A stretch of 64,000 bases of DNA from an uncultured Acidobacteriota bacterium (GTDB lineage: Bacteria; Acidobacteriota; Vicinamibacteria; Vicinamibacterales; CAVVIG01), in the NCBI GenBank assembly GCA_902825985.1, contig CADEDC010000001.1, positions 121,228-185,227 of the forward strand. The letters are read 5' to 3'. Of this stretch, positions 1 to 64,000 are shown in pieces; positions within the stretch are counted from its first letter, which is position 1; every line of letters begins with the position of its first letter. Both the position numbers and the translations under genes were made by a program. Under the pieces are notes generated by a model, which saw nothing but the letters and a program-made list of their open reading frames with translations, did no database searches and was not told where the DNA came from.

Positions 1-30
1 CGAACCCGCGAACCCGGTAGACTGTGCCCC

Positions 31-732
31 GTGCGTCACATCGTTCCCTTTGGCGGCCTGCGTCCCGTTCAGGGCAAGACCCATCCGATGGTCGCCTATC
101 TTCTGGAACTGACGGGCAAGCCGCGGGCCCGTGTCGCCTTCATCCCGACGGCCACAGGCGATGCCAGCGAGACGCTGGTCAACATGTACGCCCGGTTTCC
201 GGCGGAACGGACCGAGCGGTCACATCTCGCGCTGTTCAACCGGACCGTGGACGACATCCCGTCGTACCTGCTCAGCCAGGACATCATCTGGGTGGGCGGC
301 GGCAACACCGCCAACATGCTGGCCGTGTGGCGTGTCCACGGCGTCGATCGCGCGCTGCGCGCCGCCTGGGAAGCCGGTGTCATCCTGACCGGCGGCAGCG
401 CCGGCTCGCTCTGCTGGTTCGAATGCGGCACCACCGACTCGTTCAGCCTTTCCCGGTTGGCGCCGCTGCACGATGGGCTGGGCTTCCTGCCGGGCAGCCA
501 CTGTCCGCACTACGACGGCGAAGAGCAGCGGCGGCCGCTGTACCACGCCCTCATCGCCGACGGCTTCCCGTCCGGCTACGCGCTGGACGACGATGCGGCG
601 ATCCATTTCGAAGGGCAGGAGGTACGCGAGGTCGTGTCGGCACGAGAGGGTGCGAGTGCCTACCGCGTCGCGTGTGTGGACGGCGTCGCTATCGAGACCC
701 GGCTGGAGCCGCGGGTGCTGCCGGCGACGTAG
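31..732 (+). CDS. pepE: Peptidase E (alpha-aspartyl dipeptidase, family S51)
   Basis: 233 aa, close to the usual length of cytoplasmic peptidase E, which hydrolyses dipeptides with N-terminal aspartate. The nucleophile elbow GGSAGS is at residues 121-126 with Ser123 as predicted nucleophile. His160 in CPHYD lies 37 residues later, the same spacing as the catalytic Ser and His of the E. coli enzyme. The GTG at 31 is chosen because a TAGACT -10 box (18-23) ends 7 nt before it and no Shine-Dalgarno is present, so the mRNA is probably leaderless. The 3' end overlaps the convergent amidase by 44 bp. The family call is secure; substrate range is inferred from the family. Confidence 0.88.
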   Translation: MRHIVPFGGLRPVQGKTHPMVAYLLELTGKPRARVAFIPTATGDASETLVNMYARFPAERTERSHLALFNRTVDDIPSYLLSQDIIWVGGGNTANMLAVWRVHGVDRALRAAWEAGVILTGGSAGSLCWFECGTTDSFSLSRLAPLHDGLGFLPGSHCPHYDGEEQRRPLYHALIADGFPSGYALDDDAAIHFEGQEVREVVSAREGASAYRVACVDGVAIETRLEPRVLPAT

Positions 733-2326
733 GTGCGAAGCGCGGCGGCCGGCGCGGTTGCGCCCGCCGCTCGAACGCGTGTCCCATTACCAGCAGCCGC
801 GCCTCTGACCACGCCGGACCGATGAACGAGAGGCCGACCGGCAGGCCGCCGACGAAGCCCATGGGCACGGTGAGGTGGGGATACCCGGCCACCGCCGGCA
901 GCGTCGCGGCACTGCCGCTGAAGGTGTCGCCCGTCTGCAGATTCGTCAGCCATGCCGGACCCGTCGTCGGGGCGATCAGCGCGTCGAGTCGATGGGTCGC
1001 CACCACGGCATCGAGCCCGCGCGCCGCGGCCGCCTTGACGGTCGCCTTGAGCCGGGCGTAGGCCGCGCCGTCGTGGTTGGCCGTTGCTTCGGACCGCTCG
1101 AACAGCTCCTGGCGGAAGTGCGGCATCTCGCGCGTGGCGTTCGCGGCATTGAAGGCGATGAGCTCGGCGAGCGTGCGTGTCCGGACCGCGGCCGGCGTCG
1201 TGGCCAGGTAGGCGTTGATTTCGGTGCGGAAGTCGGTGAGCAGCACCGTCAGCTCGTCCGCCGCGATGCGTTCGAGATCCGGGAACGTGTCGATGTTCAC
1301 GACGACGGCGCCACCGGCTTCCAGCTGCGCCACGGCGGAGGTGAAGATCGCGTCGACGGCCGGGTCGTAGCCCATCAGAAAGCGGAGGACGCCGAGACGC
1401 GTGCCGTTGAGCCCGGTGTCGCCCGCCGCGGCGACGGCCGCGGCGTAGTCGGTGCGCCGTGCGTCGGCCTCCCGGGTGGCGGGATCCTGGTCGTCGCTGC
1501 CGGCAATCGCTGTCAGGATGACGGCTGCGTCTGCGACGGTTCGCGTCATCGGGCCGGCGGTGTCCTGCGCCGCCGTGATCGGGATGACGTGGCGCCGCGA
1601 CACCAGTCCGACCGTCGGTTTGAGCCCGACGAGGCCGTTGATGGCAGCCGGACAGGTGACCGAACCGTCTGTTTCCGTCCCAATCGCCGCCGCCACCAGG
1701 CTGGCGGCGACCGCTACGCCGCTGCCGGAACTCGATCCGCAGGCATTGCGATCCAGCGCGTACGGATTCCTCGTCAGCCCGCCGACGGCGCTCCACCCGC
1801 TGGTCGATGTCGTCGATCGGAAGTTGGCCCACTCACTGAGGTTCGTCTTCGCGAGCACGATAGCGCCGGCGTCCTTGAGACGCGCGACGAGCGGCGCCTC
1901 GCGTCCGGTCACGTTCGCCGCGAGCGCCAGGGACCCGGCGGTGGTCGGCAACCCGCCAGCCATCTCGATGTTGTCCTTGATGGCGATCGGAATGCCGTGC
2001 AGCGGCCCGCGCAGCCGTCCCGCGGCGCGCTCCTCATCGAGCCGGCGCGCCTCGGCGCCGGCCTCGGCGTTGATGGCCAGGACGCTGCCGAGTGCCGGAC
2101 CGCCACTGTCGAGATCGCGGATGCGCCTGAGATACAGGTCGACGAGCGCCGCCGAAGTCACCCGTAACCCGGTCAAGTCGCGCTGCAACGCGGCCAGCGA
2201 CACGTCGTCGACGTCGTACGGAGGCGGCGGTACTGGTGACGGCACAGGTGCGCACGCGGCCGCTGTCGTCACGAGCAGGGCGACCGCCAAGGAGACGCCG
2301 GGGCGCCGTGACCTCGCTGAACGCAT
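689..2326 (-). CDS. Amidase-signature hydrolase, lipoprotein or secreted
   Basis: 545 aa. A basic N-terminus and hydrophobic stretch end in a lipobox-like TAAAC around residue 25, so export and lipid anchoring are likely. The amidase-signature triad is visible: Lys117 in IAIKDN, Ser198 in the glycine/serine-rich GSSSGSG loop and Ser222 in GSVTCPAA, with the expected 24-residue Ser-Ser spacing. The loop is slightly divergent from the usual GGSSGGSG. An in-frame ATG exists at 2545, but the start at 2326 gives a clean signal peptide and has a TACGAT -10 box only 7 nt upstream. Divergent from the SDR gene with a 57-bp gap. The substrate amide cannot be told from sequence; it is more like outer-face amidases than GatA. 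Confidence 0.87.
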   Translation of the reverse strand: MRSARSRRPGVSLAVALLVTTAAACAPVPSPVPPPPYDVDDVSLAALQRDLTGLRVTSAALVDLYLRRIRDLDSGGPALGSVLAINAEAGAEARRLDEERAAGRLRGPLHGIPIAIKDNIEMAGGLPTTAGSLALAANVTGREAPLVARLKDAGAIVLAKTNLSEWANFRSTTSTSGWSAVGGLTRNPYALDRNACGSSSGSGVAVAASLVAAAIGTETDGSVTCPAAINGLVGLKPTVGLVSRRHVIPITAAQDTAGPMTRTVADAAVILTAIAGSDDQDPATREADARRTDYAAAVAAAGDTGLNGTRLGVLRFLMGYDPAVDAIFTSAVAQLEAGGAVVVNIDTFPDLERIAADELTVLLTDFRTEINAYLATTPAAVRTRTLAELIAFNAANATREMPHFRQELFERSEATANHDGAAYARLKATVKAAAARGLDAVVATHRLDALIAPTTGPAWLTNLQTGDTFSGSAATLPAVAGYPHLTVPMGFVGGLPVGLSFIGPAWSEARLLVMGHAFERRAQPRRPPRFAPTSPAAPAAPAGSR

Positions 2327-2383
2327 GCCGATGATCGTAACATCTGGTCGGCGTGCCCCCACCGGACGCGCGGAGAGGACGGC

Positions 2384-3139
2384 ATGGATCTGGAACTGAC
2401 GGGCAAGCGGGCCATTGTCACCGGCGCGACAAAGGGCATCGGGCGGCGCATTGCGGAACGGCTGGTGCGGGAAGGAGCGTCGGTCGCCATCTGTGCCCGC
2501 CAGGCCGCCGACGTCGATGCCGCCGTTCACGCACTGCGCGCCCACGGCACCGCCGTCTGGGGCAAGGCCTGCGATGTGGCCGACGGCGACGCGTATGTGG
2601 GTTGGATCGAGGAGGCGATGGCGGCGCTCGGCGGCGTCGACATCTTCATCCCGAACGTCACCGCCGGCGGCGGACGGACGCCGGTCGAGCAGTGGCGGGC
2701 GAACTTCGAGGTCGACGTACTGGGTACCGTGCGCGGCTGCGACGCCGTCATCCCGAGGATGCGCGCCGGCGCGTCGATCGTGGCCATCGGAACGACCGCC
2801 GCCGTCGAGACCTTCATGGGTCCCAATGCCTACAACGCGATGAAAGCGGCCCTCATCACCTACACGAAACAGCTCAGCCAGGCGGTTGGCCCCCAGGGGA
2901 TTCGTGTCAACCTGGTCTCACCCGGACCAATCGAGTTCCCCGGCGGCGCCTGGGCGCGCATCCGCGAGACCATGCCGGATCTCTTCGAGCGGATGCAGGC
3001 CCTCGAGCCGATGGGTCGGATGGGACGGCCGGAGGAGGTCGCGGACGTGGTGGCGTTTCTCGCCAGCGATCGCGCCAGCTGGGTGACCGGCGTCAATCTG
3101 ATCGTCGATGGCGGCTTCACGAAACGCGTGGCGTTCTGA
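2384..3139 (+). CDS. Short-chain dehydrogenase/reductase (SDR)
   Basis: 251 aa, classical SDR length. The Rossmann cofactor motif TGATKGIG is at residues 13-20, the catalytic Tyr150/Lys154 pair is YNAMK, and the PGP and NLIVDGG motifs follow. Two motif positions are atypical: the serine normally 13 residues before the catalytic Tyr is Thr137, and the usual NNAG reads NVTA. It probably reduces or oxidises a keto/hydroxy substrate with NAD(P)H, like the FabG-related branch, but the substrate is not predictable. A short purine-rich GAGAGGA lies before the ATG. The last 23 bp overlap the convergent permease gene. Confidence 0.85.
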   Translation: MDLELTGKRAIVTGATKGIGRRIAERLVREGASVAICARQAADVDAAVHALRAHGTAVWGKACDVADGDAYVGWIEEAMAALGGVDIFIPNVTAGGGRTPVEQWRANFEVDVLGTVRGCDAVIPRMRAGASIVAIGTTAAVETFMGPNAYNAMKAALITYTKQLSQAVGPQGIRVNLVSPGPIEFPGGAWARIRETMPDLFERMQALEPMGRMGRPEEVADVVAFLASDRASWVTGVNLIVDGGFTKRVAF

Positions 3140-4253
3140 TCGCGATCAACTGCTCGACTTCACGATATTCCCGCCACTGCCGACGCGCCACCCGGAGGAT
3201 GCCGACGGTGGGCACTGCGAGACAGACGCCGACGACACCGCCAAGCGCCGCTCCCGCCCAGATGGCCGCCACCACCGCCAGCGGATGCAGGTGCATGGCA
3301 CGGCGGATCAAGCGCGGGTAGACCACGTAGTCCTGCACAATCCGCAGTCCACCGAGGAACGCCAGCACCACCGCCACCTGCCCAGGCGCGGCAACCGAAG
3401 TCGCCGAGATCGCCACCGCCAGCGGCCCGGCAATCGGGACCAGTTCGAGCAGGCCGGCGACGATGCCGAGCATGGCGGCGTTCGGCAGACGGAGGAACAC
3501 GAAGAACAGTCCGCAGACCGTGCCGATCAGCAGCGCCGAAATCGCCTGGGCGCGGGTGTACGCCGCAAGCACCATGTTCACCTGGCGGAGGAACTGGTCG
3601 GTCCGCCACTGCAGGTGCGGCGTCGGCAGGCCGCGCGCGGCCGAGCGGTGAAAGGCCTTCCAGCGCACCACGAGCACGAACGCCAGAATCGGGACGGACG
3701 CGAGCCACGGCACGATGCGGCGGCCGCTCAGGACCTCGCTCGCCACTTCGCGGACCTCCACCTCGACGCGTTCGGACAGGCCGCTGCTGAAGCGCCGCAG
3801 AAGGCCACGGGTGTGCGCATCCACGGTGAAGCGTTCGTGCCACTGCTCGGAAGCGCGGAGGCGCTGGACGAAGCGCCCCACCTGCCGCGGTACTTCGCGC
3901 GCCACGTCCGGCACCTGCGAACCGATCTTGGCACCCCAGGCCAGCCAGATCGGCACGACGATCGCGGCGACGAAGAGATAGATGATGCCGGCCGCCGCCA
4001 GCCGCGATGGACGCGATGGTCCGGGAAACCGCTCGCGGACCAGCTGCATGGGCGGCACGATCAGGTAGGCGAGCGCGATCGACAGGAAGCCGACGAGCAG
4101 CACGCCTTTCGCGGTGACCCGATCGAAGGCGATGGCGAGGACGATCAGGGCGAGGAACGTCAGGCCGAGCGCGAGCGTCCAGGTGCTCGACCGGTCAAGG
4201 GGCCCGGTCACCGCCAGTTCGTCGAGCGGCGTGGTCGGGGGACCGGAAGACAT
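3117..4253 (-). CDS. AI-2E family transporter (PerM/YdiK-like permease)
   Basis: 378 aa integral membrane protein. Hydrophobic segments lie near residues 25-65 and 85-110, followed by a charged soluble stretch (about 115-190) and then a C-terminal block of helices. This matches the AI-2E transporter family layout, whose members export autoinducer-2 or act as Na+/H+ exchangers. The GLLELVPIAGP motif typical of the family is visible in the C-terminal half. The start at 4253 has a TAGAAT box ending 5 nt upstream and also a GGAG. It lies 56 bp downstream of the ABC-F gene on the same strand. Family assignment is firm; the transported species is unknown. Confidence 0.82.
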   Translation of the reverse strand: MSSGPPTTPLDELAVTGPLDRSSTWTLALGLTFLALIVLAIAFDRVTAKGVLLVGFLSIALAYLIVPPMQLVRERFPGPSRPSRLAAAGIIYLFVAAIVVPIWLAWGAKIGSQVPDVAREVPRQVGRFVQRLRASEQWHERFTVDAHTRGLLRRFSSGLSERVEVEVREVASEVLSGRRIVPWLASVPILAFVLVVRWKAFHRSAARGLPTPHLQWRTDQFLRQVNMVLAAYTRAQAISALLIGTVCGLFFVFLRLPNAAMLGIVAGLLELVPIAGPLAVAISATSVAAPGQVAVVLAFLGGLRIVQDYVVYPRLIRRAMHLHPLAVVAAIWAGAALGGVVGVCLAVPTVGILRVARRQWREYREVEQLIAIRTPRVS

Positions 4254-4309
4254 GCTCCATTCTACGAGGCAGCCGGGTTCAGAGACGAAGAATGCCGTGC
4301 CCGCCCTGC

Positions 4310-5908
4310 CTAAGCGACCGAGCCGGCGAACTCCTCGTAGGTGCCCTTGAAGTCCTGGATCCCCTTCTGGTCGAAGTGCCAGACGCGCGTGCCGACTTCC
4401 TCGATCAGGTCCTGATCGTGGGTGACGATCAGAATCGTGCCTTCGAATTTCTGCAACGCGATGTTGAGCGCGTTGATCGATTCGAGGTCGAGATGGTTGG
4501 TCGGTTCGTCCAGCACCAGGACGTTCGGCTTCAGCAGCATGATCCGGCAGAACAGCAGCCGAGCCGTCTCGCCGCCGGAGAGGGCGTCGGTGGGCTTCAG
4601 CCCCTCCTCGCCGGTGAACAGCATCTGGCCGAGCAGCCCGTGGATGTCCTGTCGCGCCGCGTCGGGGTCGAACTGGTGGAGCCACTCGACCGCCGTCATC
4701 CCTTTCTGGATGGCGCCGGTATGGTCCTGGGGGAAGTAGCCGACCGACACCTCGTGTCCCCACCGGATGCTGCCGCTGTCGAGGTCGGCGGTGGCGCCGA
4801 TGCCAAGGTCGCCGCCGCCGATGAGCGCCTTGAGCAGCGTGGTCTTGCCGACGCCGTTGCGGCCGATGAGGACGATCTTCTCGCCGCGGTTGACGATCGC
4901 GGCGAAGTCGTCGATGACGTGGTGGCTGCCGAACGACTTGTTGACGCCGCTGCACTCCAGCGCCAGCCGGCCGGATGGCCGGTTCATCTTGAAGTTGATG
5001 TACGGACGCTGGATGTTGGAGCGCGCCAGTTGGGTCGTCTCGAGCCGCTCGACCTCCTTCCGGCGGGACTGCACCTGGCTCGACCGCGTGCCGGCCGAGA
5101 AGCGGGCGATGAAATCCTGCAGCTGCGCGATCTTCTTCTCGCGCTGGGCGTTCTGCGACTCCACCTGTGACCGGATCTGGGTCTTGGCCATGACCATGTC
5201 GTCGTAGCCGCCGGTGTAGGTGATGATGGTCTGGTAGTCGATATCCGCCGTGTGGGTCGTGACCGCGTTGAGGAAGTGACGATCGTGGGAGATGACGATC
5301 AGCGTCCCCTCGTAGCGGTTCAGGAAGTCGACCAGCCAGTGGATCGAGTCCAGGTCGAGGTGGTTCGTCGGTTCGTCCAGCAGCAGCGCCTGCGGGGTGC
5401 CGAACAGGGCCTGGGCCAGCAGCACGCGGACCTTCTGGCCGCCCTGGATTTCACCCATCTTCCGCTCGTGCAGATGATCCGGAATGTCCAGCCCCTGCAG
5501 CAGCACGGCGGCCTCGCTCTCCGCCGAGTAGCCGTCCTCCTCGCCCACGATCCCTTCGAGTTCGCCGAGCCGCATGCCCTCGTCATCGGTGAGCTCGGCC
5601 TTGGAGTAGAGGAGTTCGCGCTCCTCCAACGCGTCCCACAGCCGCCGGTTGCCCATGATGACCGTATCGATGACGCGGACGGCGTCGAAGGCGAACTGGT
5701 CCTGGCGGAGGACGCCCATTTTCTGCGGCCGAACCACGACGCCGCGCTGCGGGTCCAGCTCACCGGTCAGCAGCTTCATGAACGTCGACTTGCCGGACCC
5801 GTTGGGGCCGGTCAGACCGTAGCGGCGGCCGGACGAGAAGGTGGCGGTCACGTCCTCGAAGAGCACCTTCGAGCCGTACCGCATCGACACACCCTGAACT
5901 GAAATCAT
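4310..5908 (-). CDS. ybiT: ABC-F family ATPase, YbiT-like
   Basis: 532 aa, the same size as E. coli YbiT (about 530). Two ABC cassettes are present without membrane segments: Walker A GPNGSGKS at residues 34-41 and GRNGVGKT at 349-356, each followed by a signature (IQGGQ, then LSGGE) and a LLLDEPTNHLDL-type Walker B. The charged linker between cassettes contains an RSSQVQSRRKE stretch. ABC-F proteins bind the ribosomal E site and modulate translation, and some give antibiotic protection. An upstream ATG in frame at 5965 exists, but the start at 5908 has a purine-rich AAGGAAG ribosome site and begins right at the cassette. Confidence 0.9.
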   Translation of the reverse strand: MISVQGVSMRYGSKVLFEDVTATFSSGRRYGLTGPNGSGKSTFMKLLTGELDPQRGVVVRPQKMGVLRQDQFAFDAVRVIDTVIMGNRRLWDALEERELLYSKAELTDDEGMRLGELEGIVGEEDGYSAESEAAVLLQGLDIPDHLHERKMGEIQGGQKVRVLLAQALFGTPQALLLDEPTNHLDLDSIHWLVDFLNRYEGTLIVISHDRHFLNAVTTHTADIDYQTIITYTGGYDDMVMAKTQIRSQVESQNAQREKKIAQLQDFIARFSAGTRSSQVQSRRKEVERLETTQLARSNIQRPYINFKMNRPSGRLALECSGVNKSFGSHHVIDDFAAIVNRGEKIVLIGRNGVGKTTLLKALIGGGDLGIGATADLDSGSIRWGHEVSVGYFPQDHTGAIQKGMTAVEWLHQFDPDAARQDIHGLLGQMLFTGEEGLKPTDALSGGETARLLFCRIMLLKPNVLVLDEPTNHLDLESINALNIALQKFEGTILIVTHDQDLIEEVGTRVWHFDQKGIQDFKGTYEEFAGSVA

Positions 5909-5963
5909 CGTCTTCCTTCGAACGCGTGAACCGGGGGAAAGGGGAGCGGCGTGTTGCTCCCTC

Positions 5964-5969
5964 ATTATA
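5964..5969 (-). promoter_or_regulatory. Probable -10 box of the ABC-F gene
   Basis: On the minus strand the hexamer reads TATAAT, a perfect -10 match, about 55 nt before the ABC-F start codon. No convincing -35 was seen. The rest of the 291-bp gap (5909-6199) is very GC-rich, and I see nothing further in it beyond the ribosome-binding site of the plus-strand gene at 6200. Confidence 0.45.
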
Positions 5970-6199
5970 AATGGAGACGGGAGGCGACGGCCGACTCAGG
6001 CGCGGCGGGCCGGGCCGGGCCGCCCGGCCGGCGGGCGGATCGCCGGCTTCCCGGCCCGGATCGCGCGCTTCCGGCGCACGGCCGAGGACGTGCCAGGGAA
6101 TCCCAAGAAACGTGCGTTCGGCTCGACGGAACAGCCGTTGCTCACATCTCCACAGTGCAGAACCGGTCGCCTCCGGTTGCTGCGAGTTGGAGCACGCCG

Positions 6200-7210
6200 A
6201 TGGTCACCAGTGCCGCCCGCTCACTGGCGGTTGCGGTCGTCGTTGCGTCCGCCGCGGCCCTCGGCGAGATGACGGCCCTGGCGCCGGTGCCGGCCTCGCC
6301 GACTGCGGATGTCGGCAACCGACCGCCGGTCGCCCCGATCCGGACCGAGGCGCGCTACCGCATCGGCGGCAAGGTGCGCCTGCTGCTCTTCTGGGCGTCG
6401 CGCGACGACGTCGGCAGCGCCAGGCTGTCGTGGAGCGAGTCGGCCGGCCGGCAATCGGTGTCGTTGCTCGCCGGGTCGAACCCGGAGCGCGCCCCGAGCG
6501 GGCTGAACCAATGGATCTACCTGCGCGAGGAGTCCAGGGCCGATGGCGCGGCTGTCTTCGCCATCCGCAGCGTGACCGAGGCGGAATCGGCGCCCGAGCC
6601 GACCGCCGCGGCCCTCGACGGGCCGCTGTACACCGCAAGCTGTGCGGCCGTCCACCAGTCGATTGTCGACACCTCGGTGACGACGGTGAGCGCCGGGCCG
6701 GGGTTGACCTACCGCGCCATCGAGCCGTTGCTCGACCGGCTGGCGGCCGGGTCCGATTGGGTCGGCGAGCGGATGGCCCGTCCTGTCGGCGCCGACGTCG
6801 GCTTCCTGACCGCGCTCGGCACGCTGATGAGACAAACTCCGGCGCAGTCATCGACCGCATCGGCACGTCCGACCCGTCGCTACGTCTACAACAAGGTCCT
6901 GTACGACTTGACGTTGATGCACACCGAGCCGTTGACCGAGGTCGAGGTCGGATCTGCCGTCGTTCCGGTGCTCTGGCGCAGCCAGTTCGCCGTCCTCAAC
7001 CGCACCACCGGCAAGACGACGCGTTTCGCGGTCACCTACGTGCCGTCCCCGGATGGCGTGACGCGACCGGTCCAGATCATCTATCAACCGAACTGGTGGC
7101 TGAAGGTCGAACTGCGCCTGGACGATGCGGCAGACACTCCGCCGGATCCGGGCCACGATGCCGCCACCCTGCGCCGCATCCACGAGATCTGCGCGGTCGC
7201 AGCCGAATGA
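6200..7210 (+). CDS. Exported protein of unknown function
   Basis: 336 aa; I do not recognise a named domain. The first 20 or so residues form a plausible signal peptide with a long Ala/Val core after MVTSAARS, so it is likely periplasmic or secreted. The middle contains short beta-rich segments such as KVRLLLFW and the C-terminal half ends in a WWLKVELRLDD segment. Two overlapping frames are open here; this one is chosen because it has the signal peptide, a GGAG 7 nt before the ATG and normal composition, while the other is Arg-rich. It is followed after 16 nt by the YbaK-like gene, so the two are probably co-transcribed. Confidence 0.7.
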   Translation: MVTSAARSLAVAVVVASAAALGEMTALAPVPASPTADVGNRPPVAPIRTEARYRIGGKVRLLLFWASRDDVGSARLSWSESAGRQSVSLLAGSNPERAPSGLNQWIYLREESRADGAAVFAIRSVTEAESAPEPTAAALDGPLYTASCAAVHQSIVDTSVTTVSAGPGLTYRAIEPLLDRLAAGSDWVGERMARPVGADVGFLTALGTLMRQTPAQSSTASARPTRRYVYNKVLYDLTLMHTEPLTEVEVGSAVVPVLWRSQFAVLNRTTGKTTRFAVTYVPSPDGVTRPVQIIYQPNWWLKVELRLDDAADTPPDPGHDAATLRRIHEICAVAAE

Positions 7211-7226
7211 CCGGGAGGAGGAAGCC

Positions 7227-7700
7227 ATGACCCGCACGGCCCTGATTCACGAGTTCCTGCACGACGCGCGAGTGCCGTATGCAGTGGTGCCGCACGCCGC
7301 CGCCTACTCGGCCCAGGCGGATGCCGCGGCGATGCACGTCCCCGGCCGCGACTGGGCCAAGGTCGTGGTCTGCTTCGTCGACGATCGCCCGGTCCAGGCC
7401 GTCGTGCCGGCGACGATGGCGATCGATCTCGAGTTGTTGCTGGGACTCGCCCGCGGCGACGTGATCCGGCTGGCCCGCGAAGAGGAGCTGCGGCGGCTGT
7501 TCCCGGACTGCGAGGAGGGGGCGATGCCGCCGTTCGGCCCGCTGTACGGTCAAGAGGTCTACGTCGACGTCAACCTGGCGGGCGAACCGGCGATTGCCTT
7601 CAATGCCGGCAGCCATGTCGAAGCGATCCAGATGCGCTGGTCCGACTTCGTCGCCGCGGTACGGCCGATCGTCGGCCGGTTCGCCGTTCCGCTCGGCTGA
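7227..7700 (+). CDS. YbaK/EbsC-type aminoacyl-tRNA deacylase domain protein
   Basis: 157 aa, the normal size for a stand-alone YbaK/ProXp domain, which hydrolyses mischarged aminoacyl-tRNAs in trans. The conserved core is recognisable, with AKVVVCFVD including the invariant lysine, GDVIRLAREEEL and the Gly-rich PPFGPLYG segment. A strong GGGAGGAG ends 6 nt before the ATG. Which amino acid it clears cannot be read from the sequence. Preceded closely by the unknown exported protein gene. Confidence 0.8.
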   Translation: MTRTALIHEFLHDARVPYAVVPHAAAYSAQADAAAMHVPGRDWAKVVVCFVDDRPVQAVVPATMAIDLELLLGLARGDVIRLAREEELRRLFPDCEEGAMPPFGPLYGQEVYVDVNLAGEPAIAFNAGSHVEAIQMRWSDFVAAVRPIVGRFAVPLG

Positions 7701-7751
7701 CGACGAGCGGCGCCGCCCGTCGCCGCGCGCCGCCGGCAGCCGTCCTGCAGA

Positions 7752-8117
7752 CTAGGATTGCACCGCTTCGGGGATGGCTGGCGCGCGAAAACGCAGCGAC
7801 GTCTTCACGCCGCCACTGGACTCCACGTAGAGGGCGGCGGTCGCGCCATCGGCCAGGCGCTCGACCGTGACGCTGGTCGCCCGATGAATGGTGTGACTGA
7901 CGTGTCCGGTCTTCGACGTCATCGCCGAGATCGTGATGGCCCCGTCGGCGTCGTCGCGGTCGGCCGACACGCCGAGCAGCGGGAGCTCGTGGATCTCAGG
8001 CAGCGTGCCGATCTCCGGCGTCCAGACGTCGACGGAGATGATCCAGCCTTCGTGCAGCGTACTGAAGTCGTTCAACGCCGCCGTCCAGGCAGCGCGCGGG
8101 ATTTCGGTGATCGACAT
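7752..8117 (-). CDS. DUF5335 family protein
   Basis: 121 aa cytoplasmic protein. The EIPRAAW opening, HEGW centre, LPLLGVSAD segment and C-terminal alternating strands match my recollection of DUF5335, a family of unknown function common in Acidobacteria and other soil bacteria. The start at 8117 is preferred over an in-frame ATG 13 codons upstream because a GGGGG stretch precedes it and the family starts at this point. It lies upstream of, and divergent from, the hydrogenase operon but nothing links the two. Confidence 0.68.
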   Translation of the reverse strand: MSITEIPRAAWTAALNDFSTLHEGWIISVDVWTPEIGTLPEIHELPLLGVSADRDDADGAITISAMTSKTGHVSHTIHRATSVTVERLADGATAALYVESSGGVKTSLRFRAPAIPEAVQS

Positions 8118-8345
8118 GTGAGCCCCCGGGGATGTGGAACAGGTCCGGACGTGCACCTATCGCGAGGAGTCGAACGCAAGACGGATACCGCCCGTCGCCA
8201 CGCCGGCGCCCTGTCGAGCGGAACGTCGGGTCCGGAATCTCGTGGCTGCCGCCTGTCATCCCCGGCGCGCCGCCGGGACTCCGGCAGGCGCCCGCGGCCG
8301 CCAGCGTCGGGTCCCTGAATGAGGCCGGTTTTGCCCGGGTGGCCG

Positions 8346-8361
8346 TGGCACCGAGGTTGCT
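8346..8361 (+). promoter_or_regulatory. Sigma-54 (-24/-12) promoter of the hyb hydrogenase operon
   Basis: The sequence reads TGGCAC, C, GAGG, TTGCT and matches the RpoN consensus TGGCACRNNNNTTGCW at all defined positions except one. The GG (8347-8348) and GC (8359-8360) are separated by exactly 10 nt. The implied start of transcription, near 8372, leaves a leader of about 60 nt before hybO. RpoN control through a HoxA-type activator is well known for uptake hydrogenases. The rest of the 313-bp gap 8118-8430 shows no gene; upstream activator sites were not identified. Confidence 0.75.
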
Positions 8362-8430
8362 CACCGCACCTCAGCAGCATCCTTCTCCCGGACGCCGCAG
8401 GCTCGTAGGCTCTTCCAAGGGCAGGTCTAT

Positions 8431-9558
8431 ATGTGGACCACACCGTTCGATGTCGCGCGGCCCGACGGGGCGGTGGCGCGGCGGGACTTCTTGCGCGTCT
8501 GCACCCTGGCAGCGGCAGCCGTCGGCCTCGGGCCGTTCGCCGCCGAACGCTTTGCCGGGGCGGCCGAGCGCGGGCAGAAACCATCGGTCATCTGGCTGCA
8601 CTTCCAGGAGTGTACCGGCTGCACCGAGTCGCTGCTCCGGACCTCCCACCCGGGCATCGGCGATCTCATCCTCGACCTCATCTCGCTCGACTACCACGAG
8701 ACGCTGCTGGCCGCCGCCGGTCACCAGGCCGAGGCCTGTCTGCGGCAGACGATGGCGGCGCACGCCGGCAAGTACGTGTGCATCGTCGAAGGGGCGATTC
8801 CGACGAAGGAGAACGGCATCTACTGCATGATCGGCGGGCGGACCGCGCTCGACATCGTGCAGGACGTCGCGAGCCAGGCCGGCGCCGTCATTGCCATGGG
8901 GTCGTGCGCATCGTGGGGCGGCGTGCCGTCGGCCGGACCGAATCCCACCGGGTCGTCGCCGGTGCGCGCCGTCTTCACGGGCAAGCCGGTCGTCAACATC
9001 CCGGGCTGTCCGCCGAATCCGTACAACCTGCTCGGCGTCGTCCTGCAGTACGCCACCTACGGCACGTTGCCGGCGCTCGACGCGGAGGGCCGGCCGCTGT
9101 TCGCCTACGGCCGCACCATCCACGAGCACTGCCCGCGGCGCGCCCACTTCGATGCCGGACGCTTCGCCGAGAGGTTCGGCGACGAAGGCCATCGACTCGG
9201 CTATTGCCTCTACAAACTTGGCTGCAAGGGGCCGGCAACGCACGCCAACTGCTCCGTTCTGCACTTCTGCGAGGTCGTCGACGCCTGGCCGATCGGCCTC
9301 GGACACCCATGTTTCGGCTGCACGGAGCAGAAGGTCGGGTTCACGATGCCGTTGCATCAGACGGTCGAGATCTATCGGCCGACCGGGCCGGACACCTACC
9401 CGCCGATTCACGCCCCGCAGGGCGGCGTCAGCCCCTTGGCGACAGGCATTGCCGGCGCCGTGGTGGGCGGACTCGTGGCTGGCGGCTATGTCGCCTCGAA
9501 GCAGCTCTCCGCGCCCGGCGCGGACGAGCCTTCGTCACCACCGACGACGGAGGTGTAG
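8431..9558 (+). CDS. hybO: [NiFe]-hydrogenase small subunit, Tat-exported, Hyd-2 type
   Basis: 375 aa. The twin-arginine signal RRDFLR is at residues 17-22, and a C-terminal hydrophobic segment (about 345-365) would anchor the enzyme on the outer face of the inner membrane. Proximal [4Fe-4S] ligands are Cys61, Cys64, Cys159 and Cys193. The CTGC and SWGG contexts carry glycine where oxygen-tolerant enzymes have extra cysteines, so the proximal cluster is the standard, oxygen-sensitive kind. The distal/medial motifs HEHCPRR, CLYKLGCKGP, NCS and HPCFGCTE are present. It passes electrons from the NiFe centre to HybA/HybB. The O-A-B-C order matches E. coli hydrogenase 2 (group 1c). Confidence 0.95.
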   Translation: MWTTPFDVARPDGAVARRDFLRVCTLAAAAVGLGPFAAERFAGAAERGQKPSVIWLHFQECTGCTESLLRTSHPGIGDLILDLISLDYHETLLAAAGHQAEACLRQTMAAHAGKYVCIVEGAIPTKENGIYCMIGGRTALDIVQDVASQAGAVIAMGSCASWGGVPSAGPNPTGSSPVRAVFTGKPVVNIPGCPPNPYNLLGVVLQYATYGTLPALDAEGRPLFAYGRTIHEHCPRRAHFDAGRFAERFGDEGHRLGYCLYKLGCKGPATHANCSVLHFCEVVDAWPIGLGHPCFGCTEQKVGFTMPLHQTVEIYRPTGPDTYPPIHAPQGGVSPLATGIAGAVVGGLVAGGYVASKQLSAPGADEPSSPPTTEV

Positions 9559-9560
9559 GG

Positions 9561-10442
9561 ATGGCCATCTCTCGCCGTGCCGCATTGAAGGGGCTGCTCG
9601 TTGGCGGCGCTGCCGCGGCGGGGGTCGCCGGAGCGCCGGATCCGGGTGGCGCGGTGGCCCGCCCGGTGCCGCCGGCCGACGCCGTCGGCCTCCTCTACGA
9701 CGCCACGCTCTGCATCGGCTGCAAGGCCTGCGTCGGCGCCTGTCAGGAGGCGAACGATCTGCCGCGCGACCCGACCGGTCTCGGTCCGCAGTACAACGCG
9801 CCGATCGACCTGAGTCAGCGCGCGAAAACCGTCATCAAGTTGTACGACGACGGCGAGGTGTCGTCGTTCTTCAAGGCGCAGTGCATGCACTGCGTCGATC
9901 CGGCGTGCACCACCGCCTGCATGCTCGGGGCGCTGAAGAAGCGCGAGTTCGGCGTCGTCACCTACGAGCCCGATCTGTGCGTCGGCTGCCGCTACTGCGA
10001 GATCGCATGCCCGTTCAACGTCCCGAAGTTCGAGTGGGCGAAGATGGCGCCGAAGATCGTCAAGTGCGAACTGTGCAAGCAGCGGCTCGCCGTCGGCCGC
10101 GAACCGGCGTGCACCGAGGTGTGTCCGCGGCAGGCGGTCATCTTCGGCACGCGCAGCGACCTGTTGCAGGAGGCGCGGCGCCGCATCGCCGCCGCGCCGG
10201 GCCGGTATGTGCCGAAGGTGTTCGGTGAAACCGACGGCGGTGGCACCCAGTGCCTGTATCTCTCACATGTGCCCTTCGACAAGGTCGGACTGCCGACGCT
10301 CGGCGACCGGCCAGCGCCGGAACTGGCACGGTCGATCCAGCACGGCCTCTACCGTGGCTTCGTTGCGCCGGTCGCGTTGTACGGGGCGCTGGCCATCGTC
10401 ATGATGCGCCATCGCAAACCGTCGGCGACCGCGGATTCCTAG
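9561..10442 (+). CDS. hybA: Hydrogenase iron-sulfur subunit (HybA-like ferredoxin)
   Basis: 293 aa. A twin-arginine-like SRRAALKG at residues 4-11 and a hydrophobic tail near 265-285 suggest periplasmic placement with a membrane anchor. Sixteen cysteines fall in four groups (CIGCKACVGAC, CMHCVDPACTTAC, CVGCRYCEIAC and CELC with CTEVC), enough for four [4Fe-4S] clusters. It relays electrons from the small subunit to the membrane partner encoded next. The ATG follows hybO by 2 nt with a GGAGGTGTAGGG ribosome site inside the end of hybO. Confidence 0.93.
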   Translation: MAISRRAALKGLLVGGAAAAGVAGAPDPGGAVARPVPPADAVGLLYDATLCIGCKACVGACQEANDLPRDPTGLGPQYNAPIDLSQRAKTVIKLYDDGEVSSFFKAQCMHCVDPACTTACMLGALKKREFGVVTYEPDLCVGCRYCEIACPFNVPKFEWAKMAPKIVKCELCKQRLAVGREPACTEVCPRQAVIFGTRSDLLQEARRRIAAAPGRYVPKVFGETDGGGTQCLYLSHVPFDKVGLPTLGDRPAPELARSIQHGLYRGFVAPVALYGALAIVMMRHRKPSATADS

Positions 10443-10455
10443 GGAGCGCCCGACC

Positions 10456-11652
10456 ATGTCCGCACAGGCACAGCCGGTCGGTGGTTCGTTCTTCTCGCCC
10501 GGCGTCCGGATCCTTTCGGGTATCGCCGGCCTCGGGGCGCTGGCCATCGCCTGGCGCCTCCTGAGGGGACTCGGCGCGACGACGGCGCTGAACGACGGCT
10601 ATCCCTTCGGGTTGTGGATTGCCTTCGACGTGGTGACCGGCACGGCGCTCGCCTGCGGCGGTTACGCGGTGGCCATCCTGGTGTACGTCCTCAACCGCGG
10701 GCGCTACTCGCCCCTCGTGCGCCCGGCGCTGCTCACCAGCGCCCTCGGCTACTCGCTGGCCGGCGTCGGGGTCGCGCTCGACGTCGGCCGCTGGTGGCTG
10801 TTGTGGAAGGTGCCCATCTACTTCTGGCACTGGAACTTCAACTCGGTGCTCCTCGAGGTGGCGCTCTGCATCATCGCCTACACGGTGGTGTTGTGGATCG
10901 AGCTGGCGCCGGCGTTCCTCGAGCGCTGGCGCGACAGTCAGGTGCGCCTGCAGCGCCGCCTGGCCGTGGTCGCGCTGCCGGCCCTCGAGCGCGGTTCGGT
11001 CTGGATCATCGCACTCGGCCTGCTGCTGCCGACCATGCACCAGTCGTCGCTGGGGACGCTGATGCTGCTGGCCGACTCACGGCTGCACCCGCTGTGGCGG
11101 ACGCCGTGGCTGCCGCTGCTGTTCCTGCTCACGTGCGTGGCGATGGGCTACGCCGTCGTGGTCTTCGAGTCGGCTTTCGCGAGCCTGGCGTTCAAGCGGC
11201 GGCCCGAGACGGCCATGCTGGCCAGCCTGGCCGGCGCCATCGTGCCCATCCAGGGGTTCGTCGTCGTGTTCCGGCTGGCCGACCTGGCCTGGCGCGGCAG
11301 CCTGGGACTGCTGTTCTCGAGTGACGTCCGGGCCCTGATGGTGTGGGCCGAACTCGGGCTCTTCCTGCTGCCGGTCGCGCTGCTGGCGCAACCGGCCAAT
11401 CGCCGCGACCTCGGCGCGCTGGTCCGCGCCGCCATCGCCATGATGGGCGCCGGCGCGCTCTACCGCTTCGACGTGTTCCTCGTCGCCTTCAGTCCCGGCA
11501 CGCACTACGCCTATTTTCCGAGCCTCACCGAGTTGCTGGTCACGCTGGGCCTCCTCGCCGCCGAAGTGATGGCGTACATCTTCATCGTCAGGCGGTTCCC
11601 GATTCTCTCTGGCGGCCCTGGCATGGCGCCGGAAAGGCAGACGGCGTCATGA
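10456..11652 (+). CDS. hybB: HybB/NrfD-type membrane subunit of the hydrogenase
   Basis: 398 aa with about ten hydrophobic helices spread over the whole length, fitting the NrfD/HybB family that couples periplasmic iron-sulfur subunits to the quinone pool. Characteristic segments such as YPFGLWI near the start and a PTMHQSSLG loop are visible. It has no cytochrome b hallmark, so this is a HybAB-type rather than HyaC-type quinone link. A GGGAG lies 8 nt before the ATG. Its stop overlaps the hybC start in an ATGA. Confidence 0.92.
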   Translation: MSAQAQPVGGSFFSPGVRILSGIAGLGALAIAWRLLRGLGATTALNDGYPFGLWIAFDVVTGTALACGGYAVAILVYVLNRGRYSPLVRPALLTSALGYSLAGVGVALDVGRWWLLWKVPIYFWHWNFNSVLLEVALCIIAYTVVLWIELAPAFLERWRDSQVRLQRRLAVVALPALERGSVWIIALGLLLPTMHQSSLGTLMLLADSRLHPLWRTPWLPLLFLLTCVAMGYAVVVFESAFASLAFKRRPETAMLASLAGAIVPIQGFVVVFRLADLAWRGSLGLLFSSDVRALMVWAELGLFLLPVALLAQPANRRDLGALVRAAIAMMGAGALYRFDVFLVAFSPGTHYAYFPSLTELLVTLGLLAAEVMAYIFIVRRFPILSGGPGMAPERQTAS

Positions 11653-13349
11653 GCACGCACATCACCGTCGATCCGATCACCCGCATCGAAGGCCACCTGC
11701 GCATCGACGTCGAAGTGGACGGTGGCGTCGTGAAGAAGGCGTGGTCGTCGGGCCAGATGTTCCGCGGCATCGAGAAGATTCTCGAGGGCCGGGATCCGCG
11801 TGAGGCGTGGCTGTTCACGCAACGCTTCTGTGGCGTCTGCACGACGGTGCATGCGATCGCGTCGGTCCGGGCGGTCGAGAATGCCCTGCAGCTCGCGATA
11901 CCGAAGAACGCGCACTACATCCGCAACCTCATCGTCGCCGCCCACGCGATGCACGACCACATCGTCCACTTCTACCAGCTGTCCGCGCTCGACTGGGTGG
12001 ACGTGGTCTCGGCGCTGAAGGCCGATCCGGCCAAGGCGGCGGCCCTGGCGTCCGGTCTGTCCGAGTGGCCGGGCAACAACGTCAAGCAGTTCCAGGCGGT
12101 GAAGGACCGGCTTGCCGGCTTCGTCAACAATGGCCAGCTGGGCATCTTCGCGAACGGCTACTGGGGCCATCCGGCGATGAGGCTGTCGCCCGAGGTGAAC
12201 CTGCTGGCGGTCAGCCACTACCTGGAGGCGCTCGACTACCAGCGCAAGGTGAACCAGGTGGTCGCCATCCTGGGCGGCAAGACCCCGCACATCCAGAATC
12301 TGGCGGTCGGCGGCGTTGCCAATGCCATCAACCTGGACAACCAGGCGACGCTGAACATGGCCCGCCTGTACCAGGTGAAGGAGCTGCTCGACTCGGCACG
12401 GCAGTTCATCGAGCAGGTCTACTTCGTCGACGTGTGCGCCATCGGTGCCATGTATGCCGAGTGGCTCACCTACGGCGGTGGCGTGACGAACTACCTGGCC
12501 GTGCCGGACCTGCCGACCGACGCGACCGGCCGCAGCTTCGACCTGCCGGGTGGCACGCTGTTCGGCGGCGACCTGTCGACGGTCACACCGATCAGCTCGT
12601 TCGACGATCCGTACTTCCAGAAGAACGTCACCGAGTCGATCGCCCACGCCTGGTACGACGGCGACTGGCAGCGGCATCCGTACGAGGAGGAGACGGTACC
12701 GAAGTACACAAAGTACGAAGGCGACAGGAAGTACTCCTGGATCAAGGCCCCGCGCTTCGACGGCCGCGTGATGCAGGTCGGTCCACTGGCGCAGGTCCTC
12801 GTCGGACTCGCGCAGGGGCACGAACTGACGAAGAAGTGGGCGGTGAAGGCGCTGGACACCGCCGGGCGGGTGGCCGGCACGACCCTCACCCCGGCGGTGC
12901 TGCATTCGACGCTCGGGCGCCACGCGGCGCGGATGATCCGCTGCTGCATGCTCGCCGAGCTGGCCGGCAAGCACTGGAGCCTGCTCGCCGAGAACATCGG
13001 CCGGGGCGACACCGACATCTTCAACGAGCCGGTGTTCCCGAAGGGCGAGCAGCACGGGTTCGGGTTCCACGAAGCGCCGCGCGGTACGCTGTCGCACTGG
13101 GTCGTCATCCAGGACGGCACGATCCGGAACTATCAGGCGGTCGTCCCGTCGACCTGGAACGCCGGCCCACGGGACGGACGCGACCAGCCCGGGCCGTACG
13201 AGGCCTCGCTGGTCGGCAACCCGGTCGCCGATCCGGAGTTGCCGCTCGAGGTGCTGCGCACCGTCCACTCGTTCGATCCGTGCATCGCCTGCGCGATCCA
13301 CACCCTGGACGTGCACGGCACCGAGGTCGCCCGGGTGCGGGCGCTGTAG
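11649..13349 (+). CDS. hybC: [NiFe]-hydrogenase large subunit (uptake, group 1)
   Basis: 566 aa catalytic subunit. Ni-Fe ligand motif L1 RFCGVCTTVH places Cys61 and Cys64, and motif L2 DPCIACAIH places Cys545 and Cys548 with His551. The 15 residues after His551 are the C-terminal extension normally removed by the maturation protease, encoded next. It oxidises H2 in the periplasm, and is folded in the cytoplasm before Tat export with HybO. Translationally coupled to hybB by a 4-nt ATGA overlap. All family landmarks are present. Confidence 0.96.
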   Translation: MSTHITVDPITRIEGHLRIDVEVDGGVVKKAWSSGQMFRGIEKILEGRDPREAWLFTQRFCGVCTTVHAIASVRAVENALQLAIPKNAHYIRNLIVAAHAMHDHIVHFYQLSALDWVDVVSALKADPAKAAALASGLSEWPGNNVKQFQAVKDRLAGFVNNGQLGIFANGYWGHPAMRLSPEVNLLAVSHYLEALDYQRKVNQVVAILGGKTPHIQNLAVGGVANAINLDNQATLNMARLYQVKELLDSARQFIEQVYFVDVCAIGAMYAEWLTYGGGVTNYLAVPDLPTDATGRSFDLPGGTLFGGDLSTVTPISSFDDPYFQKNVTESIAHAWYDGDWQRHPYEEETVPKYTKYEGDRKYSWIKAPRFDGRVMQVGPLAQVLVGLAQGHELTKKWAVKALDTAGRVAGTTLTPAVLHSTLGRHAARMIRCCMLAELAGKHWSLLAENIGRGDTDIFNEPVFPKGEQHGFGFHEAPRGTLSHWVVIQDGTIRNYQAVVPSTWNAGPRDGRDQPGPYEASLVGNPVADPELPLEVLRTVHSFDPCIACAIHTLDVHGTEVARVRAL

Positions 13350-13364
13350 CCGGGAGGAGCCGAC

Positions 13365-13895
13365 ATGGCGCGCACGTTCGTCCTCGGACTGGGCAATGTG
13401 CTGATGGGCGACGATGCCTTCGGCCCGGTGGTCGTACATGCGTTCGACGACCGGTACAGCGTCGGACCGGAAGTGGAGATCGTCGACCTCGGGACGCCGG
13501 GCCTCGACATGACGCCGTGGATGGCCGATGCCGAGCGGGTGATCGTCGTCGATACCGTGCGGGCCGGCCGACGGCCCGGCACGCCGTGCCGCTATACGAA
13601 GGACGACGTGATGCGGCAGCCACCCGGTCCCCGCGTCGGACCGCACGATCCGGGCATGCGCGAGACGCTCGGCACGCTGGAACTGCTCGGCCGGGCGCCG
13701 CGTGAGGTCGTCATCGTCGGCATCGAACCGGCCCACACTGAGCTGGGACGACCGCTGAGTCCGCCGGTGGCTGCCGGCGTCCACGGTGCCGTCGCCGCTG
13801 TGGTGGCGGCGCTGCAGGCCGGTGGGCTCGAGGTCTGGCGCCGCAGCGTGCCGCTGGAACCGGACCGGCGGTGGCAGCCGCTCGTCGCCCGGTGA
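13365..13895 (+). CDS. hybD: Hydrogenase maturation endopeptidase (M52), HybD-type
   Basis: 176 aa, standard M52 size. The GLGNVLMGDDAFG opening, the central VVDT and the PHDPG segment carry the three predicted nickel-contacting residues; the first is Asp (position 17) rather than the Glu of E. coli HybD, a common variant. It should cut the hybC product after His551 once nickel is inserted. A GGGAGGAG precedes the ATG, and only 15 nt separate it from hybC. A second, HoxW-type protease at 24546 presumably serves the other hydrogenase. Confidence 0.92.
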   Translation: MARTFVLGLGNVLMGDDAFGPVVVHAFDDRYSVGPEVEIVDLGTPGLDMTPWMADAERVIVVDTVRAGRRPGTPCRYTKDDVMRQPPGPRVGPHDPGMRETLGTLELLGRAPREVVIVGIEPAHTELGRPLSPPVAAGVHGAVAAVVAALQAGGLEVWRRSVPLEPDRRWQPLVAR

Positions 13896-13924
13896 GCGAC
13901 GACGCCGGAATCCCGGCAGCCGAC

Positions 13925-13944
13925 GGGAAAGGCGGCCCTTTTTC
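13925..13944 (+). terminator. Weak hairpin with T-rich 3' arm after hybD
   Basis: An 8-bp stem including two G-U pairs with a CGGC loop can form, and five T residues lie in its 3' arm. It could reduce read-through from hybD into hypF, which would fit the separate promoter-like element at 13958. The T run is inside the stem rather than after it, so this is weak as an intrinsic terminator. Confidence 0.3.
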
Positions 13945-13957
13945 CGGGGCTTCCGAC

Positions 13958-13973
13958 TGGCCGTAGAGTTGCC
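13958..13973 (+). promoter_or_regulatory. Possible second sigma-54 promoter, before hypF
   Basis: TGGC and TTGC half-sites are present with the GG (13959-13960) and GC (13971-13972) elements spaced by exactly 10 nt. The bases following TGGC diverge from consensus, giving about 12 of 16 matches. Transcription would begin near 13984, only some 13 nt before the hypF start. It is weaker than the hyb and hox sites and could be chance. Confidence 0.38.
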
Positions 13974-13996
13974 TAGCCTCACCTCGGGTTGCCAGA

Positions 13997-16345
13997 GTGG
14001 GGGTTTTGCCGTCGGTCCAGCCGGAATTTCACGCTGCCACCGGCGTCGCCGACGAACGCCAGGGCTGTCGCGTCCACGTCCGCGGCGTCGTCCAGGGTGT
14101 CGGCTTCCGTCCGTGGGTCTACCGGGCGGCGGTCGCCGGCGGCATCACCGGGCGCGTCTGGAACGATTCGTCGGGGGTCTACATCGACGCGTTCGGCGCG
14201 TCCGATGCCCTGACCCGCTTCCTTGCCGTACTGCGAACCGATCCACCTGCGGCAGCGCGCATCGCCAGCATCGACAGCGTCGCCATCCCGGCCGACGGTC
14301 GGGTCACCGGCTTCAGCATCGTCCATAGCGAACGGTCGACGGAGCGGGTGGTGTCGATTCCGCCGGACCTCGCCACCTGTGACGCCTGTCTGGGCGACAT
14401 CGCCGATCCGGCCAATCGCCGCCACGGCTACCCGTTCACGAACTGCACGAACTGCGGCCCGCGCTTCACGATCGCCACAGACATTCCGTACGACCGCGCC
14501 GCGACGACGATGGCGCCGTTCGCGATGTGTGACGCGTGCCGTCTTGAGTACGAGAACGTGGACGATCGGCGGTTTCACGCGCAGCCGAATGCCTGCCCGG
14601 ACTGCGGTCCGCAGGTGTTCGTGCAGATCGGCGCCGATCGGCTGGCGGTCGCCGACCCGGTGTCGACGGTTGCCGCCGCGCTACGCAGCGGCCTCATCGC
14701 CGCCATCAAGGGACTCGGCGGCGTCCACCTGGCCTGTGACGCGACCAGTGCCGAGGCGGTCGCCAGGCTGCGACAGCGGAAGCACCGCGACGAGAAGCCG
14801 TTCGCGGTGATGGTGCGCGACCTGTGCGAGGCCGAGCGGCTGGCCGATCTCGACGCCGCGTCGCGCGGTCTGCTGACCTCGGTCGAGCGGCCGATCGTCC
14901 TCGTTCCGAAACGCACCACTCCGGTCGGCAGAGGCGGCGAGCCGCTGGCGCCGAACGTCGCGCCGCGCAACCGGATGGTCGGCCTGTTCCTGCCGTACAC
15001 GCCGCTGCACCACCTCTTGCTGGCCGCCGCCGGCTGTCCGCTGGTGATGACGTCGGCCAACCTCTCGGACGAGCCGATCGTCTACCGGAACGCCGACGCC
15101 ATCGCCGGTCTGTCGTCGATCGCCGACCTCCTGCTGCTGCACGACCGCGAGATCGAGACGCGGTGCGATGACTCGGTGGCGGCGGTCATCGACGGGCGGC
15201 CGCGGCTGCTGCGCCGGTCGCGCGGCTACGTGCCGCGCGCCCTGTCGCTGCGCACCCCGGTCGCCCGTCCGGTGCTGGCATGCGGCGCGCTGCTCAAGAA
15301 CACGTTCGCGCTGGCGGCCGGTGCGCAAGCGTGGCTGGGTCCGCACATCGGCGACCTCGAGAACGTCGAGACCTTCGATGCCTACACGGAGTCGGTCACG
15401 CGGTTCGAGCGCTTCCTGCAGGTGACCCCGGCGGTTGTCGCCCACGACCTCCACCCGGACTACATGTCGACCCGGTTCGCCCGGCAGCGCGGCGAAGCCG
15501 TCACGGTTGGCGTGCAGCACCATCATGCCCACGTCGCCAGCGTCATGGCCGAACACGGAATCGACGGACCGGTCATCGGCGTCGCCTACGACGGCACCGG
15601 CTATGGACCTGATGGAACCATGTGGGGGGGCGAGGTGCTGGTGGCCGGCCGTGCGTCGTTCGTCCGCGCCGCGACCTGGCGGCCGATTCCGCTGGCCGGT
15701 GGCGACCGTGCGATCCGCGAGCCGTGGCGCATCGCCTACGCGCTGCTGCTCGACGCTTTCGGCGACGTGCCGCCGGATCTGCGCGCGACGCTGGCGGCGG
15801 TTCCGGCGCGGGAGGCGGCGGTGGTCGAGACGCTGATCGCCCGGCGGTTCCAGGCGCCGCTCGCGCATGGCGTCGGACGCTACTTCGACGGCTTCGGGGC
15901 GCTGTTCCTCGGTCGCCACCGCGCCAGCTACGAGGGGCAGGTCGCGCTCGAATGGCATCAGGCGGCCGACGGCGCGGGCGGCAAGGCTTATCCGTTCGCG
16001 ATCGACAGGACGCGCGAGGTGACGGAACTCGACCTGCGGCCGATGATGCGGGCCGCCGTCACCGACTACCGGCACGGTACGCCGGTGCCGCTCATCGCCG
16101 CGGCGTTTCACACCACCGTGGCGGCGGCGACGGCCCGGCTGGTCCGTGAGGTGGCGGCGCGGTTCGGCCGGCTGCCGGTGGTGGCCAGCGGCGGCTGCTT
16201 CCAGAACGCGCGGCTGGCCACCGGCATCCGTGCGGCCCTGGTGCCGGAGTTCGAGGTCTGGATGAACGAGGCGGTACCGGCCGGCGATGGCGGCATCGCC
16301 CTCGGACAGGCGGTCGTCGCCGACGCCGTCGCGCAGGCGACCTAG
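13997..16345 (+). CDS. hypF: Carbamoyltransferase HypF
   Basis: 782 aa, full length for HypF, which makes the thiocarboxamide on HypE that becomes the cyanide ligands of the active site. Domains in order: acylphosphatase (about 25-112, RGVVQGVGFRP), two zinc-finger pairs starting at Cys128/Cys131, a YrdC-like domain (about 210-400) and a Kae1/TobZ-like domain with HHHAH at 508-512 and ASGGCFQN near the end. The GTG at 13997 is the most upstream reasonable start; there is no clear ribosome site, so a start nearer the acylphosphatase domain is possible. Confidence 0.94.
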   Translation: MGVLPSVQPEFHAATGVADERQGCRVHVRGVVQGVGFRPWVYRAAVAGGITGRVWNDSSGVYIDAFGASDALTRFLAVLRTDPPAAARIASIDSVAIPADGRVTGFSIVHSERSTERVVSIPPDLATCDACLGDIADPANRRHGYPFTNCTNCGPRFTIATDIPYDRAATTMAPFAMCDACRLEYENVDDRRFHAQPNACPDCGPQVFVQIGADRLAVADPVSTVAAALRSGLIAAIKGLGGVHLACDATSAEAVARLRQRKHRDEKPFAVMVRDLCEAERLADLDAASRGLLTSVERPIVLVPKRTTPVGRGGEPLAPNVAPRNRMVGLFLPYTPLHHLLLAAAGCPLVMTSANLSDEPIVYRNADAIAGLSSIADLLLLHDREIETRCDDSVAAVIDGRPRLLRRSRGYVPRALSLRTPVARPVLACGALLKNTFALAAGAQAWLGPHIGDLENVETFDAYTESVTRFERFLQVTPAVVAHDLHPDYMSTRFARQRGEAVTVGVQHHHAHVASVMAEHGIDGPVIGVAYDGTGYGPDGTMWGGEVLVAGRASFVRAATWRPIPLAGGDRAIREPWRIAYALLLDAFGDVPPDLRATLAAVPAREAAVVETLIARRFQAPLAHGVGRYFDGFGALFLGRHRASYEGQVALEWHQAADGAGGKAYPFAIDRTREVTELDLRPMMRAAVTDYRHGTPVPLIAAAFHTTVAAATARLVREVAARFGRLPVVASGGCFQNARLATGIRAALVPEFEVWMNEAVPAGDGGIALGQAVVADAVAQAT

Positions 16346-16402
16346 CCGCGGATGGGCCGCCGCGGCGACCCCATGGACCGGGTGAGAGGAAGTGAGGCTC
16401 CA

Positions 16403-16744
16403 ATGTGCTTGGGCGTGCCGGGACAGGTGGTCGAAGTCGGCGAACTCGTCGCCGTTGTCGATTTCTGGGGGGTTCGTCGCCAGGTGCGGCTCGATCTGGT
16501 CGACGAGCCGGTGCAGGTCGGCGACTACGTGCTCAACCACGTCGGGTTTGCGATCCGCCGCATTCCGCCGGAGGACGTCGCGACGACGCTCGAGCTGTAC
16601 GAGCAGCTGATCCGCGAGAGCGGCGGCGCCGGTCCCGAGGATCTGATGGCGGCCGACGTCCGGGGTGAGATCGCGGCGAGCGACGCCACCGAGGCGCCGC
16701 CGCGTCTCGCCAATCCGGCCGACCCTTCACGCAGGAGCCGGTGA
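16403..16744 (+). CDS. hypC: Hydrogenase assembly chaperone HypC
   Basis: 113 aa. Begins MCLGVPGQV with the essential Cys2, and the middle carries the conserved VGDYVLNHVGFAI. HypC works with HypD as scaffold for the Fe(CN)2CO unit and then chaperones the large subunit. It is longer than the usual 75-95 residues because of an Ala/Pro-rich tail after about residue 85 with no recognisable fold. The next gene starts 2 nt after the stop. Confidence 0.93.
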   Translation: MCLGVPGQVVEVGELVAVVDFWGVRRQVRLDLVDEPVQVGDYVLNHVGFAIRRIPPEDVATTLELYEQLIRESGGAGPEDLMAADVRGEIAASDATEAPPRLANPADPSRRSR

Positions 16745-16745
16745 C

Positions 16746-17900
16746 ATGAACCCCTCCGGACCGCGGCTCGAGTTCCGCGACCCCGTCCGCGCGCACGGGC
16801 TGGTGGCGGCGCTGCAGCAAACCATGGACGGCATCGATCGGACGGTGACCGTGATGCACGTGTGCGGCAGCCACGAGCAGGCGATTGCGCGCTTCGGGCT
16901 GCGGGCGTCGCTGCCGGCGAACCTGAACCTGGTGATGGGGCCCGGCTGTCCGGTGTGCATCACCGACATGCCCGAAATCGACGAGGCCTGCGCCCTCGCC
17001 CTGCAGGGCGTCCGGATCGCCACCTACGGCGACATGATGCGCGTCCCCGGCACGGCGGGCTCGCTCGCCGACGCCCAGGCGGCCGGCGGCACCGTCGACG
17101 TGGTCTACAGCGTCGCCCAGGCGGTGGAGATCGCGCGCGCCAGCGGGGAGGAGGTCGTCTTCTTCGCGACCGGCTTCGAGACGACGGCGGTGGCGACGGC
17201 CGCCGTGCTGCTCGCCAACCCGCCGCGCAACTTCTCGGTGCTGTCGGCGCACAAGTACATCCCGCCGGCGATGGAGATCGTGGCCGGCATGCCGGCCACC
17301 CGGGTCGAAGGGTTCGTCGCCGCCGGTCACGCGGCGACGATCACTGGCTACGGGATCTTCGAGCCCTTCGCCGCCCGTCACCGCGTCCCGGTCGTCGTCG
17401 CCGGATTCGAGCCGCTCGACATTCTCGCCGCGCTGGTGCGTCTGGCGGAACTGGTCCGCGATCGCCAGCCGGTGGTGGTCAACATGTTCCCGCGCTGCGT
17501 CACCCGAGACGGCAACCGCAACGCGCTCGCCCAACTCTGGCGCGTCTTCGAGGTCGTCGGCGGGCGGTGGCGCGGCATTGCCGACATCCCCGACGGCAAC
17601 CTGCGGCTGCGGCCCGAATGGGCGCACCTCGACGCCCGCCGGCGGTTCACGATCGCATCGTCGGCACTGCCGACGCGGACGCCGTCAGCGCTCGCGCAAC
17701 AGTGCATCTGCGGCACCATCATGGCGGGCATCGCCGCGCCGACCGATTGTCCGCTGTTCGGTCACCAGTGCCTGCCGGACACGCCGGTCGGCGCCTGCAT
17801 GGTGAGCAGCGAAGGCACCTGCCGCATCTGGCATCAGTACGCCGGCCTGCCCGATTTGCGGCAGTGCCCGACCTGTAGCACGGCCGGGAGGCCATCATGA
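16746..17900 (+). CDS. hypD: Hydrogenase formation protein HypD
   Basis: 384 aa. Conserved cysteine motifs CGSHE and GPGCPVC near the N-terminus, GFETT, and the C-terminal cysteine set that holds a [4Fe-4S] cluster (CICG, CPLFGHQC, CMVSSEGTC) are all visible. It assembles the Fe(CN)2CO moiety together with HypC and HypE. Its TGA overlaps the hypE start in an ATGA. Confidence 0.94.
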   Translation: MNPSGPRLEFRDPVRAHGLVAALQQTMDGIDRTVTVMHVCGSHEQAIARFGLRASLPANLNLVMGPGCPVCITDMPEIDEACALALQGVRIATYGDMMRVPGTAGSLADAQAAGGTVDVVYSVAQAVEIARASGEEVVFFATGFETTAVATAAVLLANPPRNFSVLSAHKYIPPAMEIVAGMPATRVEGFVAAGHAATITGYGIFEPFAARHRVPVVVAGFEPLDILAALVRLAELVRDRQPVVVNMFPRCVTRDGNRNALAQLWRVFEVVGGRWRGIADIPDGNLRLRPEWAHLDARRRFTIASSALPTRTPSALAQQCICGTIMAGIAAPTDCPLFGHQCLPDTPVGACMVSSEGTCRIWHQYAGLPDLRQCPTCSTAGRPS

Positions 17901-18961
17901 GTCAGCATCAACCGTTCACGTCCGCCACGGTGTCCGAAGAGCGCGTGCTGCTGAAGCACGGCGCCGGCGGCCGCGCGATGCGCCGGTTGATCGACGAGGT
18001 GTTCGTCGGTGCGTTTCGGACGGACCCGCCGATGCCGGCCGGCGTGCTCGGGCTGGCCGCCCTCGACGACGGGGCAGCCGTCCGGATCGGCGACCAGTGG
18101 CTGGTGCTGACGACGGACTCGCACGTGGTGCAGCCGCCGTTCTTTCCCGGCGGCGACATCGGCAGGCTCGCCGTCGCGGGCACCGTCAACGATCTCGCGA
18201 TGATGGGGGCGACCTACGTGCTGGGTCTGACGTGCAGCATGATCATCGAGGACGGCTTCCCGCGACGTGACCTCGAGCGCATCGTCAAGTCGATGGCCGA
18301 CACCGCCACCGAAGCCGCCGCCCCGATACTCACCGGCGACACCAAGGTCATGGGCCGGGGCGAGATCGATGGCATCGTCATCAACACGTCCGGCGTCGCG
18401 CTGACCCGCCGTCTCTGTCCGGCGTCGGGTCTGCGGCCCGGCAACCGCCTCATCGTCACCGGCACGATCGGCGATCACGGCATGGCCGTGATGGCGACAC
18501 GGCACGGCCTCGGACTCGACCTCGAGCTCGTGTCGGACGTGGCACCGATCAACGGGCTGATCCGCGCCGTGATGCGGCCCAATCCGTCGGCAATCACGGC
18601 GATGAAGGACCCGACGCGCGGCGGCGTCGCCAGTTCGCTGCACGAGCTGGCGACGCGCAGCGGTGTCGGCATCGTGATCGAGGAAGCGGCGCTGCCGATT
18701 CGCCGCGAGGTGAAGGGGGTGTCCGAGCTGATCGGCATCGACCCGTTGCTGGTCGCGAACGAAGGGAAGGCCGTGATTGGCGTCGACGCCGGGTGCGCCG
18801 GCGAACTGCTGGCCCTGCTGCGCGCGCAGCCGCTGGGGCGGAACGCCGCCATCATCGGCACGGTCACCGCCGAGCGTCCAGGCACGGTGATCGTCGATAC
18901 CGGCTTCGGCCGCCGCCTGCTGGCGGAGCCCGAGGGCGAACTGTTGCCGAGAATCTGCTAG
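17897..18961 (+). CDS. hypE: Carbamoyl dehydratase HypE
   Basis: 354 aa, AIR-synthase/PurM-like fold. The HGAGGR opening, an ATP-binding DDGAAV segment, KDPTRGGV, and the obligatory C-terminal PRIC (cysteine is the last residue) are present. That cysteine receives the carbamoyl group from HypF and is dehydrated to thiocyanate. Translationally coupled to hypD. It ends just before the duplicated hypA start region. Confidence 0.95.
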   Translation: MSQHQPFTSATVSEERVLLKHGAGGRAMRRLIDEVFVGAFRTDPPMPAGVLGLAALDDGAAVRIGDQWLVLTTDSHVVQPPFFPGGDIGRLAVAGTVNDLAMMGATYVLGLTCSMIIEDGFPRRDLERIVKSMADTATEAAAPILTGDTKVMGRGEIDGIVINTSGVALTRRLCPASGLRPGNRLIVTGTIGDHGMAVMATRHGLGLDLELVSDVAPINGLIRAVMRPNPSAITAMKDPTRGGVASSLHELATRSGVGIVIEEAALPIRREVKGVSELIGIDPLLVANEGKAVIGVDAGCAGELLALLRAQPLGRNAAIIGTVTAERPGTVIVDTGFGRRLLAEPEGELLPRIC

Positions 18962-18984
18962 CGACGGTCACGCCGGACGGCCAC

Positions 18985-19040
18985 GACGGGCAGCCACGAC
19001 CATGCACGAGTAGACGGGCGGCCACGACCATGCACGAGTA
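18985..19040 (+). repeat. 28-bp tandem duplication spanning the hypA start
   Basis: Two adjacent 28-bp units (18985-19012 and 19013-19040) are identical except at one position (A at 18992, G at 19020). Each contains the upstream stretch, the ATG and the His-Glu codons of hypA. The length is not a multiple of three, so the copies are in different frames. It looks like a recent slippage-type duplication. Confidence 0.9.
19002..19013 (+). other. Decoy three-codon frame upstream of hypA
   Basis: Created by the duplication: ATG, CAC, GAG, TAG encodes Met-His-Glu then stop. It shares the whole translation start context of hypA, which starts 28 nt later. Ribosomes engaging the first copy would stop after three residues, 16 nt before the real hypA ATG, and may re-initiate or be lost. 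Whether this lowers HypA output is inference. Confidence 0.5.
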
Positions 19041-19371
19041 TTCGATCGTCCAGGCGATGTTCGACCGCATCGAAGAGACCGCCCGCGCGCACCACGCGCG
19101 CGGCGTGCGGCGGGTGAGCGTGCGCATCGGGCGGGGCGCCGGCGTCGAGATCGCCCTGCTGCGCACGGCGTACGAGACGTTCCGCGCCGGCACCCTGTGC
19201 GAAGCGGCAGCCATCGACATCGAGGAGGTGCCGGTGCGCTGGGGCTGCCCGCACGGCCATGGCGAGCTGCGCATCGGCATGGGGCTGTCGTGTGCGGAAT
19301 GCGGCAGTCCGGCGCGGCTGATCAGCGGCGACGAAATCATTCTCGACCGGCTCGAACTGGAGGTGGCGTGA
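19030..19371 (+). CDS. hypA: Nickel-insertion protein HypA
   Basis: 113 aa, normal HypA size. It begins MHEYSI with the nickel-binding His2. The zinc domain is unusual: Cys73, Cys88 and Cys91 are present, but the second cysteine of the first knuckle is replaced, the segment reading C-P-H-G-H, so His75 or His77 may supply the fourth ligand. HypA hands nickel to the large subunit together with HypB. The TGA overlaps the hypB ATG by 1 nt. The start is duplicated upstream. Confidence 0.92.
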   Translation: MHEYSIVQAMFDRIEETARAHHARGVRRVSVRIGRGAGVEIALLRTAYETFRAGTLCEAAAIDIEEVPVRWGCPHGHGELRIGMGLSCAECGSPARLISGDEIILDRLELEVA

Positions 19372-20138
19372 TGTGCGATACCTGCGGCTGCGGCGATCCC
19401 GAACTCGTGTCGGTGCCCGTGCACGAGCGGATTCTCGCGACCAACGAGCGCGTGGCGCGCCACAACCGGGAGCACTTCCAGGACGCCGGCGTGCTCGCCG
19501 TCAACCTGATGGGGTCGCCCGGCTCGGGCAAGACGGCGGTGCTCGAGGCCACGGCGCGGGCCGTGGCCGGCCGCGCCCGGATCGGCGTCCTCGTCGGCGA
19601 TCTGGCGACCGACAACGATGCGCAACGGGCGCGTGCGGCCGGGGTGGTGGCGGAGGCGATCACGACCGGCTCCGCCTGTCATCTGGATGCCGAGATGGTG
19701 CACCGCGGGCTGCACCGGCTGCCGTGGCGGGAGCTCGACTATCTGTTCATCGAGAACGTCGGTAACCTGGTGTGCCCGGCGGTCTACGACCTCGGCGAGG
19801 ACGTCAACGTCGTCGCCCTGTCGGTGACCGAAGGCGAAGACAAGCCGGTGAAGTACCCGACGATGTTCAGGAAGGCCGACCTGGTGCTGCTGACGAAGGT
19901 CGATCTGTTGCCGCACCTGCCAGGCGTCCAGGTGGAGCGGATCCAGGAGAACCTGGCGCTCGTGATGCCGGAGCCGCGGCTGCTGCGGGTGTCGGCATCC
20001 ACCGGCGAGGGCATCGAGGCCTGGCTGTCGTGGCTGCGTGGACGGGCGGCGGCGGGTGCGCTACGCCGGACCGCCGGGACGCCACGGGGCGCCCGGGCGG
20101 ACGAGGCAAGCGCCGGTCCCGCGGCGGCGCGCGGGTGA
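19371..20138 (+). CDS. hypB: Nickel-handling GTPase HypB
   Basis: 255 aa. The N-terminal CDTCGCG is the high-affinity nickel motif; there is no histidine-rich storage stretch. The P-loop GSPGSGKT is at residues 48-55 and the GDLATDND and TKVDLL guanine-specificity segments follow. It delivers nickel with HypA. The C-terminal 30 or so residues are Ala/Gly/Arg-rich and probably disordered. Last gene of the hyb/hyp block; a GC-rich hairpin without a T tract (20167-20180) lies in the convergent gap after it. Confidence 0.94.
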   Translation: MCDTCGCGDPELVSVPVHERILATNERVARHNREHFQDAGVLAVNLMGSPGSGKTAVLEATARAVAGRARIGVLVGDLATDNDAQRARAAGVVAEAITTGSACHLDAEMVHRGLHRLPWRELDYLFIENVGNLVCPAVYDLGEDVNVVALSVTEGEDKPVKYPTMFRKADLVLLTKVDLLPHLPGVQVERIQENLALVMPEPRLLRVSASTGEGIEAWLSWLRGRAAAGALRRTAGTPRGARADEASAGPAAARG

Positions 20139-20211
20139 CGGCCGGCGGCGGGTGACCCGGTGGAACGGCGGCCAGCCGCCCCACCCGGGAGCCCGTTCGA
20201 TGCGGTGGCGG

Positions 20212-21300
20212 TCAGGCCTTCGGCGGCACGAACGCCAGGAACCGCTTGGGATTGTCGACCATCATCTTGGTGATGGTGGCGTCCTTGACGCCGGCGTACT
20301 TCAGTTTCGGCAGGAAGACCGTCGACACCGTGGAGTAGCCGGCGCCGCCGTTGGCCTTCGTCTCCGGTTCCGAGGCGAAGTCGGAGGCGAGCAGGATCCG
20401 GTCCTCGAATCCCGCCTCGATGAGCTTCAGGATCATGCCCACCTTGACCGAATCGCCCGGCCCGAGTCGATGGCCGACGGTGTCGAATCCAAGCCAGCCA
20501 CCAGCCCGGGCAATCGTCTTGTGGGTGTCGGCGTTGGGGTCGTCGAAGATGTCCGACAGGTGGCCGATGCAGATCTTGTTCATGTCGACGCCGGCCTTGG
20601 TGAAGATGTCGAGCTGCTCGATCGCGCAACCCTTGCAGCCGGAATGCGGGGTGTGGGAGTAGAGCGGCAGGTTGGTCCGTTTGACCGCCTGGGCCATCAC
20701 GCGGAAGACCTTGCGCTCGTCGTTGGTCATCGTCGGCGAACTGCCGATCTCGCCGAAGGCCCCCCAGCGTTGGCGCGCGGCATCGCGCACCAGGCCGTCG
20801 ACCAGCTGCTCTTCGCTCTGCGTTGCCACCTCGGGTGGATACGTCGTCTGCAGGTAATAGCCGCCACTCGCGATCACGTGCAGCCCGGTGCGTTCGGAGA
20901 TGAGCTTCAGGTGCTCGTAGTTGGTGCCCATGTCGGCGTGTCCGCCGTCGACGATGAGGCCGATGCCCTGTTGCATCGAGGCCTTCACCTCCTCAATCAC
21001 CCGTTCCGGACTTTCGATGTAGCTTGGCGGCGGCGGCGTCGCCGGGCGTGGGGCGTTGGCCGGTCGCATCTTCTCGAAGAACACGGCTCCGAACGACAGG
21101 TGCTCGTGGAACAGCAGGTGGCCGTTGATGGCGGATGGCGGGACGTCCTTGAGGATCGTGCGGATGATGGCGCCGGCCGGGATGGCTCCAGGCGTCTGGG
21201 CCATCAGTGATGCCGTCGACCAGCGTCCGGCGGCGCCGGCGCCGACGGCGCCCGCGAACAGTCCAAGTGCTTCCCGTCGACTGAACTTCCGATCTGCCAT
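20212..21300 (-). CDS. Tat-exported phosphotriesterase-family metallohydrolase
   Basis: 362 aa. Twin-arginine signal SRREALGLF at residues 7-15 indicates folded export. The amidohydrolase/PTE metal motif HEH, later histidines in SHTPHSG and IGHLSD, and the aspartate in LASDFA outline a binuclear site. The bridging position, usually a carboxylated lysine, reads glutamate in GAFGEIG, as reported for the E. coli PTE-homology protein. It is therefore more likely a lactonase or esterase than an organophosphate hydrolase. A GGAGGA precedes the ATG. Converges on hypB. Confidence 0.82.
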   Translation of the reverse strand: MADRKFSRREALGLFAGAVGAGAAGRWSTASLMAQTPGAIPAGAIIRTILKDVPPSAINGHLLFHEHLSFGAVFFEKMRPANAPRPATPPPPSYIESPERVIEEVKASMQQGIGLIVDGGHADMGTNYEHLKLISERTGLHVIASGGYYLQTTYPPEVATQSEEQLVDGLVRDAARQRWGAFGEIGSSPTMTNDERKVFRVMAQAVKRTNLPLYSHTPHSGCKGCAIEQLDIFTKAGVDMNKICIGHLSDIFDDPNADTHKTIARAGGWLGFDTVGHRLGPGDSVKVGMILKLIEAGFEDRILLASDFASEPETKANGGAGYSTVSTVFLPKLKYAGVKDATITKMMVDNPKRFLAFVPPKA

Positions 21301-21410
21301 CGAGTCCTCCGTTGCTCCAGTGCGTCCGCTCCAAACCGTGTGTCACCGCTCAGGGCAGGCCATGGATTATACGCATCGATCCGAACCCATGGATCCGCGA
21401 ACCCTGCTGA

Positions 21411-21532
21411 TACCCAACAATGGGTAGGCCCGCCAACTTTACGGCTTGTCGTCTTGACTTCAGGTCATCCATCGCCGAGACTCACGCACCGTCGTTATAG
21501 GCGCGCACCGGTGTGCGCGTGTGCGGATTTTT
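21411..21532 (+). promoter_or_regulatory. Inverted repeats in the leader of the TonB receptor gene
   Basis: The 244-bp gap 21301-21544 contains a perfect 6-bp palindrome pair TACCCA/TGGGTA (21411-21426) and a 7-bp hairpin CGCGCAC/GTGCGCG (21502-21519), followed eight bases later by an ATTTTT run (21527-21532). A TTGACT (21454-21459) resembles a -35, but no properly spaced -10 was found. The hairpin plus T run just before the ribosome site could be an attenuator or an operator; this is only suggestive. Confidence 0.3.
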
Positions 21533-21544
21533 GGGGGGACTTAG

Positions 21545-24500
21545 ATGGTGAAACGCGTCGGATGCGTGATGATGGCGGCAGCACTGCTGGCCATCTCGTT
21601 CACGGGCACTGCGTGGGCGCAGGCAGCGGGCTCGATTGTCGGTGTGGCGCGAGATGCGTCGGGGGGCGTCCTCCCTGGCGTCACGGTTGAAGTGGCGAGC
21701 CCCGCCCTCATCGAGAAAGTACGCACCGCCGTCACCGACGGCGAGGGGCAGTATCGCGTCGTCGACCTTCGTCCGGGCGTCTACAGCGTGACGTTCTCGC
21801 TCGAAGGGTTCAGCACCTTCAAGCGCGACGGTATCGAGCTGTCGGCCGGCTTCGCTGCCACCATCAACGGCGACCTGAAGGTCGGCTCGCTGGAAGAGAC
21901 CATCACCGTCTCCGGCCAGTCGCCGATTGTCGACGTGCAGAACGTCACGCAGCAGCGCGTGATCCAGATGGAAACAATTCAGGCGCTGCCGAACACCGGC
22001 ACCAACTTCGCGCAGCTCACGCCGGGCGCGTCGCGCAACACCGACGTCGGCGGCAGCAGCGGCGGTGACACCGGCTCGACCTTCGCCATCCACGGCGGCC
22101 GCGGCCAGGACACCCGGCGTCTCATCGACGGCATGCGCTGGAATTCGATGGAGGTCGGCAACTCCGGCACCGGGTTCTACTTCGATCCAACGGGCGCCGA
22201 AGAGGTCTCCATCCAGCTCGGCGGCAATTCCGCGGAGTTCGAACTGGGCGGCGTGCAGGTGAATCTCGTACCGAAGGCCGGTGGCAACAGCTACAAGGGC
22301 TACATGTTCGGCACGTTCACCAACGAAAACTTCAACTCCACCTCCGTGCCCGACGAGCTCAGAGCGCGCGGCCTGCCGACGATTGGCGCCGTGGACTATG
22401 TCTACGACCTGAGCGGTTCGCTCGGCGGTCCGATCAAGGAGAACAAGCTGTGGTTCTTCAGCGCCCACCGCTGGTGGGGCAACTCGCAGTTCGTGCCCGG
22501 CCTCTACTACAACCGTGACACCTCGGCGTGGACCTACGCACCCGATGTGAGCCGGCCGGCGGTCAACGACAACTCCAACCGCCACAACAACGCCCGTTTC
22601 ACATGGCAGGCGGCCGAGAAGCACCGCCTCAACATCTCCTGGGATCAGGAAGAGAACGCCCTCAAGCACGTCGGGCTGAGCGGCAACTTCTCGCCGGAAG
22701 GCGTGCACCGCTGGAACTTCGGGCCGCCGAACTACCTGCTCCAGGCGACCTGGTCGTACCCGATGACCAACAAGCTGTTGTTCGAGGCCGGCAACACGTC
22801 GCTGATCTTCGACTACCCGACCGTGCCGACCGAGGATCTGCCGTTCGGCACCAACCAGATTTCGGTGCTCGAACTGGCCGGCTACACGGTCGACGGCGTG
22901 ACGATTCCCGGCGGCTTCCGGTATCGATCGGCGGCCGGCGGCTGGCGCTACGGTCACAAGATCTCGAAGCAGTCGAACCAGAAGTTCTCGATGTCCTACG
23001 TGACCGGCACGCACAACCTCAAGGTCGGCATGCAGGTGATGGAAGGCTGGCGGCACTTCTACCAGGAGCCGAACGGCAGCATGGACTACACGTTCTCGGG
23101 TGGGAGTCCGCTGGCGCTGACGCAGTACGCGACGCCCCTGCTCGATGACGAGCGGCTCAAGGCGAGTCTCGGCATCTACGCGCAGGATCAGTGGACCCTG
23201 AAACGCCTGACCCTCAACCTGGGGCTGCGGTTCGACTACCTGAACGCCGGCGTGCCCGAGACCGATCTGCCCGAAGGGGTCTTCGTCCCGGCCCGGCGCT
23301 TCGACGCGGTCAGCTGCCTGCCGTGCTGGTCGGACATCAACCCGCGCATCGGCGCGGCCTACGACCTGTTCGGCAATGGCAAGACGGCGGTGAAGGTCAA
23401 CATCGGCCGGTATGTCGGCGGCGAAGCGGTGGACATCGCCAGCGCCAACCACCCGGTGAATTCGTCGGTCAACGCGACGACGCGCACCTGGGGCGATGCC
23501 AATCGCAACTACGTGCCCGACTGCGACCTGCGCAATCCGCAGTCCAACGGCGAGTGCGGCACGATCGACAACCAGAACTTCGGCCGCAACAATCCGAATG
23601 CCTATCGCTACGATGCCGACATCCTGACGGGCTTCGGGAAGCGCAACTTCACCTGGCAGGGTCAGGCCATGGTGCAGCATCAGCTGATGGAGAACGTCGG
23701 CCTGACGGTCGGCTACTTCAAGACGTGGTACGGCAACTTCCGCGTGACCTCGAACGATGCGCTGACGCCGTCCGACTTCGACAGCTACTGCATCACCTCC
23801 CCGACCGACTCGCGCTTCACCGAGAACAGCGGCAGCCAGATCTGCGGCCTCTTCGACGTCAAGCCGGCCAAGTTCGGCCAGAGCCAGCAGGTGGTCCGTC
23901 TGGCACAGGATTTCGGTGACTACACCGAGGTCTATCACGGCTTCGACGTCATCGTGAACGCCCGGCTGCAGAAGCTGTTCCTCACCGGCGGCATGAACAC
24001 CGGCCGGACGGAACTCGACTACTGCGACGTGGTCGAGGGCAATCCCCAGGTCGTGCCGGTGGTGGCCACCACCGCGACCGCCGGCGTCGCGTCGTTCACG
24101 CAGCCGCGCAACTCGACGTTCTGCAACCTGGTCACACCGTGGAACGCCCAGACCCAGGTGAAGCTCGCGGCCGTCTATACCCTGCCGTACGACATCCAGG
24201 CGAGTGCCTCCTACCAGCACTTTCCCGGTGTCACGCAGGCTGCGAACATCGTCGCGAACAATGCGTTGATTGGGCCGTCGCTCGGACGCAATCTGTCGGC
24301 CGGGGCGAACGCGACCGTGGTGGTGGACGTCCTGCCGCAGCATCGCCAGTGGGAAGACGCGTCGCACCAGACGGACTTCCGCTTCATCAAGGCGCTGCGG
24401 TTCGGCGGAACCCGCAAGGTGCAGGGGATTTTCGACATCTTCAACGCCTTCAACTCCCGTCCGGTCCTCGGCGTGAACACCCGCTACGCCGGTGCCAACG

Positions 24501-24574
24501 GCGGCGCCTGGCTGCGTCCGACGAGCACGCTGGTCGGCCGTCTGCTCAAGTTTGGCGTCCAGTTCGATTTCTAG
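21545..24574 (+). CDS. TonB-dependent receptor with carboxypeptidase-regulatory-like domain
   Basis: 1009 aa outer-membrane protein. A signal peptide ends near residue 26 (AWAQ). Residues about 28-110 form the Ig-like carboxypeptidase-regulatory domain (GSIVGVARDASGGVLPGV). Then come a plug with an SGQSPIVD segment (about 120-240) and a beta-barrel ending in the aromatic signature FGVQFDF. This Oar/CarO-like architecture is expanded in Acidobacteria and usually imports glycans, peptides or siderophores. A GGGGGGA lies 6 nt before the ATG. It lies between two hydrogenase loci without obvious functional link. The 3' end overlaps hoxW by 29 bp. Confidence 0.9.
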   Translation: MVKRVGCVMMAAALLAISFTGTAWAQAAGSIVGVARDASGGVLPGVTVEVASPALIEKVRTAVTDGEGQYRVVDLRPGVYSVTFSLEGFSTFKRDGIELSAGFAATINGDLKVGSLEETITVSGQSPIVDVQNVTQQRVIQMETIQALPNTGTNFAQLTPGASRNTDVGGSSGGDTGSTFAIHGGRGQDTRRLIDGMRWNSMEVGNSGTGFYFDPTGAEEVSIQLGGNSAEFELGGVQVNLVPKAGGNSYKGYMFGTFTNENFNSTSVPDELRARGLPTIGAVDYVYDLSGSLGGPIKENKLWFFSAHRWWGNSQFVPGLYYNRDTSAWTYAPDVSRPAVNDNSNRHNNARFTWQAAEKHRLNISWDQEENALKHVGLSGNFSPEGVHRWNFGPPNYLLQATWSYPMTNKLLFEAGNTSLIFDYPTVPTEDLPFGTNQISVLELAGYTVDGVTIPGGFRYRSAAGGWRYGHKISKQSNQKFSMSYVTGTHNLKVGMQVMEGWRHFYQEPNGSMDYTFSGGSPLALTQYATPLLDDERLKASLGIYAQDQWTLKRLTLNLGLRFDYLNAGVPETDLPEGVFVPARRFDAVSCLPCWSDINPRIGAAYDLFGNGKTAVKVNIGRYVGGEAVDIASANHPVNSSVNATTRTWGDANRNYVPDCDLRNPQSNGECGTIDNQNFGRNNPNAYRYDADILTGFGKRNFTWQGQAMVQHQLMENVGLTVGYFKTWYGNFRVTSNDALTPSDFDSYCITSPTDSRFTENSGSQICGLFDVKPAKFGQSQQVVRLAQDFGDYTEVYHGFDVIVNARLQKLFLTGGMNTGRTELDYCDVVEGNPQVVPVVATTATAGVASFTQPRNSTFCNLVTPWNAQTQVKLAAVYTLPYDIQASASYQHFPGVTQAANIVANNALIGPSLGRNLSAGANATVVVDVLPQHRQWEDASHQTDFRFIKALRFGGTRKVQGIFDIFNAFNSRPVLGVNTRYAGANGGAWLRPTSTLVGRLLKFGVQFDF

Positions 24575-25010
24575 ACGCTGACAACACGTCCGCGATCGTG
24601 CCGACCGCTGTCGGCACGGCCGCGGACACCGCCTCCGACAGACCGGGGCCGACGCCGAAGTCGTCGGCTCCGATACTCACCAGAAACGCCGGCGGACAGC
24701 GGTCGTACAGCGCCTGGCACAACCCCATCAGGGCCTCTGGCGTCAGCGCATGACCGAGCGACTGGGCTCGGGACGGCCACACCCGCCGCGACCGCAGTTC
24801 ACCTGGCGTCCGACCCACCTCGGCATCCACGAACACGACCACGCCGGCGCGGGCGACGGCGTCGGCGATTTCCGGCACCAACTGCGGCACGGAGAGCACC
24901 TGCGCGTCGGGCAGGCGGGTCGGCAGGCACGCCGCGACGGCCGCGCCGGCGCCATCGTCCCGCCGCAGGGGATTGCCGAACCCGATCACCAGGTCCTTGT
25001 GTCGTGTCAT
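24546..25010 (-). CDS. hoxW: Hydrogenase maturation protease, HoxW-type (M52)
   Basis: 154 aa. GFGNPLRRDDGAG is the M52 opening, with a VVFVDAEVG strand in the middle. It is the last gene of the hox operon, 7 nt after hoxH, so it most likely trims the 27-residue tail of HoxH. The C-terminal 10 codons lie inside the end of the convergent receptor gene. Only moderately similar in landmarks to the HybD-type protease at 13365, consistent with dedicated partners. Confidence 0.86.
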   Translation of the reverse strand: MTRHKDLVIGFGNPLRRDDGAGAAVAACLPTRLPDAQVLSVPQLVPEIADAVARAGVVVFVDAEVGRTPGELRSRRVWPSRAQSLGHALTPEALMGLCQALYDRCPPAFLVSIGADDFGVGPGLSEAVSAAVPTAVGTIADVLSASRNRTGRQT

Positions 25011-25017
25011 CGGCTCA

Positions 25018-26457
25018 TCATCCCGACGTCCGGGCGAGCGTCTGCAGCACCGTGCCGTGCGCGTCGACCAATTGCAGGTACAGCGGCATCGTCCCGGCTG
25101 CGTGGGTCGAGCAGCTGAGGCACGGGTCGAACGCCCGGATCCCTGCTTCGACGCGGTTGAGGAGGCCTTCCGTGAGCGTCTGGTTCGACACGTATTGCCT
25201 GGCGATCTGCGTGATGGCCCGGTTCATCGCCAGGTTGTTCTGTCCGGTCGCGATGATCAGATCGACGTGTGTCAGGACGCCGTCGGCGTCGACCGTGTAG
25301 TCGTGGAACAGCGTGCCGCGCGGCGCTTCCGAGACGCCGACGCCGTGCGCCTGGTTGCGGCTGGCGCGGGACAGCACGTCGCCGGCGAGCGCCTGCTCGT
25401 CCGCGAGCAGTTCCTCCATCCGTTCGAGGCCGTAGAGGATTTCGATGAGTCGGGCATAGTGATAGTGGAACGAGCTGAGGACGGCGCCGCGACCCAGCTG
25501 GCGGAACTCCGTGAGCTCGGCGTCGGCCAGCGGCGTGCCGCAGCGCTCGGCGACGTTCAGGCGGGCCAGTGGACCAACGCGATACATCCCGTCCACCGGG
25601 CCGAGGGGCGCGTAGTAGGGCGATTTCAGATAGCTCCACGGATGGACCGACTCGGCCAGCAGTGCCTTGCACGCCGCCCCCTCGAGCTGGTCGGCGACGC
25701 GGCGTCCCTCCGAATCCACGATCCGCAGCCGGCCGCCGTAGTGTTCGATCGTCCCGTCCCCGGTCACCATGCCGAGAAAGAGCGACGGGAAGCTGCCGAA
25801 CGTCCGGGCTTCGGCGGCGCGCTGGTCGAGCGTTCGCTTGAAGCCGCGCAGCGTCTCGAGCGCCAGGTCGCGGACGGCAGGCAGCGCGGCGAGGATCCGG
25901 TCACGGGTCTCGCTGGTGAGCGCCGTCATGACGCCGCCGGCCACCGCCCACGACGGGTGGATCCGCTTGCCGGCAATCCATTCGATGACCTGCTGGCCGA
26001 ACTGCCGGAGACGGATCCCGTGTCGGGCCAGCTCCGGATGTGCGGCAGCAACGCCGAGCAGATGACGCTGCGCCGGGTCGCTGTCGTAGCCGAGCACGAG
26101 GTCCGGCGACGACAGGTAGAAGTAGCTGAGGGCATGCGACTGGACGATCTGGGCGAGATTGACGATGCGGCGCAGCCGCATCGCCGTCTCCGGCACCCGT
26201 ACCGCCAGGATGCGGTCGCCAGCATCGGCCGACGCGATCATGTGGCTGACCGGACAGATGCCGCAGATGCGCGACGTGAGCGCCGGCATCTCCTGGAAGT
26301 GGCGTCCCTCGCAGAACGTCTCGAAGCCGCGGAATTCGGTCACGTGAAAGCGCGCCTCGTCGACGGCACCGCTGGCATCCAGATGGATGGTGATGCGGGC
26401 GTGCCCTTCGACGCGGGTGACCGGCTCGATGACGATGGTGCGGGACATGGTGGTCAT
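25018..26457 (-). CDS. hoxH: NAD-linked [NiFe]-hydrogenase large subunit HoxH
   Basis: 479 aa. L1 motif [10 protein letters not shown] gives Cys65 and Cys68; L2 motif DPCLSCSTH gives Cys446 and Cys449 with His452, followed by a 27-residue tail expected to be cleaved. The short length and motif wording match group 3 bidirectional enzymes and not the hybC type. It forms the cytoplasmic H2-activating dimer with HoxY. The start at 26457 overlaps the hoxY stop in ATGA; an alternative ATG lies 3 codons in. Confidence 0.94.
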
Positions 26458-27005
26458 CCGAGTCTCGAGCGATTGTGCAGCCCGTCGACCTTGCCGGCGA
26501 TCAGGTCCGACAGGACGTCGACGATGACGTCGGCCGGGGGCGGACAGCCGGGCAGATAGACGTCGACGCGGACGCAGCTGCGGATCGTCCGCACCTTGTC
26601 GAGCAGCGCCGGCACGTCGGCGGTGCCACCCGGGCGGGGCGGCCGGCCAGGTGACCCGGCCTCGTCGTCGCCATAGGCGCGGCGCAGGACGACGCCGGCG
26701 GTGTTGAGCGGATTGCGCAGGGCGGTGACGTTGCCGGTGACCGCGCAGTCGCCGAACGCCACGAGGATGTCGGTGCGTTCGCGGATCGTCGCGATCTGGC
26801 GCAGGTGGTCCTGGTTGGCCACCGCGCCCTCGACGAGCGTGATGTCGACGTGCTCGGGAAACGTCTTGACGTCCATCAACGGGCTGTAGACGAGATCCAT
26901 CCTGGCGGCGAGGTCGAGCAGCCGGTCGTCCATGTCGAGGAACGACATGTGACATCCCGAACAGCCGCCGAGCCACACGGTCGCGACACGCGGACGCCCG
27001 CTCAC
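26454..27005 (-). CDS. hoxY: NAD-linked hydrogenase small subunit HoxY
   Basis: 183 aa, the usual truncated small subunit with only the proximal cluster: GGCSGCH near residue 15-20, FGDCAV and PGCPPP supply its cysteines. It carries no Tat signal, so the enzyme stays cytoplasmic. Start is GTG at 27005, forming a GTGA overlap with the hoxU stop; the GTG three codons earlier is possible but would lengthen the overlap. A Gly/Pro-rich insertion lies around residues 115-130. Confidence 0.92.
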
Positions 27006-27712
27006 CGTATCCACAATTTCTGCTCCCGTGCGGTCTTCAGGTAGGTCAGGAAGTCCGGATCCCGGACGGTCGTCGTCGCGCCCTTCTCGAACAGGGCCCC
27101 GGTCGGGCAGACGCGCACGCACTTGCCGCAGCCGGTGCATGACGGCGATTCGCCCCACGGCTGGTTCAGGTCGCTGACGATCATGGCGCGCCGGCCGCGC
27201 GCCATCACGTCCCAGGTGTGGGCGCCTTCGATCTCGTCGCAGACCCGTACGCACCGCGTGCACAGCACGCAGCGGTTGGGATCCATGATGAACCGCGGGT
27301 GCGAGGCGTCGAGGGCGAGCTGCGGATCCTGCGGTTCGTAGCGCACGTGATGCAGGTTCATCGCGACGGCGAGGTCCTGCAGCTCGCAGTTGCGGTTGGC
27401 GACACACACCGAGCAGACGTGGTTGCGTTCGGCGAGCAGCAGCTCGACGATCTGCCGGCGATAGGCGGTCACCCGATCGGAGTGGGTCGTCACCTCGATC
27501 CCCTCCGCTGCCGGCGTCACACACGCCGCGTGCAGCTTCGGCGAGCCGGCGATTTCGACGAGACAGAGGCGGCAGCCGGCGTGCTCGGACAGGCCGTCGA
27601 AGTGGCACAGCGTCGGGATGTCGATGCCATGCTCGCGGGCGACGTCGAGGATGGTCTGCTCTTCGGTCGCCGACACCGGCTGGCCGTTGATGGTGAGCGT
27701 CCGGACACTCAT
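27002..27712 (-). CDS. hoxU: Diaphorase iron-sulfur subunit HoxU
   Basis: 236 aa, homologous to the N-terminal part of NuoG. It contains a plant-type [2Fe-2S] region ([15 protein letters not shown]), a further Cys set (HVCSVC with NCELQ) and two ferredoxin-type sets ([11 protein letters not shown] and [11 protein letters not shown]). It wires HoxY to the flavin subunit HoxF. Coupled to hoxF by an ATGA overlap and to hoxY by GTGA. Confidence 0.93.
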
Positions 27713-29370
27713 GACGCCCGCTCCGGCGCCCGCGGCATGCGGCACACCCCGGCCGGGCAGCGATGCTCGAGGATGTGGGCCATGTACTCGTCGCGGAAGT
27801 GGCGCAGCGTGCTGACCACCGGGTTCGCCGCCGTCTGGCCGAGACCGCACAGGCTGGTGCGCGTCACCATGTCGGCCAGCTGCTCGAGCAGCGTGAGGTC
27901 GCGCTCCGCGGCCACCCCGGTGGTCATCCGCATCAGCAGCGTGTGCATCTGCACGGTTCCGGCGCGGCACGGGATGCACTTGCCGCACGATTCGTCGCGG
28001 CAGAACTCCATGAAGAAGCGGGCGACGTCGACCATGCACGATCGGTCGTCCATCACGATGAGCCCGCCGGAACCCATGATCGATCCGATGCCGGCGAGCG
28101 CCTCGTAGTCGACCGGCAGATCGAGGTGGGACGCCGGGATGCAGCCGCCCGACGGCCCTCCGGTCTGGGCCGCCTTGAACGACCGCCCGTCCGGGATGCC
28201 ACCGCCGATGTCGAAGATGATCTGCCGCAGGCTCGTTCCCATCGGCACCTCGATGAGGCCGGTGTTCACGATGGCGCCGGCGAGCGCAAAGACCTTGGTC
28301 CCCTTGCTGCGCTCGGTGCCGAGCCGCGCGTAGGCGGCGCCGCCGCTCCGGATGATCGGCGGGATGTTGGCGTAGGTCTCGACGTTGTTGATGAGTGTCG
28401 GCCGGCCCCACAGACCGAATGACGCGGGGTACGGCGGCCGCGGCCGGGGGGCGCCGCGCTTGCCTTCGATCGACGCGATGAGGGCGGTCTCTTCGCCGCA
28501 TACGAAGGCGCCGGCGCCGATCCGGACGTCGATCCGGAAGCTGAACGGCGTGTCGAGGATGCGCTGGCCGAGCAGGTCCATGCGCTCCGCCTGGCGAATC
28601 GCCACCCGGAGGCGGCTGACGGCGAGCGGATACTCGCCGCGGACGTAGATGTAGCCCTGCTCGGCGCCGACGGCGAAACCGGCGATCGCCATGCCCTCGA
28701 TCACACGATGCGGATCGCCCTCGAGGACGCTGCGGTCCATGAAGGCGCCCGGGTCGCCTTCGTCGGCGTTGCAGACGACGAACTTGCCGGCGCCGCGGGC
28801 CTTCGCCACGGTGCTCCATTTCAGGCCGGTGGGGTAGCCGGCGCCGCCCCGCCCCCGCAGTCCGCTGGCCACCACCTCCCGGATGACGTCGTCCGGCTTC
28901 ATCTCGGTCATCGCCTGCTGCAGGGCGGCGTAGCCGCCGGCCGCCACGTAGTCCTCGATCCGCTCGCAGTCGATCCGTCCGGCGTTCTCGAGCACCACCG
29001 GATGCTGGTGCGCGAAGAATGGATGCATCGCCGGCAGCTGCCGCTCGTCGGGCAGCCGGCCGTCGGGCAGCTGGCGGACCACGGCCGCCGCCAGATCCGG
29101 GGTCGCGTGCGCGTACGTCACGTCCGGAGCGCCGGCGCGGAAGACACGCAGCAGCGGTCCGGCGTGGCACAAGCCGAGACAGCCCGTGCCGATGATGCGC
29201 AGGCCGGGCGAGTCCGCTCCGTCCGCCGCCGTGCGTTCCAGCGCATCGCGCACCGCACCGGCGCCCGACGACAGGCAGCCGGCCGCCGTACAGACGGCGA
29301 GTCGACAGGGCGCGGCAGCGAATGCTGCCCGTTCGCGAGCCCGCACGGTGTCGAGATCGTCACTGGTCAT
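27709..29370 (-). CDS. hoxF: Diaphorase flavoprotein subunit HoxF
   Basis: 553 aa, NuoF-like. An N-terminal thioredoxin-like [2Fe-2S] domain with [12 protein letters not shown] and GTGCLGLC is followed by the FMN/NAD-binding core ([16 protein letters not shown] near residues 170-185, [12 protein letters not shown]) and a C-terminal [4Fe-4S] motif [12 protein letters not shown]. It oxidises NADH or reduces NAD+. Its start overlaps the end of hoxE by 11 nt. Confidence 0.94.
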
Positions 29371-29908
29371 GGGGCATCCACGGGGCGATCCGGGCGACCG
29401 CCGCGGCCGGTGTCATCCGCCCGGCGATGTCGCCGTCGAAGACGGCCGCCGGCGCGAGGCCGCACGCGCCGATGCAGCGTGCCGTGGCCAGTGACAGCTG
29501 GCCGTCGGGCGTCGTCCCGTGCGGCGGCACGTGATAGGCCTGCTGCACGGCTGCGAGAATCCGGTCGGCACCCTTGACGTAGCAGGCGGTGCCCAGGCAC
29601 ACCACGCAGCTGTGGGCGCCCTTCGGTTTCAGCGAGAAGAAGTTGTAGAACGTCGCGACCCCGTAGACGCGGCTCGGCGGCACGCGCAGTGCGCGGCCGA
29701 CGTAGGTCAGCGTCTCGCGGTCGAGGTAGCCGAACAGTTCCTGCGCGGTGTGCAGCACCTCGAGGAGCGCATCAGGCTGGCGGCGATGTCGCTTGATGGT
29801 GGCGTCGAGGATCTTGAAACGGTTGTCCGCGGGGCGACCGGCGGTCGTCGGGCCGGCTGTCGGTGCCAGCGTCGTCGTCGGTTCCCTGTGGGCGTCTGGA
29901 GCGGTCAT
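29360..29908 (-). CDS. hoxE: Diaphorase subunit HoxE (NuoE-like)
   Basis: 182 aa. Thioredoxin-like [2Fe-2S] protein with the conserved GVATFYNFF segment, CLGTAC and CIGAC cysteines. Its presence makes this a five-subunit HoxEFUYH enzyme, as in cyanobacteria, rather than the four-subunit soluble type. The first 30 residues are Thr/Ala/Pro-rich. First gene of the operon; no clear Shine-Dalgarno, and a sigma-54-like promoter lies 51 bp upstream. Confidence 0.92.
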
Positions 29909-29958
29909 CGTTCACGCTGTGCCTGTGAGCCGCGCGGCTGCGCACCCGCCGCCCTTGG

Positions 29959-29974
29959 TGCGATTGGTGTGCCG
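29959..29974 (-). promoter_or_regulatory. Sigma-54 (-24/-12) promoter of the hox operon
   Basis: On the minus strand it reads CGGCACA, CCAA, TCGCA: 14 of 16 positions agree with the RpoN consensus, and GG and GC are exactly 10 nt apart. The predicted transcript start near 29948 gives a leader of about 40 nt before hoxE. It mirrors the stronger site before hybO, supporting shared nitrogen/energy-type control of both hydrogenases. The rest of 29909-30145 shows only the ribosome site of the divergent DinB-like gene. Confidence 0.62.
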
Positions 29975-30145
29975 GACCGGAACAGCGGGAATGGCGCGGC
30001 TTCTCAGGCCTGCCGCACCGCGGCTGCCGGGATGTCGGCGTCAGGGCCGCTCAAGCCGCCGAAGAATCCACTTGCGTACTGGCGAACATATGGCGAAAAT
30101 CATCGCTGTTCGCCCGCGGCACGCGGCACACCTTCAGGAGGTTTC

Positions 30146-30625
30146 ATGGCACTCGCACAACAGGCCCTGGCCGAGCTCGACTCGGTGCGGGACTTCTTCA
30201 ACCGTTCGACCCGCAACCTGCAGGAGGCGCAATCGGGTTACACTCCGGCGCCCGGCATGATGACCGCCGCCCAGCAGGTCGCCCACGCGGCGCAGACCAT
30301 CGACTGGTTCGTCGACGGGGCGTTCAACCCAAAAGGCTTTTCCGAGGACTTCGAGGCGCACATGAAAGCGGTGTCGGCCTTCACCTCCATCGCGGCGGCG
30401 CGCCGCTGGTTCGAGAAGGCGATTGCCGCGGCGAAGACCACCTTCGGTGCGAAGAGCGACGCGGAACTGCTGACCCCGTTGCCGCCCGGTCCGATCATGG
30501 GCGGCGCGCCGCGCATTGCCGTGATCAGTGCGCTGGTCGATCACACGGCCCACCATCGGGGCGCCCTCACCGTCTACGCGCGGTTGAACGGCGTCGTCCC
30601 ACCGATGCCGTACATGGACATGTAA
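30146..30625 (+). CDS. DinB-family (YfiT-like) metal-binding protein
   Basis: 159 aa four-helix bundle type. The family histidine triad is represented by VAHAAQTIDW near residue 50 and DHTAHHRG near 135. Members are thiol-transferases or damage/stress-associated proteins of uncertain role; the name comes from B. subtilis dinB and not from the polymerase. AGGAGGT lies 5 nt before the ATG, a near-perfect ribosome site. Confidence 0.8.
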   Translation: MALAQQALAELDSVRDFFNRSTRNLQEAQSGYTPAPGMMTAAQQVAHAAQTIDWFVDGAFNPKGFSEDFEAHMKAVSAFTSIAAARRWFEKAIAAAKTTFGAKSDAELLTPLPPGPIMGGAPRIAVISALVDHTAHHRGALTVYARLNGVVPPMPYMDM

Positions 30626-30672
30626 CTGGCGCTTCTGGCTGAGCGGGGCGGCGGAGTAAAGTAGTCGTTCGC

Positions 30673-31626
30673 ATGGCGGCCGTCGCGCTCAGCTTCATCA
30701 TCCCGCTCTACTACAGCGCCGACACCATCGGCGCCGTGGTCCATGAGATCGAGTCGTTCGCGATTCCTGGCGGCCACGAGATCGTGCTCGTCAACGACGG
30801 CAGCCTGGATCGCACCAGCGACGTGTGCCGCGAACTGGTGCGCACGGCCCGCGTGCCAATCACGCTCATCGAGCACGCGCGGAACTTCGGCGAACACAAC
30901 GCCGTAATCACCGGCTGGCGGCACGCCCGCGGGGCGCACCTGGTCAACCTCGACGACGACGGGCAGAATCCGCCGGCGGAGGCGGTTCGTTTGTGGGAGG
31001 AGGCGGTGCGCACCGGTCTGGACGTGGTGTTCGGGCACTACATCGTCAAGCAGCACTCGGCCTTCCGGAACCTCGGGAGCTGGTTCACGAACCGCATGAC
31101 CGATTGGGCGCTCGACAAACCGCCGGGCTTCTACCTGTCCAGTTTCCGGTGTGTCACCGCCTTCGTCGCACAGCAGGTGACGTCGTACGCCGGGCCGTTC
31201 CCGTACATCGACGGTCTGCTGCTGCAGGTCACGCAGCGCATCGGCTCCATCGACGTGCGGCACGACATCCGGCGCGCCGGGCAAAGCACCTACACCTTTC
31301 GGCGGCTGCTGCGCCTGTGGCTCAGCGCCTGGATCAACTTCTCGGTGCTGCCGTTGCGCGTCGCCACCGTACTCGGATTGGTGCTCGCCGGCCTCGGCGT
31401 CGTGGCGCTGGTGGTCGTCGCCTACCTGTGGGCGAGGGGAGTCGGGCCGACGTATGGTTTCGGCTGGATCATGGCGGCGCTGCTCGTCTTCTCCGGCACG
31501 CAGCTGGTGCTGCTCGGCCTGATCGGCGAGTACATCGGGCGCATGTTCCTCGCCGTCAATCAGCGGCCGCAGTCGATCGTGCGTGACGTGATCACGAACG
31601 TGCCGATGCCGGTTGTCCGGGCCTAG
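30673..31626 (+). CDS. Family 2 glycosyltransferase, polyprenyl-phosphate type
   Basis: 317 aa. The GT-A fold opening SFIIPLYYSA, NDGSLDRT and the metal-binding NLDDDGQNP identify GT2. Two C-terminal hydrophobic helices (about 230-255 and 265-290) are as in GtrB/ArnC/dolichol-phosphate-mannose synthases, which load a sugar onto undecaprenyl phosphate at the membrane. A TAAAGT -10 ends 10 nt before the ATG and no ribosome site is visible. The last 4 bp overlap the convergent ATPase gene. Confidence 0.86.
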   Translation: MAAVALSFIIPLYYSADTIGAVVHEIESFAIPGGHEIVLVNDGSLDRTSDVCRELVRTARVPITLIEHARNFGEHNAVITGWRHARGAHLVNLDDDGQNPPAEAVRLWEEAVRTGLDVVFGHYIVKQHSAFRNLGSWFTNRMTDWALDKPPGFYLSSFRCVTAFVAQQVTSYAGPFPYIDGLLLQVTQRIGSIDVRHDIRRAGQSTYTFRRLLRLWLSAWINFSVLPLRVATVLGLVLAGLGVVALVVVAYLWARGVGPTYGFGWIMAALLVFSGTQLVLLGLIGEYIGRMFLAVNQRPQSIVRDVITNVPMPVVRA

Positions 31627-33050
31627 TCGGCCTGGCTGATGCGGCCGGCCAGTGCGGCGAAGCGGGCGAGCAGATCGGCCGCCGGGGTGGTCTGGCCCCA
31701 GAGTGCCTGCGCCAGCTGCGCGCCGAGCGCCGCCTGCACCGGCGACAGCGTCGCCGGATCGGTGGCACGGAGGTCGGACGTGACGATCGACCCGACGTCG
31801 CGGCCGCGATCCTCGACCAGGCGGACGCGTTCCAGGTGATCGGCCTCGACCATGAAGGGCGAGTGTGTCGTGTAGAGCACCTGGGTGCCGTTCACTGCGA
31901 GCCGCTCGTTGATGAACCGCAGGAAATCCTGCTGCGCGCGGGCGTGCAGTCCGAGCGCCGGCTCGTCGAGCAGGATGATCACCGGTGCCTGCGTCCCGTC
32001 GTACTGGGCGAACGCGGCCAGGAACGAGAAGAACCAGCGGAAACCGCTGGACCGCTGGTCGAACGGCAGCGACACGAAGTGGCGGGCGTCCCACAGCCGG
32101 ATCTGGAGTTCGTCGCTGTCGCCTTCGGCCGTCGTCCGATGGTGCCCTGCATCACCCGGCGCCAGATCGATGAGCACGCGGAGACCGGTGTTCTGGCTCC
32201 AGTACTTCAGGGTCTCTTCGGTCAGGGCGTTGGCCACCCCCTCCATCTCGCGGCGGCGGCGTTCGTAGCCGGCGTGCAGCAGATAGCTGTCGTCGGCCCC
32301 GGCCATGCGCAGCAGTGAGAGCGCTGTCAGTTCCTCGTCCGACAACGTCTCGGGCGGCGCCGTCAACAAGGTGCGCAGCGGCAGCCGACCGCTCAGCGTC
32401 GCATAGTCGTCGAAGAAGAAGAACGTCGGCAGCCGTTTGCCGAGCAGGTCGCGGATCGCCTGGCGGACCGAAGTCGAGTCTCCCAGCGTCGCCGCGAGCT
32501 GCGCATCGAGCAGCGCCGCGGCCTGCAGGAGCTCGGCGTCGCCGTCCGACCGACATTCGCCGACCAGTTCGCGCAGTTGCGCGATCGTCGTCGCTGTCCC
32601 TGCGAGGTCGGCGACCATCGGCGGGAGCGAGCGGTGGTGGACGATGTCTGCGACGACCGCCGCTTCATCGGTTTCGAACGTGTAGAAGGTGGCGCCGCCA
32701 TAGTTCCGGGTCAGGACGACCGTTGGCGACCTCATCGCGTTCGGTCCGAAGCGCTCGGCAAGCTGCGCCAGGTCGCCGGCCTCCAGCTCGAAGGTCGCGG
32801 TCACCGGCGTCGTCTCCTCGAGCGGGCGCCCCCGCATCCGGTCCTTCCGCTCGCGCCAGGCCGGATAGTGCTCCAGCACATCGAAGCGGGCGTTCGGACG
32901 CGCCGGGTTCAGCCGGTACAGCGCGTGAAGAAACGTCGACTTGCCGGACTCGTTGCGGCCGACCAGGCAGGTGACGTCAGGCTGTACGGCCACGGCAGTG
33001 GAGTCGACGATGTTGCGAAACAGCTGGACCTGGACGTGGGTCAGTCTCAA
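31623..33050 (-). CDS. AAA/RecF-like ATPase of unknown role
   Basis: 475 aa. Walker A GRNESGKST is at residues 31-39 and Walker B with the ABC-like D-loop (IILLDEPALGLH) in the C-terminal third; a coiled, charged middle separates them. This is the SMC/OLD-like AAA_15/AAA_21 group. No Toprim nuclease domain follows, unlike OLD or GajA. Start is taken as TTG at 33050, 6 nt after a GGAG and exactly at the family start; the frame is open further upstream but Arg/Ala-rich. Such ATPases occur in anti-phage systems, yet no partner gene is adjacent here. Confidence 0.7.
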   Translation of the reverse strand: MRLTHVQVQLFRNIVDSTAVAVQPDVTCLVGRNESGKSTFLHALYRLNPARPNARFDVLEHYPAWRERKDRMRGRPLEETTPVTATFELEAGDLAQLAERFGPNAMRSPTVVLTRNYGGATFYTFETDEAAVVADIVHHRSLPPMVADLAGTATTIAQLRELVGECRSDGDAELLQAAALLDAQLAATLGDSTSVRQAIRDLLGKRLPTFFFFDDYATLSGRLPLRTLLTAPPETLSDEELTALSLLRMAGADDSYLLHAGYERRRREMEGVANALTEETLKYWSQNTGLRVLIDLAPGDAGHHRTTAEGDSDELQIRLWDARHFVSLPFDQRSSGFRWFFSFLAAFAQYDGTQAPVIILLDEPALGLHARAQQDFLRFINERLAVNGTQVLYTTHSPFMVEADHLERVRLVEDRGRDVGSIVTSDLRATDPATLSPVQAALGAQLAQALWGQTTPAADLLARFAALAGRISQAD

Positions 33051-33192
33051 TGGGTTCTCCGAAGCGCGCGTCTGGCCGGGGATTGTACCGCAGCCATGCG
33101 CACGCGCCGCCGAACGGAGCGAACCTGTGCCGGTCTGCGCAGGACGGCGGGTCGTTCTTAAGCTGGCCCGCCGCCGGCCGATATCTGGTGCG

Positions 33193-34383
33193 ATGTCCAC
33201 CCATGCCAGCGTTGGTCTCAGCTCGCTCGACGACTCCAGCGCCGCAGGCCGGGAAGCCGCGGCGGCGGCGGTTGCCGCCCTGCCCGGGCGCCGCGCCGAC
33301 TTCGCGCTGGTCTTTGCCACCGCGGATCACGCGCATCCGGCGCTGCTGCACGCCATCGCGGCGGCCATGCCGGGGACGGAGGTCCTGGGGTGTTCCGGTG
33401 AGGGCGTGATTGCCCACGACGAATCGTTCGAAGCGTCGGCGGCGGTGGCGGTCATGGCGATCGCGTCGACGGCCATCCGGTTCGACACTTTCATCGTCGA
33501 GGAATACGGCGACGCTCCCGCGGCCGCCGGCCGGCGCCTCGGCCAGATGATCAAGGCGGCGCAGCGCGACCCCAAATGCGTCTGCCTGCTGTCGGACGGC
33601 CTGGTCGGCAACTGCACCGACTTTCTCGCCGCGCTCCATCAGGAGATTGGTGGCGTGCCGATTGTCGGCGGCACCGCGGCCGACGCGATGACGTTCGAGC
33701 GGACCTTCCAGTACGCCGGCACGAAGGTGCTATCGGGCGGCGTCGTGGCGTTCGCGATGTCGGGCGACGTGGACGTCGAAATCGCCGTCAGCCACGGGTG
33801 TGCGCCGATCGGTCTCGAGCGCACGGTGACCCGTGCCGCCGACGGCTGGATCCGCGAGATCGACGGCATTCCGGCCTGGCAGGTCTTCAAGCAGTATCTC
33901 GCAGACGATGCCGAAGACCTCAATGTCGATGGCATCACGCATCTGTGCATCGGCGAGCCGATCGACGGCGACTCGCACGGCTACGACCCCTACGTGATCC
34001 GCACGCCGCTGCAGCTGGATCAACCGTCCGGCGCCCTGTTCTTTCCCGGCGGCGGTCTGACCGAGGGCAATCGCATCCAGTTGACGCGCCGTGACCCCGA
34101 AAAGATTCGGAAGAGTGCGCAGGCATGCGCGGCGCGGTTGCTGGACAGTCATGACGGCCGGGCCCCGGCGTTCGTGCTGCAGTTCGACTGCGCCGGTCGC
34201 GGGCGCATCCTGTTCGGCGCGTGCGCCGCCGCGGAAATCGTCGTACCGCTGCGCCAGACGCTCGGGCCGCAGACACCGTGGCTCGGTTTCCACACCTACG
34301 GCGAGATCGCCCCGATCGCCGGCCGTCCGTACTACCACAACTACACCGTCGCACTCTGTGCCGTGTACGATCGGGCGGCCTAG
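33193..34383 (+). CDS. FIST-domain sensory protein
   Basis: 396 aa with both halves of the FIST architecture: FIST_N (about 25-220, including GCSGEGVIA and GGTAADAM) and FIST_C (about 225-375, ending in [11 protein letters not shown]). FIST domains are thought to bind small ligands such as amino acids and feed signal transduction. No membrane segment is present. The next gene, a histidine kinase, starts 14 nt later, so the pair likely forms one ligand-sensing module. Diverges from the ATPase gene. Confidence 0.86.
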
Positions 34384-34397
34384 TCTCCGCGCACGTC

Positions 34398-35954
34398 ATG
34401 CCCGAACTCGAGGAGCTGCGGCGGCAGAATCAGGCGCTCGACGAGCAGATCAGGACGCTCGTCCGCACCGAGCAGCGCCTGCACAGGTCGCAGAACGAAG
34501 TCGACCGCCAGATCGCGCGCATCGAACTGCTCAGCCGATTCGCGCTGCGATGGACGGGTCAATCGACCTCGCGCGAGATCCTCGCCGGCGCCGTGGAGCT
34601 GTTCAACCGGCTGTTCAGCGTCACCTCGACGCAGATCGTCGTGCTCGACGCCGGTGCCGTGTCAGCCGAACATCCGGCCACCGCGCCACTCATCTGGCCG
34701 CCACCGGCCGACGTCCCCGCCCTGGCGCTTGACGACGTGCTGTCGCCCCTGGTGTTGACGCGCGTCGATCTGGGCGGCCGCTGGCCGTGGCTGGCCGATC
34801 TCGTTCCACCGCCGGACGGTGTCGCTCACGCCGACACCCGTCTCGTCCTCATGCCGCTCCGCGATCGGGAGGGTCCGCCGATGGGCGTGCTGCTCGCTGT
34901 CGGGCAGGCGTCCACGCGATCGTCGCATCTCAAGGAAGCGCCCAAAGCGACCAGCCTGCCGTTCCTGCAGTTGATGAGCAGCCACGTCGAGCAGATGCTG
35001 CGAACGACCCGGCTGCTGCGCGACCTGGCGCGGACGCAGCAGCACCTGCTGGCAGCGCGCGATGAGCTCGAAGATCGCGTCGACGCGCGGACGCGCGAAC
35101 TGCAGGCCGAGGTGACGGAGCGGCGGCGCGCCGAGGAGGCGCTGATTCTCGCCCGCGATGCCGCTGAAGCGGCCAGCCATGCGAAGAGCGCGTTTCTCGC
35201 GCACATGAGTCACGAACTGCGGACGCCGCTCAACGCCATCATCGGCTACAGCGAGATGTTGCAGGAGGATGCCATCGCCGAAGGCAATCACGAGGCGGCG
35301 CGCGACCAGGGGATGGTCGTCTCGTCGGGCAAGCATCTGCTCGGCATGGTGAACGACGTCCTCGATCTGTCGAAAATCGAGGCGGGACGGCTGCACCTGG
35401 ATATCGAGTCGTTCGAGGTGGGACCGTTCCTGCACACCGTCGTCCACACGGCGCGGCCGCTCGTCGAGCGGAAGGGCAACCGGCTGGAGGTGTCGAGTCC
35501 GGACGAGGCCGGGTGCATGACGAGCGACTCGATGCGCCTGAAGCAGGTGCTGCTAAACCTGCTGAGCAACGCCGCCAAGTTCACGGAGCACGGGGTCGTG
35601 CGCGTCGACGTCTCGAAGGTGGACGGCGGCGAGCGCCCGATGACCCGGTTCCGGGTCATCGACACCGGGATCGGCATGACCGAGGAGCAGGTGAGCCGCC
35701 TGTTCAACGAGTTCATGCAGGCCGACTCGTCGACGACGAAGCGGTTCGGCGGCACCGGACTGGGGTTGGCCATCAGCCGCCGCCTCTGCCGCCTGATGGG
35801 CGGCGACGTCACGGTCGAAAGCCGCTGCGGGGAAGGCACCACCTTCACCGTGATCGTGCCGACGGAGGCGGGGGAGCCGTCCGCCGATCTCCTCGAAGCG
35901 GCCGCCGACGTGCCATCTCCGGTGTCGGACGGCGCGCTGGCCAGCCGCCCCTGA
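34398..35954 (+). CDS. Cytosolic hybrid-less sensor histidine kinase
   Basis: 518 aa. N-terminal coiled-coil (about 1-50), a GAF-like region (about 55-195), a second coiled-coil, then HisKA with the phospho-acceptor His272 in SHELRTPLN and a HATPase_c domain with [12 protein letters not shown]. No receiver domain and no transmembrane helix. Placed directly behind the FIST gene, which probably supplies the sensed signal. No response regulator is adjacent, so the partner is elsewhere. Confidence 0.87.
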
Positions 35955-35990
35955 GTCGCGTTCCTGTCAGCGGCCTCCTGCCGCGTCGCC

Positions 35991-36055
35991 CGCCCCACCA
36001 CGCCGCCCCACCACGCCGCCCCACCACGCCGCCCCACCACGCCGCCGCACCACGG
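35991..36055 (+). repeat. 13-bp minisatellite
   Basis: Four perfect tandem copies of a 13-bp unit (CGCCCCACCACGC) run from 35991 to 36042, followed by one degenerate copy to 36055. The flanks continue as GC-rich degenerate repeats to about 36085. It sits in the 191-bp gap between the kinase and the SnoaL-like gene and encodes nothing convincing. Copy number is likely variable. Confidence 0.88.
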
Positions 36056-36145
36056 CGCCGCGCCACCGCCGCCCGGCCACCGCCCCGCACACGACCGTCA
36101 GGACGCGCCGGTCGGTGACAGAATGGCCGGGGGGACATTTCCTGG

Positions 36146-36520
36146 ATGAGCGAGAACACACGATCCGTCGAGCGCTACATGGAGGCCTTCGCGGCGAGCG
36201 ACCACGAGACCGTGCTCTCGTGCCTCACCGACGACGTCCGGTGGGAGGTGCCCGGGACGTTCGAATTGACGGGCAAGGCGTCGTTCCAGGCGGAGATGTC
36301 CAACCCCGGGTTCGTGGGGCAGCCGGCGATCACGGTGACGCGCCTCATCGAGGATGGCGACGTGGTGGTTGGCGAGGGCACGGTCGTCACCCAACGGCAG
36401 GACGGCGAGGCGCTCCACCTCCGGTTCTGCGATGTCTTCGAGATGCGGGATGGGAAGATCGCCCGCCTGACCAGCTATCTGATGGAGGCTGGACAGCCCG
36501 AGGGCTGGACGATCGGATGA
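36146..36520 (+). CDS. SnoaL-like/NTF2-fold protein
   Basis: 124 aa, the size of a single SnoaL/ketosteroid-isomerase-like cone fold. Landmarks are the YMEAFAASDHETVLSCL helix, DDVRWEVPG and a C-terminal FEMRDGKIARLTSYLM strand pair. Members include polyketide cyclases, isomerases and non-catalytic binders; the function is not predictable. It stands alone between the minisatellite and the fic gene. Confidence 0.78.
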   Translation: MSENTRSVERYMEAFAASDHETVLSCLTDDVRWEVPGTFELTGKASFQAEMSNPGFVGQPAITVTRLIEDGDVVVGEGTVVTQRQDGEALHLRFCDVFEMRDGKIARLTSYLMEAGQPEGWTIG

Positions 36521-36554
36521 ACGGACCGGTGAATCTGCACGATGCACCGCAATG

Positions 36555-36602
36555 GAGGTAACGATCGTCAGAGAAGGGGTAAAATCAACCACTCATTACC
36601 TC
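36555..36602 (+). promoter_or_regulatory. fic promoter with flanking 7-bp inverted repeat
   Basis: A TAAAAT (36580-36585) resembles a -10 box. It is bracketed by GAGGTAA (36555-36561) and its exact reverse complement TTACCTC (36596-36602). That placement would suit a repressor operator overlapping the promoter. A -35 is not convincing. Confidence 0.35.
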
Positions 36603-36616
36603 TTTGAGCCATCGCG

Positions 36617-37660
36617 ATGCCTTCTCTCCATCCGGCCTACCTCCGCGGTGTGACGTTCGGCGCCTCCGAACTGAGTGCCATCCATCGTCTCGGAGAATCG
36701 CGTGGACGTCAGGACCTGTTCGTCCGGCAGTTTCCTGAGCAGCTCGACACTCTCCGCACCCACGCCATCATCGAGTCCGCCGAGTCCTCGAACCGGATCG
36801 AGGGCGTGGTCGCGGCGCCGGGGCGGGTCGCAGATCTGGTGATTCGCGGAACCGAGCCGCGGACGCGGTCGGAGCAGGAGATTGCCGGCTACCGCGACGC
36901 CTTGCATCTCATTCACGAGTCGCACGCCGACATGCGGCTTGCGGAGAATGTCGTCCTTCAACTTCATCACCTGCTCTATCGCTATCAGCCGGGCGCCGGC
37001 GGACGCTGGAAGGGCACGGACAACCAGATCGTCGAACGTGACGCTGACGGCACGGTCGTGCGCGTCCGGTTCACGCCGACGCCGGCGGTCGCCACGCCGC
37101 AGGCGATGTCGGACCTTGTCGCCAACTATCACGCCGCGGTCGGGGAATCGCTGGCCGAACCGTTGGTCGTCCTTCCGCTCGCGGTCCTCGACTTCCTGTG
37201 CATCCACCCGTTCACGGATGGAAACGGTCGTGTCGGGCGGATGCTGTCGTTGTTGCTGCTCTACCACTTCGATTACCAGGTCGGGCGCTATGTCAGCCTC
37301 GAGCGCATCATCGAGGAATCGCGCGACACCTACTACGAGGCGCTCGCGCGCAGCTCGCACGCCTGGCACGCGCACACGCACGATCCACACCCGTGGCTCG
37401 ACTACTTTTGGGGCGTGCTGATTCGCGCCTACGACGAGTTCGAGGCGCGGGTCGAAACGCTGAAAGGCTCGAAGGGCGATCAGGTGCGCGCCGCGGTGGC
37501 CCGGCGCATCGGCGCCTTCGGCATCGCCGATCTTGAACAGGACTGCCCTGGCGTCAGCCGGGACATGGTCCGTCACGTTCTTCGACAGATGCGAGCCGAA
37601 GGCCTCGTCCAGGTCGAAGGGCGCGGCCCCGGCGCGAAGTGGCGGGCCGTCTCGACATAG
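36617..37660 (+). CDS. Fic-family AMP-transferase with internal inhibitory motif
   Basis: 347 aa. The Fic signature HPFTDGNGRVGR begins at catalytic His197. An N-terminal inhibitory motif of the (S/T)xxxE(G/N) type is Ser58 to Glu62-Gly63, making this a class II, self-inhibited Fic protein. A Fic_N-like region precedes, and the last 70 residues look like a winged helix (VSRDMVRHVLRQM). These enzymes AMPylate (or de-AMPylate) target proteins. No separate antitoxin gene is present, as expected for class II. Confidence 0.88.
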   Translation: MPSLHPAYLRGVTFGASELSAIHRLGESRGRQDLFVRQFPEQLDTLRTHAIIESAESSNRIEGVVAAPGRVADLVIRGTEPRTRSEQEIAGYRDALHLIHESHADMRLAENVVLQLHHLLYRYQPGAGGRWKGTDNQIVERDADGTVVRVRFTPTPAVATPQAMSDLVANYHAAVGESLAEPLVVLPLAVLDFLCIHPFTDGNGRVGRMLSLLLLYHFDYQVGRYVSLERIIEESRDTYYEALARSSHAWHAHTHDPHPWLDYFWGVLIRAYDEFEARVETLKGSKGDQVRAAVARRIGAFGIADLEQDCPGVSRDMVRHVLRQMRAEGLVQVEGRGPGAKWRAVST

Positions 37661-37728
37661 AGCCGACGTTCCCCGGCAGGGAGCACGGTGTCGGCGGCAT
37701 CATGGCATTGAGCTGTTGCGGGTTGAAC

Positions 37729-37804
37729 TGGAGCCGGCGATCGGACTTGAACCGATGACCTGCTGATTACGAATCAGCTGCTCTACCAACTGAGCTACGC
37801 CGGC
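37729..37804 (-). tRNA. tRNA-Thr (anticodon CGT)
   Basis: A complete 76-nt cloverleaf can be drawn on the minus strand. The acceptor stem is GCCGGCG/CGCCGGC, the D-loop has AGTTGGTAGA, the 7-nt anticodon loop TTCGTAA reads CGT (ACG codon), the T-loop is GGTTCAAGTCC, and CCA is encoded after discriminator T. A TAGAAT (37851-37856) about 47 nt upstream could be its -10, although read-through from the cupin gene is also possible. Confidence 0.95.
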
Positions 37805-37862
37805 AAGGCGTGATGAGGCGTGGCCAACCCGACAGGGAAGCCGAACCGAGATTCTAGCACGC

Positions 37863-38255
37863 CTAGATCGTCCCCTGATACTCCGCTTCGCTGACCGCTT
37901 CCAACCAGGTCGTCACGACGTTCACGTTCACCGCGAGATGCGTGCCGGTCGTCCCCGGCACCGCCCCGTGCCAATGCTTCTCGCCAGGCGCGAACACCAC
38001 TGCGTCTCCAGCCCGGATGTCCTGCGGCGGCTCCCCCTGCCGCTGCACGCGGATGCGGCCCTCGACGACCAGCAGCCACTGCGGTCCCGAGTGCGTATGC
38101 CAGTTCGTTCGGCCGCCCGCCTCGAACGTCACCCGGTAGACGCCGACCGGCACGGTCTCGTCGTCCTCCGCCAGGCGCTGCACGGTGGCCGGACCGACGA
38201 ACGTGTGGGGGTCGACAGGGTTCACGGGCACGCCGATGGCGCGAAAAATCCGCAT
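37863..38255 (-). CDS. Small cupin-2 domain protein
   Basis: 130 aa single cupin barrel. Metal-ligand pattern: the two histidines of NWHTHSGPQW with the Gln, then HWHGA in the second motif, with PGEKH before it. Probably a metal-dependent enzyme or binder related to carboxymuconolactone-type cupins; the substrate is unknown. Start at 38255 chosen for the family length; a TACAAT -10 ends 11 nt upstream with no ribosome site. Confidence 0.8.
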   Translation of the reverse strand: MRIFRAIGVPVNPVDPHTFVGPATVQRLAEDDETVPVGVYRVTFEAGGRTNWHTHSGPQWLLVVEGRIRVQRQGEPPQDIRAGDAVVFAPGEKHWHGAVPGTTGTHLAVNVNVVTTWLEAVSEAEYQGTI

Positions 38256-38415
38256 AGGTGTGGAGGATTGTAGAATCGGCGCGCTCACCTCTGCAATCGC
38301 CGAATTGGCCCGGACCACCGCTGACGGAGGCGGGCTACCGATTCCGCCGCCGGTGCGTTACGATGTCAGTTTGGCATTGCGCCGGGAATCCCCACAGGGC
38401 ACCCGGCCTCGGAAC

Positions 38416-41563
<3,148 letters not shown>

Positions 41564-41586
<23 letters not shown>

Positions 41587-42211
41587 CGACCGTCGCCGGC
41601 GCGTGCTGCCGCGGGCGTTCTACGATCGGCCGACGCTCGACGTCGCCGCCGAACTGCTCGGCGCGGTACTCGTGCACCGCGCCGACGACGTCGAAACCAG
41701 CGGCGTCATCGTCGAGGTCGAGGCGTACATCGGCGAGTCCGATCCGGCGTGCCACGCCGCACCCGGCCGCACGGTTCGCAATGCGCCGCTCTACGGTCCG
41801 CCCGGCTTCGCCTACGTCTACCTGAACTACGGCATCCACTGTCTCGTCAACGTCGTCACCGAGCGCGACGGCGAGCCGGCGGCGGTGCTGGTTCGCGCGC
41901 TCGAGCCGCTGGAGGGCATCGAGGTGATGCGGCGGCGGCGGCAACGTCCCGCCAAGGGGCGGCGGTCGCCGGCGCGGGCGCTTGACGACAGCGACCTCTG
42001 TCGCGGTCCGGGGAACCTGGCGGTCGCGATGGCGATCACGCTCGCCGACAATCGCGTCGATCTGCTCGGGGACCGGCTGTGGATCGAGGATCGCCGGATC
42101 GCGGTGGGCCCGATCCGGTGGACGTCGCGCATCGGCATCCGGGTCGGCGTCGACCGCCCCTGGCGGGCGCACATCGATCGCCACCCGGCGGTGTCGGGAC
42201 GCCGGCGCTGA
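41564..42211 (+). CDS. mpg: 3-methyladenine DNA glycosylase (AAG/Mpg family)
   Basis: 215 aa, normal for the AAG fold. EVEAYIGESDPACHA contains the catalytic glutamate, and NAPLYGPPGFAYVYLNYGIHCLVNVV is the family core (split here across residues 75-100). It removes alkylated and deaminated purines. It starts inside the 3' end of uvrA and continues the DNA repair theme, so co-expression is likely. The R/G-rich loop around 125-140 is longer than in many homologues. Confidence 0.92.
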
Positions 42212-42223
42212 CGCGCCCCGGGG

Positions 42224-44854
42224 CTACCGGGGCTGGCCGGCGAGCCAGGTCGTCAGCTCGCTGGTTTGCGCCTGCTTCAGGGCGATGCAGCCGTCAATCC
42301 GCTCCATCGACTGCGCGAGAGCCCGCTCACCGCTCGGCAGGCGGTGGGTCCTGAAGAACGCCTGGATGTCGTCGCGGCTGCGGGCATCGCAAAACGACCC
42401 GAGCGCGCCGGCGACGTTGGCGCCGCCGAGGAAGTTCAGCGCCTTCGGGGCGAACTCATCCCAGTGTGCCTTGACGAAGTGCCAGGTGCGCTCGTTGGTA
42501 TCCGGGTTCGCAAGCAGCCGTGCCAGGAAGGTCGGGGTGTCCTGGCTGCGGAGCTCGGGCGTCAGCGCGAAGTCGAGGCTGCGCTGCACGAGCGCCGGAT
42601 CGGTGAACGACGTCAGCGCCCGCAGGTAGCGGTCGCGGACCTCCGGTGACGTGGCACCGCGCGATGCGGCGAGAAAGCGGTCGTAGAGCCGCGCATCGCC
42701 GCGGCTGGCCGCGAAGGCGACGAGCGAGTCGGCGGTGGCCGGATCGAGCGGCGCGGTGCCGTCGAGCGCCGCATCCACCGCCTGCCGGACGTAATCGAGC
42801 ATGACGCCGTCGCCGCCGGCGGCGGCGAGCATCTGGACCACGACCGCCCGGACCGCGGTGCGCTCGGCGTCCTCACCCGGGATGGTATTCGGTCCGAGGA
42901 CTGTGGCCAGCGGCCCGAAGAGCCGTCGGACGAACGCGTCGAACCGCGGCCGCGTCTCGGGCGTCGTCAGATAGCTGCGGATGGTGCCGATGCGGCCCGC
43001 GAGCCGTCCGATGACGACGCTCGACGTCTCGTTGCCGAAGCCGGCGACCAGCGTGAGGTAGTGGCCCACGGCGTGGCGGCCGGCGCGGACCATGGCCCAC
43101 TCGTCGCCGAGCAGCGACAGCCGCTCCGGTGCGCTCAGCTGGGCCTGGACGCGCGGCGCCATCGCCGCCAGCAGGTCGGGCGCGTACTCGGACCGGTAGT
43201 AGCCGGTCGCCCCGGCGTTGATGAACGTCCACGGCGACGGACACTGGAATCCAGGCCCAGCGTCGGACCGCAGCGTCCGGCCGCCCTGCCGGGGAAGGAC
43301 GGCGCAGGCCTTCGTCGCCAGCTGGGCGTCCTTGACGCACACCGGCACGCTCCAGGTTGTCGGACGTGGCGGCTGCGCCCCGATCAGGAAGCGCTGCTGC
43401 GTCAACGTCTGCTCGACGCCCTCCGGACCGCACGTATAGGCGACGCGGACGACCGGGACGCCCGGCTGCGTGACGAAGGTCGCGAGGATGGTGTCGACCG
43501 GCTGGCCCGAGGTGTCGGCAAGCACCGTCCAGAAGTCGCGCGACGTCGCATTCGCGTAGGCGTATTTCTTCAGGTAGGCATTGACGCCGGCGCGGAAGGC
43601 CTCGGGGCCGATGAACCCCTCGACCATGCGCAGCACCGATGCCCCCTTCTCGTAGGCAATCGGGTCGAACAGGCTGTCGATGTCGGTGTTGGTTTCGACG
43701 CTCGCCTGGATCGCCCGCGTCGACAGCAGGCTGTCGAGCTCCAGCGCTGTCTGCGTTTCGAGGGCCTCGTCGACATCGATCCGCCACTCGGGTTTCCAGG
43801 CCGCGAGCGGCCGGTTCTGCATCCACGTGGCGAATCCCTCGTTCAGCCAGATGTCGTCCCACCAGGCCATGGTGACCAGATCGCCGAACCACTGATGGGC
43901 GAGCTCATGCGCGAGCACCGAGGCGATGCGCTTGCGCGTGTCGACCGAGGCGGTGGCGGCATCCGCGAGCAGGAATGTCTCGCGATAGAAGATGGCGGCG
44001 GTGTTCTCCATCGCGCCGGCCGAGAAATCCGGGACGGCGACCAGGTCGATCTTGCCGAACGGGTAGTCGATCTCGTAGTAGTCGTTGAAGAACGTGACGA
44101 TGTGCTGGGCGGCGTCGAGTGCCAGCTGTCCGAGGTGCGCCTTGTCCGGCGTCGCACAGACGCGGACCGGGATGCGGTCGGCCGACCCGCTCAGGCAGGT
44201 GAAGTCGCCGACCGCCAGTGCGACCAGGTACGACGACATCTTCGCGGTGGTCGAGAACGTCAGTGTGTGCCGGCCCGGGCCTGGACCCGGCACATCCGCG
44301 ATCACCCGGCCATTCGAGATGGCGGTGTCGCCCTCCGCGATGGTCGCCGAGATGGCGAAGGTGGCCTTGAAGGCCGGCTCGTCGAAACTGGGGAAGGCGC
44401 GGCGGGCGTCGGTCGCTTCCATCTGACTGACGGCATAGCGACGGCCGTTCGCCTGGCTGAGGTAGAGACCGCGCAGCTGCGAGTTGAGGACCCCCGCATA
44501 AGTGATGTGAATCGTTGCCCGCCCCGGGGCAATCGGCTGCGGCACCGTGAACAGCGCGAGCTGGGCGGTGGTGCTGACCGAGGCCCGCTGCCGGCGGCCG
44601 CCGCTCTCGATGGTCACCTCGCGGAACGTGATCTCGACCGCGTGCAGGACGATCCGGTTCGTCGCCTCATCGATTCGGACCTGAATCCGCTCGTCGCCGG
44701 TGAACCGCGCCCGGTCCAGATCGATGTCGAAGGCGAGGTCGTAGTGGCTGGGGACGACTGTGGCGGGCAGGCGTTGTGCCGAGCTGGTGAGAGGCGCGGC
44801 GACGCTCAGAAGGGTCGCGATGAACAGCCACCTGCCGAGTATGCGAGGACGCAC
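42224..44854 (-). CDS. Secreted M1-family zinc aminopeptidase
   Basis: 876 aa. A signal peptide (about 1-26, ending SSAQ) is followed by the M1 core: substrate motif GAMEN at 280-284 and zinc motif HELAH at 316-320 with the third ligand Glu339. The C-terminal half resembles the ERAP1_C superhelix. It trims N-terminal residues of peptides in the periplasm. The frame extends to an ATG at 45004, but that adds a Gln-rich stretch before the signal peptide; the GTG at 44854 has a TACACT -10 box 6 nt upstream and is preferred. Converges on the glycosylase gene. Confidence 0.9.
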   Translation of the reverse strand: MRPRILGRWLFIATLLSVAAPLTSSAQRLPATVVPSHYDLAFDIDLDRARFTGDERIQVRIDEATNRIVLHAVEITFREVTIESGGRRQRASVSTTAQLALFTVPQPIAPGRATIHITYAGVLNSQLRGLYLSQANGRRYAVSQMEATDARRAFPSFDEPAFKATFAISATIAEGDTAISNGRVIADVPGPGPGRHTLTFSTTAKMSSYLVALAVGDFTCLSGSADRIPVRVCATPDKAHLGQLALDAAQHIVTFFNDYYEIDYPFGKIDLVAVPDFSAGAMENTAAIFYRETFLLADAATASVDTRKRIASVLAHELAHQWFGDLVTMAWWDDIWLNEGFATWMQNRPLAAWKPEWRIDVDEALETQTALELDSLLSTRAIQASVETNTDIDSLFDPIAYEKGASVLRMVEGFIGPEAFRAGVNAYLKKYAYANATSRDFWTVLADTSGQPVDTILATFVTQPGVPVVRVAYTCGPEGVEQTLTQQRFLIGAQPPRPTTWSVPVCVKDAQLATKACAVLPRQGGRTLRSDAGPGFQCPSPWTFINAGATGYYRSEYAPDLLAAMAPRVQAQLSAPERLSLLGDEWAMVRAGRHAVGHYLTLVAGFGNETSSVVIGRLAGRIGTIRSYLTTPETRPRFDAFVRRLFGPLATVLGPNTIPGEDAERTAVRAVVVQMLAAAGGDGVMLDYVRQAVDAALDGTAPLDPATADSLVAFAASRGDARLYDRFLAASRGATSPEVRDRYLRALTSFTDPALVQRSLDFALTPELRSQDTPTFLARLLANPDTNERTWHFVKAHWDEFAPKALNFLGGANVAGALGSFCDARSRDDIQAFFRTHRLPSGERALAQSMERIDGCIALKQAQTSELTTWLAGQPR

Positions 44855-44897
44855 GATCCAAGTGTACCCTTGACCCCGGGCCCCAAACAGGGGGATA

Positions 44898-45011
44898 GTG
44901 ACTGTCACTGTGTCGACTGGCTTCTGTTCCTGTTGCTGTTGTTGCTGCGCGGCTGCGTCCAGCCCTCGCGCCACCGGTTCAGGTTCCGTCCAGTCCAGCG
45001 TCACGGCGTAA
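44898..45011 (+). CDS. Poly-cysteine leader peptide of the siroheme/sulfite reductase operon
   Basis: A 37-codon frame, bounded by an upstream in-frame TGA (44871) and its own TAA (45009-45011). Residues 10-17 read C-S-C-C-C-C-C-C, seven cysteines in eight codons, using both TGT and TGC. AGGGGG lies 3 nt before the GTG. A TTGACC (44870-44875) and GATAGT (44894-44899) with 18-nt spacing would instead place transcription start near 44906 and make the GTG at 44910 the start; both keep the cysteine run. The stop is 23 nt before a strong terminator, and the genes beyond make siroheme and sulfide. I read it as a cysteine-sensing attenuator peptide; chance low-complexity sequence is the alternative. 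Confidence 0.72.
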   Translation: MTVTVSTGFCSCCCCCCAAASSPRATGSGSVQSSVTA

Positions 45012-45034
45012 GCCGATTCGCACCCTGAACTTCC

Positions 45035-45076
45035 AAGGCCCGGGAGGCGTCCACGCTTCCCGGGCCTTTTCGTTTT
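45035..45076 (+). terminator. Attenuator/intrinsic terminator between leader peptide and sirC
   Basis: A 15-bp stem (45035-45049 with 45054-45068, one G-U pair) with a TCCA loop runs into TTTTCGTTTT (45067-45076). It points along the plus strand, yet the nearest ordinary plus-strand gene ends at 42211, so its only evident upstream partner is the leader peptide. The best alternative partner for its 5' arm is an 8-nt exact complement (44875-44882) just before the leader start; no stronger anti-terminator was found between the cysteine codons and the stem. Confidence 0.82.
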
Positions 45077-45123
45077 CCGTGCGTGTGCGCCGGCTCCATC
45101 GCGGGCGTCGCAGAAGACAAGAG

Positions 45124-45777
45124 ATGACTGAACTCCTGCCGCTGTTCCTGGATCTCACCGGTCGGCGCGTCCTGCTGGTCGGGGGCGGTCCGGTTGCCGC
45201 ATCCAAGCTCGGGGCGCTGCTCGCGGCCGGCGCGGATGTCCGCGTGGTCGCGCCCGACATACACCCGGGAATCGTCGCCGCCGTTGAACGCAGCGGACCG
45301 GCACCCGCGGACGGCAGCGCCGCCGCCCCGGCGACGGCTGCGGGCGTTGGACGCGTGACGATCGAGCGGCGCCCGTTCGCGGCCGGCGATCTCGACGATG
45401 CGTGGCTGGTGGTTGCCGCCGCCCTGCCCGAGGTCAACCGCGCCGTTGCCGATGCCGCCGAGGCGCGTCGATTGTTCGTCAACGCGGTGGACGATCCGGC
45501 GAGTGCCAGCGCGTATCTTGGCGGCGTCGTCCGGCGCGACGGCATCACGCTGGCCATCTCGAGTCGCGGCCATGCCCCCGGGCTCACCGGCCTGCTGCGC
45601 GAGGCGCTCGACGCCGTGCTGCCGCGGGACCTGCGGTTGTGGATGGACGAGGCGCGGCTGCAGCGGATCCGCTGGCGGCGTGACGGCGTGCCGATGGCGG
45701 CCCGCCGCCCGTTGCTGCTGCACGCCCTCAACGTCATCTACGAGCGCCGGGCCCGCCATGAGGCGTCATGTCAGTAG
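45124..45777 (+). CDS. Precorrin-2 dehydrogenase / siroheme pathway (Met8/SirC-like)
   Basis: 217 aa. LPLFLDLTGRRVLLVGGGPVA is the NAD-binding start of the CysG N-terminal domain (GGGPVA near residues 18-23), followed by NAVDDP and ISSRGHAPGL. It oxidises precorrin-2 to sirohydrochlorin and may insert iron. A Pro/Ala/Gly-rich insertion lies at about 60-75. The start at 45124 is the family start; an upstream GTG adds 15 Arg-rich residues. It overlaps the next gene by 10 nt and lies behind the leader-peptide attenuator. Confidence 0.88.
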   Translation: MTELLPLFLDLTGRRVLLVGGGPVAASKLGALLAAGADVRVVAPDIHPGIVAAVERSGPAPADGSAAAPATAAGVGRVTIERRPFAAGDLDDAWLVVAAALPEVNRAVADAAEARRLFVNAVDDPASASAYLGGVVRRDGITLAISSRGHAPGLTGLLREALDAVLPRDLRLWMDEARLQRIRWRRDGVPMAARRPLLLHALNVIYERRARHEASCQ

Positions 45778-46601
45778 CCGCCGCCAGGGTCGGGCATGTC
45801 TCGCTGGTCGGCGCCGGCCCCGGCGATCCGGACCTGCTGACGCGGCGGGCGGTCGCGCGGCTGCGCGCGGCGGACCTCGTGCTCTACGATGCGCTCGTCG
45901 ACGAGCGGGTGGTGAAGCTGGCGCGGCGGGCCCAGCGCTTCTACGTCGGCAAGCGGGCCGGACGGCATGCGCTGACGCAGCCGGACATCCAGGTCGTCAT
46001 GATTCGTGCAGCGCAGCGCGGGCGCCGGGTGGTGCGATTGAAGGGCGGCGATCCGTTCGTCTTCGGCCGCGGCGGCGAAGAGGTGCAGGCGCTGCGGGCG
46101 GCCGGCATTCCGTACGACGTGGTGCCGGGCGTCAGCAGCGTGCTCGCGGGTCCGGCGCTGGCCGGCATCCCGGTCACGCATCGCGGCCTGGCCGGTTCAC
46201 TGCTGGTGACGACCGGTCACGATGCCGAGGGGTTCGCCGCACAGATCGGCGGCCTGCCGCCGGTTGGCCTCACGCTGGTCGTCGCCATGGGGCACGGCCG
46301 TCGCGCGGCGATTGCCGCCACGCTGATCGCCGGCGGCTGGGATGCCGACACGCCCAGCGCCGTCGTCGCCGGGGCGTCGTGGCCCGGGCAGCAGGTCTGG
46401 CGCGGCCGGCTCACCGAACTGGCCGCGGGCGCCGGCGCGCACGCCGGCGACTGTCCGGCGCTGCTCGTCATCGGCGAGGTGGCCGGGCTCGACCTGCGGC
46501 CGCCAGCCGCCGCCGGCCCGATCGCCGCAGATCACACGCAACAGGTGGCGGCCGCCGACGCGGACGCCGGGACTCACGCCGCTCGCCAGGGCGAGCGGTG
46601 A
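45768..46601 (+). CDS. cobA: Uroporphyrinogen-III C-methyltransferase
   Basis: 277 aa. SAM-dependent enzyme making precorrin-2. Motifs VGAGPGDPDLLT near the start, LYDALV, VRLKGGDPFVFGRGGEE and PGVSS are all typical. The last 35 residues are Ala/Asp-rich and probably disordered. Overlapping the dehydrogenase gene and followed 24 nt later by sulfite reductase, it completes siroheme supply for that enzyme; some siroheme could serve elsewhere. Confidence 0.93.
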   Translation: MSVAAARVGHVSLVGAGPGDPDLLTRRAVARLRAADLVLYDALVDERVVKLARRAQRFYVGKRAGRHALTQPDIQVVMIRAAQRGRRVVRLKGGDPFVFGRGGEEVQALRAAGIPYDVVPGVSSVLAGPALAGIPVTHRGLAGSLLVTTGHDAEGFAAQIGGLPPVGLTLVVAMGHGRRAAIAATLIAGGWDADTPSAVVAGASWPGQQVWRGRLTELAAGAGAHAGDCPALLVIGEVAGLDLRPPAAAGPIAADHTQQVAAADADAGTHAARQGER

Positions 46602-46625
46602 GACGCATGCGAGAAGGGGAGATTG

Positions 46626-48458
46626 ATGTCTGGGACTGATACCTCGAACACGCACGGTCGGACGCGGCTGTCGTTTGCCAACGCCGCCGACATCGACGAG
46701 TTCGTGGCCACGCTCGAGAAGTACGAGCGGGGCGAGATCACGCCGGATCAATGGCGGGCCTTCCGCCTGGTCCGCGGTACCTACGGGCAGCGGCAGTCCT
46801 ACGATGCGTCGATGCTGCGCGTGAAGATTCCGCAGGGCGTCCTGACGAAGGCGCAGCTCTACGCCCTCGCCGACGTCGGCGACCGCTACTCACGCAAGTT
46901 CGGCCACATCACGACGCGGCAGAACATCCAGTTCCACTTCATCAAGCTGCACGACATCGAACTCGCGATGCGCAGCCTCGCGGATTCGGGGCTGACCACC
47001 CGCGAGGCGTGCGGCAACTCGGTGCGCAACATCACCGGCTGCCCGTATGCCGGTGTGTCGGCGTCCGAGGTCTTCGACGTGACACCCTATGCGGACGGCA
47101 TCACCCGGTTCCTGCTGCGCCATCCGCTGAGCGCGACGCTGCCGCGCAAATTCAAGATTGCCTTCGAAGGCTGCGCCGAGGATCACATCGCCCTCGCCAT
47201 CAACGACCTGGGCTTCAAGGCGGCGATTGGTCCGGATGGGGCGCGTGGCTTCCGGGTCACGGCGGGCGGCGGCACGGCGATCATGTGCACCAACGCCGGC
47301 ACGCTGCACGAGTTCCTGCCGGCGGGCGACATCCTGCGCTGCGGCGAAGCCATCCTGAAGGTGTTCCGCCAGTTCGGCGACTACCAGCACAAGCAGCGCA
47401 ACCGGATGAAGTTCATGATCAAGTCGCTCGGCTGGGATCGGTTCGTCGGCGAATACCAGCGCGAGCTCGAGGCGGCGCGCACCGCGCCCGTGCCGCTGCT
47501 CGACATCGATCCGCCGGGAGAGGAAGTCAGGCCGGAATGGGACCGCCCGTTCGCGCCGGCCGCGGCGCTCATCGGCGCCCGTGTCGCCGCGGCGCCGCCC
47601 AACGGACCGGGCATCACGCCGGTGATCGTCCCGGTGTACCAGGCGACCGACGAAACCTACATCCGCTGGCGATCGTCGAATGTCCGCGGGCAGAAGCAGT
47701 TCGGCTATGCGATCGTCACCGCCACCGTGCCGCTGGGCGATCTCACCAGCGAGCAGATGCGGGTGGTCGGCGACCTGTCGGACGCCTACGCGGACGGCAC
47801 CGTCCGGGTGACGATGGAGCAGGATCTGGTGTTCCGCTGGGTGCGGGTGGCCGACGTCCACGAACTGTATCAGCGCCTCGCCGCCGCCGGCCTCGGGCTC
47901 GGCGAGGCCGCGACGCTCGCCGACGTGACCAGCTGCCCGGGCGCCGAGTCGTGCCGGCTCGCCGTCACCCAGTCGCGCGGCCTGGGACGGCTGCTCGAAG
48001 ACCACCTGCGGGCCCGTCCCGACCTCATCGCCGCGGCGGACGGCGCGCGCATCAAGATCAGCGGCTGCCCGAATGGCTGCGGTCAGCATCATGTGTCGAC
48101 CTTCGGCTTCCAGGGCAGCGTGCGCAAGGTCGGCAATCGCGCCGTGCCGCAATACTTCGTCCTGGTCGGCGGCGGCACGACGGCCGCCGGCGCCTCGTTC
48201 GGTCGCCTGGCGGCGAAGATCCCGGCGCGCCGTATTCCGGCCGCGGTGGAGCGCCTCATCGGACTCTATGTGAGCGAGAAGGCGGACGGCGAGACGGCGA
48301 CCGGCTACTTCGCCCGCGTCGACCTGAAGCGGGTCCAGCGTGAGCTGCTCGATCTCACCATCTTCACGGAAGCCGACGCGGTGCCGCTGGACTTCGTCGA
48401 CCTCGCCGAGAGCGGCGAGTTCGTCCCCGAAGTGATGGAAGGCGAGTGCTCGGCCTAG
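46626..48458 (+). CDS. Siroheme sulfite reductase (ferredoxin-type nitrite/sulfite reductase)
   Basis: 610 aa monomeric assimilatory reductase. Cys437, Cys443, Cys481 and Cys485 form the C-x5-C-x37-C-x3-C set that holds the [4Fe-4S]-siroheme centre; the two ferredoxin-like half-domains each have the RxTxRQN-type segment (TTRQNIQFHF). Sequence alone does not separate sulfite from nitrite reductase, but the poly-Cys leader, siroheme genes and absence of nitrate genes favour sulfite to sulfide. An AGGGGAG lies before the ATG at 46626. Confidence 0.88.
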   Translation: MSGTDTSNTHGRTRLSFANAADIDEFVATLEKYERGEITPDQWRAFRLVRGTYGQRQSYDASMLRVKIPQGVLTKAQLYALADVGDRYSRKFGHITTRQNIQFHFIKLHDIELAMRSLADSGLTTREACGNSVRNITGCPYAGVSASEVFDVTPYADGITRFLLRHPLSATLPRKFKIAFEGCAEDHIALAINDLGFKAAIGPDGARGFRVTAGGGTAIMCTNAGTLHEFLPAGDILRCGEAILKVFRQFGDYQHKQRNRMKFMIKSLGWDRFVGEYQRELEAARTAPVPLLDIDPPGEEVRPEWDRPFAPAAALIGARVAAAPPNGPGITPVIVPVYQATDETYIRWRSSNVRGQKQFGYAIVTATVPLGDLTSEQMRVVGDLSDAYADGTVRVTMEQDLVFRWVRVADVHELYQRLAAAGLGLGEAATLADVTSCPGAESCRLAVTQSRGLGRLLEDHLRARPDLIAAADGARIKISGCPNGCGQHHVSTFGFQGSVRKVGNRAVPQYFVLVGGGTTAAGASFGRLAAKIPARRIPAAVERLIGLYVSEKADGETATGYFARVDLKRVQRELLDLTIFTEADAVPLDFVDLAESGEFVPEVMEGECSA

Positions 48459-48475
48459 CCGTCCGTCGCCGACAT

Positions 48476-48499
48476 GACCCGGCCCGGCGCCGCCGGGTC
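48476..48499 (+). terminator. GC-rich hairpin after sulfite reductase
   Basis: An 8-bp perfect stem GACCCGGC/GCCGGGTC with an 8-nt loop lies 18 nt past the stop. No T tract follows, so it may be an mRNA-stabilising or Rho-assisted element rather than an intrinsic terminator. Confidence 0.4.
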
Positions 48500-48551
48500 G
48501 GTGCATCGCCGTAATCCATATCCATCAATATAGATGCAGCGATGAAACTTG

Positions 48552-48581
48552 TTGCGCCGGTTTCGGCGGCTGCGGTATAGT
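48552..48581 (+). promoter_or_regulatory. Promoter of the SAM riboswitch transcript
   Basis: TTGCGC (48552-48557) and TATAGT (48576-48581) are 18 nt apart and place the start of transcription about 10 nt before the riboswitch P1 stem. The fit to consensus is moderate at -35 and good at -10. Confidence 0.5.
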
Positions 48582-48595
48582 CCGCTTCGTCGTTC

Positions 48596-48703
48596 GATCT
48601 TATCGAGAGTGGCTGAGGGACAGGCCCGTTGACGCCACGGCAACCTCCGCTCCCCCGCGGGAGGTGCCAAATCCTGCCCGGTTCACGCCGGGGAAGATGA
48701 GAG
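48596..48703 (+). promoter_or_regulatory. SAM-I (S-box) riboswitch
   Basis: The core is nearly verbatim S-box: the CTTATC/GAGAG start, GAGGGA, GGCCC, the GACGCC and CGGCAACC blocks, and GGTGCCAAATCC. P1 pairs 48598-48604 with 48696-48702 including one G-U. It senses S-adenosylmethionine. The expression platform is unclear: a CCGGGA/TCCCGG hairpin (48727-48742) follows without a T run, and 48642-48649 is an exact complement of the ribosome site of the downstream gene (48844-48851), so control may be translational. Confidence 0.95.
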
Positions 48704-48853
48704 GGTCGTGAATTCTTTTCTGACGTCCGGGAACAGTCCCGGCATCTGTCGCCCGGCGCCTGTGCGCCTCCCGCATTCTGCCTGGTCGTCCCCGATCAGT
48801 GATGCCTGCCGCGGCGAACGCCGTATCTCCACTGCCTGGCCCCCGGAGGTTCC

Positions 48854-50116
48854 GTGAGCGCTCTCATCGGTCTTCAGTGTCACCTCTGCAAGTCCACCTT
48901 CGCGCCTGAGGCGGTCTACGCGTGCGCGAACTGTCTCGGTCCGCTCGAGCCGGTCTACGACTACTCGACCATCACGCTGACCCGCGCCGAGATCGCGGCA
49001 CGCCCGAAGAACATCTGGCGTTATCGTGAACTGCTGCCCATCACCGGCGAGCCGCGCACCGGGTTCCACTCGGGATTCACGCCGCTCGTGCGCGCCACGC
49101 GGCTGGCCGATCGGCTGGGCATGCGGGAGCTCTACATCAAGGACGACTCGGTGAACCATCCGACGCTGTCCTACAAGGATCGGGTGGTCGCGGTGGCCGC
49201 GACGCGAGCCGCCGAACTCGGATTCCAGGTGCTCGCCTGCGCGTCAACCGGGAATCTCGCCAACAGCGTCGCCGCGCACGCGGCCCGGCTCGGGATGGAA
49301 TGCTGCGTCTTCATCCCGGACAATCTCGAGGCGGGCAAGCGGCTCGGCTCGGCCATCTTCGGGCCGCAGATTCTCGCCATCGCCGGCAACTATGACGACG
49401 TCAATCGCCTGTGCTCGCAGGTGGCGGATCGCTACGGCTGGGGATTCGTCAACATCAACCTGCGCGCCTACTACGCCGAAGGGGCGAAGACGATGGGCTT
49501 CGAGATCGTCGAGCAGCTGGGGTGGCGCTATCCGCAGCACATCGTCTCGCCGGTCGCCGGCGGCACCCTGTTGCCGCGTATCGTCCGCGGTCTCCGCGAG
49601 CTGAAGCAGATCGGCCTGGTCGACGGCGAGTTGCCGCGCATCCACGCCGCCCAGGCGGCAGGCTGCGCGCCGGTGGTCGCGGCGCTGCTGAACGGCGACG
49701 ACTATCCCGAGCCGGTCCGGCCCGCCACGATTGCGAAGTCGATCGCCATCGGCAATCCGGCCGACGGCTATCAGGTGATCCAGACCGTGCGGCAGACCGG
49801 CGGGTCTGGTGCCGCCGTGTCGGACGAGAAAATCGTCGAAGCCATTCACCTGCTGGCCGAGACGGAAGGCATCTTCACCGAGCCGGCCGGCGGCACCACG
49901 CTCGCCGGGACCATCTCGCTCATCGAGCGCGGTGTGATCCCGCGTGACGAATCCGTGGTGGTCTGCATCACCGGAAATGGATACAAGACCACCGAGGTGG
50001 TGTCTGGTAATCTCACCCAGCCGGTGCACTTGAGCCGCGCCTTCAAGGACTTCGAGGCGTGGCAGCAGAACCGGGGAGCCGAGGCATCGGGATTGTCGCG
50101 TCAGGTCACCGCCTGA
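48854..50116 (+). CDS. thrC: Threonine synthase-like PLP enzyme under SAM-riboswitch control
   Basis: 420 aa. An N-terminal zinc ribbon (Cys9, Cys12, Cys24, Cys27) precedes the fold-type II PLP domain with the Schiff-base Lys108 in TLSYKDR, STGNLANS for phosphate binding, and a C-terminal TGNGYKT. By sequence it is threonine synthase, converting O-phosphohomoserine to threonine. The SAM-I riboswitch is odd for that role. It could be an O-phosphohomoserine-using homocysteine synthase (MetM-like, as I recall from Streptomyces) or a real ThrC controlled in the opposite sense. GTG start with GGAGGT 3 nt upstream. Confidence 0.85.
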   Translation: MSALIGLQCHLCKSTFAPEAVYACANCLGPLEPVYDYSTITLTRAEIAARPKNIWRYRELLPITGEPRTGFHSGFTPLVRATRLADRLGMRELYIKDDSVNHPTLSYKDRVVAVAATRAAELGFQVLACASTGNLANSVAAHAARLGMECCVFIPDNLEAGKRLGSAIFGPQILAIAGNYDDVNRLCSQVADRYGWGFVNINLRAYYAEGAKTMGFEIVEQLGWRYPQHIVSPVAGGTLLPRIVRGLRELKQIGLVDGELPRIHAAQAAGCAPVVAALLNGDDYPEPVRPATIAKSIAIGNPADGYQVIQTVRQTGGSGAAVSDEKIVEAIHLLAETEGIFTEPAGGTTLAGTISLIERGVIPRDESVVVCITGNGYKTTEVVSGNLTQPVHLSRAFKDFEAWQQNRGAEASGLSRQVTA

Positions 50117-50161
50117 CGCCCCGACGCACGGCCGGCCCGACAACTCCGGGAGACGCGATCG

Positions 50162-51013
50162 ATGCGCTACACGCCAGGTGACGGCAGCAATATCGAAGAC
50201 CGCCGCGGCAGCGGCGGACGACGCGGGATCGGCGGCGCCGGCTCCCTGGGCATCGGCGGCCTTCTCGTGCTGCTGGTCCTCAGCTGGGCGACCGGGACCA
50301 ACTTCCTCCAGCTGCTCGACACCGGCGGCGACGGCGTGAGCGAGTCGGCCGCCCCCGCCGCGTCGACGCCCGAAGAAGAGCAGATGAGACTGTTCGTCGA
50401 CGCCGTCTCGGCCGACACCCAGGAGATCTGGACGCAGCTCCTCGGCAACCGCTACCAGCGGGCGAACGTCGTGCTCTTCCGCGACGCGACGTCCACCGCC
50501 TGCGGCCAGGGCGCCGCCGCGACCGGTCCGTTCTATTGCCCGGCCGACGGGCTCGTCTACCTCGACCTCAGCTTCTTCGACGAACTCGATCAACGATTCG
50601 GCGCGCCCGGAGACTTCGCGCAGGCCTATGTGATTGCGCACGAGTACGGCCACCACGTACAGAACCTGCTCGGCTACGACGAGCGGGTCGGCAACGATCG
50701 CGCCGGCGCGAATAGCGCCGCCGTCGCGCTGGAACTGCAGGCCGACTGTTTTGCCGGCGTATGGGGGCATGCGGCGTCACAGGGCGGCCGCTTCGAGCGC
50801 GGCAAGGTGGAACTGGACCCGGGAGACGTCGAGGAGGCGCTGCAGGCGGCTGCCGCCATCGGCGACGATCGGTTGCAGAAGATGGCGCAGGGGCGTGTCC
50901 AGCCGGAGCGTTTCACGCACGGCACCTCGGGCCAGCGCGTCGAATGGTTCCGGCGCGGCCTCCAATCCGGCGACCCGCGTCAGTGCGACGCGTTCACCGC
51001 CGTCACGCGGTGA
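50162..51013 (+). CDS. ypfJ: Neutral zinc metallopeptidase, YpfJ/KPN_02809 family
   Basis: 283 aa. N-terminal RYTPGDGSNIEDRRG is the family hallmark, a single membrane helix at about 32-50 anchors it, and the zinc motif HEYGHH begins at His160. ELQADCFAG supplies the downstream acidic ligand region. Probably a membrane-tethered periplasmic protease with unknown substrate. Ends 48 bp before the convergent receptor gene. Confidence 0.87.
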   Translation: MRYTPGDGSNIEDRRGSGGRRGIGGAGSLGIGGLLVLLVLSWATGTNFLQLLDTGGDGVSESAAPAASTPEEEQMRLFVDAVSADTQEIWTQLLGNRYQRANVVLFRDATSTACGQGAAATGPFYCPADGLVYLDLSFFDELDQRFGAPGDFAQAYVIAHEYGHHVQNLLGYDERVGNDRAGANSAAVALELQADCFAGVWGHAASQGGRFERGKVELDPGDVEEALQAAAAIGDDRLQKMAQGRVQPERFTHGTSGQRVEWFRRGLQSGDPRQCDAFTAVTR

Positions 51014-51061
51014 ACCGGCGGTACCGCGGACCGTCAGCGGCGCGGCGCCTTTCCGCCGCGC

Positions 51062-53479
51062 TCAGAATCCGACCCGGACGCCCAGGTGGAACACGCGCGA
51101 GGGCTGGATGGCAATCGGCGTCCGCACGTTCGGCGCCTGTGCCGCCCGCTCTTCGACGTCGTACTTCTGCCCGGTGAGGTTGTAGGCGTCGAGGATCGCC
51201 TCGAGCCGCCGCCCGCCGACCGCAAACCCCTTCGACACGCGGGTGTCCAGCGCCGCGATGAAGCGGAAGCGCGAGTCGCCGGCGGCAAACGCCCGGATGG
51301 CCTCGGTCCCCTGGGGCAGGCTCGGGAACACCAGCACCCGGGAAAAGTTCTGGCCGTCCTGATAGCGGGCGATGGCCGCGGCCCGGATGTCCCACGGCAG
51401 CCGGTAGACGGCGCTCAACTTGATCGTGAAGGCGCGGTCGTTGAAGAGGCGGCCGCGGCGAAACGGGTCGGCGTTGGGCGTGATGTAGGTCTCCGACACC
51501 ACCGACTGATCGTTCTCCAGCGGACCGTAGCCGAGCGCGGCGGCGGCGCCGCGGGTGATGCTGGCGGTCAGACCGCCCATGAATGTCACGCGTGCCGCGT
51601 CGTACTGCCCCGACAGTTCCAGGCTGCCGGTGTAGGTCGGCTTCACTCCCGGATTGGTCAGCCGATAGCGGTCGGTGCCGAAGGTCGCCGGCACGCGGCT
51701 GTACACCGGGATGACCTTGTCATCGTCCGGCTTGCCGGTATTGGCTCCCGGATCGGTGACGAAGGTGGCGGAGTAGGCCGAGAGATCGGCGCCGACGTTG
51801 ACCAACGTCATGAAGCGCTGTTCGCGGCGGCCGACGGCGGCCAACTGAAACCGGGACCGCGGATTCGGATGCAGCTCGACGCCGAAGGCCAGTTCATCCT
51901 GCGTCGGACGCTGGAGATTGGGGTCGATGGCGACGAAGTCGGTGTTGCCGCCGGTACCCGGGCCGACCCGCGCGACAATCGAGGTGACGCCAGGCGTCGG
52001 CTGCGCGAATCGGGGATCCCAGCGGTAGACGGTGGCCCACGGCGCCGACGGGTCGCCGAAGGCGAGGAAATCGAGGGCCAGGCGGGCCGCCGACCGTGTA
52101 TAGCCGACGAAGCCGATGGTCGTGCCCTGTTCGCGGAATCGCCAGTCGACACGGGCCCGCGGCAGCAGGGAGACCCAACGGATCCCCTGCGCCGCGCCGT
52201 CCGCCGCTCCACTGGTGACCTCGACGCGCAGACCGGCGCTCGCGGTCACGCCCGATGACAGGCGGACAATGTCGGTGGCATGTGCGCTGAAGGTGATCGA
52301 ACCGCGCGACGAAGCGGTCTCGGGATTGCGGAACGACCAGACGCGCGAGGCCAATCCGTCGGTCAGCTCGCCGACGGTTCGCACGCTGGCGACCGGCGTG
52401 TGCTGCGACGCGCCGACGACGTCCGCACCGGCGCGGAAGACGTGCACGGCGCCGCGCCAGGTGGGCGTCCCCTGCACACGGGCACCCGCACTCCACTGGC
52501 GGACGGTGCCGCGCGGTCCGGCGACGGCCGCCCAGACGGGACCATCGATCAGACGCTCGACCACCGCCGTGGTGGCGTCGAGGTCAGGCGTCCGCACGCG
52601 CTGGGTGTAGGCGGCAAAGGCCCGGGCCGGCCAGCGGCGGTCGGTGGGGGTGCTCCACGTGCCCTGGGCGTGCAGGCTCGTGTCGCCGATCGTGGCCTCG
52701 GGTGATTGGAAGGCCTGCCGGTACTCGAACGGCGTGCGCGAGCGCTGGAACCAGCCGATGCCATGAAGCGTGGCGCCGGTGGCCGCCGTATGGACGAGAG
52801 ACGCCAGCGCCGAGCCGATATGCGACTCGGCGGCCAGCCGGTCGGCGCGGTCGAACTGCGACGCCCGTGTCCAGGTTGCGGCGAACGCCCCACCGAGGCG
52901 CGGCGTGAGCGGGCCGGAGGCGGTCCACGCCAGGCGGTCGCGGCCGGCGACCCGGGCGATCGTCGGCTCGGCGAGCGGCGACGGGTCGGCGGTCAAGGCG
53001 CCGTGCGAGAACGAGCCGTACGCCGTCTGTTGCCAGCTGGCGGATGGGGCGCGCGGCTCCAGGGCCACCGCCAGCCCGGTGGAGTTGACGTCGCTGTCGA
53101 TGAGGCCGGTGGCGACGCGCAGTCGCTGCCACAGGCTGAGATCCGGAAACAGGATCGGCATCCCGGAGCCGTTCGGATCCGAGACGTCGACGTCGCCGAC
53201 GAGAAACCGGGTCTGGCTCCACGACGCGCCGAACCCGCCGATGCGCGCCGGCTGGCCGGTGAACAGCCCGCCGCTGGTGAACCGATCGGCGATGAGCGAA
53301 GGCTGGATCTGCTCGAGCACCGGATAGAGGCTGTCGCTGAGCGGCAGGTCGCGCAGGAACGGCTCTTCGTAGGTGAAGCCAAGGGTGGGTGGCGTCAACG
53401 TCGGGCGATCGGCATCGGCCGACTGCGCGACCGCGGTCGAGGCGCTGCACGCCAGCACCAGCAGGACAATCCAGAGCAT
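51062..53479 (-). CDS. TonB-dependent receptor-like outer-membrane protein
   Basis: 805 aa. A short signal peptide (1-19, ending AVAQ) is followed by a plug-like region (GQPARIGGFGASWSQ) and many amphipathic strands ending in VFHLGVRVGF, typical of a beta-barrel. It lacks the carboxypeptidase-regulatory domain of the receptor at 21545, and no clear TonB box was identified. Its ATG overlaps the stop of the PHP gene by 1 nt (TGATG), so it is co-translated with that gene. The ligand is unknown. Confidence 0.78.
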   Translation of the reverse strand: MLWIVLLVLACSASTAVAQSADADRPTLTPPTLGFTYEEPFLRDLPLSDSLYPVLEQIQPSLIADRFTSGGLFTGQPARIGGFGASWSQTRFLVGDVDVSDPNGSGMPILFPDLSLWQRLRVATGLIDSDVNSTGLAVALEPRAPSASWQQTAYGSFSHGALTADPSPLAEPTIARVAGRDRLAWTASGPLTPRLGGAFAATWTRASQFDRADRLAAESHIGSALASLVHTAATGATLHGIGWFQRSRTPFEYRQAFQSPEATIGDTSLHAQGTWSTPTDRRWPARAFAAYTQRVRTPDLDATTAVVERLIDGPVWAAVAGPRGTVRQWSAGARVQGTPTWRGAVHVFRAGADVVGASQHTPVASVRTVGELTDGLASRVWSFRNPETASSRGSITFSAHATDIVRLSSGVTASAGLRVEVTSGAADGAAQGIRWVSLLPRARVDWRFREQGTTIGFVGYTRSAARLALDFLAFGDPSAPWATVYRWDPRFAQPTPGVTSIVARVGPGTGGNTDFVAIDPNLQRPTQDELAFGVELHPNPRSRFQLAAVGRREQRFMTLVNVGADLSAYSATFVTDPGANTGKPDDDKVIPVYSRVPATFGTDRYRLTNPGVKPTYTGSLELSGQYDAARVTFMGGLTASITRGAAAALGYGPLENDQSVVSETYITPNADPFRRGRLFNDRAFTIKLSAVYRLPWDIRAAAIARYQDGQNFSRVLVFPSLPQGTEAIRAFAAGDSRFRFIAALDTRVSKGFAVGGRRLEAILDAYNLTGQKYDVEERAAQAPNVRTPIAIQPSRVFHLGVRVGF

Positions 53480-54651
53480 CAGTCGGTCTCCTGAGGCGAG
53501 TCGAGCCGCGGCGCGCGATCGCTCGCCGCCGGTGTGCGCCGGCGCACCGGCCACAGCCACACCGTCGTGCCGATCACGGCGGCCAGCGATCCGAGGTGCA
53601 GCGCCCACGTCCAGACCGGGTCGACGACGGCGACCGGCGCCGCCGGGTGTCCGTCGCCGTCATGGCGGACGACGGGATTGAGGAACATCGTGGTCTGCGG
53701 CGTCCGGACGACGACGCGAATGTACGGGTCCTGCGGCGTGAAGGTGTAGGTGGCGTGGTGGACGCCGACGGCCTTGGCCCGCGACGCCCCGCGTTCGCCG
53801 ACGAACTCGATCTCCGACAGGGCGCCGGCCGTCGTCACCGACATCGTGCCGTCGACGAGCGTCAGGCCGGTCAGCGTGACGTCCACCGCCGGCGCCTCAT
53901 TCGGGCCGCGGGCGACCGCGATCGCCCGGCCGGCGCGCAGCGCCGGGATGACGTCGCGGCTGTGCGTGCTGGCCGCATCGATCATGTTCCACGCCGCCGC
54001 GAGGCGGCGCGGGTCGTCGACGTCGTGGGTGTCGTCGTTGGCCATCGCCCAGACGGCGTGGCCGGACGAGAGCGCCGCATCCCAGGGGGCGGTCGACTCG
54101 AACGGTCCGTTGACCACTTCGATGTAGTGGTAGCCGGTGAGGTGCGTGAGGTCGTCCGCGGTGTAGGCGCGGCGCGCATCCGGGTGGGTGAGTCCCACCA
54201 GGTCGGCGGTTCTCGCCATCCGGTCGATGATGTATTGCGCCTGGTTCAGCGACTGCCAGACGGGGAAATCGAGCCAGTCGACGTCGCGCGCACCGATCGC
54301 CAGCTGGTGCCGCTTGCGGATGTTGTAGCCATGTTCGTAGAGCGGCAGCGTGTCGATGCCGTGGTGGGCCGCGATGCTGTGATAGTTCGAGACGCCGGCG
54401 ACGTCGTAGCCCAGCGCCTTGTAGGCATGGACCACGTGGGCGCTGGCCTGTTCGCCGTTGGTCAGCCCGCCCCACGCCTGTCCGTGGGCATGGAGGTTGG
54501 CGCGCTGCCAGCGGCCCAGCAGGTGCTCGTAGGGGTTGTAGAAACGGGCGCCGTGGAACGGCGTTGGCGCGGGAAACCGGTAGACGGGGCTGCAGGTATA
54601 CGGCAGCCCGACGACGACCACCAGGACCAGCAGGATGGACCTGGTGATCAG
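53479..54651 (-). CDS. Membrane-anchored PHP-like metallohydrolase
   Basis: 390 aa if begun at CTG 54651. A hydrophobic N-terminal helix (about 5-20), a PHP-type metal motif (ANLHAHGQAWGG), further histidines (SNYHSIAAHHGID, GLTHPDA, NDDTHD) and a C-terminal helix near 345-365 suggest a periplasmic phosphoesterase anchored at both ends. No ATG, GTG or TTG is available near the start; CTG at 54651 forms a CTGA overlap with the cimA stop and has GAGG 7 nt upstream. GTG at 54621 would cut the helix. Start is uncertain, the gene is not. Confidence 0.75.
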   Translation of the reverse strand: MITRSILLVLVVVVGLPYTCSPVYRFPAPTPFHGARFYNPYEHLLGRWQRANLHAHGQAWGGLTNGEQASAHVVHAYKALGYDVAGVSNYHSIAAHHGIDTLPLYEHGYNIRKRHQLAIGARDVDWLDFPVWQSLNQAQYIIDRMARTADLVGLTHPDARRAYTADDLTHLTGYHYIEVVNGPFESTAPWDAALSSGHAVWAMANDDTHDVDDPRRLAAAWNMIDAASTHSRDVIPALRAGRAIAVARGPNEAPAVDVTLTGLTLVDGTMSVTTAGALSEIEFVGERGASRAKAVGVHHATYTFTPQDPYIRVVVRTPQTTMFLNPVVRHDGDGHPAAPVAVVDPVWTWALHLGSLAAVIGTTVWLWPVRRRTPAASDRAPRLDSPQETD

Positions 54652-56228
54652 ACGGGAACCTCGGCCGGACGATGCCGGACCAGCGCATACTCGAGACTGT
54701 CGACCAGCGCCTGCAGGCTGGCTTCGACGATGTTCGTGTTCACGCCGACGGTGCCCCACTCACCGGTGCCGTCGCTCGTCTCGATGAGCACGCGCGTCTT
54801 GGCGGCGGTCGCACTTCGCGAATCGATGATGCGAACCTTGTAATCGGTGAGGCGGACCTCGGCAATCTGCCGGTAGAAACCGACGAGCGCCGCCCGCAAG
54901 GCGGCGTCCAGCGCGTTCACCGGGCCGTCGCCCTCCGCCACCGTGTGGGCGAACTGGCCGTCGACGCGGACCTTGACCGTCGCCTCGCAGATCGACGAGC
55001 CGCCGTTGCTGCGGACCGACACGTGATAGCCCTCGACGACGAACGGCGGCGGGCTCTGCGTCAGCACCTTGCGGATGAGCAGGGCCAGCGAGCCGTCGGC
55101 CGCCTCGAACTCGAAGCCCTGATGCTCGAGCTCCTTGATCCGGGCGAGCATGTCGCGCAGGTGCGGCGTCGCGTTCGTCACGTCGAAGCCCAGCTCACGC
55201 GCCTTCATCACGATGTTGCTGCGTCCCGCCAGGTCGCTGATGAGGACGTGCCGCGAATTGCCGACCAGCGCCGGGTCGATGTGCTCGTAGCTGCGGATGA
55301 CCTTCTGGACGGCGTTCACGTGCGTGCCGCCCTTGTGGGAAAAGGACGCCGCGCCGACCCACGGCAGTCGCGGATTCGGTCGCAGGTTCGCCGTCTCGTC
55401 GCAGAACTGCGACAGCTCCTTCAACTGGTCCAGGGACTCGGCCGGCACCGATGGCACCTTGCACTTGAACTGCAGGATCGGCATGACGCTGGTGAGGTTG
55501 CAGTTGCCGGTGCGTTCGCCGTAGCCGTTGATGGTGCCCTGGATGTGCGTCGCGCCGCCGTCGAGGGCGATGAGGGCGTTGGCCACCCCGAGGCCGATGT
55601 CGTCGTGCGTGTGGATGCCGAGCGTACCGGCGAACAGCGTCCGCGCGTCGCGCGTGATGGCGAGGATCTCCGCCGGCAGCGAACCGCCGTTGGTGTCGCA
55701 GAGCGTCAGGACATCGGCGCCGCCGCGCACGGCCGCCTGCCACGTGGCGCGTGCGTACTCGCCATCGTCCTTGTAGCCGTCGAAGGCATGCTCGGCGTCA
55801 TAGACGACGAACCGGCCGTGCGCCTTGAGGTGGCGCACGGTATCTTCGATCATCGCCAGATTCTCCGCCGGCGAAGTCTGCAGCACCTCGAGCACGTGCA
55901 GCAGCCACGTCTTGCCGAAGATGGTGACGACCGGCGTGCCGGCCTCGAGCAGCAGCCGGACCTGGTCGTCCTGCTCGACCCGCAGGTCCTTGCGGCGCGT
56001 CGAGCCGAAGGCCGCCAGCCGCGCGTGCCGGAACGTCCGGTGGCGGGCCTGTTCGAAGAACTCGATGTCCCGCGGATTGGATCCCGGCCAGCCGCCCTCG
56101 ATGTAGTGCACGCCGAAGGCGTCGAGACGCTCGGCGATGCGGAGCTTGTCGGCGACCGAGAAGGTGACGCCTTCTCCCTGGGTGCCGTCACGCAGGGTCG
56201 TATCGTAGATCTCTATCGAGGCAGCCAT
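54648..56228 (-). CDS. cimA: (R)-citramalate synthase
   Basis: 526 aa, the citramalate synthase length. IEIYDTTLRDGTQGEG is the HMGL-like catalytic opening; GIHTHDD, NGYGERTGN and the C-terminal LeuA-dimer/regulatory domain follow. It condenses pyruvate and acetyl-CoA, the threonine-independent entry to isoleucine. A TACAAT -10 ends 11 nt before the ATG and no ribosome site is seen, so the leader is nearly absent. It unexpectedly heads an operon with the PHP and TonB-receptor-like genes. Confidence 0.93.
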   Translation of the reverse strand: MAASIEIYDTTLRDGTQGEGVTFSVADKLRIAERLDAFGVHYIEGGWPGSNPRDIEFFEQARHRTFRHARLAAFGSTRRKDLRVEQDDQVRLLLEAGTPVVTIFGKTWLLHVLEVLQTSPAENLAMIEDTVRHLKAHGRFVVYDAEHAFDGYKDDGEYARATWQAAVRGGADVLTLCDTNGGSLPAEILAITRDARTLFAGTLGIHTHDDIGLGVANALIALDGGATHIQGTINGYGERTGNCNLTSVMPILQFKCKVPSVPAESLDQLKELSQFCDETANLRPNPRLPWVGAASFSHKGGTHVNAVQKVIRSYEHIDPALVGNSRHVLISDLAGRSNIVMKARELGFDVTNATPHLRDMLARIKELEHQGFEFEAADGSLALLIRKVLTQSPPPFVVEGYHVSVRSNGGSSICEATVKVRVDGQFAHTVAEGDGPVNALDAALRAALVGFYRQIAEVRLTDYKVRIIDSRSATAAKTRVLIETSDGTGEWGTVGVNTNIVEASLQALVDSLEYALVRHRPAEVPV

Positions 56229-56422
56229 GGTCTGTCGTTATTGTACTGCGTCTCAGCCGGTGGTTCAGCCGCCGCCTGAGCTCAGCTGCCGAGGATCGCG
56301 GGGCCGCGGCATTTCCCCTCACGATGCCTTCGCGCCAGCCATGTGCCCGGGGCCGCATGAGGACGCGCCGCCGGTCGTGATGCGCGGTCGTGCGTGAACC
56401 TGGCGGCGGCGCGGGCGGCGGA

Positions 56423-57778
56423 CTAGCGCCCGGCGGCCGGGTGCGTCGGCACCTTGAAGGTGGCGGCGTCCGCCCCTCGAATCGACGCGTCGAGCACTTC
56501 GATGATGTGCACGATCGGCCGCGCCTGCGGCGGCGTCTGCGCCGATCGAATCTGCAGGATGCAGCCGGGGTTCGACGTGACAACGATGTCGGCGTCGGTG
56601 GCGGCGATGTGGGCCGCCTTCCGCCGGCCGAGCGACGCGGCCATCGCCGGCTGCACGAGGTTGAAGATACCGGCGCTGCCGCAGCACACGTCGCTCTCGC
56701 CGATCGCGACGACTTCGAGCCCCGGGACCGCGCCCAGCAGATCGCGCGGCTCGCGCCGCACGCCCTGACCGTGCGCCAGGTGACACGCATCATGGTAGGC
56801 GACGCGCATCGGCAGGGGATGGCGAGGCGCCGCCTGCGGCAATTCGGCCAGCACCTCCGTGACGTCCCGCACCTGTGCGGCAAACGCCTGGGCTCGCATG
56901 GCCCACGCCGGGTCGTCGTGCAGCAGTTCGCCGTACTCCTTCATCGTCGAGCCACACCCGGCGGCGTTGATGGCGATGACGTCGACCGGATGCCGTTCGA
57001 ACACCGCGATGAGCTGGCGCGCGAAGCCTCGGGCGGCCTCGCGTTCACCGGCATGGAGGGCGAGGGCGCCACAACAGCCTTGGGCCGCCGGGGCGATGAC
57101 CTCGCATCCCTCGGCGGCGAGCACGCGAACCGTGGCGGCGTTCACGTCGCCGAAGAACACGCGTTGTACGCAGCCGGTGACGAGGCCGACACGCCGGCGC
57201 TGCGGCGGCCGGGCGGCGGTCCGCTCGGCGACGTCCGGCGCGGCCGGTCCATCAGGCGCGAGCGCGGTCAGCGCCCGCAGGCGGGGTGGCAGCAAGGCGA
57301 GCAGGCCCGGCCGCCGCTTGACGAACGTCGCGGCCGCCAGCGTCCACGCGAGCGCCCGCAGGCGCGCCGGATACGGCAGCACGCTGAAGAGCAGCCGCCG
57401 GAACAGCCGGTCGCCCGGCGGGCGCGTCGTCATCCGCTCGACGGTCGCGCGCGTCTGCTCGATGAGCGGTCCGTACTGCACCCCCGACGGGCACGCGGTC
57501 TCGCACGCCAGGCAGCCCAGGCAGGTGTCGAAGTGGGCGATGGCCGACGGCGTGAGCGCGACCCGCTCCTGGATCGCGGCCTTCATCAGGTAGATCCGCC
57601 CGCGTGGCGAGTCCATTTCCTGTCCCACCTCGAGATAGCTCGGGCAGGTGGCGAGGCAGAAGCCGCAATGAACGCACTTGTCCATCAGCGGTTCGAGCGC
57701 GGCAAGAGCGGCCAGCGGCCGTGCCGCGTCCTGGCCTGCTGTGTGGCCGGACGCTGCCGGAATCGGCGGCACGCTCAC
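56423..57778 (-). CDS. glcF: Glycolate oxidase iron-sulfur subunit
   Basis: 451 aa. Two ferredoxin-type sets (CVHCGFCLATCP and CLGCLACETACP) in the N-terminal third and two CCG-type cysteine-rich domains (QGCCGALALH; SDVCCGSAGIF) identify GlcF. GTG at 57778 gives a GTGA overlap with the glcE stop. It passes electrons from GlcD/GlcE to the quinone pool. The 194-bp space to cimA (56229-56422) holds nothing recognisable beyond the cimA -10. Confidence 0.93.
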   Translation of the reverse strand: MSVPPIPAASGHTAGQDAARPLAALAALEPLMDKCVHCGFCLATCPSYLEVGQEMDSPRGRIYLMKAAIQERVALTPSAIAHFDTCLGCLACETACPSGVQYGPLIEQTRATVERMTTRPPGDRLFRRLLFSVLPYPARLRALAWTLAAATFVKRRPGLLALLPPRLRALTALAPDGPAAPDVAERTAARPPQRRRVGLVTGCVQRVFFGDVNAATVRVLAAEGCEVIAPAAQGCCGALALHAGEREAARGFARQLIAVFERHPVDVIAINAAGCGSTMKEYGELLHDDPAWAMRAQAFAAQVRDVTEVLAELPQAAPRHPLPMRVAYHDACHLAHGQGVRREPRDLLGAVPGLEVVAIGESDVCCGSAGIFNLVQPAMAASLGRRKAAHIAATDADIVVTSNPGCILQIRSAQTPPQARPIVHIIEVLDASIRGADAATFKVPTHPAAGR

Positions 57779-58965
57779 GCCAGTCCTCCGGGGCCGCCGC
57801 CAGGACAGAGCGTCCCGCGCGGGTCGAACTGCGCCTTGACGGCGCGCATGATGGCGGCGGCGCCGCCGAGATCCTCCCACACCGGAACCGCGTGCGTCAC
57901 GGCGGCGGGGGCGGACAGGACGGCCACGTGGCCGGCCGGCGGACGCGCCGCCGTTCGCAGATGGCGGATCAGTTCGACGAGGGCAGCGGACTCGCCATCG
58001 GCGTGAACGAGCAGGCAGCCGAGCAGCGCGCGACCGGCGGCGTGCAGACGCAGGCCGTGAAGGCTGGCGCGCTGCTCGAGCGCCGCGAGCACACCGGCGA
58101 CGTCGGTGGGCAGCACGTTCAGGCGGAGGAGCACGCCGCCCGGGTGGTGCACCGCCGCGTCATGGCCGTGCCAGCAGGCGGATTCGTCGGCACCGTGCAG
58201 CACGCGGGCGTGCGCTCCCGCGGCCGCGGCCAGCGTCTCGGCGTGTGCCGCCTGCTGGACGGCCGCCGTCTCGGTCGTCTCGAAGCGGACGAGCAGGCGC
58301 GGGCCAGGCAGGGCCACCTCCACCGCGCTCGGCGTCAGCACGGCGGCGGCGAAGGCGGCAATCAGCCGGCCAAGCGCGGCGCCGTCCGGCACGGCGATCG
58401 CCACGGTGCGCGACGCCGGCGGCAGCGGCGACAGCTTGAAGGTCGCCGACGTGATCACCGCGAGGCTGCCGAACGATCCGCAGAGCAGCCGGCCCAGGTC
58501 GTAGCCGGCGACGTTCTTCACGACGCGGCCACCGGCCCTGGCGGTCGTCCCGTCGACGAGCGCGAACTCGACCCCGATGAGAAGGTCGCGCGGAGCCCCG
58601 GCGCGGTGGCGGCGGGGACCGCTGTCGTTCGTCGCGATCAGGCCGCCGACCGTCGACTCGCCGCCGGCCCACGGGTCGAGCGGCAGCCACTGCCCGTCGC
58701 GCGCCAGCACCGCGTTGACGGCGGCGAGCGTCGCCCCGGCCGGGGCGGTGACCGTCAGGTCGCCGGCGCAGTGTTCGATCGGTTCCTGCAGCCGCGCGGT
58801 CGACAGCACGGCGTCGGTACGGACGGCCGGCACACCCCAACCGGCCTTCGTGCCGTGGCCCCGCACGACGACCGCCAGGCGCCGGTCGTCCGCCGAGCGC
58901 AGCATCTCCGCCAGTTCGCGGGCGTCCGCGGGCTCCAGCCGCTGAACGGTGGCGACATCGGTCAT
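57775..58965 (-). CDS. glcE: Glycolate oxidase FAD-binding subunit GlcE
   Basis: 396 aa. FAD_binding_4 domain with RGHGTK, the GGESTVGGLIATNDSGPRR segment (residues about 115-135) and VKNVAGYDLGRLL, which are typical of GlcE rather than GlcD. Partner flavoprotein of the GlcDEF glycolate dehydrogenase. Start at 58965 lies 19 nt after glcD; a longer Arg-rich frame upstream is antisense shadow. Confidence 0.92.
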   Translation of the reverse strand: MTDVATVQRLEPADARELAEMLRSADDRRLAVVVRGHGTKAGWGVPAVRTDAVLSTARLQEPIEHCAGDLTVTAPAGATLAAVNAVLARDGQWLPLDPWAGGESTVGGLIATNDSGPRRHRAGAPRDLLIGVEFALVDGTTARAGGRVVKNVAGYDLGRLLCGSFGSLAVITSATFKLSPLPPASRTVAIAVPDGAALGRLIAAFAAAVLTPSAVEVALPGPRLLVRFETTETAAVQQAAHAETLAAAAGAHARVLHGADESACWHGHDAAVHHPGGVLLRLNVLPTDVAGVLAALEQRASLHGLRLHAAGRALLGCLLVHADGESAALVELIRHLRTAARPPAGHVAVLSAPAAVTHAVPVWEDLGGAAAIMRAVKAQFDPRGTLCPGGGPGGLA

Positions 58966-58984
58966 GGGCGCGCCTCGCGCATCT

Positions 58985-60475
58985 TCAGAAGCGCTCCGCC
59001 AGCCCGGCGCGTTCCACCGGATGGGCACGATAGGGGCCGGGCACTTCACCGCACAGCCGCGGCGTCGGAAACACCTTGCCGGGGTTGCAGATCGCCGACG
59101 GGTCGAAGGCACAGCGGAGGCGCTGCATCGTGTCGAGATCGTCGGCCGTGAACATCTTCGGCATCGACCCCTTCTTGTCGGCGCCGACGCCGTGTTCGCC
59201 GGTCAGCGACCCGCCGGCGTCGAGGCAGTACTGCAGGATCTCCGACGCCACCTGTTCGGCGTGGGCGGCCTGTCCGGGAATCGCCTCGTCGTAGCAGATG
59301 AGCGGATGCAGGTTGCCGTCGCCGGCGTGGAAGACGTTGCCGATCCGCAGCCCGGACCGCCGCTCCAGGTCGCGGATCCGGCGGAGTACCTCGGGCAGGC
59401 GCGTGCGCGGCACGACGCCATCCTGCACGTAGTAGTTCGGCGACACGCGTCCCATCGCCGCGAAGGCCGCCTTGCGCCCCTTCCAGATGCGCTCGCGGGC
59501 GGTGTTGTCGCGCGCGATCTCGACGGTCTCGGCCCCGCACCGGCCACAGACCGCCTCCACGGTGGCGAACAGTTCGTGCACCTCGATCTGCGCACCATCG
59601 AGTTCGACGATCAACACGGCCTGCGACGGCGGGAAGTTCGGGTGGACGGCCGCCTCGGCCGCGTCGATGGTCAGCCGGTCCATCATCTCGACCGCGGCGG
59701 GGACGATGCCGCAGGCGATGATCGCCGACACCGCTTCACCGGCGGCATCGATCGACGGAAAACCTGCCAGCAATGTCAGCACGGCCTGGGGACGCCGCAG
59801 GATGCGGACGGTCACTTCGGTGACGACCGCCAGGGTACCCTCGGAGCCGACGATGACCCCCAGCAGGTCCAGGCCCGGCGGATCGAGCGTCGGCCCGCCG
59901 AGCCGGATGACGTCGCCATCCGGCAGCACGGCTTCCACGCCGAGCACGTGGTGGACGGTGAAGCCGTACTTGAGGCAGTGGGCGCCGCCGGAATTCTCGG
60001 CGACGTTGCCGCCAATCGAACAGACGCTTTGACTGGAGGGATCGGGCGCGTAATAGCAGCCGAACGGCGCGACGCACTTCGTGATGTCCAGGTTCGTCAC
60101 CCCCGGTTCGACGACCACATACTGGTTGTCGATGTCGACGTGGCGGATCCGCGTCATCCGCGCGAGCGAAATGAGCAGGCCGTCGGGGCGAGGCAGCGCG
60201 CCGCCGGACAGCCCGGTGCCGTGTCCGCGCGCGACGAACGGAATCCGATGCGCGTGACAGAGCCGGACGACGGCTGCCACTTCGGCGGTCGTCCGCGGCA
60301 GTACCACGGCGCCGGGGGTCTGACGCAGGTGGACGAGGGCGTCGGACTCGTAGGTCAGCAGATCGGCAGGATGGCGCAGCACCGCGTCGGCCGGCAGCGC
60401 CTGTGCGAGCGCGGCATGGAAACTACCCGGCAGCCCGGCCGGTGCGCCTGCAGGCGCCGGAGTCACGTCGGTCAC
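58985..60475 (-). CDS. glcD: Glycolate oxidase catalytic subunit GlcD
   Basis: 496 aa. FAD-linked oxidase with RGHGTGLSGGALP, YAPDPSSQ, GGNVAENSGGAHCLKYG and a C-terminal HAGDGNLHP and GEHGVG with the family's iron/flavin-contact histidines. It oxidises glycolate (or D-lactate, from sequence alone) to the 2-oxo acid; the glcE and glcF neighbours favour glycolate. GTG start at 60475 with a CATAAT -10 ending 8 nt upstream and no ribosome site. First gene of glcDEF. Confidence 0.93.
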   Translation of the reverse strand: MTDVTPAPAGAPAGLPGSFHAALAQALPADAVLRHPADLLTYESDALVHLRQTPGAVVLPRTTAEVAAVVRLCHAHRIPFVARGHGTGLSGGALPRPDGLLISLARMTRIRHVDIDNQYVVVEPGVTNLDITKCVAPFGCYYAPDPSSQSVCSIGGNVAENSGGAHCLKYGFTVHHVLGVEAVLPDGDVIRLGGPTLDPPGLDLLGVIVGSEGTLAVVTEVTVRILRRPQAVLTLLAGFPSIDAAGEAVSAIIACGIVPAAVEMMDRLTIDAAEAAVHPNFPPSQAVLIVELDGAQIEVHELFATVEAVCGRCGAETVEIARDNTARERIWKGRKAAFAAMGRVSPNYYVQDGVVPRTRLPEVLRRIRDLERRSGLRIGNVFHAGDGNLHPLICYDEAIPGQAAHAEQVASEILQYCLDAGGSLTGEHGVGADKKGSMPKMFTADDLDTMQRLRCAFDPSAICNPGKVFPTPRLCGEVPGPYRAHPVERAGLAERF

Positions 60476-60602
60476 GAAGGTTGATTATGTGCCGGAACCC
60501 GCGCCAGTTGCACGGTTCCTCACACCGGTGTCGCGATCGCCGGCGCCCGGCGGCGTCCGGCTGCTATGCTCATCGGCACGCAGGTTGCGGAGGGTGTCTG
60601 GC

Positions 60603-60827
60603 GTGAAGCCCGCAGTCTCGTGGCCCGCATGTGACTTCGTCCGCGCCGAAGTCGTCTCTCTCGGGGAAGAGGGTCCGTATCGCTTGACCGTCTTTCATGC
60701 TCGTGGAACGATTGTCGAATACTTCTCTGATACGACTGCCGCCTTGCGGCGGCAGGGAGAGCTGGAGGATCTGCTCGCGGCTGCGCGTGGCGCGACCGCC
60801 GGACCTCTGTTGAAACGTGCTGTATGA
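60603..60827 (+). CDS. Small hypothetical protein coupled to a response regulator
   Basis: 74 aa; not recognised. Middle has a beta-like YRLTVFHARGTIVEYF followed by a helix AALRRQGELEDLL. GTG at 60603 is chosen because GGAGGG ends 8 nt upstream; the frame is open back to 60489. Its TGA overlaps the ATG of the response regulator in an ATGA, so the two are translated together. A TATGCT at 60565-60570 may be the -10. Confidence 0.55.
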   Translation: MKPAVSWPACDFVRAEVVSLGEEGPYRLTVFHARGTIVEYFSDTTAALRRQGELEDLLAAARGATAGPLLKRAV

Positions 60828-61237
60828 GTAACGTCCCAGCCAAGGTGCTGATCATCGACGACGACCAGGCGGTGACCGAGACGTTCGCGCGCATGCTGCG
60901 CCTGGAAGGGCATGAAGTGCGTACGGCGCACGACGCCGAGTCGGGGCTGCGCGAGGCGCAAACCGCCCCACCCGACGCCATCATCGTCGATTTGCGCATG
61001 CCGCTCATCAACGGTCTCGGCTTCCTCTACCGTCTGCGCGCCGACGAACGTCACCAGCACACGCCGGTGGCGATCGTCACCGGTGACTACTGCCTGGACG
61101 ACAGCATCACGCGCGAGCTCACCGAACTTGGCGCGCAGCTGCACTTCAAGCCGCTGTGGCTCGAGGACCTCGTCGAACTCGCCTACTCGCTGCTGACGTC
61201 CAACCGGCCCAAGTCGTCGCAGCCGCTCGCCAACTGA
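60824..61237 (+). CDS. Single-domain response regulator (CheY-like)
   Basis: 137 aa receiver domain without output. Acidic pocket Asp12-Asp14, phospho-acceptor Asp56 in IIVDLRMP, switch Thr86 in IVTGDY and Lys109 in HFKPLW are in place. It may accept phosphate from an orphan kinase such as the one at 34398, but nothing here shows that. A diguanylate cyclase gene follows after 125 bp. Confidence 0.85.
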   Translation: MSNVPAKVLIIDDDQAVTETFARMLRLEGHEVRTAHDAESGLREAQTAPPDAIIVDLRMPLINGLGFLYRLRADERHQHTPVAIVTGDYCLDDSITRELTELGAQLHFKPLWLEDLVELAYSLLTSNRPKSSQPLAN

Positions 61238-61362
61238 CGGATCCGCCGTGGCTGCCGGGATGCCGGCAGCGTCCGACACCAGACTTGTAACTGCGCTGAC
61301 GATCCTGCAAGTCGTCGCCGGCGTGCGGCGCAGCACGCCGGTGGCGGCTGCGTGACGACGAC

Positions 61363-62628
61363 GTGCAGCGCCGCGCGGTTCCGCGCGGCGCCCGCCTGGC
61401 ACTCCGGTTGTTCTGTCTCGGCCTCATGCGCGTGTGCAGTCAGGGAGACGGCCGTCTCCTGCTCGGCCTCCTCGTCGGCGCCGCCGTCATGTTCGGCCAG
61501 CCGCTACGCCAGCTCCTCAGCCAGGCGGAGGAGGTCTCCCGCGTCTATGGCGTCGATGTCGTCCCGGCCCTCGTCATCCTGGTGCTCGTGCTCACCGTGC
61601 ACCTGTACCAGCGCCAGCGTGACGCCGCCGCCGCCCGGGCGCTGGCCGAGCGGGCCGCCGACGACGCCAGGCGGACGACGCGCGATCTGTCGCGGCTCGT
61701 CGACGCGTCCCACGCGCTGGCCAACGCCCTGGATCACGGCCAGCTGCGCGTCGAAGCGTGGCGCCACGTGCCGGCCCTGACCGGCGGGCGCACCGCCTGG
61801 GTGGCGGTGGCCGAACCGCATGCCTGGCACTGGGTCATGGAGGCGGACGCCGATCAGGAGGCGCAGCTGCTGGAGCTCGCGCCGTCGCTGCTGCAGCTGA
61901 CGGAGGCGGGCGAGAGCCGTCACAACGGCTGGGTCCTGTTCCAGCTGCGGAGTTCCGGCCGCCCGCTCGGTGTCCTCGCCGTCGAGGACACGCCGGCACT
62001 CACCGGGATCGAAGAGCAGCGGCTCGACACGCTCGCCGCGATCATCAGTATCGCGGTCAAGAACGTCCAGCTGTTTGCCGAGATGCAGGTGAGCAGCGTT
62101 TCCGATGCGCTGACCGGCTGCTTCAACCGGGCGCATGCGTTTGCGACGCTCGACAGCGAGATGCGGCGGGCGAAGCGCAATCGCCGGCCGTTGTCGATCG
62201 CGATGCTCGACGTCGACGACTTCAAACGCATCAACGACGAGCACGGACACCTGTGCGGCGACGCGGTGCTGGAGTCGATCGGCGAGACGCTGCGCCGGAC
62301 GCTGCGATCGAGCGATGTGAAGTGCCGCTACGGCGGCGACGAATTCATCATCGTCCTGCCCGAAACACCGATCGACGGCGCCGACCAGGTGGCGGATCAC
62401 ATCCGCCGCGCCATCGAGCGTGTCGAGCATCCCGGTCGCACGCGGCCGTTCACGATCCAGGTCAGCATCGGCGTGTCGGCAGCGCAACCCGGCGAAGCCG
62501 ACGTGCTGGCGCTCGTCGGTCGTGCGGATGCGGCGCTCTATCGTGACAAGGGACGCAAGGCCCACGGACTCCGGCTCGTGGCCGGTGGTGCCGGTACCGC
62601 AGAGGTGGTCGCCGCCACCCGCGCTTGA
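61363..62628 (+). CDS. Membrane diguanylate cyclase with GAF-like domain
   Basis: 421 aa from GTG 61363; an ATG at 61426 is a plausible alternative. Two hydrophobic stretches (about 30-45 and 65-82), a coiled coil, a GAF-like region (about 105-235) and a GGDEF domain with an intact GGDEF at 324-328. The inhibitory RxxD site (Arg315-Asp318) sits exactly five residues before GGDEF, so the enzyme should be active and product-inhibited. It makes c-di-GMP. No ribosome site is clear for either start. Confidence 0.85.
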   Translation: MQRRAVPRGARLALRLFCLGLMRVCSQGDGRLLLGLLVGAAVMFGQPLRQLLSQAEEVSRVYGVDVVPALVILVLVLTVHLYQRQRDAAAARALAERAADDARRTTRDLSRLVDASHALANALDHGQLRVEAWRHVPALTGGRTAWVAVAEPHAWHWVMEADADQEAQLLELAPSLLQLTEAGESRHNGWVLFQLRSSGRPLGVLAVEDTPALTGIEEQRLDTLAAIISIAVKNVQLFAEMQVSSVSDALTGCFNRAHAFATLDSEMRRAKRNRRPLSIAMLDVDDFKRINDEHGHLCGDAVLESIGETLRRTLRSSDVKCRYGGDEFIIVLPETPIDGADQVADHIRRAIERVEHPGRTRPFTIQVSIGVSAAQPGEADVLALVGRADAALYRDKGRKAHGLRLVAGGAGTAEVVAATRA

Positions 62629-62680
62629 GCTCGGCTGCGCACCCGTACGGCCGCCAGGCCTGCGGTATCATCAATGACCA

Positions 62681-64000
62681 ATGCGTCTGTCGCGCGCACT
62701 CGTGGCCACGCTCGTGAGCGGATTGCTGGCCGCGTGCCAGGGCGATTCGGAGCCCGGCCCCGGCCCGGGGCCAGGTGGCACGGGTGAACTGCGCGGCGGC
62801 GAACGCCTGGCGTGGGATCAACTCGTCGAAGACGCCGCGACCGTCAACTCGCTTCGCTTCCGCCTGTGGATCGACGATCTGCCGGATGAGATGTCCGGCA
62901 TCTCCTGCGAGCCGGCCGCACCCTCGAGTGCCTGCTCCGGCGTACTGCCCGGCATGTCCGGCGGACCGCACACGCTGGCGCTGTCGGCCGTTGCCGCCGA
63001 CGGGACGGAGGGGCCGCGTTCCACGCCGCTGCAGGTGACCGTCGTGGCATCGGGCACCGGCGGCCGGTTGATCTTCCACGACGGGCTCCCGGCATTGGCG
63101 GACACCAGCCCGGCAGCGACGGCCGGCGAGGCGTCGACGGGCGGTGGCGGCGCGGCGGACGGTGTCGACGTCCAGACCCTCACCGATGCGTTGATCGAGC
63201 CGACCGACATCGTCGCGCTTCCCGACGGCCGTGTCGTGGTCGCCGAGCGTCGCGGCGTCGTCCGGCTGCTGGTCGATGGCGTTCTGCGCGCCGAGCCGAT
63301 GCTGACCCTGGACGATGTGTCGACCGAGGGTGGCTCGGGGCTCCTGAGCCTCGCGCTCGATCCGGACTTTCCCCGCAATGGGCTCGTCTATCTCGGCTAC
63401 ACGGCCGAGACCGGATTCCGGATCGCGCGCCATCGCATCGTCGACGGCAGGCTCGGCGAGCGCAGCATCGTGTTCGAGACGTCGCCCGACCGCCCGTACG
63501 CAGCGGCCGTCCTGCGCTTCGGGCCCGACCGGCAGCTCTACGTCGGGCTGGACGACGAGGGCGACGCGTCACGCGGCGGTGACCTGGGCGCGGTCAGCGG
63601 CAAGCTGCTGCGGCTGAACTCCGACGGCAGCGTGCCGCGCGATCAGCCAGGATTTTCACCTGTCTACGCGGCAAGTCTGCGGGCGCCGCGGGCGCTGGAC
63701 TGGTCGGTAGCGCCGCCTGGTCTGTGGGTGGCGGAAGGGAGCGGCCCGGTGGCCGGCCTGCTGACCGTGCTGCAGCCTGGCGGGGCAGACCGCCGTGCCG
63801 CAATCGTCGCCCGCTACGCGATGCCGGATGCCGACGTGCCGGTCGCCGCCGCGTTCTATCACGGTGCGGCGTTCCAGGCGTGGACGGGAGATCTGCTCGT
63901 CGGGTTGGGTGTGTCGGGGCAGCTGCTGCGACTGCGGCTCGATCCGGCCGACGGTACCCGCGTGTCGTCCACCGCCATCGTCCTCGACGGCAGCGCCGGT
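62681..64000 (+). CDS. Lipoprotein of the glucose/sorbosone dehydrogenase fold (partial)
   Basis: 440 codons before the window ends; no stop reached. The signal ends in the lipobox LLAAC near residue 19, followed by a Gly/Pro linker. An FN3-like region spans about 35-130. From about 175 the PTDIVALPDGRVVVAERRG start and GLLSLALDPDFPRNGLVYLGY are typical of soluble aldose sugar dehydrogenase (PQQ-type) beta-propellers. TATCAT ends 9 nt before the ATG with no ribosome site. Cofactor use cannot be confirmed from the visible part. Confidence 0.8.
   Translation, partial: MRLSRALVATLVSGLLAACQGDSEPGPGPGPGGTGELRGGERLAWDQLVEDAATVNSLRFRLWIDDLPDEMSGISCEPAAPSSACSGVLPGMSGGPHTLALSAVAADGTEGPRSTPLQVTVVASGTGGRLIFHDGLPALADTSPAATAGEASTGGGGAADGVDVQTLTDALIEPTDIVALPDGRVVVAERRGVVRLLVDGVLRAEPMLTLDDVSTEGGSGLLSLALDPDFPRNGLVYLGYTAETGFRIARHRIVDGRLGERSIVFETSPDRPYAAAVLRFGPDRQLYVGLDDEGDASRGGDLGAVSGKLLRLNSDGSVPRDQPGFSPVYAASLRAPRALDWSVAPPGLWVAEGSGPVAGLLTVLQPGGADRRAAIVARYAMPDADVPVAAAFYHGAAFQAWTGDLLVGLGVSGQLLRLRLDPADGTRVSSTAIVLDGSAG

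Follow-up and report, generated by a model that had tools for sequence, protein, structure and literature searches.

A predicted cysteine-responsive transcription attenuator with a Cys-codon leader upstream of sulfur assimilation genes in Vicinamibacteria

The polycysteine sORFs of mycobacteria are cysteine-responsive attenuators that act on translation (Canestrari et al. 2020, as summarised by PMC13236596 and PMC9031893), and cysteine-rich uORFs of leaderless mRNAs have been reported in mycobacteria (PMC4633059). Leaders with Cys runs were also predicted in actinobacteria; the search there found no conserved terminator hairpins, and their Cys runs lie near the stop codon (PMC1262725). In the literature we searched, all described cysteine-sensing leader peptides are actinobacterial and, where tested, translational. 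Leaderless leader peptides with an apparent Rho-independent terminator are found in Streptomyces (trpL1, ilvL and leuL2), but these sense other amino acids, and none is given for cysteine (PMC8079986). As of 2010, hardly any of the attenuators predicted for Acidobacteria had been assigned a function (PMC2965389). Could a cysteine cue be read out by transcription termination in this phylum?

The locus described here lies in a window of 64,000 nucleotides (the whole stretch of DNA that was analysed) from an uncultured acidobacterium. An initial annotation, made from sequence alone, had proposed a cysteine-sensing leader-peptide attenuator, consisting of a short frame with a Cys run, a stop codon 23 nt ahead of a 15-bp terminator, and siroheme and sulfite reductase genes behind it. 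All of these elements held, as did the statement that no ordinary plus-strand gene ends near the terminator; the start codon, placed at GTG 44898, probably lies farther downstream. The attenuator reading is supported, with the cysteine response itself remaining an inference. The initial annotation knew of no such device in Acidobacteria, and we found none described in the literature searched, most subscription papers being outside the scope of that search. Our analysis adds three points: the device stands before many other sulfur genes, its antiterminator co-varies, and its start appears to be nearly leaderless.

As listed among the open reading frames of the window, the leader frame comprises 37 codons from a GTG (44898-45011, plus strand; MTVTVSTGFCSCCCCCCAAASSPRATGSGSVQSSVTA, then stop), with C-S-C-C-C-C-C-C as residues 10-17. 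The sole promoter-like site between 44800 and 45200 overlaps this GTG, whereas shuffled sequences yield 0.0 +/- 0.2 sites in the same promoter scan. Because the promoter hexamers end 10 nt upstream of a second, in-frame GTG at 44910, we consider the latter the likelier start. Counted from there, 7 of the 33 codons specify Cys, the run spans codons 6-13, and the stop (TAA, 45009-45011) follows about 60 nt on. The window-like spacing recurs in relatives: across 52 leaders the median distance from the -10 element to the start codon is 9 nt, and TTGAC is found at -46 to -32 from the leader start in 41 of the 52 (peak at -39) and at -31 to 0 in none. With the spacing usual for sigma-70, this leaves a 5' leader of 0-4 nt and no room for a Shine-Dalgarno sequence. 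From this promoter spacing, and without a mapped start, the leader mRNA is inferred to be leaderless or nearly so. The Cys-rich runs of the 52 leaders use TGT and TGC variably (168/100), and the peptide outside the Cys residues is highly variable.

The terminator is built as AAGGCCCGGGAGGCG-TCCA-CGCTTCCCGGGCCTT, followed by the tail TTCGTTTT. No plus-strand gene ends at this position; the neighbour, an M1 aminopeptidase gene, is divergently oriented, and the terminator thus serves no upstream plus-strand gene. The leader region as a whole folds at -87.1 kcal/mol, compared to -68.6 kcal/mol for shuffled sequences (z -4.08), with the terminator as its strongest part. A terminator of the GCCCGG type with a T-tract follows the Cys run in all 30 aligned leaders, and the distance from stop codon to stem is 23-33 nt in 41 of 52. 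Some leaders escape the GCCCGG pattern, since the Cys leaders of L101 (about -166 of sirC) and L111 (about -162) have another terminator sequence, of the AACCCGCG type. No Rfam 15 family reaches its gathering threshold at the leader; the best sub-threshold hit scores 21.5 of 41 bits. In its annotated form, the M1 aminopeptidase ORF carries a poly-Gln N-terminal extension (44855-45004, minus strand) antisense to the Cys run. Its true start is probably near 44855, because the protein of the relatives begins at the signal peptide. A SAM-I riboswitch lies farther downstream in the window (Table 1), and one gene cluster thus houses both a SAM-sensing leader and a predicted cysteine-sensing one.

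Table 1. Features of the leader and of the genes downstream of it, in window coordinates.
Feature	Position	Strand	Basis or detail
Sigma-70-type promoter, TTGACC - 18 nt - GATAGT	44870..44899	+	-35 at 44870-44875, -10 at 44894-44899
Leader peptide ORF	44910..45011	+	probable true start GTG 44910; 33 codons, MSTGFCSCCCCCCAAASSPRATGSGSVQSSVTA, then stop
Regulatory codons, Cys-Ser-Cys6	44925..44948	+	TGT TCC TGT TGC TGT TGT TGC TGC
Hairpin 1:2, directly past the Cys run (predicted anti-antiterminator)	44947..44971	+	segment fold -15.6 kcal/mol
Region 2, GCCCTCGCGCC (predicted partner of the terminator 5' arm when the ribosome is stalled)	44962..44972	+	snapshot fold; co-variation over 52 leaders
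Stem P2, nested between regions 2 and 3	44976..45031	+	snapshot fold; GGTTCAGG 44976-44983 with CCTGAACT 45024-45031
Intrinsic terminator	45035..45076	+	15-bp stem 45035-45049 / 45054-45068, loop TCCA, T-rich tail to 45076
sirC-like precorrin-2 dehydrogenase, first structural gene	45124..45777	+	PF13241 NAD_binding_7, E 9.6e-26
Uroporphyrinogen-III methyltransferase-like (SUMT-type; cobA/cysG C-terminal type)	45768..46601	+	TP_methylase PF00590, E 1.5e-49
Sulfite/nitrite reductase haemoprotein (sir), NIR_SIR	46623..48458	+	PF01077, E 1.3e-50; PF03460, E 3.5e-37
SAM-I riboswitch	48597-48703	+	RF00162, 89.8 bits; between sir and the threonine synthase-like gene
Threonine synthase-like gene	48854-50116		TIGR00260

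Relatives' loci were collected by SirC and Sir searches together with their flanking DNA; most of these relatives are metagenome bins. The initial annotation had suggested checking whether Cys codons, stop and terminator are conserved while the DNA between them drifts. This check was passed: a Cys-rich leader and a GCCCGG-type terminator stand upstream of the operon in 18 of the 21 genomes of the window's family that have readable upstream sequence, its own included. Relatives keeping the operon without a Cys-rich frame had been named as a refutation, and this was partly met, by three of them. The loci L034 (4600-5010) and L046 (1750-2180) retain the promoter-like sequence and the terminator while the Cys frame is gone; in L129 both frame and terminator are gone. 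The absence of the frame looks like secondary loss in all three, and the genomes of L034 and L046 (G004 and G008) still bear leaders elsewhere. From such natural deletions one would expect termination to be constant or control to be lost. The small Cys-rich frame is present in most close relatives, as a rule 130-250 nt ahead of sirC. Among sirC loci, 38 show the arrangement of Cys run, hairpin and T-run on the operon strand, and none shows it on the opposite one. Several more distant loci without a leader adjoining sirC have one 1-2.7 kb upstream, as would be expected if sirC sits deeper in the operon. Four acidobacterial-type sirC loci (L037, L059, L075 and L110) are found on contigs titled Bifidobacterium, Anaeromyxobacter or Acidimicrobiia; these bins look mislabelled.

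An attenuator of this kind should contain a short ORF rich in codons for the end product and an intrinsic terminator between this ORF and the first gene, and both are present in the window. Its region 1 should also fall under the stalled ribosome and otherwise form a hairpin with region 2. Hairpin 1:2 adjoins the Cys run, but across leaders it is only weakly better than shuffled sequences (mean z -0.48). What could serve as the antiterminator? Region 2, made up of the second arm of hairpin 1:2 and the next bases, is complementary to the 5' arm of the terminator (region 3). It reads GAGCCCCTGCGCC in one group of leaders and GTCCCGGCGCTC in another, both differing from the window. P2 extends the 2:3 pairing, and its helix recurs in L110 (GGTTCAGG/CCTGAAC). 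Over the 52 leaders the mean 2:3 duplex energy is -21.35 kcal/mol, versus -18.84 kcal/mol when partners are permuted among leaders (z -6.65; 0 of 20000 permutations), and a neighbouring control segment in the same permutation shows no leader-specific pairing (z +1.45). The leaders are related sequences, so that these figures overstate independence and are not probabilities of independent events. At position 7 of region 3, G meets C in 28 leaders and A meets T in 18, a C-G/T-A replacement; positions 8-13 use several pair types. We also folded snapshots of the RNA that would lie free ahead of a ribosome halted at the Cys codons, at a stage when the terminator 3' arm is not yet made. Region 3 is paired with region 2 in 50 of the 52 snapshots, compared to a mean of 15.75 with the whole spacer shuffled and 35.2 with region 2 alone shuffled. 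The window taken by itself does not stand out: its duplex (-17.6 kcal/mol) is not better than shuffles (-18.8 kcal/mol), because everything there is G+C-rich, and the case rests on the set of 52. For single leaders, a comparison of each duplex with its own shuffles is too weak, which is why permutations and snapshots were used. In the best duplex of the window the first well-paired base lies 19 nt past the last Cys codon. Support for a mutually exclusive antiterminator that uses the terminator 5' arm comes from the set, not from the window alone.

How widespread is this arrangement? We scanned genomes with a pattern based on DNA only (Cys3, 66-96 nt, GCCCGG hairpin, T-tail) and used the reversed pattern as control. 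Within the class, 61 of 193 genomes and 51 of 104 genera match, and the reversed pattern matches none of the 193. A scan of 396 genomes of the phylum (reversed control, 1) listed 20 matching genomes, 19 of them from the class; outside the class there is one match among about 350 genomes of the phylum. The pattern is strict on the terminator sequence; it underestimates the true number and says little on other phyla. An earlier version without the T-tail was dropped, as it gave many coding matches and similar control counts.

The genes behind the leaders were read from loci that an earlier DNA pattern had picked irrespective of gene content. They encode CysD or CysD/PAPS-reductase-family proteins with CysN (L180, L189, L194; CysN in L191), TauE fused to a PAPS-reductase-family (CysD-like) domain (L184) or TauE (L193), sulfonate-type ABC transporters (L185) and SsuA (L186), CysK (L182), CysH with ATP sulfurylase/APS kinase (L197, L199) or CysH (L198), and SirC (L195, L196). 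Peroxiredoxins (L181, L201), PF03601 transporters (L183, L192) and a RimK-like ATP-grasp protein (L187, with a similar gene in L188) complete the list. The window's own genome (G000) has a second Cys leader at C1:64169 (L232:180-420; MISRVGRAACCCCMASDASAPARSSCGI, then stop), with TTGACA and the terminator GGCCCGGAGGCGAGACGCTTCCGGGCC, before tauE-cysD-cysN-like genes. It lies outside the spacer range of the earlier pattern and was found by scanning all Cys4 runs. No leader was seen near the cysH-like gene (C12) or the scanned cysK-like genes of this genome.

The acidobacterial leaders resemble the mycobacterial sORFs in having a run of Cys codons in a short ORF at the head of cysteine and sulfur operons, in their apparently leaderless start, and in occurring at several operons per genome. 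Unlike them, they have the run early, within the first half of the ORF and some 20 codons ahead of the stop, and possess an intrinsic terminator and a co-varying antiterminator. With the trp, his, ilv and leu leaders they share end-product codons, overlapping 2:3 and 3:4 structures (joined by the only weakly supported 1:2), and a terminator before the first gene; they differ in the cue, inferred to be cysteine, in the apparently (near-)leaderless mRNA, in the ORF that spans region 2 with its stop just before the terminator, and in their occurrence in Acidobacteriota. The S-box or SAM-I riboswitch likewise ends sulfur-pathway transcripts early, but senses SAM directly and without translation, and in the window it precedes the threonine synthase-like gene instead. 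We conclude that the device would operate in the manner of a trp-type attenuator and falls outside the mycobacterial polycysteine type.

The reading we favour, with a probability of roughly 0.86, is a cysteine-responsive, ribosome-mediated transcription attenuator that acts via the supply of Cys-tRNA. The sequence elements, their conservation, the co-variation and the regulon of sulfur genes are shown. Start site, stalling and direction of the response are inferred, without expression, ribosome or 3'-end data. In this model, transcription would begin 0-4 nt before GTG 44910 and ribosomes would load on the 5' end. Under a shortage of Cys-tRNA, a ribosome would stall in the Cys codons, cover the first side of hairpin 1:2 and free region 2, which, with the nested P2, would pair with the terminator 5' arm (45037-45048) as this emerges. 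The terminator would be blocked, and polymerase would continue into sirC-cobA-sir. With plentiful cysteine, the ribosome would continue as far as the stop, 23 nt short of the stem; region 2 would be unwound or recaptured by hairpin 1:2, the terminator would form, and transcription would end.

Could the hairpin act on translation instead, as in mycobacteria? A stalled ribosome would then expose the ribosome-binding region of the first gene, and the hairpin would block initiation and not transcription. This alternative draws support from the polycysteine leaderless sORFs of Mycobacterium, which act at the translation level (PMC13236596, PMC9031893), and from several relatives in which sirC starts right after the T-tract (e.g. 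L043, TTTTTGTTTTTATG), where the hairpin could also hinder initiation. Against it, all aligned leaders have a hairpin and T-tract of textbook intrinsic-terminator form, the first gene of the window begins 56 nt past the stem, and the co-varying region is the terminator arm. We regard attenuation at the translation level as very unlikely.

A Cys-rich nascent peptide might also sense another cue (metal, thiol redox, or as an arrest peptide) that is read out through the same terminator and antiterminator. Peroxiredoxins downstream of some leaders and spaced C-x-C patterns (L099, MCGCECACCC) would fit such a view. The wide variation of the peptide outside its Cys residues speaks against it, as do the targets, which are mostly sulfur assimilation genes, as end-product control would predict; this possibility, too, is very unlikely. 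That there is no regulation at all, with the terminator belonging to an unrelated or antisense transcript and the Cys run a mere shadow of an aminopeptidase poly-Gln stretch (the minus-strand frame across it is open long in the window and reads QQQQQQ), is all but excluded, since in L110, a locus from the same genus, and in most others the antisense frame ends within 20 codons, Cys leaders also stand upstream of unrelated genes, and the opposite-strand control is 0.

Transcription attenuation by Cys-tRNA supply thus remains the preferred reading. A bolder version holds that Vicinamibacteria run much of their sulfur assimilation and thiol metabolism by one recurring leaderless Cys leader with terminator and antiterminator. 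In this version the device would have arisen separately from the mycobacterial sORFs and be the first transcription attenuator specific for cysteine; we lean towards it by a narrow margin. In the acidobacterial leaders, a Cys cue and an apparently leaderless start would be read out by transcription termination at many operons, which bears on how leaderless leaders are coupled to RNA polymerase and on the independent invention of cysteine sensing. The leader also provides a sequence signature that places genes of unknown role, such as those for the RimK-like ATP-grasp protein and the PF03601 family, as candidates for sulfur or thiol metabolism in very common and poorly cultured soil bacteria.
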